In this document: piece by piece, positions 1 through 64,000 of the stretch
Layout: each line of letters opens with the position of its first letter
How positions within the stretch are numbered: the first letter of the stretch is position 1
Origin: Bacillota bacterium
Lineage (GTDB): Bacteria; Bacillota; Clostridia; Christensenellales; CAG-917
Assembly (NCBI GenBank): GCA_023665365.1
Contig: JAMPEA010000002.1
Coordinates: forward strand, 69,051 to 133,050
Direction of reading: 5' to 3'
DNA length: 64,000 nucleotides
Made by a program: the position numbers and the translations under genes
Notes under the pieces: model-generated
Seen by the model: the letters and a program-made list of their open reading frames with translations, nothing else
What the model was told of the DNA's origin: nothing
Database searches by the model: none

Positions 1-195
1 GTCTGCGAACGCACTCATAATCATTTTACGACTGCGATACATTGGATCTTCGCCCGTATCCTTATTTTCGAAAAAACGAACTGCAACAGGAATAAGCTCA
101 TTCCCAACCTGCAAATAGAAATTGGTTGCGGTTCTTTCTTTCCCGTCTTTGTCGGTGTACTTTCTGTTTCTTTTCAAAAGATTGACTTGTGCCAT
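1..195 (-). CDS. Small conserved hypothetical protein, cut by window edge
   Basis: Reading the minus strand from an ATG at 193-195 gives 65 codons with no stop before the window edge. The protein starts MAQVNLLKRNRKYTDKDGKE and continues with a pattern suggesting a small beta-rich fold (TNFYLQVGNELIPVAVRFF). A good ribosome binding site (aaaggag, about 6 nt before the ATG on the minus strand) and an upstream promoter support it as real. It resembles short uncharacterised proteins I associate with Firmicutes plasmids and conjugative elements, but that link is from memory and weak. Only the N-terminal part is visible and no function is assigned. Confidence 0.6.
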   Translation of the reverse strand, partial: MAQVNLLKRNRKYTDKDGKERTATNFYLQVGNELIPVAVRFFENKDTGEDPMYRSRKMIMSAFAD

Positions 196-235
196 ATTTG
201 ATACTCCTTTGCCTATTTGGCTTTAAAAAATTTTT

Positions 236-263
236 ATTACAAGGCTATACGCCATTGCGTCAA
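236..263 (-). promoter_or_regulatory. Sigma-A-type promoter for the minus-strand gene at 1-195
   Basis: On the minus strand TTGACG (258-263) is followed after 16 bases by TGTAAT (236-241). A start site near 229 would give a leader of about 35 nt carrying the AAAGGAG site. Further upstream (268-290) lies a 7-bp inverted repeat, gatagac/gtctatc, which could be an operator. The rest of 196-469 shows nothing else I recognise. Confidence 0.5.
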
Positions 264-469
264 GGGGGATAGACTATAAAGCCGTCTATCGGGGCAAAAA
301 GGCAACTCAGAACCCTTCTATAAAAATATAAAACTCTACGTTATAGGCAAACTATGTTTAATCGCGCTTTACACTCGCGGACGGGTGTGATAAAATATTA
401 AAAATAAATCGACAAATTGCTCGAAAATTCGACGGGAATTTCGGCGACGCGCATAAAGTAAGGTCAAAA

Positions 470-1105
470 ATGTATAAGGTCTTTAAAGCCGTTATGGATA
501 GATTGCTCGCCTTTTTGGGACTCATAGTCCTGTTTTTGCCGTTGGTTATTGTGGCAATCGCAATCCGCATCGACAGCAAAGGTCCCGCGATTTTCAAGCA
601 GGAAAGAGTAGGCAAAGGCGGCAAGCCGTTTATGTGCTACAAGTTTAGGACTATGTTTTCCACCGACATAGCCACCCCCGCGTACAACCCCATCGTCACC
701 GACGACAACGAAAATCTCACAAAGGTGGGCAGGCGCATTCGCAAACTGAAAATTGACGAATTTTTGCAACTCATCAACGTGCTCAAAGGCGAGATGAGCC
801 TCATCGGACCTCGCCCTTTTATGGCTATACATACTGAAAATTTCGAGCCTTGGGAGTATCAAAAGTTTGCCGTCAAGCCGGGGATGAGCGGGCTTTCGCA
901 AATCAAGGGCAACGTCTATCTCAGCGGCGTGGAGCGCAGTTATTACGACGTAATCTATGCCCAAAAGCCGAGCCTTTTTATGGATATAGAAATCCTTTTT
1001 AAAACCGTCGGGGTGATTTTCGTCGGAGAGGAAAAGTTCTTGTCTCCCGTTCCCGCGGATAAAATCAACGAGTTGAGACGCGAGTTTAACGACAGACAAA
1101 AGTGA
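470..1105 (+). CDS. Monotopic sugar phosphotransferase (bacterial sugar transferase family, PglC-like)
   Basis: 211 residues, the size of the minimal PglC-type phosphoglycosyl transferases that move a sugar phosphate from a UDP-sugar to undecaprenyl phosphate as the first step in making a surface glycan. One hydrophobic segment (residues about 12-34) would embed in the cytoplasmic face of the membrane. Family motifs are in order: DSKGPAIFKQERVGKGG, the KFRTM box near residue 60, KIDEFLQLINVLKGEMSLIG (a DELPQ-like catalytic Asp-Glu pair, here DEFLQ) and GPRP. The ribosome site is weak (gtaagg). No other glycan gene lies next to it, so the product is unknown. Sugar specificity cannot be read from the sequence. 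Confidence 0.88.
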   Translation: MYKVFKAVMDRLLAFLGLIVLFLPLVIVAIAIRIDSKGPAIFKQERVGKGGKPFMCYKFRTMFSTDIATPAYNPIVTDDNENLTKVGRRIRKLKIDEFLQLINVLKGEMSLIGPRPFMAIHTENFEPWEYQKFAVKPGMSGLSQIKGNVYLSGVERSYYDVIYAQKPSLFMDIEILFKTVGVIFVGEEKFLSPVPADKINELRREFNDRQK

Positions 1106-1127
1106 TAATCGCTACCAATATCGCAGT

Positions 1128-1170
1128 GCGCAAGCGGATTGAACGTCAATCCTCTGCGCTTTTATTTTTC
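1128..1170. terminator. Shared terminator between convergent genes
   Basis: An interrupted hairpin: outer stem gcgca/tgcgc (1128-1132 with 1155-1159) and inner stem ggattga/tcaatcc (1136-1142 with 1146-1152), followed on the plus strand by a T-rich tract (ttttattttt). It ends the sugar transferase transcript and overlaps the last codons of the convergent acyltransferase. Confidence 0.65.
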
Positions 1171-1967
1171 TTGCGCTTCTTCCCGCGCTTTTCGCAGAGT
1201 TGCCAGTAGTCGAGCATACGACCTTCTTTCCAATACTTTTCGTAGGCGCGATACCATTCCTCCGTCAAAAAGGGCTGTACCTTGTGCGGCGGGAGAGATT
1301 TTGCAAGTTCTTCCGTCCTGTCGCGCAGTTGCTCGGTAATCTGCTTGCGTCCCTGCGCGCCGAGGTCGTCGGGGTTGAACTCGACGGGTTTGCCTACGAG
1401 TATCTTTTTGAGCGGGTGCGCGATATACGTCGGGTAAAATTTGAGGTTTTTGCCCGTCTCCTTGTAGTAAAGCAATCCGAGCTTTGCAAATCCGCCGTAA
1501 AAGTCGTTGATATGTTCGCTAAACCTCTCGGGGCACTCGGGAAAGATGACGACATGCTCGCCGCCTTTCAGCGCGGCAACGCTGTCCTCGAAAGTTTTCG
1601 TCACTCGCCTGTCGTGGTACACGGGTATCCCGCCCGCTCGCAAAAGCAGAGGGCGCAAAAGCACTGCGACTAAATGCGATAATACGTGCCAAAAGAATTT
1701 GCACTTTTTTCCCGCTCCCGCAAAGAAATCGTAAAATATAAAATCAGCCGATAGCTTTTTGTCGAGGATTTCCGCCACCGTCCAAGGGCGGCTCGGGTGC
1801 GGAAAGTATAGCGTCGCGTTGACGGGACCGTATGCGCCCGAATGGTTCGCCGTGAACACTACGGTTTCGCCGTCGGGGATAGGTTCTTCGAATATGACCT
1901 CGGGCTGGGGGAAAATCTTATAAGCAATCGCCGCCGCAAAACCTTTATAATATCGTTTTTCTTTCAT
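1146..1967 (-). CDS. PlsC-like lysophospholipid/glycerolipid acyltransferase
   Basis: About 273 residues from the ATG at 1965-1967, which has AGGA 8 nt upstream; a TTG further upstream (2015) would add 16 residues but has no ribosome site. The protein has a PlsC/LPLAT layout. A NHSGAYGP box stands where the family has NHxxxxD, GGIPVYHDRR matches the substrate-positioning block, and FPECPERFS stands for the usual FPEGTRS. The family moves acyl groups from acyl-ACP or acyl-CoA to lysolipids at the membrane. Here the Asp of the NHx4D pair is replaced, so activity or acceptor may differ. The last 20 residues are Lys/Arg-rich (KKRKKNK). It is convergent with the sugar transferase. Confidence 0.75.
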   Translation of the reverse strand: MKEKRYYKGFAAAIAYKIFPQPEVIFEEPIPDGETVVFTANHSGAYGPVNATLYFPHPSRPWTVAEILDKKLSADFIFYDFFAGAGKKCKFFWHVLSHLVAVLLRPLLLRAGGIPVYHDRRVTKTFEDSVAALKGGEHVVIFPECPERFSEHINDFYGGFAKLGLLYYKETGKNLKFYPTYIAHPLKKILVGKPVEFNPDDLGAQGRKQITEQLRDRTEELAKSLPPHKVQPFLTEEWYRAYEKYWKEGRMLDYWQLCEKRGKKRKKNKSAED

Positions 1968-2168
1968 AGACAGTCCTATTATGGTTGTATAACCGAGCGT
2001 GCGATTATAAATCAAATCAATTTTAACCGATTAAAACGCGCTGTAATCAGTATGAATTATTTTATCCTATCACGGGCAGGTTAAACTTTTATCAATTATA
2101 TGTTTCTATTTTGTAACAATAACGGAAACGACAAAAGGCAACATAATAGGCAAGTTGTCTCAAATTGC

Positions 2169-2196
2169 GCAACAAAAAACACACCAACGCACGTTT
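2169..2196 (+). repeat. Degenerate copy of the tRNA-flanking repeat, left of the AT-rich gene
   Basis: The segment caacaaaaaacacaccaacg followed by cacgttttt resembles the core of the two better copies at 3063-3127 and 3272-3336. It places the AT-rich gene 2309-3064 between related sequences. The remainder of 1968-2238 shows no gene; a short open frame at 2100-2282 has no ribosome site and overlaps the promoter, so it is not counted. Confidence 0.4.
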
Positions 2197-2238
2197 TTAG
2201 GACAAAGCGGCGGCAACGTATAACGAATAGATATTTGT

Positions 2239-2267
2239 TTGACTTGTTTTTGGCGAATTGTTATAAT
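2239..2267 (+). promoter_or_regulatory. Sigma-A promoter for the AT-rich orphan gene
   Basis: TTGACT (2239-2244), exactly 17 bases, then TATAAT (2262-2267). The predicted start near 2274 leaves a leader of about 35 nt with an AGGGGG ribosome site before the ATG at 2309. Confidence 0.75.
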
Positions 2268-2308
2268 TTTTATGCAAATTAAGTATTTGATTTAGGGGGA
2301 TATACCTT

Positions 2309-3064
2309 ATGCCGTTTATAGACGAAGTCCGCGATATTGCATTTGATGTTAATAAAGAGCAGATAATTATAAAAAAACTGACAGAATTGAAAAATATGTT
2401 GAGGGAAGATTTTGCTTGTTTGATTTATAACACAATAAAAGCTCAGATTAAAAAGCAAGCAAGCGAGGGAAAGATAACAAATAACCTAATTTCAGGCGTA
2501 ACATCTGTTCCGTCTTCTTATAAAATTACTTGTAGTGATAGGGATTTATCTATATTGCCAAAAGGCAGTCTGAGTAAATATTTAGCGCAAGAATATGAGG
2601 AAAACTCTTTTAGTTTTGATAAACTTATTGATGCTTCCAATTATATAGACGGCGTATTAAGTTTGGTAAATATGTCGATTGAATATAAAACTGATATTAT
2701 ACAAAAACAAGTCGGGATTTTTTTTAAAAGAACCAAGACCGTTAAGAAAAAAAATTTACATTGTAAGATATATAAAAATGAAACGACTAAGTTGATAAAT
2801 AACGTGAAAAGCAAATGTTTAAGTGACGGAATAAAAATAGAGGATGTATTTTTTAACGTTTGGTTTAATCACCGCAATGACCCTAATTTTGAACCTTTTA
2901 ATGATTATATACGCTTAGAAAATCCGGTAATCACTATTCCTAATGACTTTTATACTCGCACCTGTTACACATATTTCAAACGCTCATTTTATGGTTATCG
3001 AGACCCAAAACTTTTAGAGGTCAAAAATTCGTATATTGTATTTAAGTATTCATTTGCTATGTAG
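2309..3064 (+). CDS. AT-rich orphan protein of unknown function
   Basis: 251 residues, no family recognised. The gene has a near-consensus promoter and a clear AGGGGG ribosome site, so it is probably expressed. It is clearly richer in A+T than its neighbours (many aaa, ata and tta codons), which suggests horizontal acquisition. The protein is Lys- and Asn-rich, begins with a likely helical region (residues 1-55) and has a C-terminal part rich in aromatic residues (FNVWFNHRNDPNFEPF, FYTRTCYTYFKRSFYGYRD). There is no signal peptide or membrane segment. Its stop codon falls inside the first copy of a 65-bp direct repeat that also marks the 3' end of tRNA-Val, and a degenerate copy lies upstream, so it may be a cassette inserted at the tRNA gene. 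Confidence 0.65.
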   Translation: MPFIDEVRDIAFDVNKEQIIIKKLTELKNMLREDFACLIYNTIKAQIKKQASEGKITNNLISGVTSVPSSYKITCSDRDLSILPKGSLSKYLAQEYEENSFSFDKLIDASNYIDGVLSLVNMSIEYKTDIIQKQVGIFFKRTKTVKKKNLHCKIYKNETTKLINNVKSKCLSDGIKIEDVFFNVWFNHRNDPNFEPFNDYIRLENPVITIPNDFYTRTCYTYFKRSFYGYRDPKLLEVKNSYIVFKYSFAM

Positions 3065-3127
3065 CAATGCGAAGTTCGAGCCAAAACGACAACAAAAAAA
3101 CACGCCGAACGGTGTGTTGTTATGGTG
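3063..3127 (+). repeat. 65-bp direct repeat, copy 1 (tRNA 3'-end/terminator-like)
   Basis: It shares agcaatgcgaagttcgagcc, the core aacaaaaaaacacgcc and the end atggtg with 3272-3336 in the same order and with the same length. Read on the minus strand it forms a hairpin (acacacc-gttc-ggcgtgt) followed by seven T, so it is also terminator-like. The stop codon of the gene 2309-3064 lies at its left edge. Confidence 0.7.
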
Positions 3128-3136
3128 TGATGGGGA

Positions 3137-3164
3137 CCCCATAAAATGTTCCTATTTTATGGGG
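3137..3164. repeat. REP-like palindrome, CCCCATAAAAT type
   Basis: A perfect 11-bp inverted repeat, ccccataaaat (3137-3147) and attttatgggg (3154-3164), with a 6-base loop, preceded by ggga. It belongs to the same family as the palindromes at 16791-16932. Confidence 0.65.
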
Positions 3165-3177
3165 ATAAAAAGACAAG

Positions 3178-3279
3178 GCTCGCCTTACAGCGAGCGACGA
3201 GTTTACTTGGGAAGCGAAGCGTGCAATGTGACCGTGGGTCACAAGGCAACGACGTTGCCTGCATTGCAAAAAGCAATGC
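3178..3279. other. Dense stem-loop region between the two 65-bp repeats
   Basis: Several perfect stems lie next to each other: gctcgc/gcgagc (3178-3195); an outer stem gcaatg/cattgc (3223-3228 with 3262-3267) enclosing hairpins tgacc-gtg-ggtca (3229-3241) and ggcaac-gac-gttgcc (3245-3259), which is a three-way junction; and a competing stem gcattgc-aaaaa-gcaatgc (3261-3279). No coding potential is evident. It could be a small RNA, a recombination site or a DNA hairpin hotspot. Confidence 0.5.
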
Positions 3280-3336
3280 GAAGTTCGAGCCAAAGGCTAC
3301 AACAAAAAAACACGCCAACGGCGTGTTTGTTATGGT
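3272..3336 (+). repeat. 65-bp direct repeat, copy 2, covering the tRNA-Val 3' end and terminator
   Basis: It matches 3063-3127 over its whole length with few differences. Its right end includes the complement of the tRNA CCA end, the arrangement expected of attachment sites made by integration at a tRNA gene. No integrase gene is visible in the window. Confidence 0.65.
3301..3331 (-). terminator. Terminator of tRNA-Val
   Basis: On the minus strand, directly after the CCA end, the stem aaacacgcc-gtt-ggcgtgttt is followed by a further T run. This is a standard intrinsic terminator. Confidence 0.8.
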
Positions 3337-3409
3337 GGAGACGACAAGGCTCGAACTTGTGACCTCCACGATGTCAACGTGGCGCTCTAACCAACTGGGC
3401 TACGCCTCC
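3332..3409 (-). tRNA. tRNA-Val (anticodon GAC), CCA encoded
   Basis: The minus strand folds into a full cloverleaf. The acceptor stem is ggaggcg/cgtctcc with one G-U pair. The D arm is gccc...gagc with agttggtta. The anticodon stem ccacg/cgtgg closes the loop ttgacat, giving anticodon GAC for valine GUC codons. The T arm is acaag-ttcgagc-cttgt. Discriminator A and a genomically encoded CCA follow (3332-3334). Without CCA the gene spans 3335-3409. It is a lone tRNA with its own terminator, and the adjacent repeated sequence suggests it has served as an integration target. Confidence 0.95.
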
Positions 3410-3502
3410 ATAACGCTAATATCCTACACTAATTTAAAGATATTGACAAGCGATTTAAGATATTTTGCAAAAAATCGCTTTGCGGGATTTTATAGCGAGA
3501 CA

Positions 3503-3531
3503 TTGCAAAAGCGTTTGGCGTATGCTAAAAT
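3503..3531 (+). promoter_or_regulatory. Extended -10 promoter abutting the flavoprotein start codon
   Basis: TTGCAA (3503-3508), 17 bases, then TGC-TAAAAT (-10 at 3526-3531, with an extended TGn). Only 6 bases separate the -10 from the ATG at 3538, so the transcript would begin at or beside the start codon and no Shine-Dalgarno site is present. Confidence 0.6.
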
Positions 3532-3537
3532 ACGCTT

Positions 3538-4731
3538 ATGGCTGAAATGTTTGACGTAGTTATAATCGGCGGCGGCGCGAGCGGATTGTTTTTGGCATCG
3601 CAGTTGCCTAAGGGGTTGTCGGCGGCTATTATCGAGGGCGGCGAGCGCGTAGGGAAAAAGCTGCTTGCGACCGGCAATGGCAAGTGCAATCTGACAAATC
3701 TCGATATGCGCGCCGAGCGTTATAATAATCCGAGCGCGGTCGCGGAGTTCCTCGATGAGTTTGACGCTCACGACGCAATCGTCGCGTTTGAAAAGATGGG
3801 GCTTATCACGAAGTCTGTCGACGGGCGGATATATCCTTTTAGCGAGTGCGCCTCGACCGTGCTCGACGTGCTGAGACGAGCCGTAGCGAAAAACGGAGCG
3901 CGCATATTAACTTCGCATATTGCGGAGAAAGTCACGAAAGAGGACGGCATTTTTTATATAAGCGGAAGCGCGAAAGAGGACGGCACGACCAAGGCGTTTG
4001 ACGTTGCGGCGAAAAACGTCGTGTTGGCGACTGGTTCGCCTGCAACGTTCGGCAGGGACGGCGCGGGTCTATATATCGCGCTTGGGCACACAGCGCGCAG
4101 TCTTACGCCGAGCCTTGTGCCCGTCAAGACGGAAAGAGGGCGGATAAAGGGTTTGCAAGGCGTGCGCGTAAAGGCGGGCGTAAGCATAGGCGACCGCCGT
4201 GAAATCGGCGAGGTGCTTTTCAAGGACTTCGGCGTGAGCGGGATTGCGGCTTTCAACGCGTCGAGCGAGATAGCGCGGGGACGCGCGAAAGTCGGCGACA
4301 TTTTGAGCATAGATTTTATGACGGGCTTTTCGCTTGCCGAAGTTGAGGAAATCTTGCGCCGCCGCGACGCGGATATGACGGTCGGCGAGCTTATGACGGG
4401 CACGTTTCATACGCGCTTGCAGGAGCGCATCATAGATATTGCGGGGTGCAATGCGGAGGATAAAGCCGCGCCGAATATAAGCGCGCTTGCAAGAGCAATC
4501 AAAAATTTCGAGCTGAAAATAGAGGGCTTGGGAAACACAAGCCTCGCGCAGGTTATGTCGGGCGGACTGAACGTGGACGAATTCGACAAAAATCTGATGT
4601 CGAAAAAGGTTGCGGGAGCGTACGCGATAGGCGAAGCCCTCGATATAGACGGCGATTGCGGCGGATATAATTTGCAGTGGGCGTGGAGCAGTGCGCACGC
4701 CGTCGCAAACGCATTGGAAAAGCGTAATTAA
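3538..4731 (+). CDS. HI0933/BaiN-type NAD(P)/FAD-dependent flavoprotein
   Basis: 397 residues, normal for the HI0933/YhiN/BaiN family. An N-terminal dinucleotide fold is seen in DVVIIGGGASGLFLASQL (GxGxxG near residue 11). The family signature ATGNGKCNLTN is near residue 47. A middle insertion domain follows, and the C-terminal FAD-contact segment reads GGLNVDEF...GAYAIGEALDIDGDCGGYNLQWAW. Members are soluble flavoenzymes; some reduce or oxidise small substrates such as bile-acid intermediates or aminoacetone, but the substrate here cannot be told. The start is the ATG 6 nt after a strong -10 box, so the mRNA is probably leaderless; a second in-frame ATG lies three codons later. Confidence 0.9.
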   Translation: MAEMFDVVIIGGGASGLFLASQLPKGLSAAIIEGGERVGKKLLATGNGKCNLTNLDMRAERYNNPSAVAEFLDEFDAHDAIVAFEKMGLITKSVDGRIYPFSECASTVLDVLRRAVAKNGARILTSHIAEKVTKEDGIFYISGSAKEDGTTKAFDVAAKNVVLATGSPATFGRDGAGLYIALGHTARSLTPSLVPVKTERGRIKGLQGVRVKAGVSIGDRREIGEVLFKDFGVSGIAAFNASSEIARGRAKVGDILSIDFMTGFSLAEVEEILRRRDADMTVGELMTGTFHTRLQERIIDIAGCNAEDKAAPNISALARAIKNFELKIEGLGNTSLAQVMSGGLNVDEFDKNLMSKKVAGAYAIGEALDIDGDCGGYNLQWAWSSAHAVANALEKRN

Positions 4732-4763
4732 AAACACCATATATAACAAAAACGGAGGTTTAT

Positions 4764-5273
4764 ATGTATCAAATAACAGATAAAACAACGGATTTGGTCA
4801 AAATCGAAATGACGAGCGGCGACAGTATTGTCGTGGAACTCGACGCGAACTCAGCGCCTATAACGGTCGAGAACTTCAAAAATCTCGTATCGCAGGGCTT
4901 TTACGACGGCTTGATTTTCCACCGCGTCATATCGGGCTTTATGATACAGGGCGGCGACCCTCAGGGCACGGGAATGGGCGGAAGCAAGCAGACTATCAAG
5001 GGAGAGTTTAGGGTCAACGGAGTCAACAATCCGATTTCGCACGAAAGAGGCGTTATCTCTATGGCGCGCAGTCAGTTTTACAATTCGGCTTCGTCGCAGT
5101 TTTTCATTTGCCACGCGGACGCGAAATTTCTCGACGGACAGTACGCCGCGTTCGGCAAGGTCGTAGAGGGCATCGAGACCGTCGATAAAATCGCTTCCGT
5201 CCCCACCGACCGCAACGACAGACCCCTAAGCGAGCAGAAGATGAAAGCCGTCTGCTTTGTGGAAGAAGTTTAA
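4764..5273 (+). CDS. Cyclophilin-type peptidyl-prolyl cis-trans isomerase
   Basis: 169 residues, a single-domain cytosolic cyclophilin without signal peptide. Conserved family segments are present: PITVENFKNLVSQGFYDG, the active-site stretch FHRVISGFMIQGGDPQGTG (catalytic Arg of FHRV, then MIQGGD), GEF, ISMAR and SQFFIC. The GQYAAFGKVVEGIETVDKI block closes the barrel. It catalyses cis-trans turning of X-Pro bonds during folding. A strong ribosome site (ggagg, 6 nt before the ATG) is present. It lies 32 bp after the flavoprotein, perhaps on the same transcript. Confidence 0.95.
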   Translation: MYQITDKTTDLVKIEMTSGDSIVVELDANSAPITVENFKNLVSQGFYDGLIFHRVISGFMIQGGDPQGTGMGGSKQTIKGEFRVNGVNNPISHERGVISMARSQFYNSASSQFFICHADAKFLDGQYAAFGKVVEGIETVDKIASVPTDRNDRPLSEQKMKAVCFVEEV

Positions 5274-5296
5274 TTTGTACAACTTGCCTTTTTAAG

Positions 5297-5325
5297 TTTA
5301 CAAATGGATTTTTCTGATATAAAAT
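5297..5325 (+). promoter_or_regulatory. Promoter of the SGNH lipoprotein gene
   Basis: TTTACA (5297-5302), 17 bases, TAAAAT (5320-5325). Predicted leader about 34 nt with a GGGGG ribosome site before the ATG at 5366. Confidence 0.6.
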
Positions 5326-5365
5326 GTACAAGTGTAGTTTATCTTTGACCTATATGGGGGATTTT

Positions 5366-7354
5366 ATGAAAAGAAAGTTCATCGGCATTTTGTTGATTGT
5401 CGCGCTTGTGGCGACGTTGGCTTTCGGACTCGTCGCGTGCAACAATGGCGGGGATGACAGATATACTATTGTGTATCTCGGCGACAGCATCGCCGAGGCG
5501 CTGATAGGTCCGTCGCCGCTCAGCGAGCGCGACAATTACGGCTATTATGCGATTGTCGGCAAGACGAACGGATTTAGATATTATAACCATTCCGTCTCCG
5601 GACACAAGACCTCTACGGGCATCGTCAGCGGCGACGGACTCTTGGAAATGATTAGCCGCGACGACGAAAACGCCGTGCTTATGAAATCGCATATCAAGCA
5701 GGCGGATATGATACACGTATCCGTGCTTGGCAACAACGTCTTGCAGTATAACATAGGGCTTATGCTCCTCGAAGTCGCCGACCCCGAGTTCGAGGCGAAG
5801 TACGAGGCGGGCAAGACAGCCGAGAACGCCGAGGACAAGACGCTCATCAACGCGCTTGAAGACGGAAGCATTGACGAGCCGCTGTACAGAGACTCCGTTG
5901 ACGACCCGAATGGCGAACCCGTCGAATTCGACTTTCCGCCCACCTACGATGACATTTGTAAGATTGTGGACAGGTTAAAAGCGCTCAATCCCGACGCGAC
6001 GATTGTTTTCCAAAAGGTATACAATCCCTTCTTCGAGGGCTCGAAGCATCTGACGGACGGCGCAAAGGCAAAACTTGCCGAGATTATCGACGACGGCAGG
6101 TTCGGTGCGGAGGGCGACCCCATCGCAACGATGGCGCAGTATAGAAAGCTCGCGGATTATCTGCTCGGCAAGCTCAACGGCATTCTCGACAGATACCTTG
6201 ATTCACACGAGGGCGCGTTTAAGGTGCTCGACGCAAGCGAGGCTTTCCAAGAGGTTGTGGAGCTCAGAAAAAATCCCGATAACAGCGTAAATCTCAGCGA
6301 GGACAGCCTCGGCAGAAAGCTCATCTATGCGGATTGGACGCACCCCTCCAACCTCGGGCACGCGGTCATCGCGGGCATGACGCAGGATTTGCTCGACGAG
6401 ATGAAGGTGTCCTCTCCCAATGCGCTTGCAAACTACAAGGCGTTAAGAGTTGACCAAATCAACCGCCTGTTTAAAAATATCGACGGCTTCGACGCGGATG
6501 CGGCAATCGCGGCTATAAACTCAGCGGAGAAATATCTCGACGTGACTCTTGCCTACTTTGACGCTATCGACGGATATACGCCCGTCGTGCAGGAGGGAAG
6601 CTACGTCACAAACAACAAAAAGACCTCTTTCTCAAAAACCGTGCGCTTCAATATAAACACAAAAAACACCAACCTAAACATAGGGGATATTCATATTTCA
6701 TCGGGTCTGCTTGCGCTTGCTCTGCCTGTGGTGACGGATAGCAACAACACCTACTTGGAGTTCACTTCCGACGGCAAAATGCACGGTCAAATTCAGACGG
6801 CGGCGGGCTTGTTCGGCGAGACGCTCGACAGCTTGTTTAATCTTTTAAATCAATTCCAGATAGATTTTGATAGGGATAAGCTCAATGCAATGATTTCGGG
6901 CGTCGAGATAGAGGGTATGATTGACAGCTATATGGAGCCTATGTTCCCCGGCTTTAAGGCGGAGCTAAGCGACGCAGACTTGGCAGGCGCGCTCAACCTC
7001 ATACACGACGGGCTCGGCTTCAATATCACAGGTCTCGACTACAACGACGAGGGCGTTAAGGAAATACTTGCCTACGTAGCCGATAATATGGCTCTTCCCG
7101 CCGACTTGCTTGACAAAATCCCCGCCGATACCCAGCTTACGCTCACTTTCGACAGCCAATACTATGTCAAGGACGTCAAAGGCACGGACGGCAAAAAGCA
7201 TAAGGCAATCTACGTCAGCGCAATCGGCGCAAACGACGCCACTCAACCCTACTGCGTGTTTGACGTGACCGAAAACAGTAAAGGCGATATGTGCTTGTTT
7301 TTTAGGTTTGAGTTTATGGGGGTGAACCTCGCCTTCACAGAAAAAAACTTGTAA
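5366..7354 (+). CDS. SGNH/GDSL-hydrolase lipoprotein with a C-terminal surface domain
   Basis: 662 residues from the ATG at 5366, chosen because a GGGGG ribosome site precedes it and a lipoprotein signal follows (KRK, hydrophobic core, lipobox GLVAC with Cys25). The mature protein would be lipid-anchored on the outer face of the membrane. An SGNH fold follows: block I GDSIAE near residue 40 with the nucleophilic Ser, a candidate oxyanion Asn in LGNNVLQ, and the Asp/His block DWTHPSNLGH near residue 323. Such enzymes are esterases, often removing acetyl groups from polysaccharides. Residues about 400-662 form a second, beta-then-helix domain that resembles in style the modules of the giant lipoprotein at 35.6-63 kb. 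The last codons and stop lie within the terminal repeat of a hairpin element. Confidence 0.8.
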   Translation: MKRKFIGILLIVALVATLAFGLVACNNGGDDRYTIVYLGDSIAEALIGPSPLSERDNYGYYAIVGKTNGFRYYNHSVSGHKTSTGIVSGDGLLEMISRDDENAVLMKSHIKQADMIHVSVLGNNVLQYNIGLMLLEVADPEFEAKYEAGKTAENAEDKTLINALEDGSIDEPLYRDSVDDPNGEPVEFDFPPTYDDICKIVDRLKALNPDATIVFQKVYNPFFEGSKHLTDGAKAKLAEIIDDGRFGAEGDPIATMAQYRKLADYLLGKLNGILDRYLDSHEGAFKVLDASEAFQEVVELRKNPDNSVNLSEDSLGRKLIYADWTHPSNLGHAVIAGMTQDLLDEMKVSSPNALANYKALRVDQINRLFKNIDGFDADAAIAAINSAEKYLDVTLAYFDAIDGYTPVVQEGSYVTNNKKTSFSKTVRFNINTKNTNLNIGDIHISSGLLALALPVVTDSNNTYLEFTSDGKMHGQIQTAAGLFGETLDSLFNLLNQFQIDFDRDKLNAMISGVEIEGMIDSYMEPMFPGFKAELSDADLAGALNLIHDGLGFNITGLDYNDEGVKEILAYVADNMALPADLLDKIPADTQLTLTFDSQYYVKDVKGTDGKKHKAIYVSAIGANDATQPYCVFDVTENSKGDMCLFFRFEFMGVNLAFTEKNL

Positions 7355-7467
7355 TTTAGCGCATTACTTTGTCAGGGGTGATTTTTTACTCGTCGTGTAC
7401 GATTAGTACACTGGGCGAGATAAAAAATCGCCCCTTTCGCGTACTGCATCTAAATTACAAGTTTTTT
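7342..7467. repeat. Hairpin repeat element (126 bp), copy 1
   Basis: Perfect 18-bp terminal inverted repeats (7342-7359 and 7450-7467; core cttgtaatttag). The interior is also palindromic, with an aggggtgattttttactcg-like arm and the apical hairpin gtgtac-gatta-gtacac. The left end overlaps the last codons and stop of the SGNH lipoprotein gene. There is no reading frame. It probably also works as a transcription terminator. Confidence 0.8.
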
Positions 7468-7479
7468 GCAGGATAGTAC

Positions 7480-7508
7480 TCGCGCCTATCGCTAAATTAC
7501 AAGGTTTT
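7480..7508. repeat. Partial right end of the hairpin element
   Basis: The sequence cgcgcctatcgctaaattacaaggttttt repeats the terminal arm of the copies near 34172-34295 and 29862-29985, without the rest of the element. It lies directly before the ecf promoter. Confidence 0.55.
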
Positions 7509-7511
7509 TAT

Positions 7512-7540
7512 TTGCGTACGCGCAATCTATATGCTATAAT
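7512..7540 (+). promoter_or_regulatory. Promoter of the ecf-truA operon, abutting the start codon
   Basis: TTGCGT (7512-7517), 17 bases, TGC-TATAAT (-10 at 7535-7540, extended). The ATG of ecfA1 is only 6 bases beyond the -10 and there is no Shine-Dalgarno sequence, so a leaderless transcript is predicted. Confidence 0.65.
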
Positions 7541-7546
7541 CCGCTT

Positions 7547-8380
7547 ATGCCTCAGATAGAGTTAAAAGGGGTGAGCTATTCTTATCCCGTCAAGGAGGGC
7601 TACAACGTCAAGGCTCTCAAAAACGTGTCGCTTGCGATAGACAAGGGCGAGTTTGTCGCGCTCGTCGGGATGAACGGGAGCGGCAAAAGTACGCTTGCAA
7701 AGTTGCTCAACGGGCTGTTTACGCCCACGGACGGCGAGGTGCTCATAGATGGACTAAATACGCTTGACGAGGCTAACACCTTTGAAATCCGCAAGAAAGC
7801 GGGAATGGTCTTTCAAAATCCCGACAATCAGATGGTGGCAACCATAATCGAGGACGACGTGGCTTTCGGACCTGAAAATATCGGCGTTCCTCGCGAGGAG
7901 ATAATCGAGAGGGTTGACTACGCGCTCGAAGCCGTGGGAATGAGCGAGTATCGCACGCGCACCGCCTCCAAGCTGAGCGGCGGACAAAAACAACGCGTCG
8001 CTATCGCGGGAGTGCTCGCAATGAAGCCCGAGATACTCATACTCGACGAGTCCACCTCTATGCTCGACCCAAACGGGCGCAAGGAGATTATGGACATCGC
8101 GCGGCGGCTGAATAAGGACGGCATCACAGTCATCAACATTACGCACAATATGGAAGAAGCCGTGCTCGCCGATAGAATAGTCGTGCTCCGCAAAGGGCGT
8201 ATCGCTATGGACGGCACGCCGAAAGAAATTTTCAAGTCGGGACAGCTCGAAGCGTGCGGGCTTACGCTTCCGCCCGTCGCTCGGCTTGCTAACTCGCTTA
8301 TCGCCGAGGGCTTCGAGATTGACGGCGCTATCACGACCGAGCAGGAGCTTGTGGAGGAAATATGCCGTATATTGAAATAA
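7547..8380 (+). CDS. ecfA1: ECF transporter ATPase EcfA1
   Basis: 277 residues, an ABC ATPase of the energy-coupling factor type. Visible motifs are Walker A GMNGSGKST near residue 43, a Q-loop (VFQNPDNQMVA), signature LSGGQKQRVAIAG, Walker B ILILDES and the H-loop NITHNMEEA. The NPDNQ sequence after the Q-loop is typical of EcfA1. It pairs with EcfA2 and the membrane coupling protein EcfT to drive uptake of vitamins or metals captured by separate S components. None is encoded here, so this is a shared group-II module. It is first in an overlapping operon ecfA1-ecfA2-ecfT-truA. Confidence 0.95.
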   Translation: MPQIELKGVSYSYPVKEGYNVKALKNVSLAIDKGEFVALVGMNGSGKSTLAKLLNGLFTPTDGEVLIDGLNTLDEANTFEIRKKAGMVFQNPDNQMVATIIEDDVAFGPENIGVPREEIIERVDYALEAVGMSEYRTRTASKLSGGQKQRVAIAGVLAMKPEILILDESTSMLDPNGRKEIMDIARRLNKDGITVINITHNMEEAVLADRIVVLRKGRIAMDGTPKEIFKSGQLEACGLTLPPVARLANSLIAEGFEIDGAITTEQELVEEICRILK

Positions 8381-9321
8381 AAAATCTTAATTACGTATAT
8401 TCTCCGAAAACTCCCTACGAGAAGCGCGCGCTCAAAGACGTAAATCTTGAAATCGAAGAAGGCTCGTTCGTGGGGCTTGTAGGCGCGACGGGCAGCGGAA
8501 AGAGCACGCTTATACAGCATCTAAACGGCTTAATCAAGTTGCAGGATAAAAAGCATAGCTCCGTCGTAGTAAACGGAATGTCCCTATCCGACAAAAAAAC
8601 TCTCAAAAAAGTGCGCTTTGAAGTGGGAATGGTCTTTCAGTATCCCGAGTATCAGCTATTCGGCGAGACGGTGGCAAAGGACGTGGCTTTCGGACCTAAA
8701 AATATGAAACTTGAAGCGGACGAGATAGATAGACGCGTCCGCCGCGCGCTCGAAGTGGTCGGGCTTGACTACGACAAGTTTGCCGAGCGCAGTCCTTTCG
8801 ATTTGAGCGGCGGAGAGAAACGCCGAGCCGCTATTGCGGGCGTTATTGCAATGGAGCCCAAGGTGCTCGTGCTCGACGAGCCCGTTGCGGGGCTTGACCC
8901 AGTAGGGCGAGAGGAGATACTTGCGCTCGTCAAAAAACTGCAAAGAGAGGTATCGCCGACGGTCATAATCGTCTCGCACAATATGGACGATATGGCGATG
9001 CTCGCCGATAGGATAATAGTGCTTAAAGACGGTGAGGTCGTTGCCGACAGCGCTCCTAAAAAGGTGTTTGGCAACCGCCGCTTAATCGCGGACGCGGGGC
9101 TTGATTTGCCTACTGCCACGCGGATTGCGGATACGCTTAAAGAAAGGGGAATAGCCTTGCCGACGGATATTGTGACTATGGACGGGCTTGCGCAAGAACT
9201 CGGCAAGTTGAGGGCAAAAAAGGCGGCGGAGGCTGTAAGCGCGGATAACGACTTCGACTGTGAGGAGGAATACGACGCATTCAGCGGCGAGCGGTTCGAC
9301 GGGAGGGAGCGCGATGTTTAA
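8362..9321 (+). CDS. ecfA2: ECF transporter ATPase EcfA2
   Basis: 319 residues, with Walker A GATGSGKST, Q-loop VFQYPEYQLF (the YPEYQLF form marks EcfA2), signature LSGGEKRRAAIAG, Walker B VLVLDEP and H-loop VSHNMDD. It overlaps the end of ecfA1 by 19 bases, with its ribosome site (ggagg) inside that gene. It is longer than many EcfA2 proteins because of an acidic C-terminal tail of about 35 residues. The start of ecfT lies inside its last codons, so the two are translationally coupled. Confidence 0.95.
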   Translation: MPYIEIKNLNYVYSPKTPYEKRALKDVNLEIEEGSFVGLVGATGSGKSTLIQHLNGLIKLQDKKHSSVVVNGMSLSDKKTLKKVRFEVGMVFQYPEYQLFGETVAKDVAFGPKNMKLEADEIDRRVRRALEVVGLDYDKFAERSPFDLSGGEKRRAAIAGVIAMEPKVLVLDEPVAGLDPVGREEILALVKKLQREVSPTVIIVSHNMDDMAMLADRIIVLKDGEVVADSAPKKVFGNRRLIADAGLDLPTATRIADTLKERGIALPTDIVTMDGLAQELGKLRAKKAAEAVSADNDFDCEEEYDAFSGERFDGRERDV

Positions 9322-10165
9322 GGACGTTGCTTTCGGACAGTATTATCCATCCGACTCGCCCGTGCACAGGCTTGACGCAAGGGTCAAACTTTTGCTTACT
9401 CTGCTGTTTGTGATTGCGATTTTCTTTATAAACTCCTACTTCGGATTTATGCTTACGCTTGCGGTGCTTATCGTCGTAATCGCGTTTGCAAAACTGCCTA
9501 TAATATCCGTTTTAAAGTCGGTCAGAGGCATACTTTTCATCGTGCTGTTCACGGCGATTATAAACCTGTTTTTCATCAAGGACGGCGAAGTTTTGGCGCA
9601 AAGCGGAAGCCTTGTAATCACCAAAACGGGGGTTCATACTACTATAAAGATGGTTTTAAGGCTCGTTTTGTTGATTTCGGGTGCGTCGTTGCTGTCGCTT
9701 ACGACAACTCCCGTCGAGCTTGCCGACGGGCTTGAAAGCCTTATGACTCCGCTCAAACTAATTCGCGTACCCGTGAGGGACATCGCAATGATTATGAGCA
9801 TCGCGCTTCGCTTTATCCCGACCCTTTTCGAGGAGACCAACAAGATTATCTCCGCGCAAAAAGCGAGGGGCGCGAGCTTCGATACGGGCAATCTGTTTGC
9901 GAGGGCTAAGACGTTGCTCCCCGTGCTCATTCCGCTTTTCGTAAACTCGTTCAGGCGCGCGGACGAACTCGCGTTCGCTATGGACGCAAGGTGCTATAAC
10001 GCCACCGACAAGCGCACCAAGATGAAAAAGGCAAAGCTCGGCATCGCCGACCTCGTTGCGTTTATATTTATCGCGGGATATTTCACCGTCATCTTGCTTG
10101 ACAGATACTATTTCCGCACGGTGGGCATTGATATTGACTATATGATTTTCGGAGAGTTGTTATGA
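9314..10165 (+). CDS. ecfT: ECF transporter transmembrane coupling protein EcfT
   Basis: 283 residues from the ATG at 9314, which has a GGGAGG ribosome site; a more upstream start would place a non-membrane tail within ecfA2. The N-terminus GQYYPSDSPVHRLDARVKLL is the usual EcfT opening (D.R.K). Four to six membrane segments follow, and then the coupling region with SAQKARGASF and AMDARCYN, matching the two Ala-Arg-Gly-type motifs that contact the ATPases (the second is Ala-Arg-Cys here). It overlaps ecfA2 by 8 bases and truA by 4. Confidence 0.92.
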   Translation: MFKDVAFGQYYPSDSPVHRLDARVKLLLTLLFVIAIFFINSYFGFMLTLAVLIVVIAFAKLPIISVLKSVRGILFIVLFTAIINLFFIKDGEVLAQSGSLVITKTGVHTTIKMVLRLVLLISGASLLSLTTTPVELADGLESLMTPLKLIRVPVRDIAMIMSIALRFIPTLFEETNKIISAQKARGASFDTGNLFARAKTLLPVLIPLFVNSFRRADELAFAMDARCYNATDKRTKMKKAKLGIADLVAFIFIAGYFTVILLDRYYFRTVGIDIDYMIFGELL

Positions 10166-10971
10166 GATACGTTGCGGTGATTTCCTATTTCGGAGCTAAC
10201 TACGTCGGCTGGCAACGACAGCTAAACGGGCTTAGCGTGCAGGAGACTCTTGAAAAAGCGATGAGCAAGGCGTTCGGCGAGGAGGTGTCCGCAACGGCGA
10301 GCGGGCGCACCGACGCGGGCGTTCACGCGCTTGCGCAAGTGGTGCATTTTGACGTTAATACGTCGATTCCGACAGATAAAATCCCGTTTGCGGTGAATAG
10401 CTGCCTCCCGAGCGATATAAGTATGCTGTCCTGCGAGGTCGCGCCCGACGATTTCAACGCGCGCTTCTCGGCAAAGAAAAAGACCTATTGTTACAAGCTG
10501 TATCTCAGCCGTCATCCGCGACCTATGCTCGAAAGCACGCACGAGCATATCGTCGTCCCTCTCGATTTAAACGTGATGCGCGAGGGCGCAAGCGTCATCG
10601 AGGGCGAGCACGATTTCAAGTGCTTCGAGGCTACGGGGAGCGTAATAAAAAACACCGTGCGCACCGTGTACGGCGTGGATATAAAGGTGAGTCCGCTTGA
10701 AAGGATTGACGGCGTGTTCGGCGAGGGCGTTTGCGATAAGGACGACGGCGTAGACGGGCGGATATTCGACTGCACGGTGGAGATAAGCGTCACGGGCAAC
10801 GGCTTTTTGTATAATATGGTGCGCATCATCGCGGGCACTCTCGTCTATATGGGCATGGGCAAACTGACGACCGACGACCTTAAAATTGCCCTTGCTACCT
10901 GCGACCGAACTTTGGTCGGAAAAACCCTCCCACCCCACGGGCTACACCTGCTTAGCGTGAAATACAACTAA
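10162..10971 (+). CDS. truA: tRNA pseudouridine(38-40) synthase TruA
   Basis: 269 residues. The opening YFGANYVGWQRQ and the catalytic block SGRTDAGVHALAQV (nucleophilic Asp in RTDAG near residue 52) are diagnostic. KKTYCYKL and GNGFLYNMVRIIAGTL cover the RNA-contact and C-terminal conserved parts. It converts uridines 38-40 of the tRNA anticodon arm to pseudouridine. The ATGA overlap with ecfT and the classic Firmicutes order ecfA1-ecfA2-ecfT-truA support the call; the ribosomal genes that usually flank this block (rplQ, rplM, rpsI) are absent. Confidence 0.96.
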   Translation: MRYVAVISYFGANYVGWQRQLNGLSVQETLEKAMSKAFGEEVSATASGRTDAGVHALAQVVHFDVNTSIPTDKIPFAVNSCLPSDISMLSCEVAPDDFNARFSAKKKTYCYKLYLSRHPRPMLESTHEHIVVPLDLNVMREGASVIEGEHDFKCFEATGSVIKNTVRTVYGVDIKVSPLERIDGVFGEGVCDKDDGVDGRIFDCTVEISVTGNGFLYNMVRIIAGTLVYMGMGKLTTDDLKIALATCDRTLVGKTLPPHGLHLLSVKYN

Positions 10972-11045
10972 TTTTTCTAAATTTAGTTGCAAACAAATTA
11001 TACAAACACAAGATATTGATTCCAATATTTGGGTGCGTAACATTC

Positions 11046-11074
11046 TTGACATACTTTCTTTTTAGCTTTATATT
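11046..11074 (+). promoter_or_regulatory. Consensus promoter before the 11084 gene and glnS
   Basis: TTGACA (11046-11051), 17 bases, TATATT (11069-11074). The ATG at 11084 follows after 9 bases and there is no Shine-Dalgarno sequence, so the leader would be 0-3 nt. Confidence 0.7.
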
Positions 11075-11083
11075 ATTTATAAT

Positions 11084-11473
11084 ATGCTTACCGTAAGATT
11101 TGAAAACAACTCCGACGCGCGTGAAATTTACCGTGCGCTCGGCGTAGAGGGCGAGCCGTTTGGGAGCAACTTCGTCATGTACGACGAAAAAACTCCCGTC
11201 GCGCTATGGCGCATGCGCATCGTCATCGAGGACGAGCCCGTCGGGATAATCGAAAGGATTTTCTTTGCGGACGGAGTGGACGAGGGCGATAAAACTTTCT
11301 TTTTGCACGCTATGTTTTTCAAGCTCATCGAGGGCGCGCCGATAAGACTGCGCGTCGAGGGAGAAAAACCCGAGTTTGAAAAGTTCGGCTTCGAGGTCGT
11401 AAACGGAAATATGGAAGCGTATTCAAACGAAATCAATCTGCACTATATGTGCGGAGGGCGATATAAGGGTTGA
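11084..11473 (+). CDS. Small GNAT-like hypothetical protein
   Basis: 129 residues, no signal or membrane segment. The pattern of beta strands and a central helix, the stretch APIRLRVEGEKPEFEKFGFEVVNG and the ending MEAYSNEINLHYMCGG recall the C-terminal half of GNAT acetyltransferases, where a GFE motif follows the acetyl-CoA helix. The normal acetyl-CoA loop (Q/RxxGxG/A) is not seen, so it may be a degenerate, non-catalytic relative. It ends one base before the glnS ATG, so the two are almost certainly cotranscribed and perhaps coupled. The function is unknown. Confidence 0.7.
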   Translation: MLTVRFENNSDAREIYRALGVEGEPFGSNFVMYDEKTPVALWRMRIVIEDEPVGIIERIFFADGVDEGDKTFFLHAMFFKLIEGAPIRLRVEGEKPEFEKFGFEVVNGNMEAYSNEINLHYMCGGRYKG

Positions 11474-11474
11474 T

Positions 11475-13100
11475 ATGGACTCAAAAAACTTTATCGAAGA
11501 CTTCATCGAGCAGGACCTCGCCGAGGGCAAAGCGGATAAAATCGTCACGCGATTTCCGCCCGAGCCCAACGGATACTTGCACATAGGGCACGCCAAAGCC
11601 CTGTGCATCAACTTCGGCGTAAAGGAAAAGTATAACGGCATATGCAATCTCCGCTTCGACGACACCAATCCCGCAAAGGAGGACGTGGAGTATATGGAGA
11701 GCATAAAGCGCGATATAGAGTGGCTCGGCTTCAAGTGGGACAACCTCTTTAACGCGAGCGACTATTTCGAGAAAATGTACGAGTGCGCCGTCAAGCTGAT
11801 AGAGGACGGCAAGGCTTACGTCTGCGATTTGAGTGCGGACGAGATAAGTTCCACTCGCGGCAGTTTCGGCATTGCGGGCACAGAGAGCCCTTATAGAAAT
11901 AGAAGCGTCGAGGAAAATCTCGATTTGTTTAAGCGCATGAGGGCGGGCGAGTTCGCCGACGGCGAAAAGGTGCTCCGCGCAAAGATAGATATGTCGTCGC
12001 CCAATATCAATATGCGCGACCCCGTTATCTATCGCATCTGCCACGCGACGCATCCGCATACGGGGGACAAGTGGTGCATATATCCCATGTACGACTTCGC
12101 GCACCCCATAGAGGACGCAATTGAGGGCGTATCGCACTCGCTTTGCTCGTTGGAGTTTGAAAATCACCGTCCGCTTTACGACTGGGTTACGCTAAACTGC
12201 GGCTTTGACCCGCGTCCGAGGCAGATTGAGTTTGCAAGGCTCAACCTCACGCATACGGTGATGAGCAAGCGCTTTATCAAGAAGCTCGTGGACGAAAAAA
12301 TCGTTTGGGGTTGGGACGACCCGAGGCTTTCCACGCTGTCGGGCATACGCGAAAGAGGCTACACTCCCGCCGCGATACGCGATTTCTGCGCGCGCATAGG
12401 CGTGGCAAAGGCGGATAGCGAAGTGGATATTTCCATTTTGGAGCACTGCGTCCGCGAGGACTTAAACGCCAACGCCACTCGCGCAATGGTGGTCACTAAG
12501 CCGCTGAAACTCATTATCGACAACTATCCCGAGGGCAAAACCGAGGAAATGTATATCGAAAACAATCCCCAAAAGGAGGGCTCGGGCGTACACGCCGTCG
12601 CCTTTTCTAAGGAACTGTACATAGAACAGGACGACTTTTCGCTCAATCCTCCGCCCAAATACTTCCGATTGAAGCCGGACGGAATAGTAAGGCTCAAAGG
12701 CGCTTATATCGTCAAGTACAGCGGTTGCGAACTCGACGGCGACGGCAACGTCGTCGCCGTGCACGTCGATTATATCGAGGGCACGAAGTCGGGCGAAGAG
12801 GGCGCAAATATGAAGGTCAAAGGCACTATACATTGGGTGAGCGCAAACGACTCGGTTGACGTCACGCTGAATATGTTCGACTATCTCATTGAGGACGGCG
12901 ACGGCGACTATATGGACAGGCTCAATCCCAACTCGCTTACGGTGCTCAAAGGCAAGGCGGAGAAGCTGGTTGCGGACACACCCGTGCATACGCGCTTCCA
13001 GTTTTTGCGAGAGGGCTACTTTATCAAGCGCAACGAGGACAACGAGTTTAATAGCATAGTCGGACTAAAAGACAGCTATAAAATTGCGCCGAATGTTTAG
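11475..13100 (+). CDS. glnS: Glutaminyl-tRNA synthetase
   Basis: 541 residues, the usual GlnRS length. Class I motifs are present: PPEPNGYLHIGHAKAL (HIGH box near residue 34) and VMSKRFIKKL, the GlnRS form of KMSKS. LRFDDTNP and NCGFDPRPRQIEFARLN further mark GlnRS and separate it from GluRS. The C-terminal half has the two anticodon-binding beta barrels. It charges tRNA-Gln directly with glutamine. GlnRS in Clostridia is thought to be of gammaproteobacterial/eukaryotic-type origin by transfer. It lies directly behind a small GNAT-like gene on a leaderless-type transcript. Confidence 0.97.
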   Translation: MDSKNFIEDFIEQDLAEGKADKIVTRFPPEPNGYLHIGHAKALCINFGVKEKYNGICNLRFDDTNPAKEDVEYMESIKRDIEWLGFKWDNLFNASDYFEKMYECAVKLIEDGKAYVCDLSADEISSTRGSFGIAGTESPYRNRSVEENLDLFKRMRAGEFADGEKVLRAKIDMSSPNINMRDPVIYRICHATHPHTGDKWCIYPMYDFAHPIEDAIEGVSHSLCSLEFENHRPLYDWVTLNCGFDPRPRQIEFARLNLTHTVMSKRFIKKLVDEKIVWGWDDPRLSTLSGIRERGYTPAAIRDFCARIGVAKADSEVDISILEHCVREDLNANATRAMVVTKPLKLIIDNYPEGKTEEMYIENNPQKEGSGVHAVAFSKELYIEQDDFSLNPPPKYFRLKPDGIVRLKGAYIVKYSGCELDGDGNVVAVHVDYIEGTKSGEEGANMKVKGTIHWVSANDSVDVTLNMFDYLIEDGDGDYMDRLNPNSLTVLKGKAEKLVADTPVHTRFQFLREGYFIKRNEDNEFNSIVGLKDSYKIAPNV

Positions 13101-13212
13101 TTGTGCGGAACGAAAACTTTGAGCGGGTGTGAACACGACGTATACTCGTTACGAAGTTTAAAACAAAAGTGTGAGAAATGATAACCTCGTGCTGTAAACA
13201 AAACAGTATGGG

Positions 13213-13319
13213 AATTAAGGGGGTAAGGGCTGTTTTCCGAGTCCGCCCTATACCCCCTTATGAACCCCCTTACCTGAAAACTCCTCAAAACCCCCGTGCC
13301 CCCTTATTCTTTAAGGGGG
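13213..13319 (+). repeat. 107-bp dispersed repeat, copy 1
   Basis: It is nearly identical (about three differences) to 63234-63340. It begins attaagggggtaagggc, contains gccctataccccctt (an inverted repeat of the start), and ends cccccttattctttaaggggg. There is no reading frame. A third, partial, inverted copy lies at 63895-63941. Confidence 0.8.
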
Positions 13320-13410
13320 AATGAGATTTGATAGAGTGTGAGTGCGACAAACACTTTTTGCGGAGCTTAGAACAACGTCGGCTTGATAGGGTGTTACACG
13401 ACGAAAACTG

Positions 13411-13738
13411 AGTTCGAAGCGCGACGCGCAGGGCGCGGAGGAAGGGAGTGCCAAGCACCAGACGCAGTTGGGGTGTAGCGATTGTTAGCCAAAGGCTCAA
13501 TCGTGTCGCACCTCTACTGCGTGCACAAGTACAAGTGAGCGGAAAATGTTGTTTTAATTTCCGCGAACGAGTGGCATAATGAGGAGACGATAACAGGCGT
13601 GCGCGCGCCGACTTCCCATCCCACAAGCAATGTTTGCTTGATAGGGAAAGAGGTAGCTACCGCAACCGTCTATATTCTTGCGGGAGGGGAAAGCCCGCAG
13701 GGAAGGGGTGGGAAACTTTATTTAAAGTACACGATGCT
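13411..13738 (+). ncRNA. Candidate structured RNA, copy A
   Basis: About 325 bases homologous to the reverse strand of 33845-34165. Predicted stems: acgcagt/actgcgt (13462-13468 with 13516-13522), cgattg/caatcg (13479-13484 with 13498-13503) capped by agcc-aaa-ggct, gcggaaa/tttccgc (13539-13545 with 13558-13564) and ttcccatccc/ggggtgggaa (13613-13622 with 13705-13714), the last enclosing the hairpin caagcaa-tgt-ttgcttg. In copy B the same stems are kept by different base pairs (for example gcgggca/tgcccgc), so pairing is conserved rather than sequence. It ends about 30 bases before the zinc-ribbon ATG on the same strand, so here it could act as a leader, yet copy B has no gene behind it. No known family was recognised. 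Confidence 0.6.
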
Positions 13739-13768
13739 CGCTATGTAGAGAAAGGAGCAAAGAATAAA

Positions 13769-15019
13769 ATGTTCGTTTGTAAGATTTGCGGAAACGAAGT
13801 GAAACAAGGGCAGGCATTTTGCGGAAAATGCGGCGCGGACGTAGTTGAAAACTACGAGACCGTTTGTCCCATATGCGGCACGAAGAACGGCGCGGGGAGC
13901 AGATATTGCGCTCGCTGCGGCGGGATTTTGTCCGTTATGCGCAAGCCCGTCTGCGAAGTGTGCGGCGCGAGAAATCTGCCGGGCGCAAAATATTGCGTAT
14001 CCTGCGGCGCGCCAATCAACATAAACAGCGAAACGCACTCGGATAGCGATATGTTCGACGCGCGCAAGGCGAAAAAGCGTCTTGACAATATGGAGCGCGA
14101 CAGAATGGCGGCGGTGGATAAGGAAATCGCCGAAAAGCGCGCAAAGGTTGCCGAGGAAAAGGAAGAAGCCATAAAGGAAGTGGAGCGTTATAAGGCGAAG
14201 TGCGAGGAGGATTATTCGCACAAGCTCAGCACGCTCGAAGCGTACAAGGATAAAATCAACGAGCTCGGCGCAGAGGACGTAGAGCAGTTGAAAAAGGTGT
14301 CGGTGTCGCTAAAAGACTATTCGCGCTACTATGCCGACCCCTACTCGCAAATCGACGAGGACGATATAGAGACCGAGACTTACGTCTGTCCCGCGTGCGG
14401 CACGATAAATCCGCTCACGGCGACGGCTTGCACCAACTGCGGACGCAATAAGGCTCGCGCGCTTTTGTTGCTTGCGAAAAACAAAATCAAGCAGAGTCCG
14501 CCCGTCAAGCGAAAACAGCGTATAATTCCCGCGCCCGAGGAGGACTTGAAGCGCGATACTATCCCCTCGATAGAGGAGTTCGAGGCGAAAACCGCAAAGC
14601 CCGCGACCGAGCAGACCGCCGCAAGCGAAAAGCCCGTCGAGCAGGACGCAAAAGAGCCGCCCGCGGATTTTTCGGGTCGTCCGCAATATCCGCAATACGG
14701 CTATCCCTATCCGCCATATCCTCCTTACGCGCCCTATCAACCGCCTTATCCCTATCCTCCGCAAGCTCCGCAGTACGCGGCGCAACAGGCTGGCGCGCCT
14801 ATGGACTACGGCGAGTATTGCTATCAAGAGGAGATGCGCAGGCAGATGCCTCCTATCGTACAGCCGGTGGCGTTTGTGCCTTACGTGACACAGGAGCAAC
14901 CGCTTATGCAGTATTCTCCCGAGATACCGCAAGGACCTATCGCCCAGCCGTCGCAGGACGAGCAGGCTGAAAGCAAATCTTCGCGCGGCAGACGCGAGAA
15001 GAAAAACAAACTCATCTGA
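13769..15019 (+). CDS. Zinc-ribbon protein with coiled coil and Pro/Tyr-rich tail
   Basis: 416 residues from the ATG at 13769 (AAAGGAG 11 nt upstream); an upstream TTG frame would run into the candidate RNA. There are three N-terminal zinc ribbons with paired CxxC: CKICG...CGKCG, CPICG...CARCG and CEVCG...CVSCG (residues about 4-80). A charged coiled coil follows (about 90-165, Lys/Glu-rich). A fourth ribbon, CPACGTINPLTATACTNCG, is near residue 210. The tail (about 305-400) is Pro/Tyr-rich (YPYPPYPPYAPYQPPYPYPP) and ends with the segment PVAFVPYVTQEQ and a basic C-terminus. No signal peptide is present. It leads an operon with two four-TM proteins, one of which carries a similar VPYxTQ segment. 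It may be a cytosolic scaffold; no enzyme motif is seen. Confidence 0.8.
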   Translation: MFVCKICGNEVKQGQAFCGKCGADVVENYETVCPICGTKNGAGSRYCARCGGILSVMRKPVCEVCGARNLPGAKYCVSCGAPININSETHSDSDMFDARKAKKRLDNMERDRMAAVDKEIAEKRAKVAEEKEEAIKEVERYKAKCEEDYSHKLSTLEAYKDKINELGAEDVEQLKKVSVSLKDYSRYYADPYSQIDEDDIETETYVCPACGTINPLTATACTNCGRNKARALLLLAKNKIKQSPPVKRKQRIIPAPEEDLKRDTIPSIEEFEAKTAKPATEQTAASEKPVEQDAKEPPADFSGRPQYPQYGYPYPPYPPYAPYQPPYPYPPQAPQYAAQQAGAPMDYGEYCYQEEMRRQMPPIVQPVAFVPYVTQEQPLMQYSPEIPQGPIAQPSQDEQAESKSSRGRREKKNKLI

Positions 15020-15058
15020 GAAAGCAATGACTGAGCGCACTTGACGCAAGAGGTTTGA

Positions 15059-15847
15059 ATGTCGGACGAAAATATAAAATCTAAAAATCGCGGGGTTGAC
15101 GACGCAGGCATAAGGCTTGCGCCCACTCCCATACGCAATTCAAGCTATCACGTTATGCCTGCAATCAAGCAGGAGTTTGTCATTACGCCCAAAATCGAGA
15201 TTGAGGAGCAGGAGAGCAGCGACGAGTACGAGCGCAGGACGAATACCGCTAACGACTTCCAGCCCAAAACCGAGGACAGAAGCAAAAAGTGGAAGAGGCG
15301 CAAGCGCAGTAAAAATATGATTATCGGCGTGATTATGCTTTTGCTCACGACGGTTATGCTTTTGCCTTACATATTCGGCGCGACGGGCGTTTGGCTTGAA
15401 AACTTCCCGTTCAAGTTTGTGCCGAGGCAGTTCGGGGCTTTAAACAATATTGTCGAGGCGTTTAAACTGTCCGCCGAGCTCGGCTGGAAGGGCGATTTTG
15501 TCAAGGCGATTTGGACGCTGAACGTCCCGAGCATTATCCTTATGGTGGGGTTCATCTTCCTTGCAATCAATTTCATAAAAGCCGCGATTTCCATATTGGG
15601 AACGTATAAGCCGATAAAATACACCGTCGGCGCAAGCGTATATCTGCTTACTGTGCTTGCGGTGTTCATCGCGTCGCTCGTAGGCGCGGAATCTATCGGC
15701 ATAGCAAAAATAAACTTTATGCAAGACTTTATCCACGGCTATAAGACGAGCGAACTGTTTTCGCTCATCGTGTTTGCCGCGGGATACTTTTTGGTGTCGC
15801 TGATTTGCACGCTTATCGACTCCGATAAGTACGGCTATCTCAGATGA
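15059..15847 (+). CDS. Four-TM membrane protein with disordered cytosolic N-terminus (operon gene 2)
   Basis: 262 residues. The first 80 are polar and acidic, then strongly basic (KKWKRRKRSKN), placing the N-terminus inside by the positive-inside rule. Four hydrophobic segments follow at about 86-108, 152-175, 186-208 and 229-250. It lacks known domains. The arrangement matches the next gene (15873-16742), so the two look like distant paralogues. The ribosome site is agagg, 39 bp after the zinc-ribbon gene. Confidence 0.75.
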   Translation: MSDENIKSKNRGVDDAGIRLAPTPIRNSSYHVMPAIKQEFVITPKIEIEEQESSDEYERRTNTANDFQPKTEDRSKKWKRRKRSKNMIIGVIMLLLTTVMLLPYIFGATGVWLENFPFKFVPRQFGALNNIVEAFKLSAELGWKGDFVKAIWTLNVPSIILMVGFIFLAINFIKAAISILGTYKPIKYTVGASVYLLTVLAVFIASLVGAESIGIAKINFMQDFIHGYKTSELFSLIVFAAGYFLVSLICTLIDSDKYGYLR

Positions 15848-15872
15848 TATGGCGACAGCTTAGGAGGTATAT

Positions 15873-16742
15873 ATGGCAAGAAAACATCAAGAAGAGGTCG
15901 ATATTCAAGAAGAGCCGCTCACCATCGATATGGCGGACGGCGAACCTCTTTACGAATCCGACGCGTACGGTTCACCGCAACCGGACTACGGCTCGGACGT
16001 TACCGTTATGAAACAGGTCGGCATCGGCGGACCTGTGCCTATCGTTGCGCCCAAGCACAACACGATACAGCTTCAACCGATAGTCGTGCCTCTTGCCGTC
16101 GTGCCCTATATGACGCAGGATAGCAACGTGCTCCGCACCGACAACAGACAGGCGGGCGGATACGTCCCCGAGGAGGAAGAAAGCTATCGTGAGGCAACCG
16201 AGTTCGATACCGCTCCCCGCCGTCGCGCAAAGTCCGCCAAAAAGAAGAGAGCGGTCTCCTATACGAGGATTTTCTCGCTTATATCCTTTATCATCACGGC
16301 GTTATTCCTTGTGCCATTCTTCCTGTCCTACAAGGAGATTGCTATCGGCGATATGCTCATCATGGAGTTTAACGTCATCGCATTTATCCAAATTTGGATT
16401 GACTTCGGCTTCAATATCCAGACGGACTACGTACAGCTTATCTACGTCATCGTCATGGGGCTTGCTGGCATACAGCTCATTCTTACTCTGCTCGGCATAA
16501 TCATCGGCAAGTATCCAAAGCCGATTATATCCATACTGTCCTTCCTCACTACGGGCAGTTTCTTGGGCTTGCTGATTTACGCGCTCATCAAAAAGGCGTT
16601 TATTGCCGAGCTTGAAATTGGCTTCCTCGTACTGCTTTCGGTCAGCGCTTTGAACTTCATATTGAGCATAGTGTTCTCCATCCTTTTAAACAGCAAGGAG
16701 GATAAGGAGGAGAGGAGAGTAAGGCGCGGTTCGGAAATTTGA
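15873..16742 (+). CDS. Four-TM membrane protein with long acidic N-terminus (operon gene 3)
   Basis: 289 residues. An acidic cytosolic region (1-110) contains VVPLAVVPYMTQDS, close to PVAFVPYVTQEQ of the zinc-ribbon protein in the same operon, and ends in a basic stretch (RRRAKSAKKKR). Four membrane segments are predicted at about 128-150, 187-209, 218-240 and 246-270, followed by a short basic tail. A strong ribosome site (aggagg) lies 7 nt before the ATG. No known family was recognised; it is probably a partner of its two neighbours. Confidence 0.75.
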   Translation: MARKHQEEVDIQEEPLTIDMADGEPLYESDAYGSPQPDYGSDVTVMKQVGIGGPVPIVAPKHNTIQLQPIVVPLAVVPYMTQDSNVLRTDNRQAGGYVPEEEESYREATEFDTAPRRRAKSAKKKRAVSYTRIFSLISFIITALFLVPFFLSYKEIAIGDMLIMEFNVIAFIQIWIDFGFNIQTDYVQLIYVIVMGLAGIQLILTLLGIIIGKYPKPIISILSFLTTGSFLGLLIYALIKKAFIAELEIGFLVLLSVSALNFILSIVFSILLNSKEDKEERRVRRGSEI

Positions 16743-16790
16743 CAATCGCGCGCGTATTCCTTATAAGATGATGCAATAAACCCCGATTTT

Positions 16791-16932
16791 ACCCCACAAA
16801 ACGGGGACGTTTTGCGGGGACCCCGATTTACCCCATAAATTGCCAATTTATGGAGACCCCGAAGAATAACCCCACAAAACAGGGACGTTTTGCGGGGACC
16901 CCATAGGGAACCCCGTAGGACGTTTTGCGGGG
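16791..16932. repeat. Cluster of REP-like palindromes
   Basis: Four related units in a row: accccacaaaac...gttttgcgggga (16791-16820), accccataaatt...aatttatggaga (16830-16856), a second accccacaaaac unit (16870-16897) and a shortened ccccgtagg...gcgggg unit (16911-16932). Each is an imperfect inverted repeat around a short ggga-containing loop. A fifth relative is at 3137-3164. They sit between the membrane-protein operon and walJ and leave only 9 bases before the walJ ATG. Confidence 0.75.
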
Positions 16933-16941
16933 TAAAAATAT

Positions 16942-17721
16942 ATGTTAAAACTCGTATCCCTCGCAAGTGGCAGTAAGGGCAACGCCACGCTAATACTTTC
17001 TGACAAATCCGCGCTACTTTGCGACGCAGGGATTTCCTATTCCCATCTAAGTAGGGAGCTTGACGCGCTCGGCTTAAAACCGTCTATGCTCGACGGCGTG
17101 GTGATAACGCACGAGCATATCGACCATATCAAGGCGCTCCCCAAGCTCGCAGAGGATTGCAAAATCTACGCGCACCCGCTTACCGCAAGAGCTATATATC
17201 TTAGGCAGGGCGCGCTTAAAAATGCGGCGAACGTCGATAATTACGAGGGCGGATTTTCAGTCGGAGACATAAATGTCGAGCCTTTCAGAATTCCGCACGA
17301 CGCAGAATATCCGCTTGCATACTCCTTTTCGTCGGACGGCGCAAGGTGTAGTATCGCCACCGATATAGGCGTGCCCACGCTCGGAGTGCTTCGCAATATC
17401 AAGGACAGCGAGGTCGTTTTGCTCGAAGCCAATCACGATATAACTATGCTCAAAGAGGGCAATTATCCGCCGCCGCTCAAAGCGCGAATACTCTCTGACA
17501 AGGGACACCTGTCCAACGACGCTGCTGCTCGGATTGTAAAACGCCTCGTCGGTCAGAGCAAGGTCAAAACTCTCCTGCTCGGGCATATCAGCGAAAACAA
17601 CAACACTGAGGAGTGTGCCTTTAATACGATAAAAAACGCGCTCGAAAGTATGAGCGACAAGGCAATATCCCTGCATATCGCGCACCAAAACCGCAAAAGC
17701 GAGGTCTTTGAAATAAAATGA
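16942..17721 (+). CDS. walJ: WalJ/YycJ-type metallo-beta-lactamase-fold hydrolase
   Basis: 259 residues. The N-terminus LASGSKGNATLI and the metal-binding motif ITHEHIDHIKAL (HxHxDH near residue 58) are the family signature, and GHLSND and LLGHISENNNT supply later metal ligands. Bacterial members are thought to be 5'-exonucleases that link cell-wall signalling and DNA repair. In many Firmicutes walJ stands shortly before rlmH; here two CPBP proteases fill the gap between them. No ribosome site is obvious and the palindrome cluster ends just before the ATG. Confidence 0.88.
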   Translation: MLKLVSLASGSKGNATLILSDKSALLCDAGISYSHLSRELDALGLKPSMLDGVVITHEHIDHIKALPKLAEDCKIYAHPLTARAIYLRQGALKNAANVDNYEGGFSVGDINVEPFRIPHDAEYPLAYSFSSDGARCSIATDIGVPTLGVLRNIKDSEVVLLEANHDITMLKEGNYPPPLKARILSDKGHLSNDAAARIVKRLVGQSKVKTLLLGHISENNNTEECAFNTIKNALESMSDKAISLHIAHQNRKSEVFEIK

Positions 17722-18803
17722 GAAAAACTATCGGCGCAAGCGAAAGTTCGTCAATATATCTTATAGCAATATGCGCCGGAAGTATCATGTCGCTGTTTAT
17801 GTCGCTTATCCTGTCCAAGGCGGACGCGGAGTTCGGCGGAATGAGCGTGCAAAGCTGGGTCGGCTACGCGCTTATGCAGGCGGCGTTTATCGCAAGCGTA
17901 CTGATATATGCAAAGGCGCGCAAGGTGGACGAGCTTTCGATTGCCAAAATCAAAAAGCCGCGCGATTTCAGACAGCTTTTGCTCACTCCGTTTATCGCAA
18001 TCGCAACCATATTGATATTTTTGCCGCTTGCAAACCTGTGGGGTTCGTTTTTGGACTTGATACACTTTCACGGCGCGGGCGTTGCCGTCCCTAACGACGG
18101 AAACGTCGGCGTTTACTTTTTGTCCTTGCTCGTCATGGCGGCGCTTCCCGCTTTCGGCGAGGAATTGCTTATGCGCGGCAACGTCTTTCACGGGCTTTCT
18201 ACAAAGAGCGTATGGTTTGGCATTTTGATGTCGTCGCTGTTTTTCAGCCTTATGCACGCAAGCCCCTATCAGACGGTGCATCAGTTCGGGCTCGGATTTG
18301 CAATGGCAATCACGCTTATCCTCACAGGCTCGATTTGGGCTACGGTGCTCGTGCACTTTTTCAACAATTTTATTAGCATAACGCTTTCAAACTATCTGCC
18401 GCAGGTGGACGCGATTTATATCGAGCTCGGCTATTTCAACTGGCTAACGGGCGCGGCAAGCGTAATCGCGGGGATTGTTTTGCTCGTTTTGCTTTTCTAC
18501 ATTCTGCACAGGCTCGGCGACAAAAACGGGGATTTCAGAGTGGTTGAAACGGGCATTGTCTACGATGAGTTCACCATAAGCCCCATTCTGCCGAAAGAGA
18601 CAAAGATAAATCCTATTAAGGGCTTTTTCAAATTTTTCGCGTCGCTGTTCACCGTCAAGGGCTGGCGGAGCGTTACGCGCGTCTTAAACCGCGCCAACGA
18701 CGTGAATTGTCTCGGCAAGGCGCAGCCGATGATAGGAGTGTGGATTGCGCTCGGACTTAGCGTAATCTATTGGCTGTATTCGTTTATTTCGGGGCTGATA
18801 TGA
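17718..18803 (+). CDS. CPBP-family intramembrane metalloprotease, first of a pair
   Basis: 361 residues with about eight membrane segments. CPBP (Abi/CAAX-protease-like) motifs are intact: EELLMRG near residue 148 (EExxxR), FSLMHAS near 176 (FxxxH) and HFFNNFIS near 213 (HxxxN). These residues form the metal site of Rce1-like enzymes. A soluble C-terminal region of about 70 residues follows the protease core before a last TM segment. It overlaps walJ by 4 bases and the next CPBP gene by 4 bases. Clostridial members act in membrane-protein turnover, peptide maturation or immunity; the substrate is unknown. Confidence 0.88.
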   Translation: MRKTIGASESSSIYLIAICAGSIMSLFMSLILSKADAEFGGMSVQSWVGYALMQAAFIASVLIYAKARKVDELSIAKIKKPRDFRQLLLTPFIAIATILIFLPLANLWGSFLDLIHFHGAGVAVPNDGNVGVYFLSLLVMAALPAFGEELLMRGNVFHGLSTKSVWFGILMSSLFFSLMHASPYQTVHQFGLGFAMAITLILTGSIWATVLVHFFNNFISITLSNYLPQVDAIYIELGYFNWLTGAASVIAGIVLLVLLFYILHRLGDKNGDFRVVETGIVYDEFTISPILPKETKINPIKGFFKFFASLFTVKGWRSVTRVLNRANDVNCLGKAQPMIGVWIALGLSVIYWLYSFISGLI

Positions 18804-19759
18804 TAAAGCGCAACGGCATAGGCTTCATCTATTTCGCCGTTGTGGTTGCGTCGCTCCTGCTCAGGATTGCGTCTGCGCTCGACGTGTACTCCGCGCTCGG
18901 AGTGAGCGACACCGACGCATTTTACTCCTGCATGGTTCAGATTATGATTTTCGGCGTTATGCCGATTTCCCTTTACTTTCTCACTGTCGGACGGCGGGAA
19001 GGCGCAAAAAAGTTCCTCGGCGACTTCGGCGTAAAAAAGGTGAAAGGCAAGACCGCGCTACTCGTGCTTCCGCTTGCGATATGTATGATTATAGTGTCCT
19101 CGGGCATATCCTTTGCGTGGCAAAATATGCTTGCGCTTATGGGCTACGTGCGCACGTCCTCGCCCACGGATTACAGTAGTATCGGCGTGCTGTTTAGCGA
19201 GCTTGTGCTCGTCGCGGTGCTCCCCGCGACGTTCGAGGAGATTGCGCATAGAGGACTGCTGTATGCCGGCTATCGCGAGTGCGGGTGGAAATTCGTACTG
19301 ATAAGCGCGCTGTACTTTTCGCTTATGCACCAAAACATAACGCAGACGGGCTACACCTTTTTCGCGGGGGCTTGTATGGCGCTTGCAATGTACTACACAG
19401 GTTCGATATTCCCAGGAATTTTCATGCACTTTTTGAATAACGCCGTGTCCGTCGTCGGCGAGTACGTCGGGCAAAACGGCGGATTTTTATCCTTTATAAA
19501 TGTCATAGAAAATTGGATTTACGGGTCTTACGCAGGGCTTGCGGTCGGCATAGTTATAGTTATCGTGTGCGCGGCGCTTATGGCGTTGATATATTATGCA
19601 ATGCGCAAGAACGCGGTCAAAGACGGGATTATCGACCCCCGTCCTTTCGCTCCCGTCGAGGGAGTGAAGCCCGTATATAAGGATATTCCGTTTATACTGA
19701 CGGTGGTTATCGGCGTAGGCGCAACGACGTTCAGCCTTGTATGGGGGCTGCTGCGATGA
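18800..19759 (+). CDS. CPBP-family intramembrane metalloprotease, second of a pair
   Basis: 319 residues from the ATG overlapping the stop of the previous gene (ATGA). Motifs EEIAHRG near residue 147, FSLMHQN near 173 and HFLNNAVS near 210 are all present, so it should be active. It is a diverged copy of its neighbour, probably from an old duplication, and lacks the long C-terminal soluble extension. It overlaps rlmH by 4 bases, so walJ, both proteases and rlmH form one coupled operon. Confidence 0.88.
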   Translation: MIKRNGIGFIYFAVVVASLLLRIASALDVYSALGVSDTDAFYSCMVQIMIFGVMPISLYFLTVGRREGAKKFLGDFGVKKVKGKTALLVLPLAICMIIVSSGISFAWQNMLALMGYVRTSSPTDYSSIGVLFSELVLVAVLPATFEEIAHRGLLYAGYRECGWKFVLISALYFSLMHQNITQTGYTFFAGACMALAMYYTGSIFPGIFMHFLNNAVSVVGEYVGQNGGFLSFINVIENWIYGSYAGLAVGIVIVIVCAALMALIYYAMRKNAVKDGIIDPRPFAPVEGVKPVYKDIPFILTVVIGVGATTFSLVWGLLR

Positions 19760-20214
19760 GGATAAATATCATAGCGATAGGCAGGATAAAGGAAAGATAT
19801 TTTGCGGACGCGGTCGAGGAGTACGTCAAACGTTGCTCCCGCTTCGGCGACTTAAAAATAATCGAGCTTCCCGACGCGCCGAGCGGCAAGTCGGCGGAGG
19901 AGCAAAAGCGCATCGAGAGCGCCGCGCTCCTCGACAGAGCGAAAGGATATATAGTAGCCATGGACGGCATAGGGGAGCAGGTGACGAGCGAGGCGCTCGC
20001 TGCGCTCATAAGCGCAAAAGGCGTGGAGGGCGCAAAGGAAATCTCCTTTTTGATAGGCGGCAGTCACGGACACACGGACGAGTTGAGAAGCCGAGCGGAC
20101 AAAGTGATTTCGTTTGGCAAAATCACGCTTCCGCACCAGTTGTTCCGCGTCGTCCTTTGCGAGCAGATATATCGCGCGCTTACCATAATCGCAGGGACAC
20201 CCTACAACAAATAG
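19756..20214 (+). CDS. rlmH: 23S rRNA (pseudouridine1915-N3)-methyltransferase RlmH
   Basis: 152 residues, the typical length of this SPOUT methyltransferase. It begins MRINIIAIGRIKERYF, has the trefoil-knot AdoMet segment FLIGGSHGH and ends with the hallmark HQLFRVVLCEQIYRA followed by GTPYNK (most relatives have PYHK). It methylates pseudouridine 1915 in helix 69 of 23S rRNA as a late ribosome-assembly step. The start overlaps the upstream stop (ATGA). Confidence 0.96.
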   Translation: MRINIIAIGRIKERYFADAVEEYVKRCSRFGDLKIIELPDAPSGKSAEEQKRIESAALLDRAKGYIVAMDGIGEQVTSEALAALISAKGVEGAKEISFLIGGSHGHTDELRSRADKVISFGKITLPHQLFRVVLCEQIYRALTIIAGTPYNK

Positions 20215-20239
20215 TATAAACGCGCAAATTTGCACAATC

Positions 20240-20260
20240 CGCACTTTAAGTGCGTTTTAC
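20240..20260 (+). terminator. Weak hairpin after rlmH
   Basis: The palindrome cgcactt-t-aagtgcg (20240-20254) is followed by tttta. It is a short possible terminator between rlmH and tadA. Confidence 0.35.
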
Positions 20261-20287
20261 GATATATAAACTGCCGATAGGTGAATT

Positions 20288-20755
20288 ATGTATGACGAAA
20301 AATTTATGCTCCGCGCAATAGATGTCGCAAGAGAATGCGCGCAGTTCGACGAAGTGCCCGTTGGCGCGGTGCTTGTCAAGGACGGCGTTATTTTGGCGGA
20401 AAGCGGCAACGAAAAGGAGCGCGAAAACAACGCGCTTCGTCACGCCGAGACGATTGTGCTTGAAAAGGGCGCAAAACTCCTCGGCAACTGGTGGCTTGAA
20501 AACTGCGAGCTTTACGTCACCTTGGAGCCCTGTCCCATGTGCGCGGGCGCGATGATAAATTCGCGCATACGCTCGCTGTACTTCGGCGCGTACGATGAAA
20601 AAAGCGGCGCGTGCGGGTCAAAGGTCAACCTGCTTGAAGAGGGGCTTTTCAATCACAACATCGAGGTCGCGGGCGGATTTTTAAAGGACGAGTGCGCAAA
20701 ACTTCTGTCCGACTTTTTCAAATCCAAGCGCGAGGCGAAAAGACAGCGGAGCTAA
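20288..20755 (+). CDS. tadA: tRNA-specific adenosine deaminase TadA
   Basis: 155 residues of the cytidine/deoxycytidylate deaminase fold. HAE (near residue 52) supplies the zinc His and catalytic Glu, and PCPMCAGA supplies the two zinc Cys. The NALRHAE context and the GACGSKVNLL segment are as in TadA, which changes A34 to inosine in tRNA-Arg(ACG). The ribosome site is taggtg. Its C-terminal tail is basic (KSKREAKRQRS), suited to tRNA binding. Confidence 0.95.
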   Translation: MYDEKFMLRAIDVARECAQFDEVPVGAVLVKDGVILAESGNEKERENNALRHAETIVLEKGAKLLGNWWLENCELYVTLEPCPMCAGAMINSRIRSLYFGAYDEKSGACGSKVNLLEEGLFNHNIEVAGGFLKDECAKLLSDFFKSKREAKRQRS

Positions 20756-20829
20756 GAAAGTAAAGAGCATAATTCAAATCCGACGGCAATCGAATAATAA
20801 AAACCGAATTGCAATCACGTCGGGGCTAC

Positions 20830-20863
20830 GCGAAAGCGGGAGGAAAATTCCTCCCGCTTTCGC
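20830..20863. repeat. Perfect 34-bp palindrome
   Basis: gcgaaagcgggaggaa, two central bases, then its exact complement. There is no T run on either side, so it is not a textbook terminator, though it lies between convergent genes (tadA and the small membrane protein) and may stop or protect both transcripts. Confidence 0.7.
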
Positions 20864-20954
20864 AACTATAAGGGAAATGATATTGAGGTGAAGGGCGACG
20901 TGCCTTGGCGCGAAACAAGTAGAGAGTGCGCCTTAACGTTTAGTGCGTTTTTCG

Positions 20955-21116
20955 TTATGCGTCATAGGCGCAAACGGTTGACTGTGAGGCAAATTCGCTC
21001 GTCGGCAGAAGTTTATCGGGGTCTATTCCGAATAGACAGGCGACTATCGATACCGCAAGCGTTACGAGTGTAGTGACGATGATTGCAACAAGTTTTTCCT
21101 TTTTCTGTTTGTCCAT
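20955..21116 (-). CDS. 53-residue single-TM small protein
   Basis: It starts at the ATG 21114-21116, with AGGGAG about 7 nt upstream on the minus strand; longer upstream frames lack such a site. A charged start (MDKQKKEK), one hydrophobic segment (about 9-30, LVAIIVTTLVTLAVSIVACLFG) and a short polar tail. It is similar in plan to small TM proteins such as the smalltalk group, but I cannot show relationship. It is oriented against its neighbours and stands alone. Confidence 0.55.
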   Translation of the reverse strand: MDKQKKEKLVAIIVTTLVTLAVSIVACLFGIDPDKLLPTSEFASQSTVCAYDA

Positions 21117-21287
21117 ATATAATTCTCCCTTAATAGTTGTTTGGCTTCGGCTGTCGTTGCAAGTCGCCCTTCGCCTGCATAATAAATCCAAAAAACTCCA
21201 AACGGAAATTATTATGTCAAATATTCTCCCAAAAAACGGTGACATAATTCCTGCAAGTATTTTGAAAAATTTTAATATATTGTAGGT

Positions 21288-22328
21288 ATGGACAAGTTCA
21301 ATATAGTTTTCATAGAAACCGAAAATGCAAAGCGTTCGATACTCGGACGCAGAGCCGAGGAGTATATTTTGAGGGAGTTCGCCGTCTTTGACGCGGCAGG
21401 CAGTCGCATCGTCAAAGAGGAAGTATATCTAAGTTCGCCCGAAAAATATTTTCTTCCCGACGCGATAAACGTCGCGCTTACCCTCGACACTCCGCTCCTA
21501 AGGCGAAAGACGGTGGAGCACTTTATCGCGCTTATGCGCCATAAAAATATAAAATCCGTTAGGCTCGGCGCGAGGGACTCTATGTCGTTCATTCGCATAG
21601 GCGACGCCGCCGACGAGGGAATTTTCGTCTCCGACGACGACTTTTTGAAGTTAGGTGATGCAAAATCCTATAATATGGTGTATAATCTTTTAAAAGACAG
21701 GATACTCGACGCTCATCTGCTTGCGGGCGTGAATATCGTCGATAAGACGACGGTGTTCATCGACGATACCGTAAAAATCGAGTCGGGTGCGCAAATCCTG
21801 CCCTTTTCGCGTATCGAGGGCGACAGCGTAATCAAGCGCGACGCAAAAGTGGGCGCGTCTTACGTGCGCAACTCCGTGGTGGAAAGCGGCGCGTGCGTGG
21901 AAATGTCCCATATAGCGGATTCGTGCGTGCGTGCGCGCGCGACGGTCGGACCGTTTGCAAGGCTTCGCGGCGCGCAAATCGGCGAGGGGTGCCGCATAGG
22001 CGACTTCGTAGAGGTCAAGGCTTCCCGCCTCGCAGGCGGAGTGAAAGCCTCGCATCTCAGCTACGTCGGCGACGCAGAGGTCGGAGAGGGTACGAACGTG
22101 GGCTGCGGGACGGTGTTTTGCAACTACGACGGCAAGGAAAAGCATAAAACCACCGTCGGAAGCAAGTGCTTCCTCGGCGCAAATACAAATCTCATCGCGC
22201 CCGTGGTCGTCGGTGACAACGCATTTATCGCGGCGGGCACGACCGTCACGCGCGACGTGTGCGACAGCTCATTTACAATCGGGCGCGTGCGGCAGGATAC
22301 AAAGACAAAAACCAAATTGCAGGATTGA
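21288..22328 (+). CDS. GlmU-like acetyltransferase lacking a working pyrophosphorylase domain
   Basis: 346 residues, against about 456 for full GlmU. Residues about 150-335 form a left-handed beta helix of hexapeptide repeats with the key GlmU acetyltransferase stretch VEVKASRLAGGVKASHLSYVGDAEVG (catalytic His in SHLSY) and GCGTVFCNYDG, so acetylation of glucosamine-1-phosphate is plausible. The N-terminal 130 residues keep a similar position and the linker helix (YNLLKDRILDAHLLAGV) but lack the LAAGxGTRM nucleotide loop. The uridylyl step would need another protein. It stands before pth and mfd, matching the Firmicutes order glmU...pth-mfd. The start has only a weak upstream site. Confidence 0.82.
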   Translation: MDKFNIVFIETENAKRSILGRRAEEYILREFAVFDAAGSRIVKEEVYLSSPEKYFLPDAINVALTLDTPLLRRKTVEHFIALMRHKNIKSVRLGARDSMSFIRIGDAADEGIFVSDDDFLKLGDAKSYNMVYNLLKDRILDAHLLAGVNIVDKTTVFIDDTVKIESGAQILPFSRIEGDSVIKRDAKVGASYVRNSVVESGACVEMSHIADSCVRARATVGPFARLRGAQIGEGCRIGDFVEVKASRLAGGVKASHLSYVGDAEVGEGTNVGCGTVFCNYDGKEKHKTTVGSKCFLGANTNLIAPVVVGDNAFIAAGTTVTRDVCDSSFTIGRVRQDTKTKTKLQD

Positions 22329-22356
22329 GGCTTCGCCCGCCTGCTTAGGAGTGTGT

Positions 22357-22929
22357 ATGATACTCGTAGTGGGCTTGGGCAATCCGGGCGCAAAATACAA
22401 AAACACCTATCACAACGTCGGCTTTGAGGTTGCGGACGCGCTTGCGCGCAAGCTCGGCGGAAAGTTTTCAAAGGACGCGTGCGACTCAAAGATTGCCGAG
22501 TGCAAAAAGGCGGGCGTTATTGTCGCAAAGCCGCAGACCTATATGAACCTGTCGGGCGAGGCGGTTAAAAAGCTCGTGCGCGCCTACGACGTTGACGAGA
22601 CGAGCGAGCTCATCGTGTGTTACGACGACGTGGATTTGCCCCTCGGCAAACTGCGCTTGCGCGAGGAAGGGAGCGCGGGCACGCACAACGGAATGAGAAA
22701 TATCGTGCTCGAACTCGGCACTCAAAACTTTTTCAGACTGCGCGTCGGCACAAGAACGCCCGAGCTTGCGGGCGGACAGATTGCGCTTTTAGATTTCGTG
22801 CTTTCAAAGATAGACTATAAATATCAAGGCGATATAAAAGCCGCCGTTGACGGCGGCGCGGTCGCGCTTGCGGAGCTAATAAGCGGAGCTCCGCTTTGTC
22901 GCGTGCAGGAAAAACTAAACAGACGTTAA
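22357..22929 (+). CDS. pth: Peptidyl-tRNA hydrolase
   Basis: 190 residues from the ATG at 22357 (taggag 6 nt before). The start MILVVGLGNPGAKYKNTYHN is characteristic, with the catalytic His in YHNVGF. KPQTYMNLSGEA, YDDVDLPLGK and GTHNGMRN supply the other conserved Asn and Asp residues. It releases tRNA from dropped-off peptidyl-tRNA. It lies 28 bases after the GlmU-like gene and before mfd. Confidence 0.97.
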   Translation: MILVVGLGNPGAKYKNTYHNVGFEVADALARKLGGKFSKDACDSKIAECKKAGVIVAKPQTYMNLSGEAVKKLVRAYDVDETSELIVCYDDVDLPLGKLRLREEGSAGTHNGMRNIVLELGTQNFFRLRVGTRTPELAGGQIALLDFVLSKIDYKYQGDIKAAVDGGAVALAELISGAPLCRVQEKLNRR

Positions 22930-23002
22930 ACGTCAATATACGCAAAATAGGGCGTTTAACTATACAAAATAACGCAATAAAACGCATAATCGGATAAATA
23001 CG

Positions 23003-26000
23003 TTGAAAATTCCAAGCATTTTACAACTTAAAAATTTAGGCGAAAAGCTGGCAAAACTCGAAGGCGCGGGCGCAAAGCGCTTGTCCGACCCAAAGCTGTC
23101 GGCGGTTTCCGTTTTGCGCGTGACGGACGGCGCTAAGGCGCATATCATAAGCGCGCTAAACTGCCGCAGGCTCGTAGTGACCGCAGACGCGCTCGGCGCA
23201 AAAAGTCTTGCGGGCAGGCTCGCAAGCTGGGGCGCGCGCGTTTGCTATCTTCCTTACAGAGACGATATGCTGATGTCGAGAAAGGGCTTTACGCAGGACA
23301 ATATGTTGGAGCGCATGAATACGCTCGTCGCGCTTAACGGCGGCGACGTGGATATAGTAGTCACTTGCGCGGACAGTCTGTTACAGCATTTTCCGTCGAG
23401 ACGGCTCGTCGAAAAATACGCCGTCACGATAAAAAAGGAGGACGTTATATCTCCCGTCGAACTTGCCGACAGGCTTGCGCTTGCGGGCTACGTGCGCCGC
23501 GACGTCGTAGGCGACGTGGGCGAGTTCTCTTTGCGCGGCGACGTTCTCGACGTGTATTCGCCCTCTAAAATCGCCTATCGCGTCGGCTTTTTCGACGAGC
23601 TAATAGAAGATATAAAAGTATTCGACGTTGAAAGCATGGCGTCGTCTAACGAGGTGGAAAAACTGACGCTTCCGCCTATGAGCGACATTCTTGCCGACGA
23701 GAATATTTTAAACGACGCGCTCGCGGCGATGAAGCCCTATCTCGACAGCAAAAACTGCGCGGAGGCGAGGGAGGGCATTAGAGTCGGCGCGTGCAACGCT
23801 TCGGCGGTGTGGGCGCTGCCGTTTATGGACGGACAGCAGACTTTGCTTGAATATCTCGACGACGGAGAGACTACGCTCGTAATCTTCGACGAGCCGAAAG
23901 TGGTGTTCGACAAGCTCAATATCCTTGCAAAGGAGTTCGAGGGTAGGATAAAGACGCTCACGGACGGCGGCGAAATTTTGCCCTTGCACCGCGAGGCGTA
24001 TATCACCGTGCACGAGCTTAGACGGCAGTTGTTCAATGCGCGCAAGATGAGTTTTTCGTCGATGAGTTTAAACAATCCGCTTTTCGACCCAACCTACGTT
24101 TTAGAACCCAAAACCAAGGCAGTGACGAAATACTATCTCGACCCGAGCGCGGTTGCAAACGACGTTAAGGCGTTTATGCTAAACGGGGCGAAAGTCATAT
24201 TTGCCTGCGGCAACTCAGAGAGGGCAAAGGGCGTTGCCGAAAGCCTAAGAGAGGACGAGATAAGCGCCGAGTTCAGCGAGGACGGCGAGGGCGACGGGAG
24301 CGTGCTCGTGACTCCGCTCAAAGTGGATACGGGCGTGATTTATCCCGCGGCGAAGGCTGTCATAATCGGCGTGTCCGAGTGCATAGGCAAAAAGCGCGCC
24401 GAGAGCGTCATTTCGCAAAAACGGCAGTTTAGCGCACCAAAAGCGGGGGATTATGTAGTGCATCGCGTGCATGGCGTAGGACTTTGCGAGGGCACTACGC
24501 GCATGAAATCGGGGGAGTTCGAGCGCGAATATATCGTGCTCAAATACCGCGACGGAGATACGCTTTACGTCGCCACCGACCAGATGAATAACCTGCAAAA
24601 GTTCGTCGGCGAGGAAAATCCGACTCTCAATAAACTCGGCGGAAAGGAGTTCGAGCGCGAAAAGGAAAGAGTTAAAAAATCCGTGCGCAAGCTCGCCGTC
24701 AATCTCGTGGAGCTGTACGCCAAGCGCGAAAAGCAAAAGGGATATAAATACTCCGAGGACACAGTCTGGCAAAAGGAGTTCGAGGACTCTTTCGAGTACG
24801 TCGAAACCGACGACCAGCTCAAAGCCATTGCCGAAATCAAGCAGGATATGGAGCAGGGGCGCATTATGGACAGACTTGTCGTAGGCGACGTGGGTTTCGG
24901 CAAGACGGAGGTTGCGTTCCGCGCTATGTTCAAAACCGTGCTCGACGGAAAGCAAGCCGTTCTGCTTGCTCCGACCACGATACTTGCAAGACAGCACTAT
25001 GAAAATCTCGTGGATAGGTTAAAGCCGTTCGGCATAAGGTGCGGTCTGCTTACGAGGCTTCAAAGCTCCGCCGAAAACGCAAAACTGTTAAAAGACTTGA
25101 AAGACGGAAGCGCGCATATCGTCATAGCGACCCATAAAGTGTTATCCAAAAACGTGGAGTTTTACGACCTCGGGCTTCTCGTGCTCGACGAGGAACAGCG
25201 CTTCGGCGTGGAGCATAAGGAGAAACTCAAAGAAAAATATCCGCTTGTCAACGTGCTTACGCTATCGGCGACGCCTATTCCGCGCACTCTCAATATGTCG
25301 CTGTCGGGGCTTAGGGATATATCCATGCTCGAAACCGCTCCGCAGGGCAGATTGCCAATACAGACTTACGTCGTGTCATACAGCGACGCGATTTGCGTAG
25401 ACGCTATCACCCGCGAAATAGCAAGGGGCGGACAGACGCTCATACTGCTTAACGATATAGAGAGGTTGAAACCCTTTGCCGACAGGCTCGCGGGGCTTGT
25501 GGACGGCGCTCGCATTATCACCGCGCACGGACAGATGCCCGCAGGTCAGCTCGAAGAGAGAATGAGCGCCTTTTACGATAAGCAATACGACGTGCTGGTT
25601 GCGACTACGATAATCGAGAACGGCATAGACCTACCCGACGCAAACACGCTTATCGTCATAGACAGCGGCAACTTCGGCTTGTCGCAACTCTATCAGTTGC
25701 GCGGACGAGTGGGGCGCAGAGGCGCGCTCGCGCACGCATACTTCACTCTGCCCGAAAGCGGCACGCTCACCGCTACCGCAGAAAAGCGGCTTAAAACCTT
25801 GCTTGAAAATACCGAGATAGGCAGCGGATTCAGAGTTGCGATGTCCGACCTTTCCATACGCGGCGCGGGGACGCTGCTCGGCGCGGAGCAGAGCGGTCAT
25901 ATCGAAAAGGTAGGCTACGAAATGTATCTCGAACTCCTCGACGAAGCCGTGCAGGAGATAAAGACGGGCGTAGTCCGCAAGCCCGAGCGCGACGTCGAAA

Positions 26001-26422
26001 TGCGAGTGGACGCAATGGCGTTTATCAGCGACGGCTACGTCAGCAGCCGCGACAAGTTGAGGGTGTATAAGCGCATATCCGAGATACGCACCAAGGCGGC
26101 AAGGGACGCGCTCGTTGCCGAGCTCGCCGAGGTGTATGGACCTGTGGACGTGCCTCTTGAAAACCTTATAAATATAGCCTTGCTTAAAAACCTCGCGGCG
26201 CGCTTTGACGTGTCTCGCGTAGTCATCAACAAGAACGGAGCGGGCGCAAACTTTTACGACGCGGACGTGTTCAAAAACGAACTGCTTATGCGCGCTGTCG
26301 CAGACAACGCGAGTAGTGTCGTGATGACGACCACTATACCGCCTACTTTGATATTCGAGGTCAACAAAAAGACCGCCGAGCAAAAGCTGGCGAGAATGAT
26401 AGACTTCTTCTCTGTCGAATAG
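23003..26422 (+). CDS. mfd: Transcription-repair coupling factor Mfd
   Basis: 1139 residues, close to the family norm, starting with TTG. A UvrB-like N-terminal region (1-300) comes first. The RNA polymerase-interacting, CarD-like module is near 490-550 (GDYVVHRVHGVGLCEG, then YREGDTLYV-type sequence). A RecG-like translocase follows with Walker A GDVGFGKTEVA near 629 and DEEQ (VLDEEQRFGVEHKEKL) near 728. The helicase C lobe contains GRVGRRG. A C-terminal regulatory domain ends the protein. It pushes stalled polymerase off DNA and recruits UvrA. There is no Shine-Dalgarno site before the TTG. Its transcript ends near the hairpin at 26528. Confidence 0.97.
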   Translation: MKIPSILQLKNLGEKLAKLEGAGAKRLSDPKLSAVSVLRVTDGAKAHIISALNCRRLVVTADALGAKSLAGRLASWGARVCYLPYRDDMLMSRKGFTQDNMLERMNTLVALNGGDVDIVVTCADSLLQHFPSRRLVEKYAVTIKKEDVISPVELADRLALAGYVRRDVVGDVGEFSLRGDVLDVYSPSKIAYRVGFFDELIEDIKVFDVESMASSNEVEKLTLPPMSDILADENILNDALAAMKPYLDSKNCAEAREGIRVGACNASAVWALPFMDGQQTLLEYLDDGETTLVIFDEPKVVFDKLNILAKEFEGRIKTLTDGGEILPLHREAYITVHELRRQLFNARKMSFSSMSLNNPLFDPTYVLEPKTKAVTKYYLDPSAVANDVKAFMLNGAKVIFACGNSERAKGVAESLREDEISAEFSEDGEGDGSVLVTPLKVDTGVIYPAAKAVIIGVSECIGKKRAESVISQKRQFSAPKAGDYVVHRVHGVGLCEGTTRMKSGEFEREYIVLKYRDGDTLYVATDQMNNLQKFVGEENPTLNKLGGKEFEREKERVKKSVRKLAVNLVELYAKREKQKGYKYSEDTVWQKEFEDSFEYVETDDQLKAIAEIKQDMEQGRIMDRLVVGDVGFGKTEVAFRAMFKTVLDGKQAVLLAPTTILARQHYENLVDRLKPFGIRCGLLTRLQSSAENAKLLKDLKDGSAHIVIATHKVLSKNVEFYDLGLLVLDEEQRFGVEHKEKLKEKYPLVNVLTLSATPIPRTLNMSLSGLRDISMLETAPQGRLPIQTYVVSYSDAICVDAITREIARGGQTLILLNDIERLKPFADRLAGLVDGARIITAHGQMPAGQLEERMSAFYDKQYDVLVATTIIENGIDLPDANTLIVIDSGNFGLSQLYQLRGRVGRRGALAHAYFTLPESGTLTATAEKRLKTLLENTEIGSGFRVAMSDLSIRGAGTLLGAEQSGHIEKVGYEMYLELLDEAVQEIKTGVVRKPERDVEMRVDAMAFISDGYVSSRDKLRVYKRISEIRTKAARDALVAELAEVYGPVDVPLENLINIALLKNLAARFDVSRVVINKNGAGANFYDADVFKNELLMRAVADNASSVVMTTTIPPTLIFEVNKKTAEQKLARMIDFFSVE

Positions 26423-26525
26423 GACAGAAAAATAAAGCCGCCCGTCACGCGTCGGCACAGAAAACGGATTGTTTCGCAAAATAAACACTTTATCGTTCAA
26501 AAACAACACTTTAAATGCTTATTAT

Positions 26526-26557
26526 GTAATGCGACGCGCATCGCGCGTCGCATTTTA
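26526..26557. terminator. Bidirectional terminator between mfd and the collagen-like gene
   Basis: A perfect 12-bp stem aatgcgacgcgc/gcgcgtcgcatt with loop atc, followed by tttta on the plus strand. It separates two convergent genes. Confidence 0.7.
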
Positions 26558-26568
26558 AAGTGCGCGGA

Positions 26569-27411
26569 TCAGGTTGCCAAAAGCCCCGCCGCACGCAAGG
26601 ACGCAAGCAGAGCGTTCAGCGTCGTGGCTACGTCGGTGACTGTCGGCGTAGCTCCTACATCCGCAACAGCCGCCGCGGGGGTTACAGTGCCTGCGGGACC
26701 TGTCGCTCCCGTAGCTCCCGTTTCACCCTGAGGTATTCCAAACGTAAAGGCGAATACTTTTGCCGTGTCAGGACCTGTTGCGGTGACTGTCGCCGTTGCG
26801 TCAGAACCCGCAGGGAGAGTAGTCGCGGTTGCGGTCGGCGTGCCAAAGCCTGCCGCTTCGCCCGTAGCTCCCGTTGCGCCCGTTTCTCCCGCAGGACCTT
26901 GCGGACCTGTCGCACCCGTAGCTCCGGTAGCCCCCGCAGGACCTGTCTCGCCTTGCGGAATTCCGAAAGTAAAGGTGAATACCTTTGCCGTGTCCGGACC
27001 TGTCGCTGTCACGGTCGCAGTTGCGTCCGAGCCTGCCGCCAAGGTGGTTGCCGTTGCGATCGGTGTGCCGAAGCCTGCCGCTTCGCCCGTCGCGCCCGTC
27101 GCGCCCGTTGCGCCGGCAGGACCCGTTGCGCCAGTTGCCCCCGCGGGACCGGCGGGACCCTGCGGACCTGTTGCACCCGTTGCGCCCGTTGCTCCTGTTG
27201 CTCCTGTTGCTCCCGCAGGACCTTGCGGACCTGTCGCGCCTGTCAGTCCCGTCGGACCTTGCGCGCCCATCGGTCCCATTGGACCCATAGGACCTGCGGG
27301 ACCCATCGGCCCGACAGGTCCGCGGATATACACGGTTGTGATGCCGCAAGGGCGGTTTACGTCCGAGTCGAAGCCGTTTCGATTACAGTTGTTGCAGTTG
27401 TTGAAAAACAT
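26569..27411 (-). CDS. Collagen-like (GXY repeat) surface protein with duplicated module
   Basis: 280 residues. A Cys/Asn-rich start ([13 protein letters not shown]) precedes collagen triplets at about 31-109, mostly GAT/GPx, as in BclA-type spore and surface filaments. A 45-residue beta module ([20 protein letters not shown]...[11 protein letters not shown]) occurs twice, at about 110-154 and 185-230, separated by more triplets; similar modules link collagen stretches in phage tail fibres. The C-terminus (243-280) is hydrophobic and Ala/Leu-rich ([16 protein letters not shown]), likely the trimer-forming or anchoring end. A very strong ribosome site (aggagg, 6 nt before the ATG) is present. 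It has no signal peptide or LPxTG, consistent with assembly from the mother-cell side of a spore, which is an inference. Confidence 0.85.
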
Positions 27412-27500
27412 AATATACCTCCTATTTATTATGTAAGTCGCAAATCGATAGGAGGGTTTCCTTGCTGTATCCTATGCGCTTAGCGCCTAATAAGTTACCG

Positions 27501-27529
27501 TTGACAAAGGGGCTTGTGTTTGTTACTGT
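27501..27529 (+). promoter_or_regulatory. Promoter of the condensation-type acyltransferase gene
   Basis: TTGACA (27501-27506), 17 bases, TACTGT (27524-27529). A start near 27536 leaves a leader of about 20 nt with AAGG. Confidence 0.5.
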
Positions 27530-27556
27530 AAATTTGAAATAAGGTTATACTTATAT

Positions 27557-28867
27557 ATGGGACTGAACGATATGAAAAAGACTAAAATCAAAGCCGAAAT
27601 GTGGGATAGAATGCAATTTTTATTTCGTACGTTTTACGATCGCATGATACATTTGAAGCTATACTATGACGGCAAAATAGATGAGGAGACGTTAAAGGAA
27701 GCCGCGGCGTTTATGATTAACCGCGCGCCCGTGCTTCACAGCAGTTTTAAGTCAAATCCGATTAAACCTTATTGGAAAGTTGAGGACTACGTCATAGAGG
27801 ACGCAGTGTGCTTTTATAAAAGCGAAAACGCAGAGAAGGATTCCGACGAATTTCTGTCGCAGGTTATCCCATACGGCAACAACGTACAGATAAAAATTGC
27901 CGTGTTCGAGGAGGGCGAAAAGAGCGTACTCGCACTGCTGGTCAACCATATGTGTATGGACGGCGGCGATTGCAGATATTTTGCGACGAAACTATGCGAA
28001 AACTACAACCTCTTAAAGCGCGGCGAGGGTGCGGCTTTGAATATAAAATCGGGCTCGCGCGGGTTTGAGCAGGTGTATTCTAAGTTTTCGGGAGACGACC
28101 TCAAAGCGGCGCGCGGATTGTATAAGAATGTTAGCAAAAACAGGGATAAAGTGCCGTTTCCGTGGGCTAAACCCTCAAATTCGGATAAAAACCGCATTGT
28201 GCGACGGGAGATAGACAAGGATAGATTCGACCGCTTGAAGCAGGTTGCAAAGGCGCTCGGAATAACCGTCAACGACGCTATTATGTCCATCGCGGTGCGC
28301 ACCCTGTACGAGATTTGCGACGTAGGCGATAACAGCCCTCTCACCGTGTCTTGCGCGATAGATTTAAGGCGGCATATAGTCGAGGGCGGCAACCTCGGCG
28401 GGCTTACGAACCATACGGCGTGGCTCGCCTGCCGCACGACTTCAAAGGGCGAGAGTATGCGCGATACCGTCCTCAACGTGGCAAACGAAATGTGCAAGCA
28501 TAAACAGGATAAGTTTATGGGGCTTTACTCGCTCCCTCTGTTGAAGCTGGGATACACGATTTTCCCGCAAGGGCTGGCAGAATTTGCAATCAAAATCGGA
28601 TACGACAATCCTCTCCTCGCGGTGAGCAATATAGGGCTTTTGGGCGACGATAAGCTGGCGCTCGACGACGCAAAACTTACGGGCGGATTTATGTCGGGAG
28701 CAACCAAATATAAGCCCTATTTTTTGATGTCGGCAACGACGCTCCTTGAAAGACTTACCTTTTCCGCTTCCATGCGCGGAAGCGACGAGGACGTAAAAAT
28801 CATCGAGAGATATTTCGACGTAATCGAAAAAAATCTCGCCGAATTTAACGATATAAACGCGGAATAA
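27557..28867 (+). CDS. Condensation/WES-type CoA-dependent acyltransferase superfamily protein
   Basis: 436 residues with the two-lobed chloramphenicol-acetyltransferase-like plan of condensation, alcohol acetyltransferase and wax-ester-synthase-like enzymes. The catalytic motif HHxxxDG appears as NHMCMDGG near residue 130: the first His is Asn, while the catalytic second His, Asp and Gly are kept. The C-terminal lobe has DLRRHI and GGLTNHTAWL, similar to the DFGWG region of the family. The protein is soluble. It probably makes an ester or amide from an activated acyl donor; the substrate is unknown. An in-frame ATG five codons later is an alternative start. The next gene encodes an esterase, which might act on related compounds. 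Confidence 0.72.
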   Translation: MGLNDMKKTKIKAEMWDRMQFLFRTFYDRMIHLKLYYDGKIDEETLKEAAAFMINRAPVLHSSFKSNPIKPYWKVEDYVIEDAVCFYKSENAEKDSDEFLSQVIPYGNNVQIKIAVFEEGEKSVLALLVNHMCMDGGDCRYFATKLCENYNLLKRGEGAALNIKSGSRGFEQVYSKFSGDDLKAARGLYKNVSKNRDKVPFPWAKPSNSDKNRIVRREIDKDRFDRLKQVAKALGITVNDAIMSIAVRTLYEICDVGDNSPLTVSCAIDLRRHIVEGGNLGGLTNHTAWLACRTTSKGESMRDTVLNVANEMCKHKQDKFMGLYSLPLLKLGYTIFPQGLAEFAIKIGYDNPLLAVSNIGLLGDDKLALDDAKLTGGFMSGATKYKPYFLMSATTLLERLTFSASMRGSDEDVKIIERYFDVIEKNLAEFNDINAE

Positions 28868-28874
28868 AAAATTC

Positions 28875-28903
28875 TTGCAAGATAAGAACCGATGTGTTAA
28901 AAT
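28875..28903 (+). promoter_or_regulatory. Promoter of the esterase gene
   Basis: TTGCAA (28875-28880), 17 bases, TAAAAT (28898-28903). The ATG at 28946 has a strong aggagg site. Confidence 0.6.
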
Positions 28904-28945
28904 TATCATAATAAAATACAAAGCGCAAAATTCAGGAGGAAAATT

Positions 28946-29860
28946 ATGACTTTTGCAGAGTTTTTGTTTGTCGCTATCGACAAGATTTGCGACAGGGGGC
29001 AAAACAAAAAGAAAATCGTCAAATTTAAAGGCGTAGATTTCAACGAGGAACTCGACGTTGCCTACGGCGAGAGCGAAAGCGAAAAACTCGACCTCTACTA
29101 CCTCAAACGTCCCGAGGGCGAAAAGTATCCCGTCATGTTCCTCATTCACGGCGGCGGCTTCGTCGCGGGCGATAAGCATTACAGACGCGGGCTTTCCAAG
29201 TGGATGGCGGATAAGGGCTTTTTCGTTGTCAACGTAAACTACGCGCTCGCGCCGCAATACAAATTTCCTATCGGCTTAAAACAGCTTGTCAAGGCGCTCA
29301 ACTGGGTGGGCGAAAACGCCGAGAAATACAACCTCGACCTCGACAATATGTGCGTGTCGGGAGACAGCGCCGGCGGATATTATTCGGCAATGCTCGCCTG
29401 CATCGCAACCAATAAGAGCTTGCAGGAGAGATTCGGCGTCAGCACGGATTTGAGGTTTAGAACCGCCTCGTTAGATTGCGGAATTTATGACGTTCAAGAG
29501 GCGCTCAGCCAAAAGCTGCCTTTCAATCTCACCGATAAGGTCTTGCACGATTTCAGCGGAATACACGTCAAGGACCTCGAAAATTACGAGTACAAGGACG
29601 TGCTTGCGCCATATGTGTTCGTAGACGAAAACTTCCCGATTTCATTTATCACCTACGCCGAAAAGGACGTGTTCTGCAAAGGGCAGGGGCAAAAGCTCAT
29701 CAAAAAGTTGCAGGACCTCGGCATCCACGTAGAACAGCATCATTCCACGAAGTTCTTGGACAACCACTGCTTCCCGCTCAACTGGGATAAGGGCGCGGCG
29801 AAAGAGAATGTGAAGTTGGTGGGGGATTTTTTGAAGCGTGCCGCCAACAAAGAAGTTTAA
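28946..29860 (+). CDS. Alpha/beta hydrolase, hormone-sensitive-lipase-like esterase
   Basis: 304 residues, cytosolic. HGGGF near residue 68 forms the oxyanion hole of the HSL/acetyl-esterase branch. The nucleophile is Ser in GDSAGG near 141, with Asp in YAEKDVF near 237 and His in NHCF near 273. This triad is complete. It would cleave small acyl esters. It has its own promoter and a strong ribosome site. Its stop codon touches the left end of a hairpin element. Confidence 0.88.
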   Translation: MTFAEFLFVAIDKICDRGQNKKKIVKFKGVDFNEELDVAYGESESEKLDLYYLKRPEGEKYPVMFLIHGGGFVAGDKHYRRGLSKWMADKGFFVVNVNYALAPQYKFPIGLKQLVKALNWVGENAEKYNLDLDNMCVSGDSAGGYYSAMLACIATNKSLQERFGVSTDLRFRTASLDCGIYDVQEALSQKLPFNLTDKVLHDFSGIHVKDLENYEYKDVLAPYVFVDENFPISFITYAEKDVFCKGQGQKLIKKLQDLGIHVEQHHSTKFLDNHCFPLNWDKGAAKENVKLVGDFLKRAANKEV

Positions 29861-29861
29861 A

Positions 29862-29985
29862 AAAACCTTTCAATTTTGCGATATGCTTTGTCAAAGCCCC
29901 GTTTCTTCGCCGTCGTGTACGCTTAGTACACTAGGCGGCTTAAAACGGGGCTTTTTCGCGCCTCTCATCAAAATTGCAAGGTTTT
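29862..29985. repeat. Hairpin repeat element (124 bp), copy 2
   Basis: Terminal arms aaaacctttcaattttg (29862-29878) and caaaattgcaaggtttt (29969-29985) with one mismatch. The interior palindrome has aaagccccgttt and aaacggggcttt, and the apical hairpin is gtgtac-gctta-gtacac. It begins 1 base after the esterase stop codon. Confidence 0.8.
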
Positions 29986-30123
29986 GGTGGGCTTTGGAAT
30001 GTTCGCAATCACGTACGACTTGTACGCTTGGTTGTTCGCAAAAACGCTTTTCCTTGTCTGAACGCAAATGACAAGGTTTTACGTGCTTAATACACGCGCT
30101 CTCATCAAAATTACAAGGTTTTA
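29986..30123. repeat. Further partial hairpin elements (composite)
   Basis: A second, shorter element runs into copy 2: cgtacgacttgtacg is its apical hairpin, and its right half (cgcttttccttgtctgaacgcaaatgacaaggtttt) matches the element at 33587-33709. A third right-end fragment (ctctcatcaaaattacaaggtttta) ends near 30122, just before the next gene. Repeated insertion or rearrangement at one place is the likely cause. Confidence 0.6.
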
Positions 30124-30144
30124 CGGGCTATCCATCTCTTTCAT

Positions 30145-30780
30145 ATGAAAAAACAACCAACATTCAAACCCAAAAACAGATACGAGACCGCTCCCGAGGG
30201 GGAGCGGGTTGAAGCGATTGCAAGCAGCGTGCAAAAGGAAATCGACGAGCGCGAAAAAAGAGTTTCCGCAATCGGCAAGATAAGCGCGATTTGGACGCTT
30301 ATTTCAACCGTTTACGCGATAGTCAGCACCTGCATATTTATCGCCAAGGGCTGGATTTCAAACGCCGCATCGATAGCGCTTGGGTGCGTCCTTGCGCTGT
30401 ACGTAGTCGTGTTTGTCGTGCTTGCCGTCATGACCTTTAAGGATTTCAAGGGCGGGGCTAAGCGAGTTAGGATATATAAGAAACTGCTTAAAATTTTCAA
30501 GGCGGTCGCAAACGTGGTCTTGCTTGCGGTGTCCGCCGTATCTATGGCGGGAATGGGATTAAAGGGCATAGACGCCGCCGCGAAAATCGTTGCGTTTTCG
30601 ATTACGTTTGCCGTTGCCCTCGTACAGCTCGGGCTTAAAGTGGCGGCGTTTGCGATGAAGATTGCAAAGACGCAAATATCAAAAAAATTCAAGGTGGAAT
30701 TTGTAAAATTCGTTGACGGCGAGATGCAAAAGAAAAGCGCAACGTCGAGACTCAAAGAGCGCCGATATAAAGATAAATAA
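30145..30780 (+). CDS. Four-TM hypothetical membrane protein
   Basis: 211 residues. A polar N-terminus with a heptad-like helix (residues 20-42) is followed by four membrane segments at about 46-68, 75-99, 118-138 and 148-170. A long basic tail (KTQISKKFKVEFVKFVDGEMQKKSATSRLKERRYKDK) should be cytosolic. No family was recognised. The ATG has no clear ribosome site and stands only about 20 bases after a hairpin-element fragment. Confidence 0.65.
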   Translation: MKKQPTFKPKNRYETAPEGERVEAIASSVQKEIDEREKRVSAIGKISAIWTLISTVYAIVSTCIFIAKGWISNAASIALGCVLALYVVVFVVLAVMTFKDFKGGAKRVRIYKKLLKIFKAVANVVLLAVSAVSMAGMGLKGIDAAAKIVAFSITFAVALVQLGLKVAAFAMKIAKTQISKKFKVEFVKFVDGEMQKKSATSRLKERRYKDK

Positions 30781-30866
30781 GCCGTAAATGTCAAAATACG
30801 TAGTTTAAGTTGCAAAAATGATAATATTAAACGTCGATTTTGCGATTTACAACATTGCATTATTTG

Positions 30867-30899
30867 AGACTTTTCGAGTGCAAAAGTCTTTTGATTTTA
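30867..30899 (+). terminator. Probable terminator after the four-TM protein gene
   Basis: agactttt-cgagtgc-aaaagtct followed by tttgatttt. It lies about 90 bases after the stop. The rest of 30781-31070 holds the promoter of the next gene and no reading frame I can support. Confidence 0.45.
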
Positions 30900-30977
30900 A
30901 GGGGAAATTTTTAAAAATCGCACATTGACGCAATAATAATTTCCATTTTTTAACCGCGCCAATGGATTTGTTTTCTC

Positions 30978-31006
30978 TTGCAATTATCTTTTATATATGA
31001 TAAATT
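30978..31006 (+). promoter_or_regulatory. Promoter of the GH127-like gene
   Basis: TTGCAA (30978-30983), 17 bases, TAAATT (31001-31006), about 65 bases before the TTG start. Confidence 0.45.
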
Positions 31007-31070
31007 GATATAGTATAGCGATACGCGGGATTTCCGCTTTCGCGGGATACATATCGAGCGAGGCGTAATT

Positions 31071-33020
31071 TTGGCAAAGTCTGTTGACAAAAATCTGAAA
31101 AAACTTCCGCTTGGGTCAATCCGCGCCGCGGGCTGGCTCAAAGACGAGATGTTGCATATGTGCGACCTGCAAAAGAGGCTGGGCGCGTTGCAAGGTCTTG
31201 TCAAAAACGGGGAGTGGACGCAGGGCGAGGGACTGCCGAGATATGCCAGAGGGTTGGCGCTTCTCGCCGCCGCGCTCGACGATAAAAATTTGAAAGAGAG
31301 AATGGACGGGTTTTTCCTGCCCATATTCAACAGCGCCAACGAGGGCGGAGATTTCGGTCCTAAATCGGGGCGTACAGCTACGCCCAAAATCGAAGCGATT
31401 AAGGCGCTTTTGAGTTACTTTGAGTATACGGGGTCGGAAAGGGCGTTGTCCTTCCTCAAAAAATACTTTAAAAATCAGTTTAACACCTACGAGCTTACGC
31501 CCAACTGGTACGACACTCGCGCACGGCTTCTCGAAGAAATTCCCGCGCTCGAAGCGCTTTATCGAGAGACCGACCTCGAATGGCTTCAAGACCTCGGCGA
31601 AAAACTGCGCGACACTTCCAACGATTGGTTTAAGGTGGCGGATAAGTTTGCGTACAAGCGTCCGACGGGCAGATACGTCTCGGTGTCCAAAATAAGGCGA
31701 ATTCAAAAGACGGTCGCAACCTACGAAAAGGCGGAGCTTCCGCCAAAGGTCAAGCCGCTCACGCCCGAGCTTATCGAAAAGCTGTGGAAAAAACAGATAA
31801 AAGTCGTCGAGACAAACGGGGTCAACCTCGCAAAAGCGGTGAAGTATCCCGCAGTTTACGGCAGGTTTGTGGGCGACGATACTCTTAGAGATTTGTCCTT
31901 AAAACTTGTCGACTCGCTTATGCACAATCACGGCACGGCGGCGGGTATGTTTACGTCGGACTGCCATCTTGCTGGCGCGTCTCCCGTGCGAGGGATAGAC
32001 GTGCAAGCGTCCGTCGAGATGATGGAATCGCTTGTGGAAGTCATAAAGGAGACGTCTGACTACGACTGCGCGGACTTGCTCGAACGCATTGCGTACAACG
32101 TGATTTCGGGCGCGTGCTTCGAGGATTGCAGCGCCGTACAGGATATGTTGCTCGTCAATCAAATCGAAGCGTCCGAAAACAGGAATATCCCAAAGAGCGA
32201 AATAGACTTTTCAAACGCGTACTATACGCGCAAACTCTCCCGCGGCGCGGTGTCGGTGCTGAGCGCGTATCCCATTTATATGCAGGCGGCGTGCATGGTC
32301 AAGGACAACGAGCTCAACTTCCTTACGTACACCCCATGCGATATGGACGTGCAGGTGGGCGGCGTAAAGATGACTATAAGCGAGCGCACGGGTTATCCGT
32401 TTAGAAATACGGTCGTCTTTAAGGTGGAGTACGCAGGCGGCGACCCCGAGGTGAAAATCAACTTCCGCGTGCCCAAAAACGTAAGTATGCAGTTGATTTC
32501 CGGCGGGCAGGTTGTCGCAAGCGGCACAAAGGAAATCTCCGTCAAGTGCGTTCTGCGCACGGGCAGTACGTTTATGCTCAAAATGAATATTCCTCTCACC
32601 GTGGAGGAAAACGTTGACGGCACGTACAGCCTCTATAAGGGCAATCTGCTTATGGCGCTCAAAGTGCCGCACAACGTCACGCAGGACGTCAAAGACAGGC
32701 GTACTTTCAACGTGAATTTTGCAAAAAAATGGAACATAGCTCCCTTGCTCGCAAGGCGCACGCGAGGCGGTCAGCGCGATTTGTACGAGGACGAAACCAC
32801 TATCGTACACGATATGACTTCCGTGCCGTTCTCCTGCGAAAAGCCGCCGTTCGAGCTTGGAGTACGCTCCAAAAACGTGATAAATTGGGAATACGACGTG
32901 AACGGATTTACCGAAATCCCGTCTCGACCCGTGTACTCGGAGGAATCCCTCGAAAGAGTGTTTGTGCCCTTCGGCTGTTCGCTGCTACGCATAGCGCAGT
33001 TTCCCAAGTGTTTGAGGTGA
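31071..33020 (+). CDS. GH127/DUF1680-like glycoside hydrolase family protein
   Basis: 649 residues, starting with TTG (gaggcg about 6 nt upstream). The opening KLPLGSIRAAGWLKDEMLHM and the ending VFVPFGCSLLRIAQFP match the DUF1680/GH127 beta-L-arabinofuranosidase group. The first 400 residues should form an (alpha/alpha)6 barrel and the rest beta-sandwich domains (TGYPFRNTVVFKVEYAGGD near residue 440). Cys residues near 345-350 (CFEDCSAVQDML) may be metal or catalytic ligands as in the family, but the spacing is unusual and I cannot confirm the active site. There is no signal peptide, so it would act on intracellular oligosaccharides. It is followed after 7 bases by a PH-domain membrane protein. 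Confidence 0.75.
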   Translation: MAKSVDKNLKKLPLGSIRAAGWLKDEMLHMCDLQKRLGALQGLVKNGEWTQGEGLPRYARGLALLAAALDDKNLKERMDGFFLPIFNSANEGGDFGPKSGRTATPKIEAIKALLSYFEYTGSERALSFLKKYFKNQFNTYELTPNWYDTRARLLEEIPALEALYRETDLEWLQDLGEKLRDTSNDWFKVADKFAYKRPTGRYVSVSKIRRIQKTVATYEKAELPPKVKPLTPELIEKLWKKQIKVVETNGVNLAKAVKYPAVYGRFVGDDTLRDLSLKLVDSLMHNHGTAAGMFTSDCHLAGASPVRGIDVQASVEMMESLVEVIKETSDYDCADLLERIAYNVISGACFEDCSAVQDMLLVNQIEASENRNIPKSEIDFSNAYYTRKLSRGAVSVLSAYPIYMQAACMVKDNELNFLTYTPCDMDVQVGGVKMTISERTGYPFRNTVVFKVEYAGGDPEVKINFRVPKNVSMQLISGGQVVASGTKEISVKCVLRTGSTFMLKMNIPLTVEENVDGTYSLYKGNLLMALKVPHNVTQDVKDRRTFNVNFAKKWNIAPLLARRTRGGQRDLYEDETTIVHDMTSVPFSCEKPPFELGVRSKNVINWEYDVNGFTEIPSRPVYSEESLERVFVPFGCSLLRIAQFPKCLR

Positions 33021-33027
33021 CGCGAAT

Positions 33028-33588
33028 ATGAAAACTCTTGAACGTAAATATTCCAAGGCGGAACGCATTATCGCAAAAGCCAAATTTTCCTCGACGGTGT
33101 ATTTGAAAAGCGTCCTGCTTGCCGTCGTGCTCGGCGTAATCATCGCCGTCGTGTGGTCGTGCAACGATAAAATCGAGCATCTCTTCACCAAAGGTGAAGG
33201 TCCTGCCACAGTCCTCACCGACGAGGTTATGCGCTACGTGCTGTTGGGAGCGGGGATTTTGGTTTTGCTCAGCTTGATTGCGCAGGCGCTTTCGCTCTAC
33301 GCCAAGGAGCTTATCGTGACCGAAAGCCAAGTCGTATTCCGCTTCGGAGTGTTCGCCGTCAAAAATATCACCATTCCGATACGCGAAATCGTCATCATCG
33401 AAACTACGCATAGCCTCCTGCAAAGGATTTTGGGCACAGGCACGCTATCCATCGTATCCGACGCCGAAGCCCCCTACAAGGTCAAAGGCGTCAGAGGTGC
33501 GGACAGACTCACTCGCCGCATTATGAAGCAGGTGAATGATGTGCGGTTGGAGAATGATACGAAGAAAATCAAAATCCGTTTATCTTAA
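33028..33588 (+). CDS. Bacterial PH-domain (bPH2) membrane protein
   Basis: 186 residues. Two membrane segments (about 27-47 and 72-94) are followed by a bPH2 domain (about 98-175) with the typical strands LIVTESQVVFRFGVFAVKNI and PIREIVIIETTHSLLQRILG. This is similar to half of a YdbS/YdbT-type protein. Members are thought to work in envelope stress or lipid-related tasks; the role is not established. It is cotranscribed with the GH127-like gene (7-base gap). Its stop codon overlaps the start of a hairpin element by two bases. Confidence 0.82.
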   Translation: MKTLERKYSKAERIIAKAKFSSTVYLKSVLLAVVLGVIIAVVWSCNDKIEHLFTKGEGPATVLTDEVMRYVLLGAGILVLLSLIAQALSLYAKELIVTESQVVFRFGVFAVKNITIPIREIVIIETTHSLLQRILGTGTLSIVSDAEAPYKVKGVRGADRLTRRIMKQVNDVRLENDTKKIKIRLS

Positions 33589-33709
33589 AACCTTGCAATT
33601 TGCGTTGATACTGCGTCAAAGGCACTTTTGCTTGCAATCACGTACTACTTGTACGTTGGGTTGCTCACAAAAGTGCTTTTCCTTGTCTGAACGCAAATTG
33701 CAAGGTTTT
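33587..33709. repeat. Hairpin repeat element (123 bp), copy 3
   Basis: Perfect 20-bp terminal inverted repeats (33587-33606 and 33690-33709; aaaaccttgcaatttgcgtt and its complement). The interior arms include aaaggcacttttg/caaaagtgctttt and the apical hairpin is cgtac-tactt-gtacg, a subfamily shared with 29986-30081. It starts within the stop codon of the PH-domain gene. Confidence 0.82.
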
Positions 33710-33844
33710 ACAAACTTGATGATTTGGCGGTGCGCCCGAGCGCCTCTTTCGCGTTCTTCATCTCAATAGCGCGTTTTAAGGGTTTTAAGTTGAAGATAAT
33801 AAAATCCAATTAAACCGATTAGAATGCTTGTTTAATATGCTTTT

Positions 33845-34165
33845 CGTTGTGTACTCTAAATAAAATAACCCCCTCTTTCCCTTCGGGCTTTTCTCCCACC
33901 ACTCGAATATGACGCTCCTCGTAGCTCGCTCTTTCTCTATTTAGCTGTACATCGCTCGCGGGGGCGAAAGTCGGCGCGCGCACGTCGAGTATCGTCCCCT
34001 CATTATGCCACTCGTTCGCGGGCATATAAACAACACTTGCCCGCTCACTTGTACTTGTTGTGTGTTACGCGATTGGGCTATGCCTCAATCGCTACACACC
34101 CAACTCTGGTGCTTGGCACTCCCTTCCTCCGCGCCCTGCGCGTCGCGTTCTTTCTCGCCCCGGCT
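33845..34165 (-). ncRNA. Candidate structured RNA, copy B
   Basis: The minus strand matches 13411-13738 over about 320 bases. The stems are kept by different pairs: gcgggca/tgcccgc (34018-34024 with 34038-34044) replaces gcggaaa/tttccgc; the gttgtgtgt arm (34057-34065) pairs with acacac-cc-aac (34094-34104) in place of acgcagt/actgcgt; gcgattg/caatcgc (34069-34075 with 34086-34092) is capped by ggc-tat-gcc. No gene lies just downstream on this strand, so it looks free-standing. The rest of 33710-34171 holds no reading frame I can support. Confidence 0.6.
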
Positions 34166-34171
34166 ACTCGT

Positions 34172-34295
34172 AAAACCTTGTAATTTAGATGATAGGCGCG
34201 AAAAAGCCTCGTTTCAAGTCGCCTAGTGTACTAAGCGTACACGACGACGAAGAAACGGGGCTTTGACAAAGCATATCGCTAAATTACAAGGTTTT
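34172..34295. repeat. Hairpin repeat element (124 bp), copy 4
   Basis: Perfect 17-bp terminal inverted repeats (34172-34188 and 34279-34295; aaaaccttgtaatttag). It is closely related to copy 2 in the reverse orientation (gcctagtgtactaagcgtacac at the centre). It ends two bases from the stop codon of the minus-strand membrane protein. Confidence 0.82.
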
Positions 34296-34297
34296 AA

Positions 34298-35185
34298 TTA
34301 AAAACCAAAGTTGCCAGGGGTGATGAATATTCCAGATATAAGTGCCAACAAGCCCGCCAAAATCACAAGGTGGAATATGTACACCAAAAGCGCGTGCCGT
34401 CCGACGAAGCAGACGGGTTTATTCCACTTTTCGTCGAGCTTGGGGAGAAGCGACCTGCGCTTGCCGTAGAGGAAGGGCGCAAGCAGGACTCCCGCAAAGT
34501 AAAACGCCGTGTAGGGTATCATCGTAAACAGGTCGCCGGGCGAAATTTGATTTTGGTTGTAGAATAGCGCGTCCTTGCCGTAGGCGTCCGTGGGCGGGAA
34601 GATAATCCCGAAAAACAGCGGAGTATTGGCAGGCGGAGTATAGCAAAAGTACAAAATGAGCGTTATGCCGATTAAGCCCGCAGCGACAATCGCAATATGA
34701 TACGGGTCGCCCTTGCAACACCGCTCTATAAGCGCGTATAGGAGCATACAGACGGCGAGGAAATCGAGCACGCCGAACGTTGTGGTCACGCCGTATATGC
34801 CCATCACCTTATCCGCAAACAGCGAGCAGAACGAGTAGATGCCCGCAAGTATCGCAAGCTGTCCGCCGCGGCGGAAGTTGGAGCGCGAAAAGGTGCAGGA
34901 TATGCCCGATACCGCAAAGAAAAATATGAGTACGACCGTATGTATCGGCGGACGCGCGGCGCTGTTTTGCCAGTTGTGGCAGAAAAGCGAAAATGCGTCG
35001 TAGTTGTTGAGCCCGTCATACCAAGAACGGGCGAAATAATCGGATAAAAGCAAGGAAAAGTGGTCGAGTATCATCAAAATAACGCAAATTCCGCGTATAA
35101 AATCTATCTCCCAAATGCGATTGCGCTTTATGGGGAGATAGCGTGTCTGCGTGGAATAGGGGATTGTCCTCGACGCTGAATACAT
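34298..35185 (-). CDS. HGSNAT-like/DUF1624 multi-pass membrane acyltransferase
   Basis: 295 residues with about eight membrane segments. RIWEIDFIRGICVILMILDHFSLLL is the typical opening of the DUF1624/heparan-alpha-glucosaminide N-acetyltransferase catalytic family, with the conserved Arg-Gly and Asp-His. FFFAVSGISCTFSRSNFRRG and FGVLDFLAVCMLLY cover later conserved helices. Relatives move acetyl groups across the membrane onto sugars or envelope glycans. The ATG comes 6 bases after a perfect -10 box, so its mRNA is probably leaderless. It is transcribed away from the giant lipoprotein gene. Confidence 0.82.
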   Translation of the reverse strand: MYSASRTIPYSTQTRYLPIKRNRIWEIDFIRGICVILMILDHFSLLLSDYFARSWYDGLNNYDAFSLFCHNWQNSAARPPIHTVVLIFFFAVSGISCTFSRSNFRRGGQLAILAGIYSFCSLFADKVMGIYGVTTTFGVLDFLAVCMLLYALIERCCKGDPYHIAIVAAGLIGITLILYFCYTPPANTPLFFGIIFPPTDAYGKDALFYNQNQISPGDLFTMIPYTAFYFAGVLLAPFLYGKRRSLLPKLDEKWNKPVCFVGRHALLVYIFHLVILAGLLALISGIFITPGNFGF

Positions 35186-35191
35186 AGGCAG

Positions 35192-35220
35192 ATTATACTC
35201 TTAAAGAGGCAATATGTCAA
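35192..35220 (-). promoter_or_regulatory. Perfect consensus promoter abutting the HGSNAT-like start codon
   Basis: On the minus strand TTGACA (35215-35220), exactly 17 bases, TATAAT (35192-35197), then 6 bases and the ATG. No Shine-Dalgarno is present. Confidence 0.8.
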
Positions 35221-35504
35221 ACGTTGCTTGCGGTCGATGAAAAATTTAAATTTATCCGAATAGAATGCCTGTTTTTCTAAAAATTTCCATTTTCGGATTT
35301 ATTTCGTCAAATTGCGATTTCCGTATATCTAACGCAGTGTTTTTGCAAAAATCGAAAATAGACGCGTTTTTCCGTTTTTCGCGGTCTTTCGCGTGCGGGG
35401 GAAGCGCGAGGGACGCGAACTTTTTCGAGTAATCGGACGGCGCAAGGCGAGGGCGCTTCACTTGCGGCGGTCGGCAGGAATATAATGGAAAAATAAATTG
35501 AGTA
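35221..35504. other. Divergent intergenic region, no gene seen
   Basis: About 280 bases between two divergent promoters. It holds an AT-rich part and a run of short cg-rich inverted segments (ttttccgtttttcgcggtctttcgcg) but no clear operator or hairpin. A 69-codon GTG frame on the minus strand (35252-35461) has no ribosome site and is not counted. Confidence 0.5.
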
Positions 35505-35533
35505 TTGACATCGCGTGAGGGGAGTAGTATAAT
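35505..35533 (+). promoter_or_regulatory. Perfect consensus promoter of the giant lipoprotein gene
   Basis: TTGACA (35505-35510), 17 bases, TATAAT (35528-35533). A start near 35540 leaves a leader of about 49 nt with a GGAGGA ribosome site before the ATG at 35589. Confidence 0.85.
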
Positions 35534-35588
35534 TTACGCGTATAAGAATTTTCGCATACGCGTGTGTGCGGAGATTTGGAGGAAGATT

Positions 35589-38500
35589 ATGAGAAAAAGA
35601 AAACTTTCAGTCGTCTTGTTGCTGATACTTGTGGTTGTAATGACTTCGGTGTTCGTAGCATGTAACCAGACCGACAAACCCGTCGATACCCGTCCGCCGG
35701 TTATCATAGACGACCCGTCGGGTCCTGTAAACGGGTTGACAGGAGGTCAGGCGATTGACGCGCGTCAGGCGTGGAACTTGCTCAAAAACGCGGCGTTTGC
35801 GTCGGTGACGCAGGAGAAGGACAGCAGATACATAAACGTTGACACGTCTTTCGTCATCGGCTACGCAAAGGACGGCAGCGACAGCGTATTCGTGATGCGC
35901 ATAGCCGCCGCGATAAATCTTTTGGACAAATCCGACAATCCGAATAAAGCTGTCAAGGACCAGTTCCTTTTGGAGCTTAGGCAGTTCGGCAAGTCGGAGA
36001 TAAGCGACGTCAGCGACAGCGCGGCGGTTAGCGCGCTTGTGAAGAACTATGGCGGGAAACTGCTTGCGGGCTTCTATTTTTACGAAGGGAAGTTGGTTGC
36101 CGACGTCCGCGGGATAAAGAATGCGGCGGGCGAAACGGGCGAGTCCGTACACGTCGTTTGGACGGACAATCTCGATATGGCAAACTTTGCAAGAAAGCTC
36201 CAAGGGGTTTTCGACCGTTTGGATTTGACAGACCTTCTTTTCAACGAGCTGCTCGGATACAATATCGGCGGTTTGCTTAAAAACCTCATCGGCTTTGACA
36301 TAATCGATATGTCGGTCGAGGATTTGATAGTTCTCCTACTTTTCGGCAACTCCGTCGGCTCGATAAGGACAAACGACGACGGCAGTCAAACTCTGTTTAT
36401 TCCTTGCGATTTATCTTTCGTCGCGGGGCTTCTTCCTCTCCTCCAAAGCCTCATCAGCGAAGATATTATCACGCTCGTAGACAAAGTAGTAGGTCTTGAC
36501 CTCGGCAAACTCAGCGCAATAGTCGGCATGGCGATATATCTGCAAGCCGACATACAAAACGGCGCGCTCAGAAGCGTGAATACGTCGGTAGACGTAAACT
36601 TCAACTCCAACGCCGTGCAAGCGGTCAAGGAAAGATACGGCGAGTTCCAAAGCGAAGTGGGCATAAGCCTCGGCTATATCGAGACGCATTTCGCGGGCTT
36701 GCCCAGCCTCGACGTCGTAAGCGTGCTTGACAGCCGCGCCTACGGCGATACGACGTTCTATAAGCATATAAATTCGACCGAGAGCAAATATTCGCTCCTC
36801 ACTTTCGAGGTCGGATTGGAGCTCGAACTCGACACCGCGAATAAGACCGTGACCGTCAAGGACGTCATGGATTCGTTCGGCACGTTGTTCACCAACATTT
36901 TGCAAAACAACCTCAGCAAGGATATGTACGACGTGCTTGACCAACTCTTTACGGAAAAAGAGTTGAGCTTTGCTCAAACCAAAAATACTATCGGCATAAA
37001 ACTCCGCGCCGACGTAAATACCAAGGATGCTACGGAAACCCGCATAGCCGTCGAACTTACCGGCTCGGGCAAGACGCGTCTCGGCATCTACTATACGGGT
37101 GCGGATAACGCCGTGTACATCGACGCGAGCAAGATGCTCGGCACAAAAAACACAAAGCTCAAAGTTTCGGATATAAACGTCAACGAAATCGTGGACGGGC
37201 TTATGGATAAGCTGTTCGACACGATTGTGAACGCAATCAACGGCATCGGCGACGCGTCCGCGCAGTACGACGCGCTTACGTCGGACGGCACGATTGTAAA
37301 GCAACATACGGGCATGGTTGCCGCAGACGACAACGAAATCGGCGATACGATGGGCTTGATTATGGCTATCGTTGACAATATCACCATTGGAATGGACGGC
37401 AATATTTTCAATATCAACACCATTCACGTAGACATTGCGCAAAATATCCTCGATTATATCTTCAAGCTCGTCTTTGTGGGCAACCTCGAAGGCGGCAACG
37501 TGCCGATTACGACCGCAACGCTCGATTATAAAGACCTCGGCTTCGGCGACAAAAAGACGCTCGAACTCAATGCGGGTCTCGGCAAAACCGCGGGCGATGA
37601 GTTTGTGGACCTCGGCGTTAAACTGAGCGTGAAATTCGGCTCGCTCGACGACGCGACGGGCTTCGAAAATCTGTTTAAGAGCATCGAGGCGGAAGATTAT
37701 CTGCCAATAACCAAGGACGGCGCGATTGATACGGATATTTTGCACGTCGGCATCGGCACGAAACTTTCAATTGACCTCGAAGCAATCAGCGGCACGCTCG
37801 CTCAGCTTCAAATGACCTTGCAAGACATTGCAATCGGCGATTCGATACAGGGCGTTTTGCTTGATATTCTGTTCAAACTCGGCAATATCAAGGGCGGTCT
37901 GTCGGCGGATATAGAGGCTAATCTCGACCTCACGGGCGGCTTGAACGCAAAGGCGCTTTTGACCTCCTATGCCAAGATTGTGCTTACGCCGAACTCGGGC
38001 GGCGAGCCTGTGCTTTCGCTGTATCTGCAAGAGGGCAAGCTGTATATCGACGCGAGCGTACTTTGCATAAACGTCGACAAGATTATGATTGACCTCAAAG
38101 AACTGTTCGCGCTTATGGGCGTTGCTATCGACGACGGCGAGCAAGAGGCGGTCTCTGTCGCAGAGAGCACGTCGGACGGCAAAACTACCACCGAGGACGT
38201 GATTGCGCTCGTCGGCGGAATGATAAACGGCATCGAATTTGCAAAGAACTCCATCGAAATTGCGTTTGCAAGCAATATACTTCAAACGTTGTTAAACGGT
38301 CTCAACATAAAGGGCGTTGTGTTCAACTTCAAAGACACCGCGTCAGCTGACGGCGGCATCAAAATCGAGCTTGCCGACGGACTTAACCTCGACGAGTTGA
38401 AACTCGGCGTGTATTTGAGCGTAGGCAACCACTTCAACCTCGAAATCGCGCTGTCGGGCTTGAACGCGGGGCTTGGCGAGGTCGGAGAAAACTACCTCGA

Positions 38501-41500
38501 CGCGGATACTGCCGCAACTTACGTCAATATCATCCAAAACCCCTATCTGTCGCTCGACGCGACGCTGGGCGTGAAGTTCAGCGTAACGCAGGGCACTACT
38601 ACGATAGAGTTCGGCGAAAAGGGCACGCACTGGTACGATACGGAAAATAAGGCGTACTATGCCATTGACGACCCCGAACATTCTCTCCCCGCCGACTACG
38701 AGGGCACGCTTTACTACGTAGATGAGGAGTCCGGAAAATATCTGCCCGCATACTCGTCTACGTCCTCGATAGGCTTCGACCAGACGGGTCTATTCGAATA
38801 CAAACTCACCGTGGGCGGTCGTCTCGACCTCTCGTCGGTGATAAACTATCTGCTCGGCTACGAGAATATCGACACCAAAAACAGCCGTTCGGAAATCCTC
38901 GTGGAACTCACGGGCAAGAAGATTTGGGACGGCAAAGCCGAGGGCGTTGAAGATACGCTGTTGATCGGCGCATACTACACAGGCAAGGCGCTATACGTGG
39001 ACGCAAGCAACTTCGGCTTGAATAAATTTTTCGTACAGTTCGACTTGTTTGATATTATACTTAAAATCATTGCCAAAGACACGGCGATAGCCGTCAACGG
39101 CTACGTCAACGGAAATGAGGCTGTGACTGTCGCCGCGGGCGACGCAAGCGCTGCCGACGCAAAGAAACAACTTGCGCTGTCGCTAATCGCGTCTCTCACC
39201 GACGAAAGGCTTGAAATCAGAATAATGGAGGGCATCGTCGAGGCGGTCTTTGACCTCGTAGGCTTTGACCTTACGAGCGTCACGGCGTGGATTGACGTTG
39301 CGTTTGACACTCTTGCGGCAAGAAGCGGCGAACAGCTTTCGCTCAACTTCAAAATCAACGACGCGAGCGACGAGCCGCTCATCGACGCAAAGATTTACGC
39401 CGCCGACGTGGATATTAAGGCAGGCGGTTCGCTCGAAGAAATAATCGTCAAACGCGTAGCGGGCAATCCCACTCTTGCCGTATATACCACAGAGGAGGCG
39501 TTCGACACAGAAGTCTCGCTTTTCGACAGCTATGGCGACATACAAATCCCGACGATTTTCGCGGAACTCAAAGGCACTATCGACATCGGCGCAGAGCAGG
39601 GCAGCGTAGACTGGACGTTCGGCGATTGGATAAATCAATTTATAGATGAAAACGCGACCGCGAACGGTCCCGAAATAACCAAATTTTTGCACTCGCTGTG
39701 GATGACGTTCAACAACGACACCGCGGCGTCGGCAAATCTCGGCTTCCGCATTTCGCTCAATTTGCGTCTCAACCCCGAGACGAGCATCGACTTCATCGAA
39801 AATACGAAGTTCGTGCAAATCGAAAACAACCTTAACAACCGCAACAAGTACGACGAGCTTTATAAACTCGACGGGCTTAAATACGTAAAACTCACTTCAA
39901 CCGAAGAGGCGCAATACGACGGCGAGCTTTATATCAAACTGTATATCCCCGAGGGCATCTCGCTCGTCAAGGTCACAAAGGACGGATTTAAAGGCACTGC
40001 GTACGTCAAAGTAGGCGAAAACTATGCAAAAGTCAACGTCACCGACAAAAACGCAGGCTACTTCACCGACGAAGTTCTCTACGAGCCGTCGAGCGTGTTC
40101 GATTTGGAATATATCCTGTCGCACTCCGACATAGGCATCGAGATTTACAATATCCCGATTACCGAAGTTACGAACGACAACTATGCCGACCACACTCTGC
40201 TCGGCGTGCATTTGCTGTACAGCGGCGATATGCTCGGCAAGCCCGTAAGCTCGGTTTATATCGATTTGAAAGACAACGTCAAAATCGTGTTGCCGAACCT
40301 CGACGTAGTTTCGCTTTTCGGCAAACTCGCGGGCGGCTCGGATAGCGGAAGCACCGAGACTCCCGACGAAGGCAATCAAGGAGGAAACGAAAGCGGCGAC
40401 GTAAGCGGAAACACAGGCACGAATATTCTCGGCGCGATTATCGGCAACATAAACAATATTGTCAAGAGAATAACCATAGACAGCTCCAAGGTGAACGTGA
40501 ACTTCGCCGAGGCGCTCGTGGCGACGCTCGTCAGCATCCTCACAGACAAAAATATTGACCCCGCAAACTTCGTGGCGCTAAACAGCACCGAGAGTTATCT
40601 CTCGTTCGCGTGGTTCTACGAGCTTGCGCTCAAACTGCAAATAGACCCGATATTTGCGGGCATTACCCTCTCGGAAATCAGAATAGGCATAGGCTCTAAC
40701 GACAGCGTGCTTCCGGGCGACCCGAGCAAGTTCGACGCGACTAAGTACTCGGGGCTCGAAAGTTTCGAGAACCTCACCGTGCATGCCACGCTCGACCTCA
40801 ACTTCGAGTTTAAAGAACAAAGCGAGGCTTTGCGCTTGGAGGACTATCTCGGCGTAATTCTTCCCCAACTCGGGCTGCAACTCGGCGTGGATATTAAAGA
40901 TACGATAAACTATGACCTTGCACTCCTGCTGGGCGCGAATATCTCCATAAACAACCCGAGCGCGATGAGCGTAGTGCTCCGCTTGGTGAACAGGGCGGAC
41001 AATGACAAAAATATACTTGCGTTGTACGTTGACGGCGACACCGTTTATATCGACCTCGGCTCGCTTTCGGACGACGCATACAAGATTGAGAATACAGGCA
41101 TTTCTACCGCAATCGGCAATATTTTAACTCAAATGTTAGGCAGTCTCAACGCCGCAGAGGGCGAGGCTGTCACCGTCGCCGAGACCGACCCGCAGAACGA
41201 GCTTGACACTATCAACCGCATATTGGTGGAACTGTCCGAAGGCAGAATTGCCTTGCACGTCACGCAAAACGTGTTGCTCGGACTCATCGCCGCATTTGCG
41301 GGACAAACCGACGCAGGCGCGGATATTAACGAAATCGTATCGTCGCTCGACCTCAATCTCACCGTCGACGCGGACATAAAGGTTTCTCCCACGGCTAAGC
41401 TCGAATTGAATATCGACAGCAAAATCTTTACTTTGGGGCTTACCCTCGACAATCTTGCATTGGAGACGGGCAGAGGCGGCGAAAAATATAAGCACGTCGA

Positions 41501-44500
41501 GGAGGAACTTGCGGCGGCAATCGCGGCAGTTGACTTCGTGTCCCGCCCCACAAACGGAATTATCACGGTGGACCTCAACGTACTCGTGGACTACGAAACG
41601 AGCGCGACCTTTATCCGCATTGACGACGAAAAACGTCTTGCGACCTACAAAGCAAGCGAGAGATATTCCAGAAACAAGTCGGACGGCAGGTTCGTGCAAG
41701 ACGCGAACGGCGTTTACGTGCGCGACGTATTTGCGTTTGACGACACTATCGGCTACATTTTGAACTTGGAAAGCGTTTCTAAATTCTTAAACGAAATCAA
41801 GCTGTCCAAGATTTACTTCGGCGACAACAATAACGACTCCGAAAACGGGGAAGCCGAAACCGTCTCGTTGGCGGAGCTTTTGAGCCACGTCGGACTCAAT
41901 CTCCTGCTCGACGACGCTATGAAAGACGGCATTCTCATCGGAATTCAACTGCGCGTCGATACCAAAGCGCTCGGTCTTGATTTAAACGAAATCAGTCTGA
42001 GCGGATTTAACCTTACAAACCTCAACTTCGACCTGCAAAAGATACTGAGCGCGCTCGAAGCCTCGATTACGCTCGACTTCACCTACGAGGACGGCGACAA
42101 GAGCGCCAGCAAGCTCGCACTCTATCTCATCGGGGGCAACCTCTACTTGGATATGAGCGCGGTGGGCGGACCTAAGCTCAGCGTAGGACTTATGGATTTG
42201 CTCGACAGGTTCGGCGTGAACGACCCCAAACAGGAAGCCGTCACCGTCGCAGAGGGCAAAGCGAACGAGGACAGCCTTTTGGCGAACGTCGGCAAGGCGC
42301 TTAACGCTATGGTCAGGAGCATCGTCGTCATCGGAACGCCTTGGGGCGTAGGCGAGGAGGCGAAAAACAGACTCGGAGAGTTGCAACTGTACTTCAAGGA
42401 AGATATGATAAACGCGCTTTTGAATCTGTTTACCGACTTTGAAGCGACCTCGGATTTGACGCTCCTCAACGATAAAACTTCGGGATTGTTCATCATACCC
42501 GACTATCATCTCGCGGGACACCGCGATATGCTCGCATTGAATGTCAAGGCTGACTTTGCCAACAAGAATGCCGCGGGCTATATCGAGGAGAAGGACGAGC
42601 AGGGCAATATAATTAAAAAGGAAGCCAACGTCGATTTCAGCGTAGACATATTGCTCGGCTTATCGCTCAACATAAGCTACGTTGACCCGAACAGCGACGA
42701 CTACGACGAAATGCTTACAAAGAACGAAAGATTCAGCTTTATAAATCTCGACCTGTACATTGAAAATCTGCTTCCGATAATCTACGGATTTTATAGGGAT
42801 AGCGACGTTTACGAGGTCGTCGAAGCCGAAAATATCGAGGAGGACGTTGCCTACTTCTATCCCGTCAAAGACGTGAACGGCGCTTACGTCGAAGTCAACG
42901 GCGAATACCGCCTCATCAAGGAGCACGAAAGCGGTCTCGTTGCAAGCGGCGACAGATATGCAATCAAAAACAACCTTGTCATGCACGACGGAGAGGCGTT
43001 GTACTTCGAGTACGTCTCAGACCCCGAAGGCAAGTACGTTTACGACAAAAAGAACGACGCGTATATCGCATATAACGCCAACGACTACAAAGAGGGCGAA
43101 AAGGTCGAGCGTTTCGCGCTTGTGACTACCTCCGCCTCGACGCAGACTTTCTACGGCGCAAAGGGCGTGCTCAAAGACGCTTACAATCGCCTCGCCGAAG
43201 ATGAAATCGACGATAACGGCACAATCTACTACGCCTTTACAAACACGGAGCTTGCCAAGGTCGTTATAGATAATGGTAATGACAATATAATAGAATATTA
43301 TATGTTTACTAACGCGAAGTCCGACGAGGACTACGTAAACCTCAAAGGCAACTTCGTCAAGCGCGGAGGAATGTTCCGCGAAATCGGCGCGAGCGACAAA
43401 AAACTCGCCGCAAGCGAAAGATATATCCGCCATTACGTCACCGTGAATAACGACAAAGAGGTCTATATCGTCGAGTATCTCCCCGACGTCAACGGCAAAT
43501 ACGTCTACGACTTTGAAAAGGGCGTTTACGTCGCAGAGACGAAAAACGGTCCTCACTTCACGCGCAAGAACACGTTGCTCGCAAAGCCGCAGAGAAATAA
43601 GGACGACGCTATCGAATACGTGCCCGTCGCGCTTTCGGAAGTCGGAATTTACTCAATCAAGGACAGACCCGATTACCGCGACCAAAACCTCTATTTCAGC
43701 GTGGGCGGATTGGTGTACTTCAACAGCAAAGGCGTTGAAAACTACAACCTCGGCGGATTGGTGTCCAACCTGCTGGGCGAGATGCTCATCGAAATGCAGG
43801 CGCAATCGGAGTTTTCAAGCGGAATAGGCATCAGAGTCGGCGTCAATCTCGACCTCGCCAAACTCGATTTAGTCGGAATAGTCAACGGAATGTCGTTGGA
43901 GGATTTCTTCCTCAACAGCGACCTTTCGGATATTGAGTTTGCAATCGAGTTTACAAGCGTAACCGCGGACGGCAAGGACGACAAGTATAAGAGCGGAAAA
44001 GTCAAGGTTTTGGGCGGTCTGTATCTCACGGGCGGCACACTCTACATAGACGCGACCGACATTATAAGTTCGGCGGAGTCCTACTCGCGCGTGGACAACT
44101 TCATCTCCAAGGCGAAGGAGCTTTTCGGACAGGTGAGCGACGCGCTGGACAAAATCCAACAGAAAGACGAAAAATCTGCGGCGGTCACTGCGGCGGCTGT
44201 CGGCGAAAATCAGGCGAGCGAAGTCGTAAGAGATTCGATTATCGCGCTCGCTTACTCAGACCAAGCGTTTAAAATTCAGCTTACGCGTTCGCTCGTCGCA
44301 ACGGTGTTTGCCGCGCTCATGCCGGAGCTTGGCTCGATAAAGGACGTGTTCGACATATTGGAGATTTCCTTGGGCTTGGAGCTTGGCGAGGAGTCCTTCA
44401 ACAACAGGATTTCCGACCTCCCCGAAAAGGAGCAGGAAAAGTGGGACACCGACCCCGAACTCAAAAAGGAAAGATACAGCTATTCGTCCGACACCGAGCC

Positions 44501-47500
44501 GAATACTGCCGTCGAACTTGACGATTACTTTATCGTAACGCTTAGAGGCGAGGACGCTTATTATCTTGCAAGCGACACGACGGTCTATATCTATCAAAAC
44601 GGCGAGTACGTCAGCGAAATCGAGCAAAAAGCCGAGGATAGCGACGACGTCGTAAAGGTCAAAGTCGCCTACGACAAAAACGACGCAAGCAGCGTCGGCG
44701 AGGACGGCGAGATAACCTATAAATACTACGTCAAAGAGGGCGCGCAATATCTGCCCATCGAGCGCTTCATCAAGGCGCAAAAGGTGGATAGCTCCTACTT
44801 TGCGGTGGTCGAGGGAAGCGGAGCCAAGCTCAGCCTCAAATCCTACGACCTGTATAAAGCCGTCGAAAATAACGGCAGGACGGAGTACGTCAACACTAAG
44901 CCCGCCGACGACTCGGATGAGCCTTATATGTTCGTCTGCGACGACGAGCAGGGCTACGTGCGCTACGTCTACTTCAACGGCGTGTATCGCAAAGTCACCA
45001 ACCTTATGATGCGCAGATACGGCTATTATAAAGACCCGAACGGCGACTTTTATCGCACGGTCAAAAATCACGAAATGCTCGACGAGTTCAAACTCGGGCT
45101 CGATTTGACCGCGGGCTGCATAAGCCTCGGATTGAGCCTCGGCAGCCTCGATATAGACTTCGGCGGCGGCATCGACCTCCTGCCCGACTATATCCGCGAC
45201 GGAGTTGCGCACACTTATATAAATAAATACGGCGAGCCGGAGCAGTATTCGCGCGACGTTCTCGATACGCTCACCGAAGCCGAAAAGCAGAGTATAACCC
45301 CCGTTGAGGTCAATCCGTTTACGGATGCGATTGTCACGATTGCGTTCTCGCTCGACCTTGACTTTGGCATGACGGAAGGTTCTATCGACTTCGGTCAGAT
45401 TATGACGGGCATACTCGGCAATTTGGCGGGTGTGAAACTCGAAATCCCCAGCACTTCAAAGGGCTATTCGTCGGCGCATTTCAGACTTGACTTCTCGCTA
45501 ATGCTCGACATCGGCGAAATGGGCAACTCCGAGCTTACGCTCGAACTGTTTGCCGTCACCGAATCGGGCTACGACGCAAAGTGGGCGGGCATCTACTACT
45601 TCGGCAGGTCCATCTATCTCGACCTCGAAGAGGTGTTCGGAATTCCCAAGATAAGCGTAGAGGAGGTCAAGGCGACCGAGCTTATCAATACCATATTCGG
45701 CATATTCAACATGGGTCAACCCTTCGAGCTTGGCAACGACAACAAGGCTAAGGGCGAAGCGGTGACAGCCGCCGCGGCAACTGTCGGCGCAAGCGGCACG
45801 ACGGGCGCGACGGGCGAGGTGGACTTCTCCAACAAAGACCTCGCGCTTGCGGTCCTGTTCAACAAGAACTTGCTCACCGTCGGACTCGGCAACGAAATGT
45901 TCAAGAAAATCATCGAGCTCATCGATACGACTTCGCTCGGCTTCGAGTTGAAGGAACTGTTCTATGACGAGCTCAACGCGAGCGTACAGGTCAAGCTGGA
46001 TACGTCAGAGGCAATCAGCCTCGAAGTCGGCGTTGCGCTCGGGCTTGTCGGCACAAGATACGACAAGGTTGCAACCGCGACGAAATCAGGAGACAGCGCG
46101 GACGAAACAAGGATTATAGAATCCATCAACAATCCGCAGGAAACGACGAAATACTACGTGTTCCGTCCCGAAACCACCAATAAAAATGCTGACGGCTACG
46201 TTGACCAAAAGGGATACTACGTCAAGGGCGACGACGGCACGTATGTCCGCGTGGCTAAGCCCGACGACGTCGTAAACGGCACTAAGTACGTCAAGTACAG
46301 AGTTCTCTACGGCGAGTTCGATGAAGAGGGAGTCTTAAAGGAGACGACTTATAAACTCTATCTCAGACCTATGCTCGACGGCGCAGGCAACGGCGGCGAA
46401 AATATGGGCGCACAGCAACTCGCGCTTAAAGCGGGCGATGAAATCTATTCGCTTACGCCAAACGGCGTGGGAGCAAGCGCAAACACCAGCTACGTCGCCG
46501 ACGGCGGCAAATACGACGTTGACCTCAGCCTCAAACTTGCCATAGTCAACCTCAACGTGGAGTTTAACAATTCCAGAAGTTACGCATTGACTTCCGACGA
46601 GCTTCAAGAGTACGTCAACTTCGGCGAGACCGACCGCATCGTGCTCACCGAGACGATTGATATTACCACCTCGTTCAAGTCGGGCGAGGACAACGATATT
46701 GACCTCAGCGCAGTGATAAGCGCGTTCATTCCGTCGATGTCATCGGATGACCTCATCAAGATAATTTCCGAGGCGGACGACGGCGGCGACGTAAACCGTC
46801 AAATCCAAGCGGTCGTCACGCTCGACTTGCAACTTATGGCGCTTGTCAACTATGCGCGCACGCACCTTACGGAATTCCTCGGCGAGGAAATCGTCAAGAA
46901 AATCTTGGGCGACGAGGACGTGTTCAACAGAGAGATGACCCTGTTCGATACGATTGCGTTGATTGAAGGTCTGTATAATTACAGGGATAAGCTCGGCGCG
47001 AACAGAGTTCAAATCATCTTCGACATCGTAAGTTTCTTCGACCTCAAAATCGTCATTCAGACTAAGGGCGGGGCGGACAGCACCCCCCACGACCTGTTCG
47101 GTCTGTATATGATGGGCGCGACGTTCGAGCTTTTAAGCGTTGCCGAAAAAACCGAGGGCAACGAGAAGTACGTTGACCCGAGCGACCGCTACGACCACTA
47201 CTTCCAGAACGACAAGGGCGCGTACTACTACGACGAGGATACTAAGACTTATAAACCCATCGACGATGACAATCCCCCGTCGGCTAAGAACAGATATTCA
47301 TTCGACCTCAACTACTGCTATCAAAACGATCTCGGCGGATATAAGCGCGTCAACGGCGGCATATTCCTCGATTTGAGCTACCTCAAAATGCCGAGCATTT
47401 ATATCAGCAGTGCGGAAGTCGAAAACATATTTATGAATTTGCTCGGCGGATACTTCGGCAACGGCGAAGCGGAATCCGTCTCTGCGACCGCGGTTGACGA

Positions 47501-50500
47501 GGGCGGCGAGAACGGCGAGGAGAAAGAAGAAGATGAGATCAGCTTCCCGCTTTTGAGCGAAGAGATTTTGGGCTATATCCGCTCCTTCGTATACGGCTTT
47601 AACATCACGTCGAGATACGTACAACTGCTCGTACAGCCCGACTATATCAACTCGCTGCTGTCTATCTTCCTCGGCGAGGATAGCTTGGTGAAGTTCGACA
47701 CGGAGCAGTTTGTCAACATGCCTTCGCTTACGATTTACTTCGATATGTCCAAGCATACCTACGTCAATACGCAGGAGCTTGCGAAAAAAATAGGCACGGG
47801 CGAGGACGAATATACCGTTAAGCAAGTCGAGGATATAATGTCCGCGTCGCAGTATAGGTTTAGCGTGACCGAATACAAGGGCGAGGGCGCGTCAAGCAAG
47901 GGGCTTTACTATCAAGAGAACGGCGCGTTCGAGCTAATCGCGCAGATGTCCGCCAGCGAAAGAAAGATTTACGACGAGCTCGTAGAAGCGGGCGAGAAAT
48001 CCTATTACGACATAACGACCCATGACGTTTACATAAGAGTGGACGGTTCGTTTGTGCTTTACAGCGCGGCGAGTAAATCGCAAATCAAGCGTTCGGATAA
48101 AAACGAAAACGCGTATTCCAAATACGGAATTACCGTGCCTACGCTGTTCCAGTTGACGAACGACGTACCCGAGAAGGCGGAAGAAGGCGAGAACACCTAC
48201 TACGTAGAGGATTTGATTTACACCTCGCTCGGCGCAGAAAAACTCTACTGCGTGCAGACCATCGAGGATAGAGAACCGTTTGTCGACCTCGAACTGTATC
48301 TGTGGACGTATAAAGTCGAATTGGGAATTAACTTCCCCAAGTTTGACATAGAGAAATACGAGTACGTCAACGTCAAGGAGCTTGCCGAGAAGGTTGCAAA
48401 CGGCACTGCGACGGAGAATGAGATAGCGACCTACGACGTGGTTTCAAAGTATCCCGACACCGTGCGCTACCGCGAAATAGCGCAATATCTCTATTCGAGC
48501 GAGGACAAGGAGATTGACGGCACGTATTCGTGGAGATACGACTACTTTACGACCGACGAGGACGGCAAGGCGATATTCAGCGTCAATAATTACAACAAGC
48601 AACCGCGCTTCCTCGCGTCGAGGATAAACTCCGTCGATGAGGAGACCGGCAAGGAAGTCCACGAGACGCGATATTATGAGATAAACAAGGATACGCTTGC
48701 AGTGCTCGTGGACGGCACCTACGTCAATGCCGTCACGGCGCGCGGCGAAAGCGAAATCTTCGACTATCTCACCGATATGATTGAAAACGGCACTGAGTAC
48801 TACGTGCTCGTCGAGGGGACGACCTACGTCAAACTGCAACGCTCGTATATGTACAAGCGCACGCTGTACAACGAGCATAAAAAGGTCAATATCAAGCCCG
48901 ACGAAGTGGACGATTATGACGACTACTACGTGCGCACGATGAGACAGGGCTTCATAACCCCGCCCGATTACGACCTGCCGCAGTATGACGATTACGCCTA
49001 CAAAACGCCGGTATCCATAGGCGAAGTGTTCTATTTGTCCGTGGACGTGAGCGCGCAACTGTATATCAACGCGGGCAAGATGTACTTCAAGTACGGCGAT
49101 TTCAGACAGCTTTACGCGCAGACCGTCGAAAATATGAAGAAAGCGGCGTTTATAGGCATGACCGACGAGGAACTCGCCGAACTCGATGCAAAAATCGTGG
49201 CGTTTATCGTCAAAAACAAGATCGGCTTCGAGAAACTGCGCGGCGAGTACGTCGCAGTGGAGGGCGAAGACGCCCAAGAATTAGAGGCGAAGATATTGGC
49301 GTTAATTGAAAGCGACAATCTGTATATCCGCGCAAATTCTTCGCTCGGCGAGGACTACGACGGCGTTGAAGAGAAAATTTCAAGCGTACTCAGCGGCATA
49401 TTCGGCGAGATGGGCGGAATGTTGCAGTTGCAAGAGGACGACTCGTTCAACCTCTACGTTGAAATCCGCGCGGACGTTTGCTTCGACCTCAGGCTCAACG
49501 CCACGACGATAGACCCGTCCAAGCTCGAAATCGGGGAAATTTTCACGGTCTATCTTGCGGACTTGTTCAGACTCAACATTCGTGACCTCGACGTTGCGAT
49601 AGATATTTGGATGCAACAAAACGACCTCAAAGCGAACGGAGACGGCTACGTCGCGTCCGATGAGCGCAACAGCTACTCGGGCAGGACAATCAACGGCTCG
49701 CTTACGCACGTAGTTGGCATCTACTACGACCGCAATATCACGACGGGCAAGTCGGGGCTTTATATCGACCTGTCCTGGTTGCTCGGCGACGACGCAAAGA
49801 TTTACGTCGATATGAGCAAATACTCCTTAGAGGACGTTATCAACGGCGCGCTCGGCAAGAACTGGCTCAACCCGACCAATCCCGAGGCGACGACGGTCGC
49901 GGCTTGGGAAGATAACATAAACGACAAGTTTACCGACGCTCAAAAGCCGAGCGTGACTACGGCGTATCTGAATATCTTTACGAACGCCATTGCGGTGAAC
50001 GTGACCTCGGGCTTCTTGAAAGTCATAATCGAGGAGGCGATGGACGACGCCGACGCGATACTCGACGCGCTGCCCAACTTCAAGGCATACGTCAAGTTGG
50101 GGCTTAACCCGTACAGCGTAGCGGTTGGCGCGATGCTGTTCAACGAGGAGGGCAACAAGCCTATCTTCGACATCGGCTTGAAGATTAACGGCGCAAACGG
50201 CGATTCGGAATCTTCGTCGATACTACTCGGCACCGAGCAGGATTACAAGGCGGCGCAAATAAAAGATAATATCTTCAAATACGCGAGTTTCCGCTACGAC
50301 GAGAACGGCATTTACGGCAAGAACTACAATATGAGGAACTTCCTGCGCCTGTATAAGGACAGCAGTACGGATTTGGAATACTACAAAAATACCGACGGCA
50401 AGAAAGAGAGCGACGACGGCAAGAAAGTAGTCCTTTACAAGCAGGATAGTGACGGGAAGTTTGTGACTGCCGAGGAAAATTATGTCGGCGAGACTTACTT

Positions 50501-53500
50501 AGCGTACGAAAAAGCGCCCGTGGGACGCTACTCGCACGACGGCTACGCGGCGAGGGAGATTTTGGCGGAGCAGAGATTTGCATTCGGCTCGCAATACGAC
50601 GCGCGTTACACCAAGGACGAGGAGCATAGAGGCAAACTCTACTACCGTGACGAAAACGGCAACTATCATCCCATCAGCGAAAATACTGCGCTCAACTCGG
50701 CAAACTACCGCGAGATACGCGACAGCTACACGTTCAAGACCTATCGCGGGACGCTTTACGCGGTCAGCGCGAGCGGCGACTACGTAGCGGTTGACAAAAA
50801 GACGCTCGGCGGCTACACGGGCGAGGGCTGTTTGCAATACAGGCTCGCCACCCAAGATGAGATAGCGGACAAAGACAATAGGCTTGTCTTGGCGAACGAC
50901 GGCAAATACTATATGCCTATCGCCACCGTCGGCAACGACTACACGAGCGCGGACGATGCGGATAAGTACGCAGAGGAGAACCCCGACGGCAAAGTATACG
51001 TGCTCGACGGCAACTTTGCGGTTTACAAAGAGGCGACGAAACTTGACCTCAGCAAAGAAAGTATCAAAATCGACGACGTGCTCGGCGACCTTGATTCGCT
51101 TGAAATAGGCGCGAACCTCGATATAACGCTCGAAGTGAGCAACGTAATCAACTGGGCGCATCAGATGACGCAGTTCATCAACAGCGGCAAGACGTCGGGT
51201 GCGGACAAGCTGGTGGATTATCTGTACTTCATCATCGGCTCGCTCGAATATTTGTCAAACGACGGCAAAAATACGACGACGCACAGCAAAATCAGCCTCG
51301 AACTCAGTTTGCAAGCGTATCTGCCCACCAAGAACCTCGTAAGCATACTTGCCGACGACGACCCCGATAAGGAAGTCAACTTCCTTGACGTTATCGACGG
51401 CTTGCAGGCTTACGTGGAACTCACCTATGCCACGGGCTTGCACGTAAAAGACGGCGCGCCTGTCAGAGCGACTTCCAAGCTGTGGATTGAAATTGTGGGC
51501 GGCAAGTTGAATTTGTATCTCGATATGCACGCGTTGGGCGACCTTATTGGGCTTGGCAACTTCTTCGACTACGGCAGAGTGGAGAACTTCGATTTGACCG
51601 GCTTGTTTGGCGACGCAAGCGCGAGCGCGGTCGCAACGGCATACGCAAAGGCGAGTGCGGACTTCGAGGAAACCAACTACGGCTTAATTCCCGAAAACGT
51701 TTGGGGAGTGCTCGATATGCTTGTCGGCAGACTGTTGATTGCGGGCGACTTTATGACGATAGGTCTCAATCAAAATCTGCTTGCCGACCTTGTGACTTCG
51801 CTCATCGACTCCGAAAACGAGACGCTCCAAAAGATAGGCGAATATCTGCCCAAGCTGTACACCACAAACAACAGCGACACGTCGGGCATCACGCTCAACT
51901 TCACGAGCGACAAGCCGAGCCTTGACATCAACTTCGGCTTCGAGGTCGGCGAGGAATACTATATGACCGTCTCCCAGTACAACGATTGGTTTGGCGCGAC
52001 TTATAACGATGAGGGTGAGCTTATCAAGGAGGGCAAGTATGCCAATGGCAACGGAGCAAACTGGGCAGGCACAAGGTTTGAGAAGAACTCGGGCGGGAGC
52101 TATTCCGTGACGGATAAAACGACAGACGCAAGCACCTACGTCTACGTGTCGAGCAAGGATTACGTCTTGATTTCCTACGCTTTCCCCAACTGGAAGGATA
52201 ACGAAAAGTGGAGCGGCGAAACCTACGACTACGACGCGACGACGGGCGAGTTTGTGCTAAACGAAAACGGCACGGGTCTTTATATGCCGATTGGCGACAT
52301 TGGGCTGTCTGCGAGCCTCTACGGGCTGTACGCAAGGGTCAACGAGCCTTTCAGCGTCAATCCCGTTGAAAAATTCGACGGACAGGCAATCGACACCAAT
52401 AATGATGGCATCAAAGACGCGCTTGACGACAGCCAGTTTGTGAAAATCGAAAACGCCAAGGCGTATTTGAACATGAGCATAAATATCTCGCTTTTCGGCG
52501 AGGGAAAGACGGGCGGCAAAAACACCGTCGATATGAGCGAACTGCTCGATTTGATACTCGACCTTGCCGTACCCGAAAAGGATATGGGCACGTCGCAGTT
52601 CAAGTTGAATATCATCAACAAGCTCGGCGACAATAAGGACGCATATCTCAAACTCGACCTGCTTGCCACGATTGACTTTGAGACGGGCAAGCTCGGATTG
52701 TCGCTCGACTTGAAGAAGTACGCGAGCAAGACGGGCAATACTGTCAAGTACAACACGCTCATCGGCATACACCTTTTGAACGACGTGATATATCTCGACC
52801 TCAGCGGGCTTTTGGGCGATACGGCAAAGTTGAAGCTGACGGGCGTCGGCGTAGATACGTTACTCAAAAATTCGCTTGACAAACTGCTCGGCAGAGACGA
52901 TAACGCAAAAACGAGCGGCGAGGCTGCCACCGCGGCGGCGAGCGAGATAGAGATTGTCAAAAATCTTATGTCGGATTGGGAGTATATAATGCTCCTGTTC
53001 CGCCCGCAAGAGATACTCTTGCAACTCAACGCCGACCTTGTCAACTTGGTTTATAGGAAGATACTGCAAGTGCGCGGCGAGCCTATGCGCGACCTGTTGC
53101 CCGACCTCGGCGACTGGATGCTGTATATCGGCACAAAGAATGGCAACCGCACCAATATCAGCCTCAATATGAGGTTCAGCGACGCGCTTTACGCCACGCT
53201 CGACCTCGAAATGCCTCAAATCACGAAAGACGTGGCGCAGGGCAAGAAGGATATTGGAACGGCAATCGGCACAACGTCCAAGTATACGTCGCTTGGCAAT
53301 CTAAACGTAGTTGAGCTTATAAGCGGCGGCGACGTTGATTTCAACGGAGTGATTGAGTCGCTCTCTTTGCCGAAGATAGGCTTGTCCACGCAAATGACGG
53401 TCAAGATTTCCTCTCAGGGCTTGTCGTATGACGAAAACAAAGACGAATACGAGGAATCCTTTGCAAATTGGATTGGCAATACGCTTCTCCCGTCATTGCT

Positions 53501-56500
53501 CGGCGATATGGAGGTTTTGGGAAGCAAAATATTCAGCAACCTTAAAACGTATTTGACGATAGGCAACAGCTCGCACGCGCTCACGTTGACGATTGACCTC
53601 AACCTCAATCTCAACCTCGGCTCGTTGATTAAAAACGGCATTTCGGGCTTGCTTGACAGCGATATTGCAGTTGACGTCAAACTCGGCTATCCGCTCAATA
53701 AAAAGCTGCTCAGCCTCTACTACTTCGGCTCGTCAAGGCTGTCCGGTGTTAATTATGACAGCACGACTAAGACATATGGATATTATGAACTGTCTACAAG
53801 CGGAAATAGAAGGTCGGACGCGATTTACATTGACCTAAGCGGTCTCGGTCTTGGCAAAATCAAGTTCCAAGGCATTGCGGGCTTGCTCGGCGGAGAATAC
53901 GTGTACAACAACACGGCTACGACCGTCGCCGAAGACGGCGCCGTCGTCAACCCTGCAACCCCGATTGCGCTTGACGTCAACCTTGAAAACAACAAGGTCG
54001 CGCTGTCGTTCGATACAGGTCTGTTTAACGCAATACTCTCGTTGCTTGAAGTGGAGCTGCCTTTCAGCTTGCCGAATATCCAAAGCGCAACGCTTACTAT
54101 GCTGTTCGGCGACAAGGGCTTGAACAACCTCACGCTTGAATCGGGTCTGGACAGCGTAGGCTCGGCAGTCTACGTCGGATTAAGCGACTTCAAACTCACC
54201 GTGGGCACGGATGCGTTTAATGCTTCCGACAAGATACAGGAGGTCAAGACAGGCTACGCGGGTCTCACGTTCTCGAATACGGCGGGGCTTATGGGGCTTG
54301 TGCAAAACGTGCTCGACAGCGTCCTGCTAAACGCAAATATCGAGATACAAAACAACGTGTGGAGCGCGGGTTACAGCAACAAGAGTGGCTATGGAGACGT
54401 AGGTTATTTTGAGGTCAATAAGCAACGCTCCAAGATTACGCTTACAAGTCAGAAAAAATACGATTATAGCAAGGATGCCGACAGTGAAGGCAAGCAAGAG
54501 GGCGTTAAGGGCTATAAGTTGTTCCTTGCACTCGCGCCCGACAACACCGGCAGCTATCGTTACAGCCAAGACGTGAGCACTCTTAAAATAGTTCTCGGCG
54601 GAGGCAACGTCTTCATCAAAGGACTTCCGCTTCACGTTGAAACGCCTCTGGGAATGGCAGAAACAACTGTCAATAATTTGGTGCAGGATAATATAGGCTT
54701 CCTCAGCTTCCCGCTATCACTTTTCAGCGGCACGAGCGGCGACTACAACGTGTATAAATATCCGTCAAGCACTAGCATCGGCGGAATTGAGAAGGGCGAA
54801 TCCACTTCGTCAAGCGGTTCTACGGATGACGGAAAGGAAAAGTATTCCTACGAATACAAGCCTAATTTGACGGGACTTATCAAGTCGCTCGAACTGAATA
54901 TAGACAACAAGCACGGCTATTATCCTTACTATGACGGCATTACAACCACAAAGTACAGCAATATGGACGATGCGGGGCTTATCTCAATCAAAATCAAGTT
55001 TAATAAAGACGCTTTCAACGAGTTGATGATATTCATTGATTGCTTCATACTCAGCTTTATAAGCGATATGAACAGCCACACAAATCTCGGAGGAACACAA
55101 TCATATTTTGTCAATCCCGAAGCGTTAAAGGCATTCAACGCACAGGCTGATGATAACGGAACAGACCCGAGAGGAAATTATTTGAGCTATAAAACGGTTA
55201 AGGATTTGTTGACATATTTTGATAATAACTACGTTAAGAAGACTACAACAACAGAGCAGAAGGTCAAGTTCCTCGAACCCTATATCAGAAGTTTGCCCTA
55301 TTCGATACTAAAATACGTAGCGCGCGATATGCTCTATGGTGTATTAAACGGAGTTACTGTTATCGGATGTAACAGTATATGGGATGAAAAGTCGCTCATT
55401 GGATTGGCTACCGTGGTTGGCGCGGCAGGTCCTGCTTTGCAAAACCTGTCGAGAGTTATCGCCGGTATTCTTCCGTTGCCGTTCTGCGTTGGCGACATAG
55501 ACCCGAGCCTCAATATCTATATCGACCTCGACCCGAGCTATTCCGATTACGGTCTAAGCGCCAGTTCAAAAATGACCCCGGGCATCAGAGCCATCGAGCT
55601 TATGATAAACGGCGAGAAGAACGGCGTCGGCACAGGCATGACCTATTTGAAGAGCCCTGACGCGGATAGCAATGGCAAGTATTCAAAGGGCTACTACAAC
55701 ATTACAAAACACGTCAGCACGTCGGAGGATGAGAATGCAATAGACAGTGCTTGGGATTTCTTCATGCTACGCATAACGCCATATAGCGTCAATAAAGTCG
55801 AAAATACGCAGTTGCTCGGCTTTGACGACGCCGTAAGCGCGACGGAGATTTCGGGGCAGGCAACTCCGCCGACCTCAATCACCATTACCGACCCCGGAGC
55901 GCGAACGGGCATTATGAATGGAGGCAAAGAGCCAGGCACAAACGGCAAAAGCAATGCGGGCAAGACTATATCCATGAAGAGCACCGAGTTCTACGACAGC
56001 AACCTCTTCCCGCAACTTGCCGACGTCACGTTCAACGCGGGCGACGCCTCGGGCAACGCCTATCACAGCTATTATTCGGGCGCTGCGGAACTCGGAGACG
56101 CACCCGGCACGCAAATCATCTGGGACGCGTCCTCAATCGACTATACCATCAAAAACACAAGCGCAACCAGTGATCTCCTTATAGGTTACGTCTACGGTTA
56201 CGCGCTCAACGTGGTGCTGTATGCAATCCCCGTGTACGTCACAAGCGACACGGCTGTCTCGGGCGTGCAGGCATATACGAGAAAAACCGACGCGATAGGT
56301 GATAACAACGAATATGCAAGCGCGCAGATTTCGTTCAACATAAATACGCAAGCGGTCAACAGAAACGGCAACAGTATATTCAGAAACGAATTGCCCGACC
56401 TTGTAATGCTCTCGTTCAACAACGGCGATAAACACACCTTTGGCACGGCGCTCACCGAGGGCGGAAGCGTCGCAAAAGCTGTTGTAGGTAAAAGTTCTCA

Positions 56501-59500
56501 GCTATCAAGCGGCATGTATAGCGGCAAATATAGGATAACGACTTTGAAAAAGACGGATGGAGATCTTACGATTATCCCCGCATACAAGGCGGCGGTCGTC
56601 AACAACAAGACTAACACCAGTTATGCGGCAATAGGAGGTTGGAGCGAGGACTACAAGGTTGACAAGGAAGGCTATTTGAAGTACGTTGACGACGGCACTG
56701 AATACTACGTCGTCGATACGAACTACCTGCCCGCAGGTACCAACTTCCCCGTCGGCGTAATTGACTGGGGCGACATCGACTATGACTTCGCGGGCTTTGA
56801 TTCCAATAAGATAGAATTCACCTATCAATGGGGCTATTCGTCCAAGAAGCGCGCTGTGTTGACAGGCGACTCGATGATTCAGTTCACCAACTACAACGTA
56901 AGGAGCGTTTCCAAGATATTCTGCGGCGATGAAGACACAAATGGCATCAGCCTCGCCGTTGACGAGGGCGGCACGAAGGCAAAGCCCACGTACACCTCGA
57001 CCCTCACGCTCGACCCGATGACCTTTACGTCGAACGGCAACGGTTTCAGCCTCATCGACTATATCAACTCGTTCACAAAGCTCAACGCTACAACCACGGC
57101 GGATACCAATCTGAGCAAATACTCCGTCAAGTGGGATTTGAGCGAGCTCGAAAAGGCGCTAAACAAGCACAAGACCGACAGCGGCGCAATCAAATACTAC
57201 GAGGGCTTGTCCGCCACCGTCACCGCACATATCGGCTACGACACCTTTAAGGGCGGAAACGACTTCTCGGCTTCCAACGCGAGCAAAAAGTTCAGCAAAG
57301 ACGGCTGTACGGCGATTACGCTCCCGATCAATATCGTCGTCACGTCATACAAGGTCAAGGACGTCGGCATTAAGTCCGTCACCTTCGACCCCTACGGCGC
57401 GCGCGAACTAACGGGTGCTTCGCTCGCAAATGGTTCTACGCTACTCAAAGACGGCGTGAAAATTAAGCCTAATTACAGAGTTTCAAGCGGCAGTTCCTCT
57501 GATAAGCGCGACCTCACTATCGGCACTAACGTCACCGTTGAAGCGCCTTTCACCCTCAATGCGTTCGGCAAGGAGACTAAGGCAAAGTTCAAAGACGGCA
57601 ATATAAGCTACAACGGTCTCGCAGACGAGGTAAACGGCACGTACTATGCCAAGTTCACAATCGGCACGGAGATTTCCGGCTATCAAGTGCAATACGTCCC
57701 GATTTCGTTCACCGCGCTCAGCCCGTCCGCTACCACCGTCGTCGTCGCGCACGAGGATACCTACAACCCCTATTGGTTCACGGGCGAAGCCTATAAAACG
57801 CTCAGCGTCTCCTTTACGGGCGTAGGCAAACACGATATGACCCCCGATTGGTCTACAATCCAGTACTACACAGGCTCGGATTACAGAAGACTCGCCGACA
57901 AGCAGAATATCTACGACGGCGGCACGATTTACGCCAAGGTCAGAGCGTTTGTCTACGACAATCCCGACGACCCCAACCGCAAGCCCTACGGCGCGATTTT
58001 GAAAGGCTACGACAAGGACGGCAAGCCCGTCTACGAGGGTCAAGAGATTTCGCTTACGCTCAGCGTCGAAAAGCAGAATATCACCGAACAGACAACCGTC
58101 AAATTCTTCTACGACGAGGAAATCGGCGATATTTACGCGCTAAGTCCCAAGGACCAAGCGGACCTTATGGACACCACTAACGGCATCGACGGCACAATCT
58201 TCGATACGTCAAAGTACAAGGGCACTGTCTACGCGCAGACGCACCTTGTGGGCGAATACGGCTATGGCATCGACCCCGCGAACTGGGCAACCAACCCGCA
58301 GGCGTACTTCAAGTCAAGCGACGTGTGGGGTGACCCGTTCAGCGCGGTCGCGGTGCTCATCACGCCGACCTCCACGCTCGCAAGCGGCGTCAAGCGCTAT
58401 TCGCTCGTTGACGGCGAGTACAAGGAGGACAGCAAGGGCATCTACAAGTGGGACGACCTCAACGTGAAGTACGTCGAGCTCACCGACGGCGAAAAGGGCA
58501 CGCCTTATATCGCCTATATCACCAAGTGGGAATGGGAAGTGTCCGGAGCTTCCGCGCCTACGTTCACTGCCAATGGCGATTATAAGACTTTCGGCGCGTA
58601 TATCGGCGATAAGAAGATTACAGTCACCGTTCGCGTGCCCAACTATAAGTTTAGCGAGGTCGTTTCGGCAAGCACTTCGTCAGTCGCTTATGCGGGCGGC
58701 AAAGTCGGCGGAAGCGGCGCAGATATGCTCACGTTCAACTACGACGTGAACGGCGCGTGGGATTTGCCTACGAGCGGCAAATTCAATTCGTCCGAGGCAA
58801 GCAAAGTGAAAGCCGATATAATCTGGTCAAACAGCGCTATCCCCAACCGCGTACCGATTGCCGACGGCGGCGAAATTCAGTCGATTGAAGTCAATGGAGT
58901 CGTAAAATATTATATCGAAAGAGAGTATTGCTTCTTCGACGGCACGGCTATTCGCTATCCCGATAACAACTCATTCACCGCGCGCATCTATCTCGACGGC
59001 TACGGCGTTGATTCGACGTTCGTAAAAGTCGAAAACGTGACGAAATTCAATCCGTTCGGCAAGTTCGACGTGCCTACGACCGCTACGGTCAACAGCAACG
59101 GCACAGATATCGAGGGCGTGCCGATTATCTGGACGAATTGGAGCAATCCCACCGAGGCTGAAATCGCCGATGGCAAGTTTGTAAGGCAGTTCAAGCTCCT
59201 TACAGGCGACGATAAAGAAAGAGATTGCGAGTTTACAATCAACAAAGACTTCACGCTCGAAGGCATCGGCAAGTACGGCGAGATGAGCTATACGATTACC
59301 CCCGAAACCTTCTATCAAGGTCTGCCTAAACAGGGCGTAGTCAGCGTGGGCGACGTGTCGTCCGACGTGACGCTCAACTGGAACGGTATCAAGTACGGGC
59401 TGGAAGGTCTCACGCAAAAGACGGTCAAACTCACCGTTGTAAACAACAACTTCAAGGCGGACTTCGAGGTGGAGCTCACCGTCGAGAGCACGGGCATAGA

Positions 59501-62500
59501 CAGCCTCGAAGGCAACACGAGCTTCATCCTCGACCCCTATGGACAGGACGGCACGCTGTTTGAAAGCGGCTCGCTTGTCAGCGTCAACCTCGCAAACGGC
59601 AAGGAGGCTAAGTTCTACGCCGAGTACGACCTTGCCGACATCTACAAGACGGTCAAGGGCATCAACTCCGCGGCGGAATTCTACGCCAATATCAGCAAGT
59701 TCTTCGGCAGGGTGTATCCCGTCAAGGTCAAGTTCACCTATCCCGATATGAGCGCGGCAGTCGATGGCAAGCTCGTCGATAAGGTGGATAAAGAGGGCAA
59801 TTCCGTTCAGGAGAAAGAGGAGTACGTCGTGTTGGTGTACGTCGCCGACAGAACCGCATACTATGCGGGCGCGCACGAGTACCGCACAATCATCTTCGAC
59901 CCGTACATTCACACCTCGGAGCTTAGCCACCTCGCAAACAACTTCGAGATTGTCACCCGCCTCGACAGCGGAATGACAAACAATACCTTCACCGCTTACT
60001 TCGATTGGAGCAGCCTCTCGGAGCTCATCAAGCATATCCAAGACAAGCCCGACCACGCCGACGAAGCGCTCAGATATATGGCTAACGCAATGGTCTACGT
60101 CGCGGACAACGGCGAAGCGGGTCTGTACGTGTACGCAAACGTCGGCAGGGGCGAGGAGTTCGTCACCGTTGACGAGTACGTCGAGTATATGCAAGCTAAG
60201 TGCGACTTCGGCGTCGTGTTTGTCAACGACAAGCAGACCTATCGCCGCGTCGAGCAGACGTTCAATCTGCCCGTCATAGTCCTCGACAGAATTGTCGCTT
60301 CGTCCGAGCTTATCCTCAGCTCCAACGTCGAGGAGGTTTACGTCGAGCAGAAAAATACCACCGTCACGAGGACGTACGTGGGCGTTGACGGCAACGGCGA
60401 GCACACCGACGGCAGATATATGGATATAGTCACAAGCAAGACGACGGGGCTCCCGACGCAAATCGTGTTCTACAACAGATACGCGTTCACCTCGGCGGAG
60501 GATAGATTGCCTACGCAAATCCGCCTCAGCTACGCCAACGGCGACGTCATTGCTTACGGCATCACCTTTGAAGACCTGCCCACTCACGAGTTGCTCAACG
60601 AGAATACCGCAACTATCAAGCACAACGTCACCGCAATCATCAAGAACGACGGCAGGGAAATCGAAAGGTTCAAGATTGAGTTCGTCATTCGCACGTCCGA
60701 GCTCACCGTCTACAACTCGGATATTGCCTACAAGGATATGGACGCAACGCAGTACAGATATGACTTCGATCCGTACGTGAATGAAGATGACGCGAATAAC
60801 TTGATTAGCGAAGATAACCTCTTTAACGCTTCCAATTACAAGAATAAAGTCACCTACTACGTGGGCGGTCAGTTTGTGAACGCCGCCGATTGGTGGAACG
60901 AGGGCAGGACGTTCGGCGAGACAATCTCCTACAACGCGCTTTGGACTAAGCGTCACGCGCTGTACACCGTCTACGGCGGCACGTTCAACGAGGAGTTGCC
61001 AAATTCCAACCTGTTCTACGTGTACGACCGCGAGAGCAGGACGTACAGCAAGTATACGGGCGGTGAAGTCGAGCACGACTCGGTCACGCATACCTACGTT
61101 GACAGCGACGGCAATACGCTTGAACTCTATATCTTCGTCTACGTGACGAAGCAGACTCTCAAAGTCGATTGGGACTTCACCAAGACTGCGTTCACCTACA
61201 AGAGCACGCGTGCAAACGTCATTGCAAACGTCAAGAGCGACGTCAACAATTTCACAACCGACCTCAACGTTGCCGTCAAGCTCGAAAGCGGTCAAGCGGC
61301 ATCGGAAAAGGGTTATGAGTTCTCGTACACGTTCGGCAGCGGCTTCACATACAACACGACGACGGGCGCAATCACAATCGACCCGTTTACGGCAGGAGAT
61401 GCGTTTAAGAGAGGCGGCACAGGTAAGTACTCAGGCACAAGATACAGCGTCAAAGCCGACGGAGTGACCTACTATGAGGACCCCGACGGGCTTTATAAGA
61501 AGGTTGGCGACATACATGAGAAGCTCTCCTACACGGAGCTTGGCACGTACACCAACTTCCCGACTTCAATCACCATCAAAAACGCCAACGGCGGATCATT
61601 TACAAGCATACCTATCCAGTGGGATATGAGCCGCGTCACCTACAACTATGAGGGCGGCGAGTTCGTTGCATACGCAATCGTCAACGCAGACGGCAAGTAC
61701 AACTACGGTCCAAACGGCAAAACCGGCTACGTAAACGACCTCGGCGTACAGCGCATACCCGTCACTATCAAGGTGACAAAAAGAACGGTCACCAGTATGT
61801 CAAGAACCACTGCGTACACAGGACTTAAAGGCTTCGTTCAAACTTCGACGAATATCGAACAGACTTTCATCAACGCCTACGAGTATGAGTTGCCTAATAT
61901 GCCGGGTTGGATTAACGTTTATGCGAGTGGATGGTACACTTTCTATGAGAAAGGAACTACGGAAGCGGATATGCCGTCCGGCGTTACCAAAAACACTAAC
62001 GGCGGTGTGCTCACTTGGATGTACAACAAGTTCCGTCCGACTTACGAAGGCGGCGTCGTCTATATGACCGCAAACCTCACCGGCTCGGACGGCTCGACGC
62101 AGAGCTACGACATTCCGTTCCTCGTAGACAGAAGATACGTCCATGAGCTGACAGGTTCAAGCACGATAACCGTTGGCGGAAAGGACTCGGTTTCTAAATT
62201 TGAAGCCTTTGTCGATGACACAGGCAAGGTCTACTCGACGTACACGGAATCAACCAAGAAGTTCAGCGGCACAAAGAACTTCACAGTCAACCCCAACGAC
62301 CCCAATACGTTGAGCCTGCCGACAGCATACGACGTTAAGTTCCGTGTGCAAACGCCCACTTACAGTAGCTCGAAAGGTATAACTGCTTGGTCTGATCCTG
62401 TGATAGATACGGATTATACACCGTTCAACTACGTCATCGTATCTATGCCGTCGGCTCTCAACAGCTGGTCTGTGGGAAGCGATGGTATCACGGCTTCGAG

Positions 62501-63038
62501 CACAACCAATTTGAACGCCACCATTCAGATAAGGGCGCAACAGCGTATCACCGTGCCTATCACTGTCAAGAGTGCGTTTAGCGTAAAAGACGTGACGCTT
62601 GCAGACCTTGGCATAAAAGACGGCGGCACTTATGGAGCGATTGATATAGAAAGAGCTTCGTCCTCACCGTTTAAGTTGCCGACGCAGTATAAGTACGGAA
62701 GCTATACAGTCAACGTTGTTTGGTATGGCAGGGCATACGTCTACAATATGAATAGCACCCCGTCTGTCGAAGCCAGCTATCCCGTTATGTTCTCGTCTGT
62801 TGACACCACGGTGACTCTCCCGTCCAACGGCATTAGGAAGGTCACGTACAAGCTGTACGCGGCAATCAGCACGGTCGTTGACATCAACGGAAACGTTGTA
62901 ACAACAACTGCTAACGAAACGGCAAAAGGTACTTACTTGGGTAGTAAATACTCTGTTGCTAAGGGTCAAATCATACCGCTTGCGCAATTCTATATCGATA
63001 GTAGCGGAAATGAGATTACAAGAACTTACACCAAGTAA
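35589..63038 (+). CDS. Giant modular lipoprotein, about 9,149 residues
   Basis: One uninterrupted frame of 27.4 kb, about 1 MDa. The start is the ATG at 35589: ggagga precedes it and a lipoprotein signal follows (MRKRK, hydrophobic core, lipobox VFVAC with Cys25). Residues about 30-6,650 hold some 14 related modules, each with beta strands, a YID[LA]S-type strand, amphipathic Leu-rich helices and mostly an EAVTVA-like linker. Between modules stand Tyr-rich stretches of the type DGxYV. Residues about 6,700-9,149 are beta-rich and Ig-like, with repeated FDPY motifs. No LPxTG, SLH, GW or C-terminal membrane segment is visible, so the lipid is the only evident anchor. There are almost no Cys after residue 25. 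Codon use is like that of neighbouring genes. It may be an adhesin, a surface fibre or a lipid/ligand-binding chain; no function is proven. Confidence 0.85.
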   Translation: MRKRKLSVVLLLILVVVMTSVFVACNQTDKPVDTRPPVIIDDPSGPVNGLTGGQAIDARQAWNLLKNAAFASVTQEKDSRYINVDTSFVIGYAKDGSDSVFVMRIAAAINLLDKSDNPNKAVKDQFLLELRQFGKSEISDVSDSAAVSALVKNYGGKLLAGFYFYEGKLVADVRGIKNAAGETGESVHVVWTDNLDMANFARKLQGVFDRLDLTDLLFNELLGYNIGGLLKNLIGFDIIDMSVEDLIVLLLFGNSVGSIRTNDDGSQTLFIPCDLSFVAGLLPLLQSLISEDIITLVDKVVGLDLGKLSAIVGMAIYLQADIQNGALRSVNTSVDVNFNSNAVQAVKERYGEFQSEVGISLGYIETHFAGLPSLDVVSVLDSRAYGDTTFYKHINSTESKYSLLTFEVGLELELDTANKTVTVKDVMDSFGTLFTNILQNNLSKDMYDVLDQLFTEKELSFAQTKNTIGIKLRADVNTKDATETRIAVELTGSGKTRLGIYYTGADNAVYIDASKMLGTKNTKLKVSDINVNEIVDGLMDKLFDTIVNAINGIGDASAQYDALTSDGTIVKQHTGMVAADDNEIGDTMGLIMAIVDNITIGMDGNIFNINTIHVDIAQNILDYIFKLVFVGNLEGGNVPITTATLDYKDLGFGDKKTLELNAGLGKTAGDEFVDLGVKLSVKFGSLDDATGFENLFKSIEAEDYLPITKDGAIDTDILHVGIGTKLSIDLEAISGTLAQLQMTLQDIAIGDSIQGVLLDILFKLGNIKGGLSADIEANLDLTGGLNAKALLTSYAKIVLTPNSGGEPVLSLYLQEGKLYIDASVLCINVDKIMIDLKELFALMGVAIDDGEQEAVSVAESTSDGKTTTEDVIALVGGMINGIEFAKNSIEIAFASNILQTLLNGLNIKGVVFNFKDTASADGGIKIELADGLNLDELKLGVYLSVGNHFNLEIALSGLNAGLGEVGENYLDADTAATYVNIIQNPYLSLDATLGVKFSVTQGTTTIEFGEKGTHWYDTENKAYYAIDDPEHSLPADYEGTLYYVDEESGKYLPAYSSTSSIGFDQTGLFEYKLTVGGRLDLSSVINYLLGYENIDTKNSRSEILVELTGKKIWDGKAEGVEDTLLIGAYYTGKALYVDASNFGLNKFFVQFDLFDIILKIIAKDTAIAVNGYVNGNEAVTVAAGDASAADAKKQLALSLIASLTDERLEIRIMEGIVEAVFDLVGFDLTSVTAWIDVAFDTLAARSGEQLSLNFKINDASDEPLIDAKIYAADVDIKAGGSLEEIIVKRVAGNPTLAVYTTEEAFDTEVSLFDSYGDIQIPTIFAELKGTIDIGAEQGSVDWTFGDWINQFIDENATANGPEITKFLHSLWMTFNNDTAASANLGFRISLNLRLNPETSIDFIENTKFVQIENNLNNRNKYDELYKLDGLKYVKLTSTEEAQYDGELYIKLYIPEGISLVKVTKDGFKGTAYVKVGENYAKVNVTDKNAGYFTDEVLYEPSSVFDLEYILSHSDIGIEIYNIPITEVTNDNYADHTLLGVHLLYSGDMLGKPVSSVYIDLKDNVKIVLPNLDVVSLFGKLAGGSDSGSTETPDEGNQGGNESGDVSGNTGTNILGAIIGNINNIVKRITIDSSKVNVNFAEALVATLVSILTDKNIDPANFVALNSTESYLSFAWFYELALKLQIDPIFAGITLSEIRIGIGSNDSVLPGDPSKFDATKYSGLESFENLTVHATLDLNFEFKEQSEALRLEDYLGVILPQLGLQLGVDIKDTINYDLALLLGANISINNPSAMSVVLRLVNRADNDKNILALYVDGDTVYIDLGSLSDDAYKIENTGISTAIGNILTQMLGSLNAAEGEAVTVAETDPQNELDTINRILVELSEGRIALHVTQNVLLGLIAAFAGQTDAGADINEIVSSLDLNLTVDADIKVSPTAKLELNIDSKIFTLGLTLDNLALETGRGGEKYKHVEEELAAAIAAVDFVSRPTNGIITVDLNVLVDYETSATFIRIDDEKRLATYKASERYSRNKSDGRFVQDANGVYVRDVFAFDDTIGYILNLESVSKFLNEIKLSKIYFGDNNNDSENGEAETVSLAELLSHVGLNLLLDDAMKDGILIGIQLRVDTKALGLDLNEISLSGFNLTNLNFDLQKILSALEASITLDFTYEDGDKSASKLALYLIGGNLYLDMSAVGGPKLSVGLMDLLDRFGVNDPKQEAVTVAEGKANEDSLLANVGKALNAMVRSIVVIGTPWGVGEEAKNRLGELQLYFKEDMINALLNLFTDFEATSDLTLLNDKTSGLFIIPDYHLAGHRDMLALNVKADFANKNAAGYIEEKDEQGNIIKKEANVDFSVDILLGLSLNISYVDPNSDDYDEMLTKNERFSFINLDLYIENLLPIIYGFYRDSDVYEVVEAENIEEDVAYFYPVKDVNGAYVEVNGEYRLIKEHESGLVASGDRYAIKNNLVMHDGEALYFEYVSDPEGKYVYDKKNDAYIAYNANDYKEGEKVERFALVTTSASTQTFYGAKGVLKDAYNRLAEDEIDDNGTIYYAFTNTELAKVVIDNGNDNIIEYYMFTNAKSDEDYVNLKGNFVKRGGMFREIGASDKKLAASERYIRHYVTVNNDKEVYIVEYLPDVNGKYVYDFEKGVYVAETKNGPHFTRKNTLLAKPQRNKDDAIEYVPVALSEVGIYSIKDRPDYRDQNLYFSVGGLVYFNSKGVENYNLGGLVSNLLGEMLIEMQAQSEFSSGIGIRVGVNLDLAKLDLVGIVNGMSLEDFFLNSDLSDIEFAIEFTSVTADGKDDKYKSGKVKVLGGLYLTGGTLYIDATDIISSAESYSRVDNFISKAKELFGQVSDALDKIQQKDEKSAAVTAAAVGENQASEVVRDSIIALAYSDQAFKIQLTRSLVATVFAALMPELGSIKDVFDILEISLGLELGEESFNNRISDLPEKEQEKWDTDPELKKERYSYSSDTEPNTAVELDDYFIVTLRGEDAYYLASDTTVYIYQNGEYVSEIEQKAEDSDDVVKVKVAYDKNDASSVGEDGEITYKYYVKEGAQYLPIERFIKAQKVDSSYFAVVEGSGAKLSLKSYDLYKAVENNGRTEYVNTKPADDSDEPYMFVCDDEQGYVRYVYFNGVYRKVTNLMMRRYGYYKDPNGDFYRTVKNHEMLDEFKLGLDLTAGCISLGLSLGSLDIDFGGGIDLLPDYIRDGVAHTYINKYGEPEQYSRDVLDTLTEAEKQSITPVEVNPFTDAIVTIAFSLDLDFGMTEGSIDFGQIMTGILGNLAGVKLEIPSTSKGYSSAHFRLDFSLMLDIGEMGNSELTLELFAVTESGYDAKWAGIYYFGRSIYLDLEEVFGIPKISVEEVKATELINTIFGIFNMGQPFELGNDNKAKGEAVTAAAATVGASGTTGATGEVDFSNKDLALAVLFNKNLLTVGLGNEMFKKIIELIDTTSLGFELKELFYDELNASVQVKLDTSEAISLEVGVALGLVGTRYDKVATATKSGDSADETRIIESINNPQETTKYYVFRPETTNKNADGYVDQKGYYVKGDDGTYVRVAKPDDVVNGTKYVKYRVLYGEFDEEGVLKETTYKLYLRPMLDGAGNGGENMGAQQLALKAGDEIYSLTPNGVGASANTSYVADGGKYDVDLSLKLAIVNLNVEFNNSRSYALTSDELQEYVNFGETDRIVLTETIDITTSFKSGEDNDIDLSAVISAFIPSMSSDDLIKIISEADDGGDVNRQIQAVVTLDLQLMALVNYARTHLTEFLGEEIVKKILGDEDVFNREMTLFDTIALIEGLYNYRDKLGANRVQIIFDIVSFFDLKIVIQTKGGADSTPHDLFGLYMMGATFELLSVAEKTEGNEKYVDPSDRYDHYFQNDKGAYYYDEDTKTYKPIDDDNPPSAKNRYSFDLNYCYQNDLGGYKRVNGGIFLDLSYLKMPSIYISSAEVENIFMNLLGGYFGNGEAESVSATAVDEGGENGEEKEEDEISFPLLSEEILGYIRSFVYGFNITSRYVQLLVQPDYINSLLSIFLGEDSLVKFDTEQFVNMPSLTIYFDMSKHTYVNTQELAKKIGTGEDEYTVKQVEDIMSASQYRFSVTEYKGEGASSKGLYYQENGAFELIAQMSASERKIYDELVEAGEKSYYDITTHDVYIRVDGSFVLYSAASKSQIKRSDKNENAYSKYGITVPTLFQLTNDVPEKAEEGENTYYVEDLIYTSLGAEKLYCVQTIEDREPFVDLELYLWTYKVELGINFPKFDIEKYEYVNVKELAEKVANGTATENEIATYDVVSKYPDTVRYREIAQYLYSSEDKEIDGTYSWRYDYFTTDEDGKAIFSVNNYNKQPRFLASRINSVDEETGKEVHETRYYEINKDTLAVLVDGTYVNAVTARGESEIFDYLTDMIENGTEYYVLVEGTTYVKLQRSYMYKRTLYNEHKKVNIKPDEVDDYDDYYVRTMRQGFITPPDYDLPQYDDYAYKTPVSIGEVFYLSVDVSAQLYINAGKMYFKYGDFRQLYAQTVENMKKAAFIGMTDEELAELDAKIVAFIVKNKIGFEKLRGEYVAVEGEDAQELEAKILALIESDNLYIRANSSLGEDYDGVEEKISSVLSGIFGEMGGMLQLQEDDSFNLYVEIRADVCFDLRLNATTIDPSKLEIGEIFTVYLADLFRLNIRDLDVAIDIWMQQNDLKANGDGYVASDERNSYSGRTINGSLTHVVGIYYDRNITTGKSGLYIDLSWLLGDDAKIYVDMSKYSLEDVINGALGKNWLNPTNPEATTVAAWEDNINDKFTDAQKPSVTTAYLNIFTNAIAVNVTSGFLKVIIEEAMDDADAILDALPNFKAYVKLGLNPYSVAVGAMLFNEEGNKPIFDIGLKINGANGDSESSSILLGTEQDYKAAQIKDNIFKYASFRYDENGIYGKNYNMRNFLRLYKDSSTDLEYYKNTDGKKESDDGKKVVLYKQDSDGKFVTAEENYVGETYLAYEKAPVGRYSHDGYAAREILAEQRFAFGSQYDARYTKDEEHRGKLYYRDENGNYHPISENTALNSANYREIRDSYTFKTYRGTLYAVSASGDYVAVDKKTLGGYTGEGCLQYRLATQDEIADKDNRLVLANDGKYYMPIATVGNDYTSADDADKYAEENPDGKVYVLDGNFAVYKEATKLDLSKESIKIDDVLGDLDSLEIGANLDITLEVSNVINWAHQMTQFINSGKTSGADKLVDYLYFIIGSLEYLSNDGKNTTTHSKISLELSLQAYLPTKNLVSILADDDPDKEVNFLDVIDGLQAYVELTYATGLHVKDGAPVRATSKLWIEIVGGKLNLYLDMHALGDLIGLGNFFDYGRVENFDLTGLFGDASASAVATAYAKASADFEETNYGLIPENVWGVLDMLVGRLLIAGDFMTIGLNQNLLADLVTSLIDSENETLQKIGEYLPKLYTTNNSDTSGITLNFTSDKPSLDINFGFEVGEEYYMTVSQYNDWFGATYNDEGELIKEGKYANGNGANWAGTRFEKNSGGSYSVTDKTTDASTYVYVSSKDYVLISYAFPNWKDNEKWSGETYDYDATTGEFVLNENGTGLYMPIGDIGLSASLYGLYARVNEPFSVNPVEKFDGQAIDTNNDGIKDALDDSQFVKIENAKAYLNMSINISLFGEGKTGGKNTVDMSELLDLILDLAVPEKDMGTSQFKLNIINKLGDNKDAYLKLDLLATIDFETGKLGLSLDLKKYASKTGNTVKYNTLIGIHLLNDVIYLDLSGLLGDTAKLKLTGVGVDTLLKNSLDKLLGRDDNAKTSGEAATAAASEIEIVKNLMSDWEYIMLLFRPQEILLQLNADLVNLVYRKILQVRGEPMRDLLPDLGDWMLYIGTKNGNRTNISLNMRFSDALYATLDLEMPQITKDVAQGKKDIGTAIGTTSKYTSLGNLNVVELISGGDVDFNGVIESLSLPKIGLSTQMTVKISSQGLSYDENKDEYEESFANWIGNTLLPSLLGDMEVLGSKIFSNLKTYLTIGNSSHALTLTIDLNLNLNLGSLIKNGISGLLDSDIAVDVKLGYPLNKKLLSLYYFGSSRLSGVNYDSTTKTYGYYELSTSGNRRSDAIYIDLSGLGLGKIKFQGIAGLLGGEYVYNNTATTVAEDGAVVNPATPIALDVNLENNKVALSFDTGLFNAILSLLEVELPFSLPNIQSATLTMLFGDKGLNNLTLESGLDSVGSAVYVGLSDFKLTVGTDAFNASDKIQEVKTGYAGLTFSNTAGLMGLVQNVLDSVLLNANIEIQNNVWSAGYSNKSGYGDVGYFEVNKQRSKITLTSQKKYDYSKDADSEGKQEGVKGYKLFLALAPDNTGSYRYSQDVSTLKIVLGGGNVFIKGLPLHVETPLGMAETTVNNLVQDNIGFLSFPLSLFSGTSGDYNVYKYPSSTSIGGIEKGESTSSSGSTDDGKEKYSYEYKPNLTGLIKSLELNIDNKHGYYPYYDGITTTKYSNMDDAGLISIKIKFNKDAFNELMIFIDCFILSFISDMNSHTNLGGTQSYFVNPEALKAFNAQADDNGTDPRGNYLSYKTVKDLLTYFDNNYVKKTTTTEQKVKFLEPYIRSLPYSILKYVARDMLYGVLNGVTVIGCNSIWDEKSLIGLATVVGAAGPALQNLSRVIAGILPLPFCVGDIDPSLNIYIDLDPSYSDYGLSASSKMTPGIRAIELMINGEKNGVGTGMTYLKSPDADSNGKYSKGYYNITKHVSTSEDENAIDSAWDFFMLRITPYSVNKVENTQLLGFDDAVSATEISGQATPPTSITITDPGARTGIMNGGKEPGTNGKSNAGKTISMKSTEFYDSNLFPQLADVTFNAGDASGNAYHSYYSGAAELGDAPGTQIIWDASSIDYTIKNTSATSDLLIGYVYGYALNVVLYAIPVYVTSDTAVSGVQAYTRKTDAIGDNNEYASAQISFNINTQAVNRNGNSIFRNELPDLVMLSFNNGDKHTFGTALTEGGSVAKAVVGKSSQLSSGMYSGKYRITTLKKTDGDLTIIPAYKAAVVNNKTNTSYAAIGGWSEDYKVDKEGYLKYVDDGTEYYVVDTNYLPAGTNFPVGVIDWGDIDYDFAGFDSNKIEFTYQWGYSSKKRAVLTGDSMIQFTNYNVRSVSKIFCGDEDTNGISLAVDEGGTKAKPTYTSTLTLDPMTFTSNGNGFSLIDYINSFTKLNATTTADTNLSKYSVKWDLSELEKALNKHKTDSGAIKYYEGLSATVTAHIGYDTFKGGNDFSASNASKKFSKDGCTAITLPINIVVTSYKVKDVGIKSVTFDPYGARELTGASLANGSTLLKDGVKIKPNYRVSSGSSSDKRDLTIGTNVTVEAPFTLNAFGKETKAKFKDGNISYNGLADEVNGTYYAKFTIGTEISGYQVQYVPISFTALSPSATTVVVAHEDTYNPYWFTGEAYKTLSVSFTGVGKHDMTPDWSTIQYYTGSDYRRLADKQNIYDGGTIYAKVRAFVYDNPDDPNRKPYGAILKGYDKDGKPVYEGQEISLTLSVEKQNITEQTTVKFFYDEEIGDIYALSPKDQADLMDTTNGIDGTIFDTSKYKGTVYAQTHLVGEYGYGIDPANWATNPQAYFKSSDVWGDPFSAVAVLITPTSTLASGVKRYSLVDGEYKEDSKGIYKWDDLNVKYVELTDGEKGTPYIAYITKWEWEVSGASAPTFTANGDYKTFGAYIGDKKITVTVRVPNYKFSEVVSASTSSVAYAGGKVGGSGADMLTFNYDVNGAWDLPTSGKFNSSEASKVKADIIWSNSAIPNRVPIADGGEIQSIEVNGVVKYYIEREYCFFDGTAIRYPDNNSFTARIYLDGYGVDSTFVKVENVTKFNPFGKFDVPTTATVNSNGTDIEGVPIIWTNWSNPTEAEIADGKFVRQFKLLTGDDKERDCEFTINKDFTLEGIGKYGEMSYTITPETFYQGLPKQGVVSVGDVSSDVTLNWNGIKYGLEGLTQKTVKLTVVNNNFKADFEVELTVESTGIDSLEGNTSFILDPYGQDGTLFESGSLVSVNLANGKEAKFYAEYDLADIYKTVKGINSAAEFYANISKFFGRVYPVKVKFTYPDMSAAVDGKLVDKVDKEGNSVQEKEEYVVLVYVADRTAYYAGAHEYRTIIFDPYIHTSELSHLANNFEIVTRLDSGMTNNTFTAYFDWSSLSELIKHIQDKPDHADEALRYMANAMVYVADNGEAGLYVYANVGRGEEFVTVDEYVEYMQAKCDFGVVFVNDKQTYRRVEQTFNLPVIVLDRIVASSELILSSNVEEVYVEQKNTTVTRTYVGVDGNGEHTDGRYMDIVTSKTTGLPTQIVFYNRYAFTSAEDRLPTQIRLSYANGDVIAYGITFEDLPTHELLNENTATIKHNVTAIIKNDGREIERFKIEFVIRTSELTVYNSDIAYKDMDATQYRYDFDPYVNEDDANNLISEDNLFNASNYKNKVTYYVGGQFVNAADWWNEGRTFGETISYNALWTKRHALYTVYGGTFNEELPNSNLFYVYDRESRTYSKYTGGEVEHDSVTHTYVDSDGNTLELYIFVYVTKQTLKVDWDFTKTAFTYKSTRANVIANVKSDVNNFTTDLNVAVKLESGQAASEKGYEFSYTFGSGFTYNTTTGAITIDPFTAGDAFKRGGTGKYSGTRYSVKADGVTYYEDPDGLYKKVGDIHEKLSYTELGTYTNFPTSITIKNANGGSFTSIPIQWDMSRVTYNYEGGEFVAYAIVNADGKYNYGPNGKTGYVNDLGVQRIPVTIKVTKRTVTSMSRTTAYTGLKGFVQTSTNIEQTFINAYEYELPNMPGWINVYASGWYTFYEKGTTEADMPSGVTKNTNGGVLTWMYNKFRPTYEGGVVYMTANLTGSDGSTQSYDIPFLVDRRYVHELTGSSTITVGGKDSVSKFEAFVDDTGKVYSTYTESTKKFSGTKNFTVNPNDPNTLSLPTAYDVKFRVQTPTYSSSKGITAWSDPVIDTDYTPFNYVIVSMPSALNSWSVGSDGITASSTTNLNATIQIRAQQRITVPITVKSAFSVKDVTLADLGIKDGGTYGAIDIERASSSPFKLPTQYKYGSYTVNVVWYGRAYVYNMNSTPSVEASYPVMFSSVDTTVTLPSNGIRKVTYKLYAAISTVVDINGNVVTTTANETAKGTYLGSKYSVAKGQIIPLAQFYIDSSGNEITRTYTK

Positions 63039-63084
63039 GCCACAGCCGCAATAGCTTACAAAAGTAAGCCGCAAAGCAAAACGA

Positions 63085-63112
63085 AACGCCCGCAATTCCG
63101 CGGGCGTTTTTG
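63085..63112 (+). terminator. Terminator of the giant lipoprotein gene
   Basis: aacgcccgc-aattcc-gcgggcgtt (63085-63108) followed by a run of T. A strong intrinsic terminator 47 bases after the stop. Confidence 0.9.
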
Positions 63113-63139
63113 TATCCGTCACCCAAAGCCAATCCATTT

Positions 63140-63176
63140 CGTCATTGCGAGGAGCGTAGCGACGCGGCAATCCAGA
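63140..63176 (+). repeat. Dispersed repeat (cattgcga...gcaatcc type), copy 1
   Basis: cgtcattgcgaggagcgtagc followed by gacgcggcaatccaga. It is an imperfect palindrome of a type seen widely in bacterial genomes. An inverted copy lies at 63839-63870. Confidence 0.65.
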
Positions 63177-63233
63177 ACGTAACTCTCATCGAGGTAGCGT
63201 GACACACAGTGTCGGGTGTGGTATAACCACGTT

Positions 63234-63340
63234 ATTAAGGGGGTAAGGGCTGTTTTCCGAGTTCGCCCTATACCCCCTTATGAACCCCCTTACCCGAAAA
63301 CTCCTCAAAACCCCCTTGCCCCCTTATTCTTTAAGGGGGG
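63234..63340 (+). repeat. 107-bp dispersed repeat, copy 2
   Basis: It is nearly identical to 13213-13319, 50 kb away, with only a few substitutions over the same length. The stretch 63341-63483 after it shows no gene or clear structure. Confidence 0.8.
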
Positions 63341-63483
63341 GGGAAAATATGGATATAACGGAGACCAAAGTTCATCGTTAAAAACACACGAAGCACGCGT
63401 TGCGTGAACGAAACTAAAACTGTTTTCCTATTTCAAACAATGATAGAGGGCTAAAAGTTGTTGTTTCAATCCAACGAAGTTGG

Positions 63484-63512
63484 TTGATAATATGGAATAG
63501 TTGGTGTATAAT
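63484..63512 (+). promoter_or_regulatory. Promoter of the DUF1858 gene
   Basis: TTGATA (63484-63489), 17 bases, TATAAT (63507-63512), with a leader of about 45 nt containing an ACGGAGG ribosome site. Confidence 0.75.
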
Positions 63513-63565
63513 ATATCTGTAATTTAAAATATACGCGCGCGTATGCGCATACGGAGGTAAACGTT

Positions 63566-63763
63566 ATGATTTCAAAAGATATGCTCGTCATTGACATTTT
63601 ACAGCAAGGCGACCCCGAAAAGCTCGCAGAAGTGCTTATGCAAAGCGGCATGCACTGCCTGCATTGCACCCTCGCTCACGGCGAAACCTTGGAGCAAGCC
63701 GCGGCTGTCCATGGCATCGACGTGGATAAACTTGTGGAACAACTTAGAGAAGCGGCAAAATAA
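63566..63763 (+). CDS. DUF1858 small redox-disulfide-type protein
   Basis: 65 residues, complete. It begins MISKDMLVIDILQQGDPEK and carries the GMHCLHCTLAHGETLEQAA motif, in which CxxC near residue 31 is typical of the DUF1858 / hybrid-cluster-associated redox disulfide family. The fold is four short helices. It may take part in thiol redox or metal-cluster chemistry; its partner is unknown and it stands alone with its own promoter and terminator. It has a strong ribosome site (ggagg, 7 nt upstream). Confidence 0.9.
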   Translation: MISKDMLVIDILQQGDPEKLAEVLMQSGMHCLHCTLAHGETLEQAAAVHGIDVDKLVEQLREAAK

Positions 63764-63789
63764 AGAATAAAATCATCGCAAGACACCTA

Positions 63790-63818
63790 AAAACGCCTAC
63801 GTTGTAGGCGTTTTCTTT
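63790..63818 (+). terminator. Terminator of the DUF1858 gene
   Basis: aaaacgcctac-gtt-gtaggcgtttt (63790-63814) then ctttg: a clear 11-bp stem with a U-rich end. Confidence 0.9.
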
Positions 63819-63838
63819 GTGTTGGTATTGTTTTTGTG

Positions 63839-63870
63839 TCTGGATTGCTTCACTACGTTCGCAATGACGA
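63839..63870 (-). repeat. Dispersed repeat (cattgcga...gcaatcc type), inverted copy
   Basis: tctggattgcttcactacgttcgcaatgacga is the reverse complement form of the element at 63140-63176. Confidence 0.65.
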
Positions 63871-63894
63871 ATGGAAATAATTTTGCCATATAGT

Positions 63895-63941
63895 CCCCCT
63901 TAAAGAGTAAGGGGCAGGGGGATATGAGGAGTTTTCGGGTA
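63895..63941 (-). repeat. 107-bp repeat, partial inverted copy
   Basis: The reverse strand (ttacccgaaaactcctcatatccccctgccccttactctttaaggggg in segments) matches the right half of 63234-63340. The last 59 bases of the window show nothing further. Confidence 0.65.
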
Positions 63942-64000
63942 AAATATTACGCAAAAATCTTTTGCTTGGTGTTTTGCCCTACAAGCGTTTCATTTTTAAC

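Follow-up and report, generated by a model that had tools for sequence, protein, structure and literature searches.

A family of hairpin-rich, module-exchanging and probably mobile intergenic repeats in two genera of Clostridia

Large covarying folds are known from multi-copy mobile elements, as in the HEARO and omega RNAs, most of which occur without an open reading frame. Smaller repeats dispersed between genes form another described kind. BOX repeats of Streptococcus pneumoniae, together with RUP and SPRITE, are modular A/B/C intergenic repeats with over 100 copies per genome (PMC3049150); they have strong predicted folds, occur in few species, are enriched between convergent genes, and are thought to be non-autonomous parasites (PMC3049150). 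CGTC-tagged palindromes also occur without a dedicated enzyme (PMC3733652).

The family described here was first seen as two copies, A and B, within a stretch of 64,000 nucleotides, hereafter called the window. Using blastn against its own genome, query positions 10–322 of copy A (13411–13738, plus strand) aligned to copy B (33849–34147, minus strand; C22:102899–103197, minus strand, on its own contig) at 77% identity (E 1.2e-57), a similarity that is not due to chance. This alignment, along with both stem arms as read in the letters, bears out the observation of a sequence-only reading that the copies match in inverted orientation and that their stems differ on both sides at once, with GCGGAAA/TTTCCGC in copy A replaced by GCGGGCA/TGCCCGC in copy B, ACGCAGT/ACTGCGT by GTT..GTGTGT/ACACAC..AAC, and AGCC/GGCT by GGC/GCC. 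The outer stem proposed by the same reading for the 3' part stands only as one of two options: TTCCCATCCC can pair with the terminal GGGGTGGGAA, but the internal GGGAGGGGAA is a competing partner, and TTCCCATCCC/GGGAGGGGAA is the pairing returned by RNAalifold both for sister-genus copies and for the own-genus alignment. The parts of the two copies and their surroundings, in window coordinates, are as follows:

13101–13768, plus strand: whole composite insert with copy A; the gltX-type tRNA synthetase gene ends at 13100 and the zinc-ribbon gene starts at 13769
13110–13166, plus strand: leader hairpin unit 1 (leader HMM, E 4.6e-11)
13216–13322, plus strand: G/C-rich palindromic module with inverted repeats I1, I3 and I4, which precedes many other copies too
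13327–13420, plus strand: leader hairpin units 2 and 3 (leader HMM, E 1.3e-9 and 1.1e-10)
13420–13461, plus strand: core 5' box (CGCGACGCGCAGGGCGCGG..GAGTGCCAAGCACCAG), with a 93-100% match in many other copies
13462–13522, plus strand: exchangeable hairpin 1 (inverted repeat I2), with at least four alleles and missing from some copies
13530–13580, plus strand: hp2 module, made of TACAAGTGA, a covarying stem (13539–13545/13558–13564) and GAACGAGTGGCATAA (covariance model R1, E 1.3e-13)
13613–13714, plus strand: 3' domain, in which TTCCCATCCC (13613–13622) pairs with 13682–13691 or, alternatively, with 13705–13714
13682–13712, plus strand: 3' purine box with a GNA-loop mini-hairpin (AAAGCCCGnAGGGAA), 31-mer pattern
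13713–13738, plus strand: tail ending in TTTAAAGTACACGATG, the right limit of homology, where the coverage of other copies stops
33589–34297, minus strand: gap between genes in which copy B lies, with the coding ends 715 bp apart
33849–34147, minus strand: core of copy B, 77% identical to copy A
33869–33899, minus strand: 3' purine box of copy B, 31-mer pattern
33586–33710, no strand assigned: distinct ~125-bp foldback repeat flanking copy B on one side (arms 33586–33606/33690–33710)
34171–34296, no strand assigned: distinct ~126-bp foldback repeat flanking copy B on the opposite side (arms 34171–34188/34279–34296)

These foldbacks form a second repeat family, with window copies at 7342–7467, 33586–33710 and 34171–34296 (the last two bracketing copy B) and perfect arms of 18–21 nt, whose outer arms vary between copies while complementarity is kept; akin foldbacks occur in sister-genus loci, e.g. 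AACGCCGCCATTT..AAATGGCGGCGTT. The window also holds a single ORF of 9,177 aa (35505–63038, plus strand), three sampled segments of which (1000–1512 aa) had no Pfam match.

When copies were compared with one another, their modules kept the same order throughout, beginning with leader hairpin units and the 5' box and continuing through exchangeable hairpin 1, hp2, and exchangeable hairpin 3 to the 3' domain. The hp2 module is framed by the junction sequences TACAAGTGA/CGAACGAGTGGCATAA, and the 3' domain is closed by a pyrimidine/purine helix ending in GGGAGGGGAAAGCCCGnAGGGAAGGGGTGGG and followed by the tail TTTAAAGTACACGACG. The pairing assigned to the 3' domain draws on a long-range helix in alignments and on the single-copy fold of copy A; one alignment used for this helix mixes architectures, and only its quoted helices were counted. 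Within this order the copies are mosaic, with one hairpin allele adjoining differing alleles of the next hairpin, and several compensatory changes that separate copy A from copy B amount to swaps of whole hairpin modules, each with few alleles that are common to many copies. The loops of copies harbor nested palindromes, REP-like and other, and a GTAG-tagged REP-like hairpin (13475–13503) lies inside exchangeable hairpin 1; at this module, the 67–96 segment also exists alone in congeners. Homology ends at a constant right edge, after the tail, and at a variable left edge made of leader units; the ends of copies show a direct TTTAGA..CGACG similarity and are flanked by hairpin units of ~33–47 bp. 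Degenerate tandem arrays of ~33–35-bp units, in which two small palindromes alternate (CACTTATTCGAAGTG, CGTG..CACG), were also observed on one or both sides of the elements, in the leaders of most sister-genus copies and downstream of a RAYT ORF in locus L204.

The family extends well beyond copies A and B, such that the two inverted copies of the sequence-only reading both exist but fall short of a family with dozens of members. Its own 1.59-Mb genome contains 62 pieces matching the copy A query by blastn, in ~40 places and many of them at contig ends, and a second query brought out an additional, second 3' architecture. The own-genome copies were compared in the stretches surrounding them. 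Contig ends lie within element copies on G000 contigs C4, C6, C7, C14, C16, C20, C24, C30, C38, C42, and C43. With this many contigs ending in a copy, the assembly breaks seem to be due to the repeats, and the true copy number is probably higher. With a covariance model of hp2, 24 modules each were detected in the own genome and in G018, and 11 in G015, and diverged versions with the same junctions and different stems were detected in G003, G004, G008, and G016, all of the own genus. The 31-mer pattern of the 3' box has two occurrences in the window against none in shuffles, 23 in the own genome, and up to 66 per genome in relatives. GTDB genomes yielded at least 107 stretches with this pattern, every one belonging to Clostridia or to an unnamed MAG, Candidatus Limadaptatus among them, and no viral contig had it; with two mismatches allowed, 15 of 43 genomes and 2 of 10 genera of the family carry it. 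In a sample of the order, the pattern was found in 11 of 396 genomes and 2 of 142 genera, namely the own genus and one matching Candidatus Limadaptatus MAGs, with a patchy presence within both. As in BOX-like repeats, copies are thus numerous, intergenic and limited to a few related species, and modules are variably present between copies.

The fold itself is real and maintained. Across 14 distinct hp2 hairpins, 96 of 98 positions are paired, a level reached by none of 100,000 arm-swapping permutations, and in the sister-genus hairpin P1, 99.4% of cells are paired, six pairs and 33 cells being changed on both sides, and 0 of 500 shuffles attained either this double-change count or the covariation score. 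The hp2 loop (TTGTTT/CTGTTT) and junctions are likewise conserved across diverged subfamilies. Neither copy A nor copy B had a match in Rfam 15, at the gathering threshold or at E<=10, and 17 loci of relatives had none at the gathering threshold, in agreement with the earlier statement that no known family was recognizable; this covers raiA, ROOL, GOLLD, OLE, HEARO, and omega RNAs as represented in Rfam 15, none of which gave a covariance-model match. Similarity searches of plasmids and phages with the element returned no match, the one notable ORF across copy A had no Pfam match, and no ORF of the element matched a family. The functional RNA fold proposed from the letters therefore holds as far as the fold is concerned, which is compensatory and kept across the genus with conserved loops and junctions, but a role as folded DNA is favored over one as RNA, and strong stem covariation combined with the lack of an Rfam match is insufficient to call a functional RNA.

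Gene context indicates how the copies came to be where they are. The gltX-type synthetase gene that precedes copy A is present in 19 of 20 genomes of the genus, and wherever a congener locus contains the zinc-ribbon gene as well, the two genes are neighbors and no element was detected, the gap being 16–83 bp where measured versus 668 bp here. Copy B lies within a bPH_2/HGSNAT pair that is similarly separated by 715 bp here versus about 220 bp in G015, G018, and G001, in whose gaps no element was found. These short, element-free orthologous gaps imply that copies A and B are insertions in this lineage, at sites that are empty in relatives as for BOX-like repeats. The assertion that the pattern would be hard to explain by neutral repeats hence gives way, as the copies are lineage-specific insertions of a high-copy mosaic repeat. 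No target-site duplication or clean end was definable, the intergenic DNA of congeners being too diverged, which counts against a mobile repeat. Amplification in these genomes of small, independent RNA genes that serve the host would account for the conserved structure and loops and for those intergenic spots that keep a copy across species, but the lineage-specific insertion of copies A and B speaks strongly against it, as do the patchy presence within genera, the dozens of divergent mosaic copies, and promoters and terminators at chance level, and we regard it as highly improbable. A cis-regulatory leader or riboswitch-like RNA would fit the placement of copy A and several others just upstream of a co-directional start codon. 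Among 82 copies, however, 34 are followed by a gene on the same strand and 48 by one on the opposite strand, and convergent neighbors (33) outnumber divergent ones (18), as counted with a crude ORF caller; the copies are intergenic and share no reading direction with downstream genes. These strand counts exclude a general leader function. With orthologous congener genes lacking the element and inverted versions at the same spot, the probability of this reading is close to nil, and as a general explanation it is refuted by the neighbor-strand counts and the empty sites. Some species do share a copy beside the same gene, even across both genera (32 same-orientation and 13 inverted pairs, which partly share members and are hence not independent), and copies at shared spots often differ in architecture. 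While the 13 inverted pairs are about the number expected from independent insertion by a rough estimate, the excess of same-orientation pairs suggests that some insertions are old and had their modules exchanged later; it also counts against a mobile repeat, as some copies are old or constrained.

Whether the fold acts as DNA or RNA bears on two further explanations. In 30 distinct hp2 hairpins, the stems comprise 175 cells with Watson-Crick pairing, 3 with G·U, and 2 with A·C, compared to 28 G·U among 406 pairs (6.9%) in tRNA stems of the same loci. The comparison of G·U with A·C, clear in hp2, where the two are about equally rare, is mixed over whole alignments (folded without allowing G·U), with 62 G·U versus 22 A·C cells (15 versus 6 pairs) in the sister genus and 9 versus 12 in the own genus. 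Both strands fold far beyond shuffles, and whole-fold z-scores are not decisive: the plus strand is more stable in 22/22 and 19/20 copies, but a shuffling control removes this preference, the minus-strand z-score being below that of the plus strand in most copies. Scans of the copies found no terminator beyond chance and one or two promoter-like sites, which is near chance. The almost purely Watson-Crick stems and the lack of any standout promoter or terminator favor folded DNA over a transcribed RNA, though not conclusively, and the sister-genus excess of G·U over A·C leaves room for a role at the RNA level. A mobile element whose fold acts as RNA, either HEARO/omega-like or a ribozyme, with a plus-strand transcript bound by the moving enzyme, would be consistent with that excess and with the greater stability of the plus strand, as well as with a multi-domain fold whose junctions and hp2 loop are conserved across subfamilies and with foreign palindromes inserted in loops. 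It appears unlikely given the near absence of G·U in hp2, the loss of strand preference in the shuffling control, chance-level transcription signals, the lack of Rfam matches (RNAs of mobile elements included), and the fact that neither partner protein nor autonomous copy was found. Near-perfect Watson-Crick stems, whole-hairpin replacement, and the abundance of other palindrome families could also reflect mechanical palindrome maintenance, i.e. template-switch correction and nested REP-like insertion with no enzyme-recognized fold. Such correction would not conserve unpaired junctions and loops across diverged subfamilies, and dispersal to new sites needs a moving mechanism, so that this explanation is quite improbable.

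Among candidate mobilizing enzymes, no Y1_Tnp, TnpB-type, or IS110 protein match was obtained in the own genome, G015, or G018, which likewise counts against a mobile repeat. Of the sister-genus genomes rich in the element, 6 of 7 encode a RAYT (Y1_Tnp), compared to 0 of 3 without elements, but RAYT was rejected as the direct mover because a different palindrome (GGGGACGGGC..) flanks it and because the own genome, G015, and G018 lack it. Loci L200–L206, from the sister genus and G010, contain single RAYT-like genes of about 254–356 aa, several of which have palindromes of type CAATTGGGGACGGGGCAAAATTG..CAATTTTGCCCCGTCCCCAATTG on both flanks. Reverse transcriptases, found in 9 of 43 genomes, are unrelated to the presence of copies, and TnpB-type and IS110 proteins, the other two families covered, were discarded as partners since they are absent from most or all carrier genomes. 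A large serine recombinase gene ends beside an element tail (GGGGTGGGTTATTTTATTTAAAGTACACGACG) at 3296–5073 of L086 (G000:C41), a single case most simply explained by integration into an element copy. No autonomous element copy or partner protein was found in the genomes examined.

Taken together, the high copy number, two-genus range, intergenic placement, mosaic structure, and empty orthologous sites point to a mobile repeat rather than a conserved RNA gene. We consider it probable that the family is a non-autonomous, hairpin-rich mobile intergenic repeat that exchanges modules and whose fold is recognized by a putative enzyme. This is in spirit, though not literally, the known transposon that the sequence-only reading had set against its own proposal; the protein-coding remnant it had also named was not matched by copies A and B. 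A unit of about 330–450 bp, together with flanking hairpin units, would spread into intergenic regions, and whole hairpin modules would be exchanged between copies by gene conversion, recombination, or nested insertion. The conserved fold may serve as the recognition structure for an enzyme acting in trans, most likely in the form of DNA folded as a single strand or a cruciform, by analogy with TnpA of the IS200/IS605 group acting on REP or IS hairpins. The ~33–47-bp end hairpin units may be landing or recombination sites, a role that would explain why differing, sometimes inverted versions occupy the same spots in related species. More tentatively, and with rather low probability, the family could be a new class of mobile element, in which a multi-domain covarying RNA or single-stranded DNA fold is the enzyme substrate and hairpin cassettes are swapped at fixed landing arrays. 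If the fold is an enzyme substrate, the family would constitute a natural library of interchangeable recognized hairpins. In a gut Clostridia lineage, the repeats account for a visible share of the DNA between genes, and they seem to break many of its assemblies. They also illustrate that mosaic mobile palindromes can mimic the signal of a functional RNA, i.e. stem covariation without an Rfam family, and that checks for a near absence of G·U and for empty orthologous sites are cheap additions to any structured-RNA scan.

The family shares with HEARO and omega RNAs a large covarying fold in a multi-copy element, but differs in having no Rfam match at any threshold and in that TnpB-type proteins are absent from most carrier genomes. 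It resembles REP, BIME, and REPIN sequences in its hairpins dispersed between genes, in the GTAG-tagged hairpin nested in module 1, and in its BIME-like mosaic composites, whereas its unit is about ten times the size of a REP and, unlike in the REP/RAYT system (REPtron), the own genome has no RAYT and the RAYTs of relatives are flanked by another palindrome. Compared to BOX, no sequence relation was established, the core is longer, at about 330–450 bp, with numerous covarying hairpins that are exchanged between copies, and neither terminal inverted repeats nor target-site duplications were seen. Like BOX, however, the family is modular, intergenic, folded, and confined to few related species, and its excess of convergent over divergent neighbors resembles the parasitic pattern reported for BOX and RUP (PMC3049150). 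While itself undescribed, the family is closest in kind to the BOX/BIME/REP-type non-autonomous repeats.
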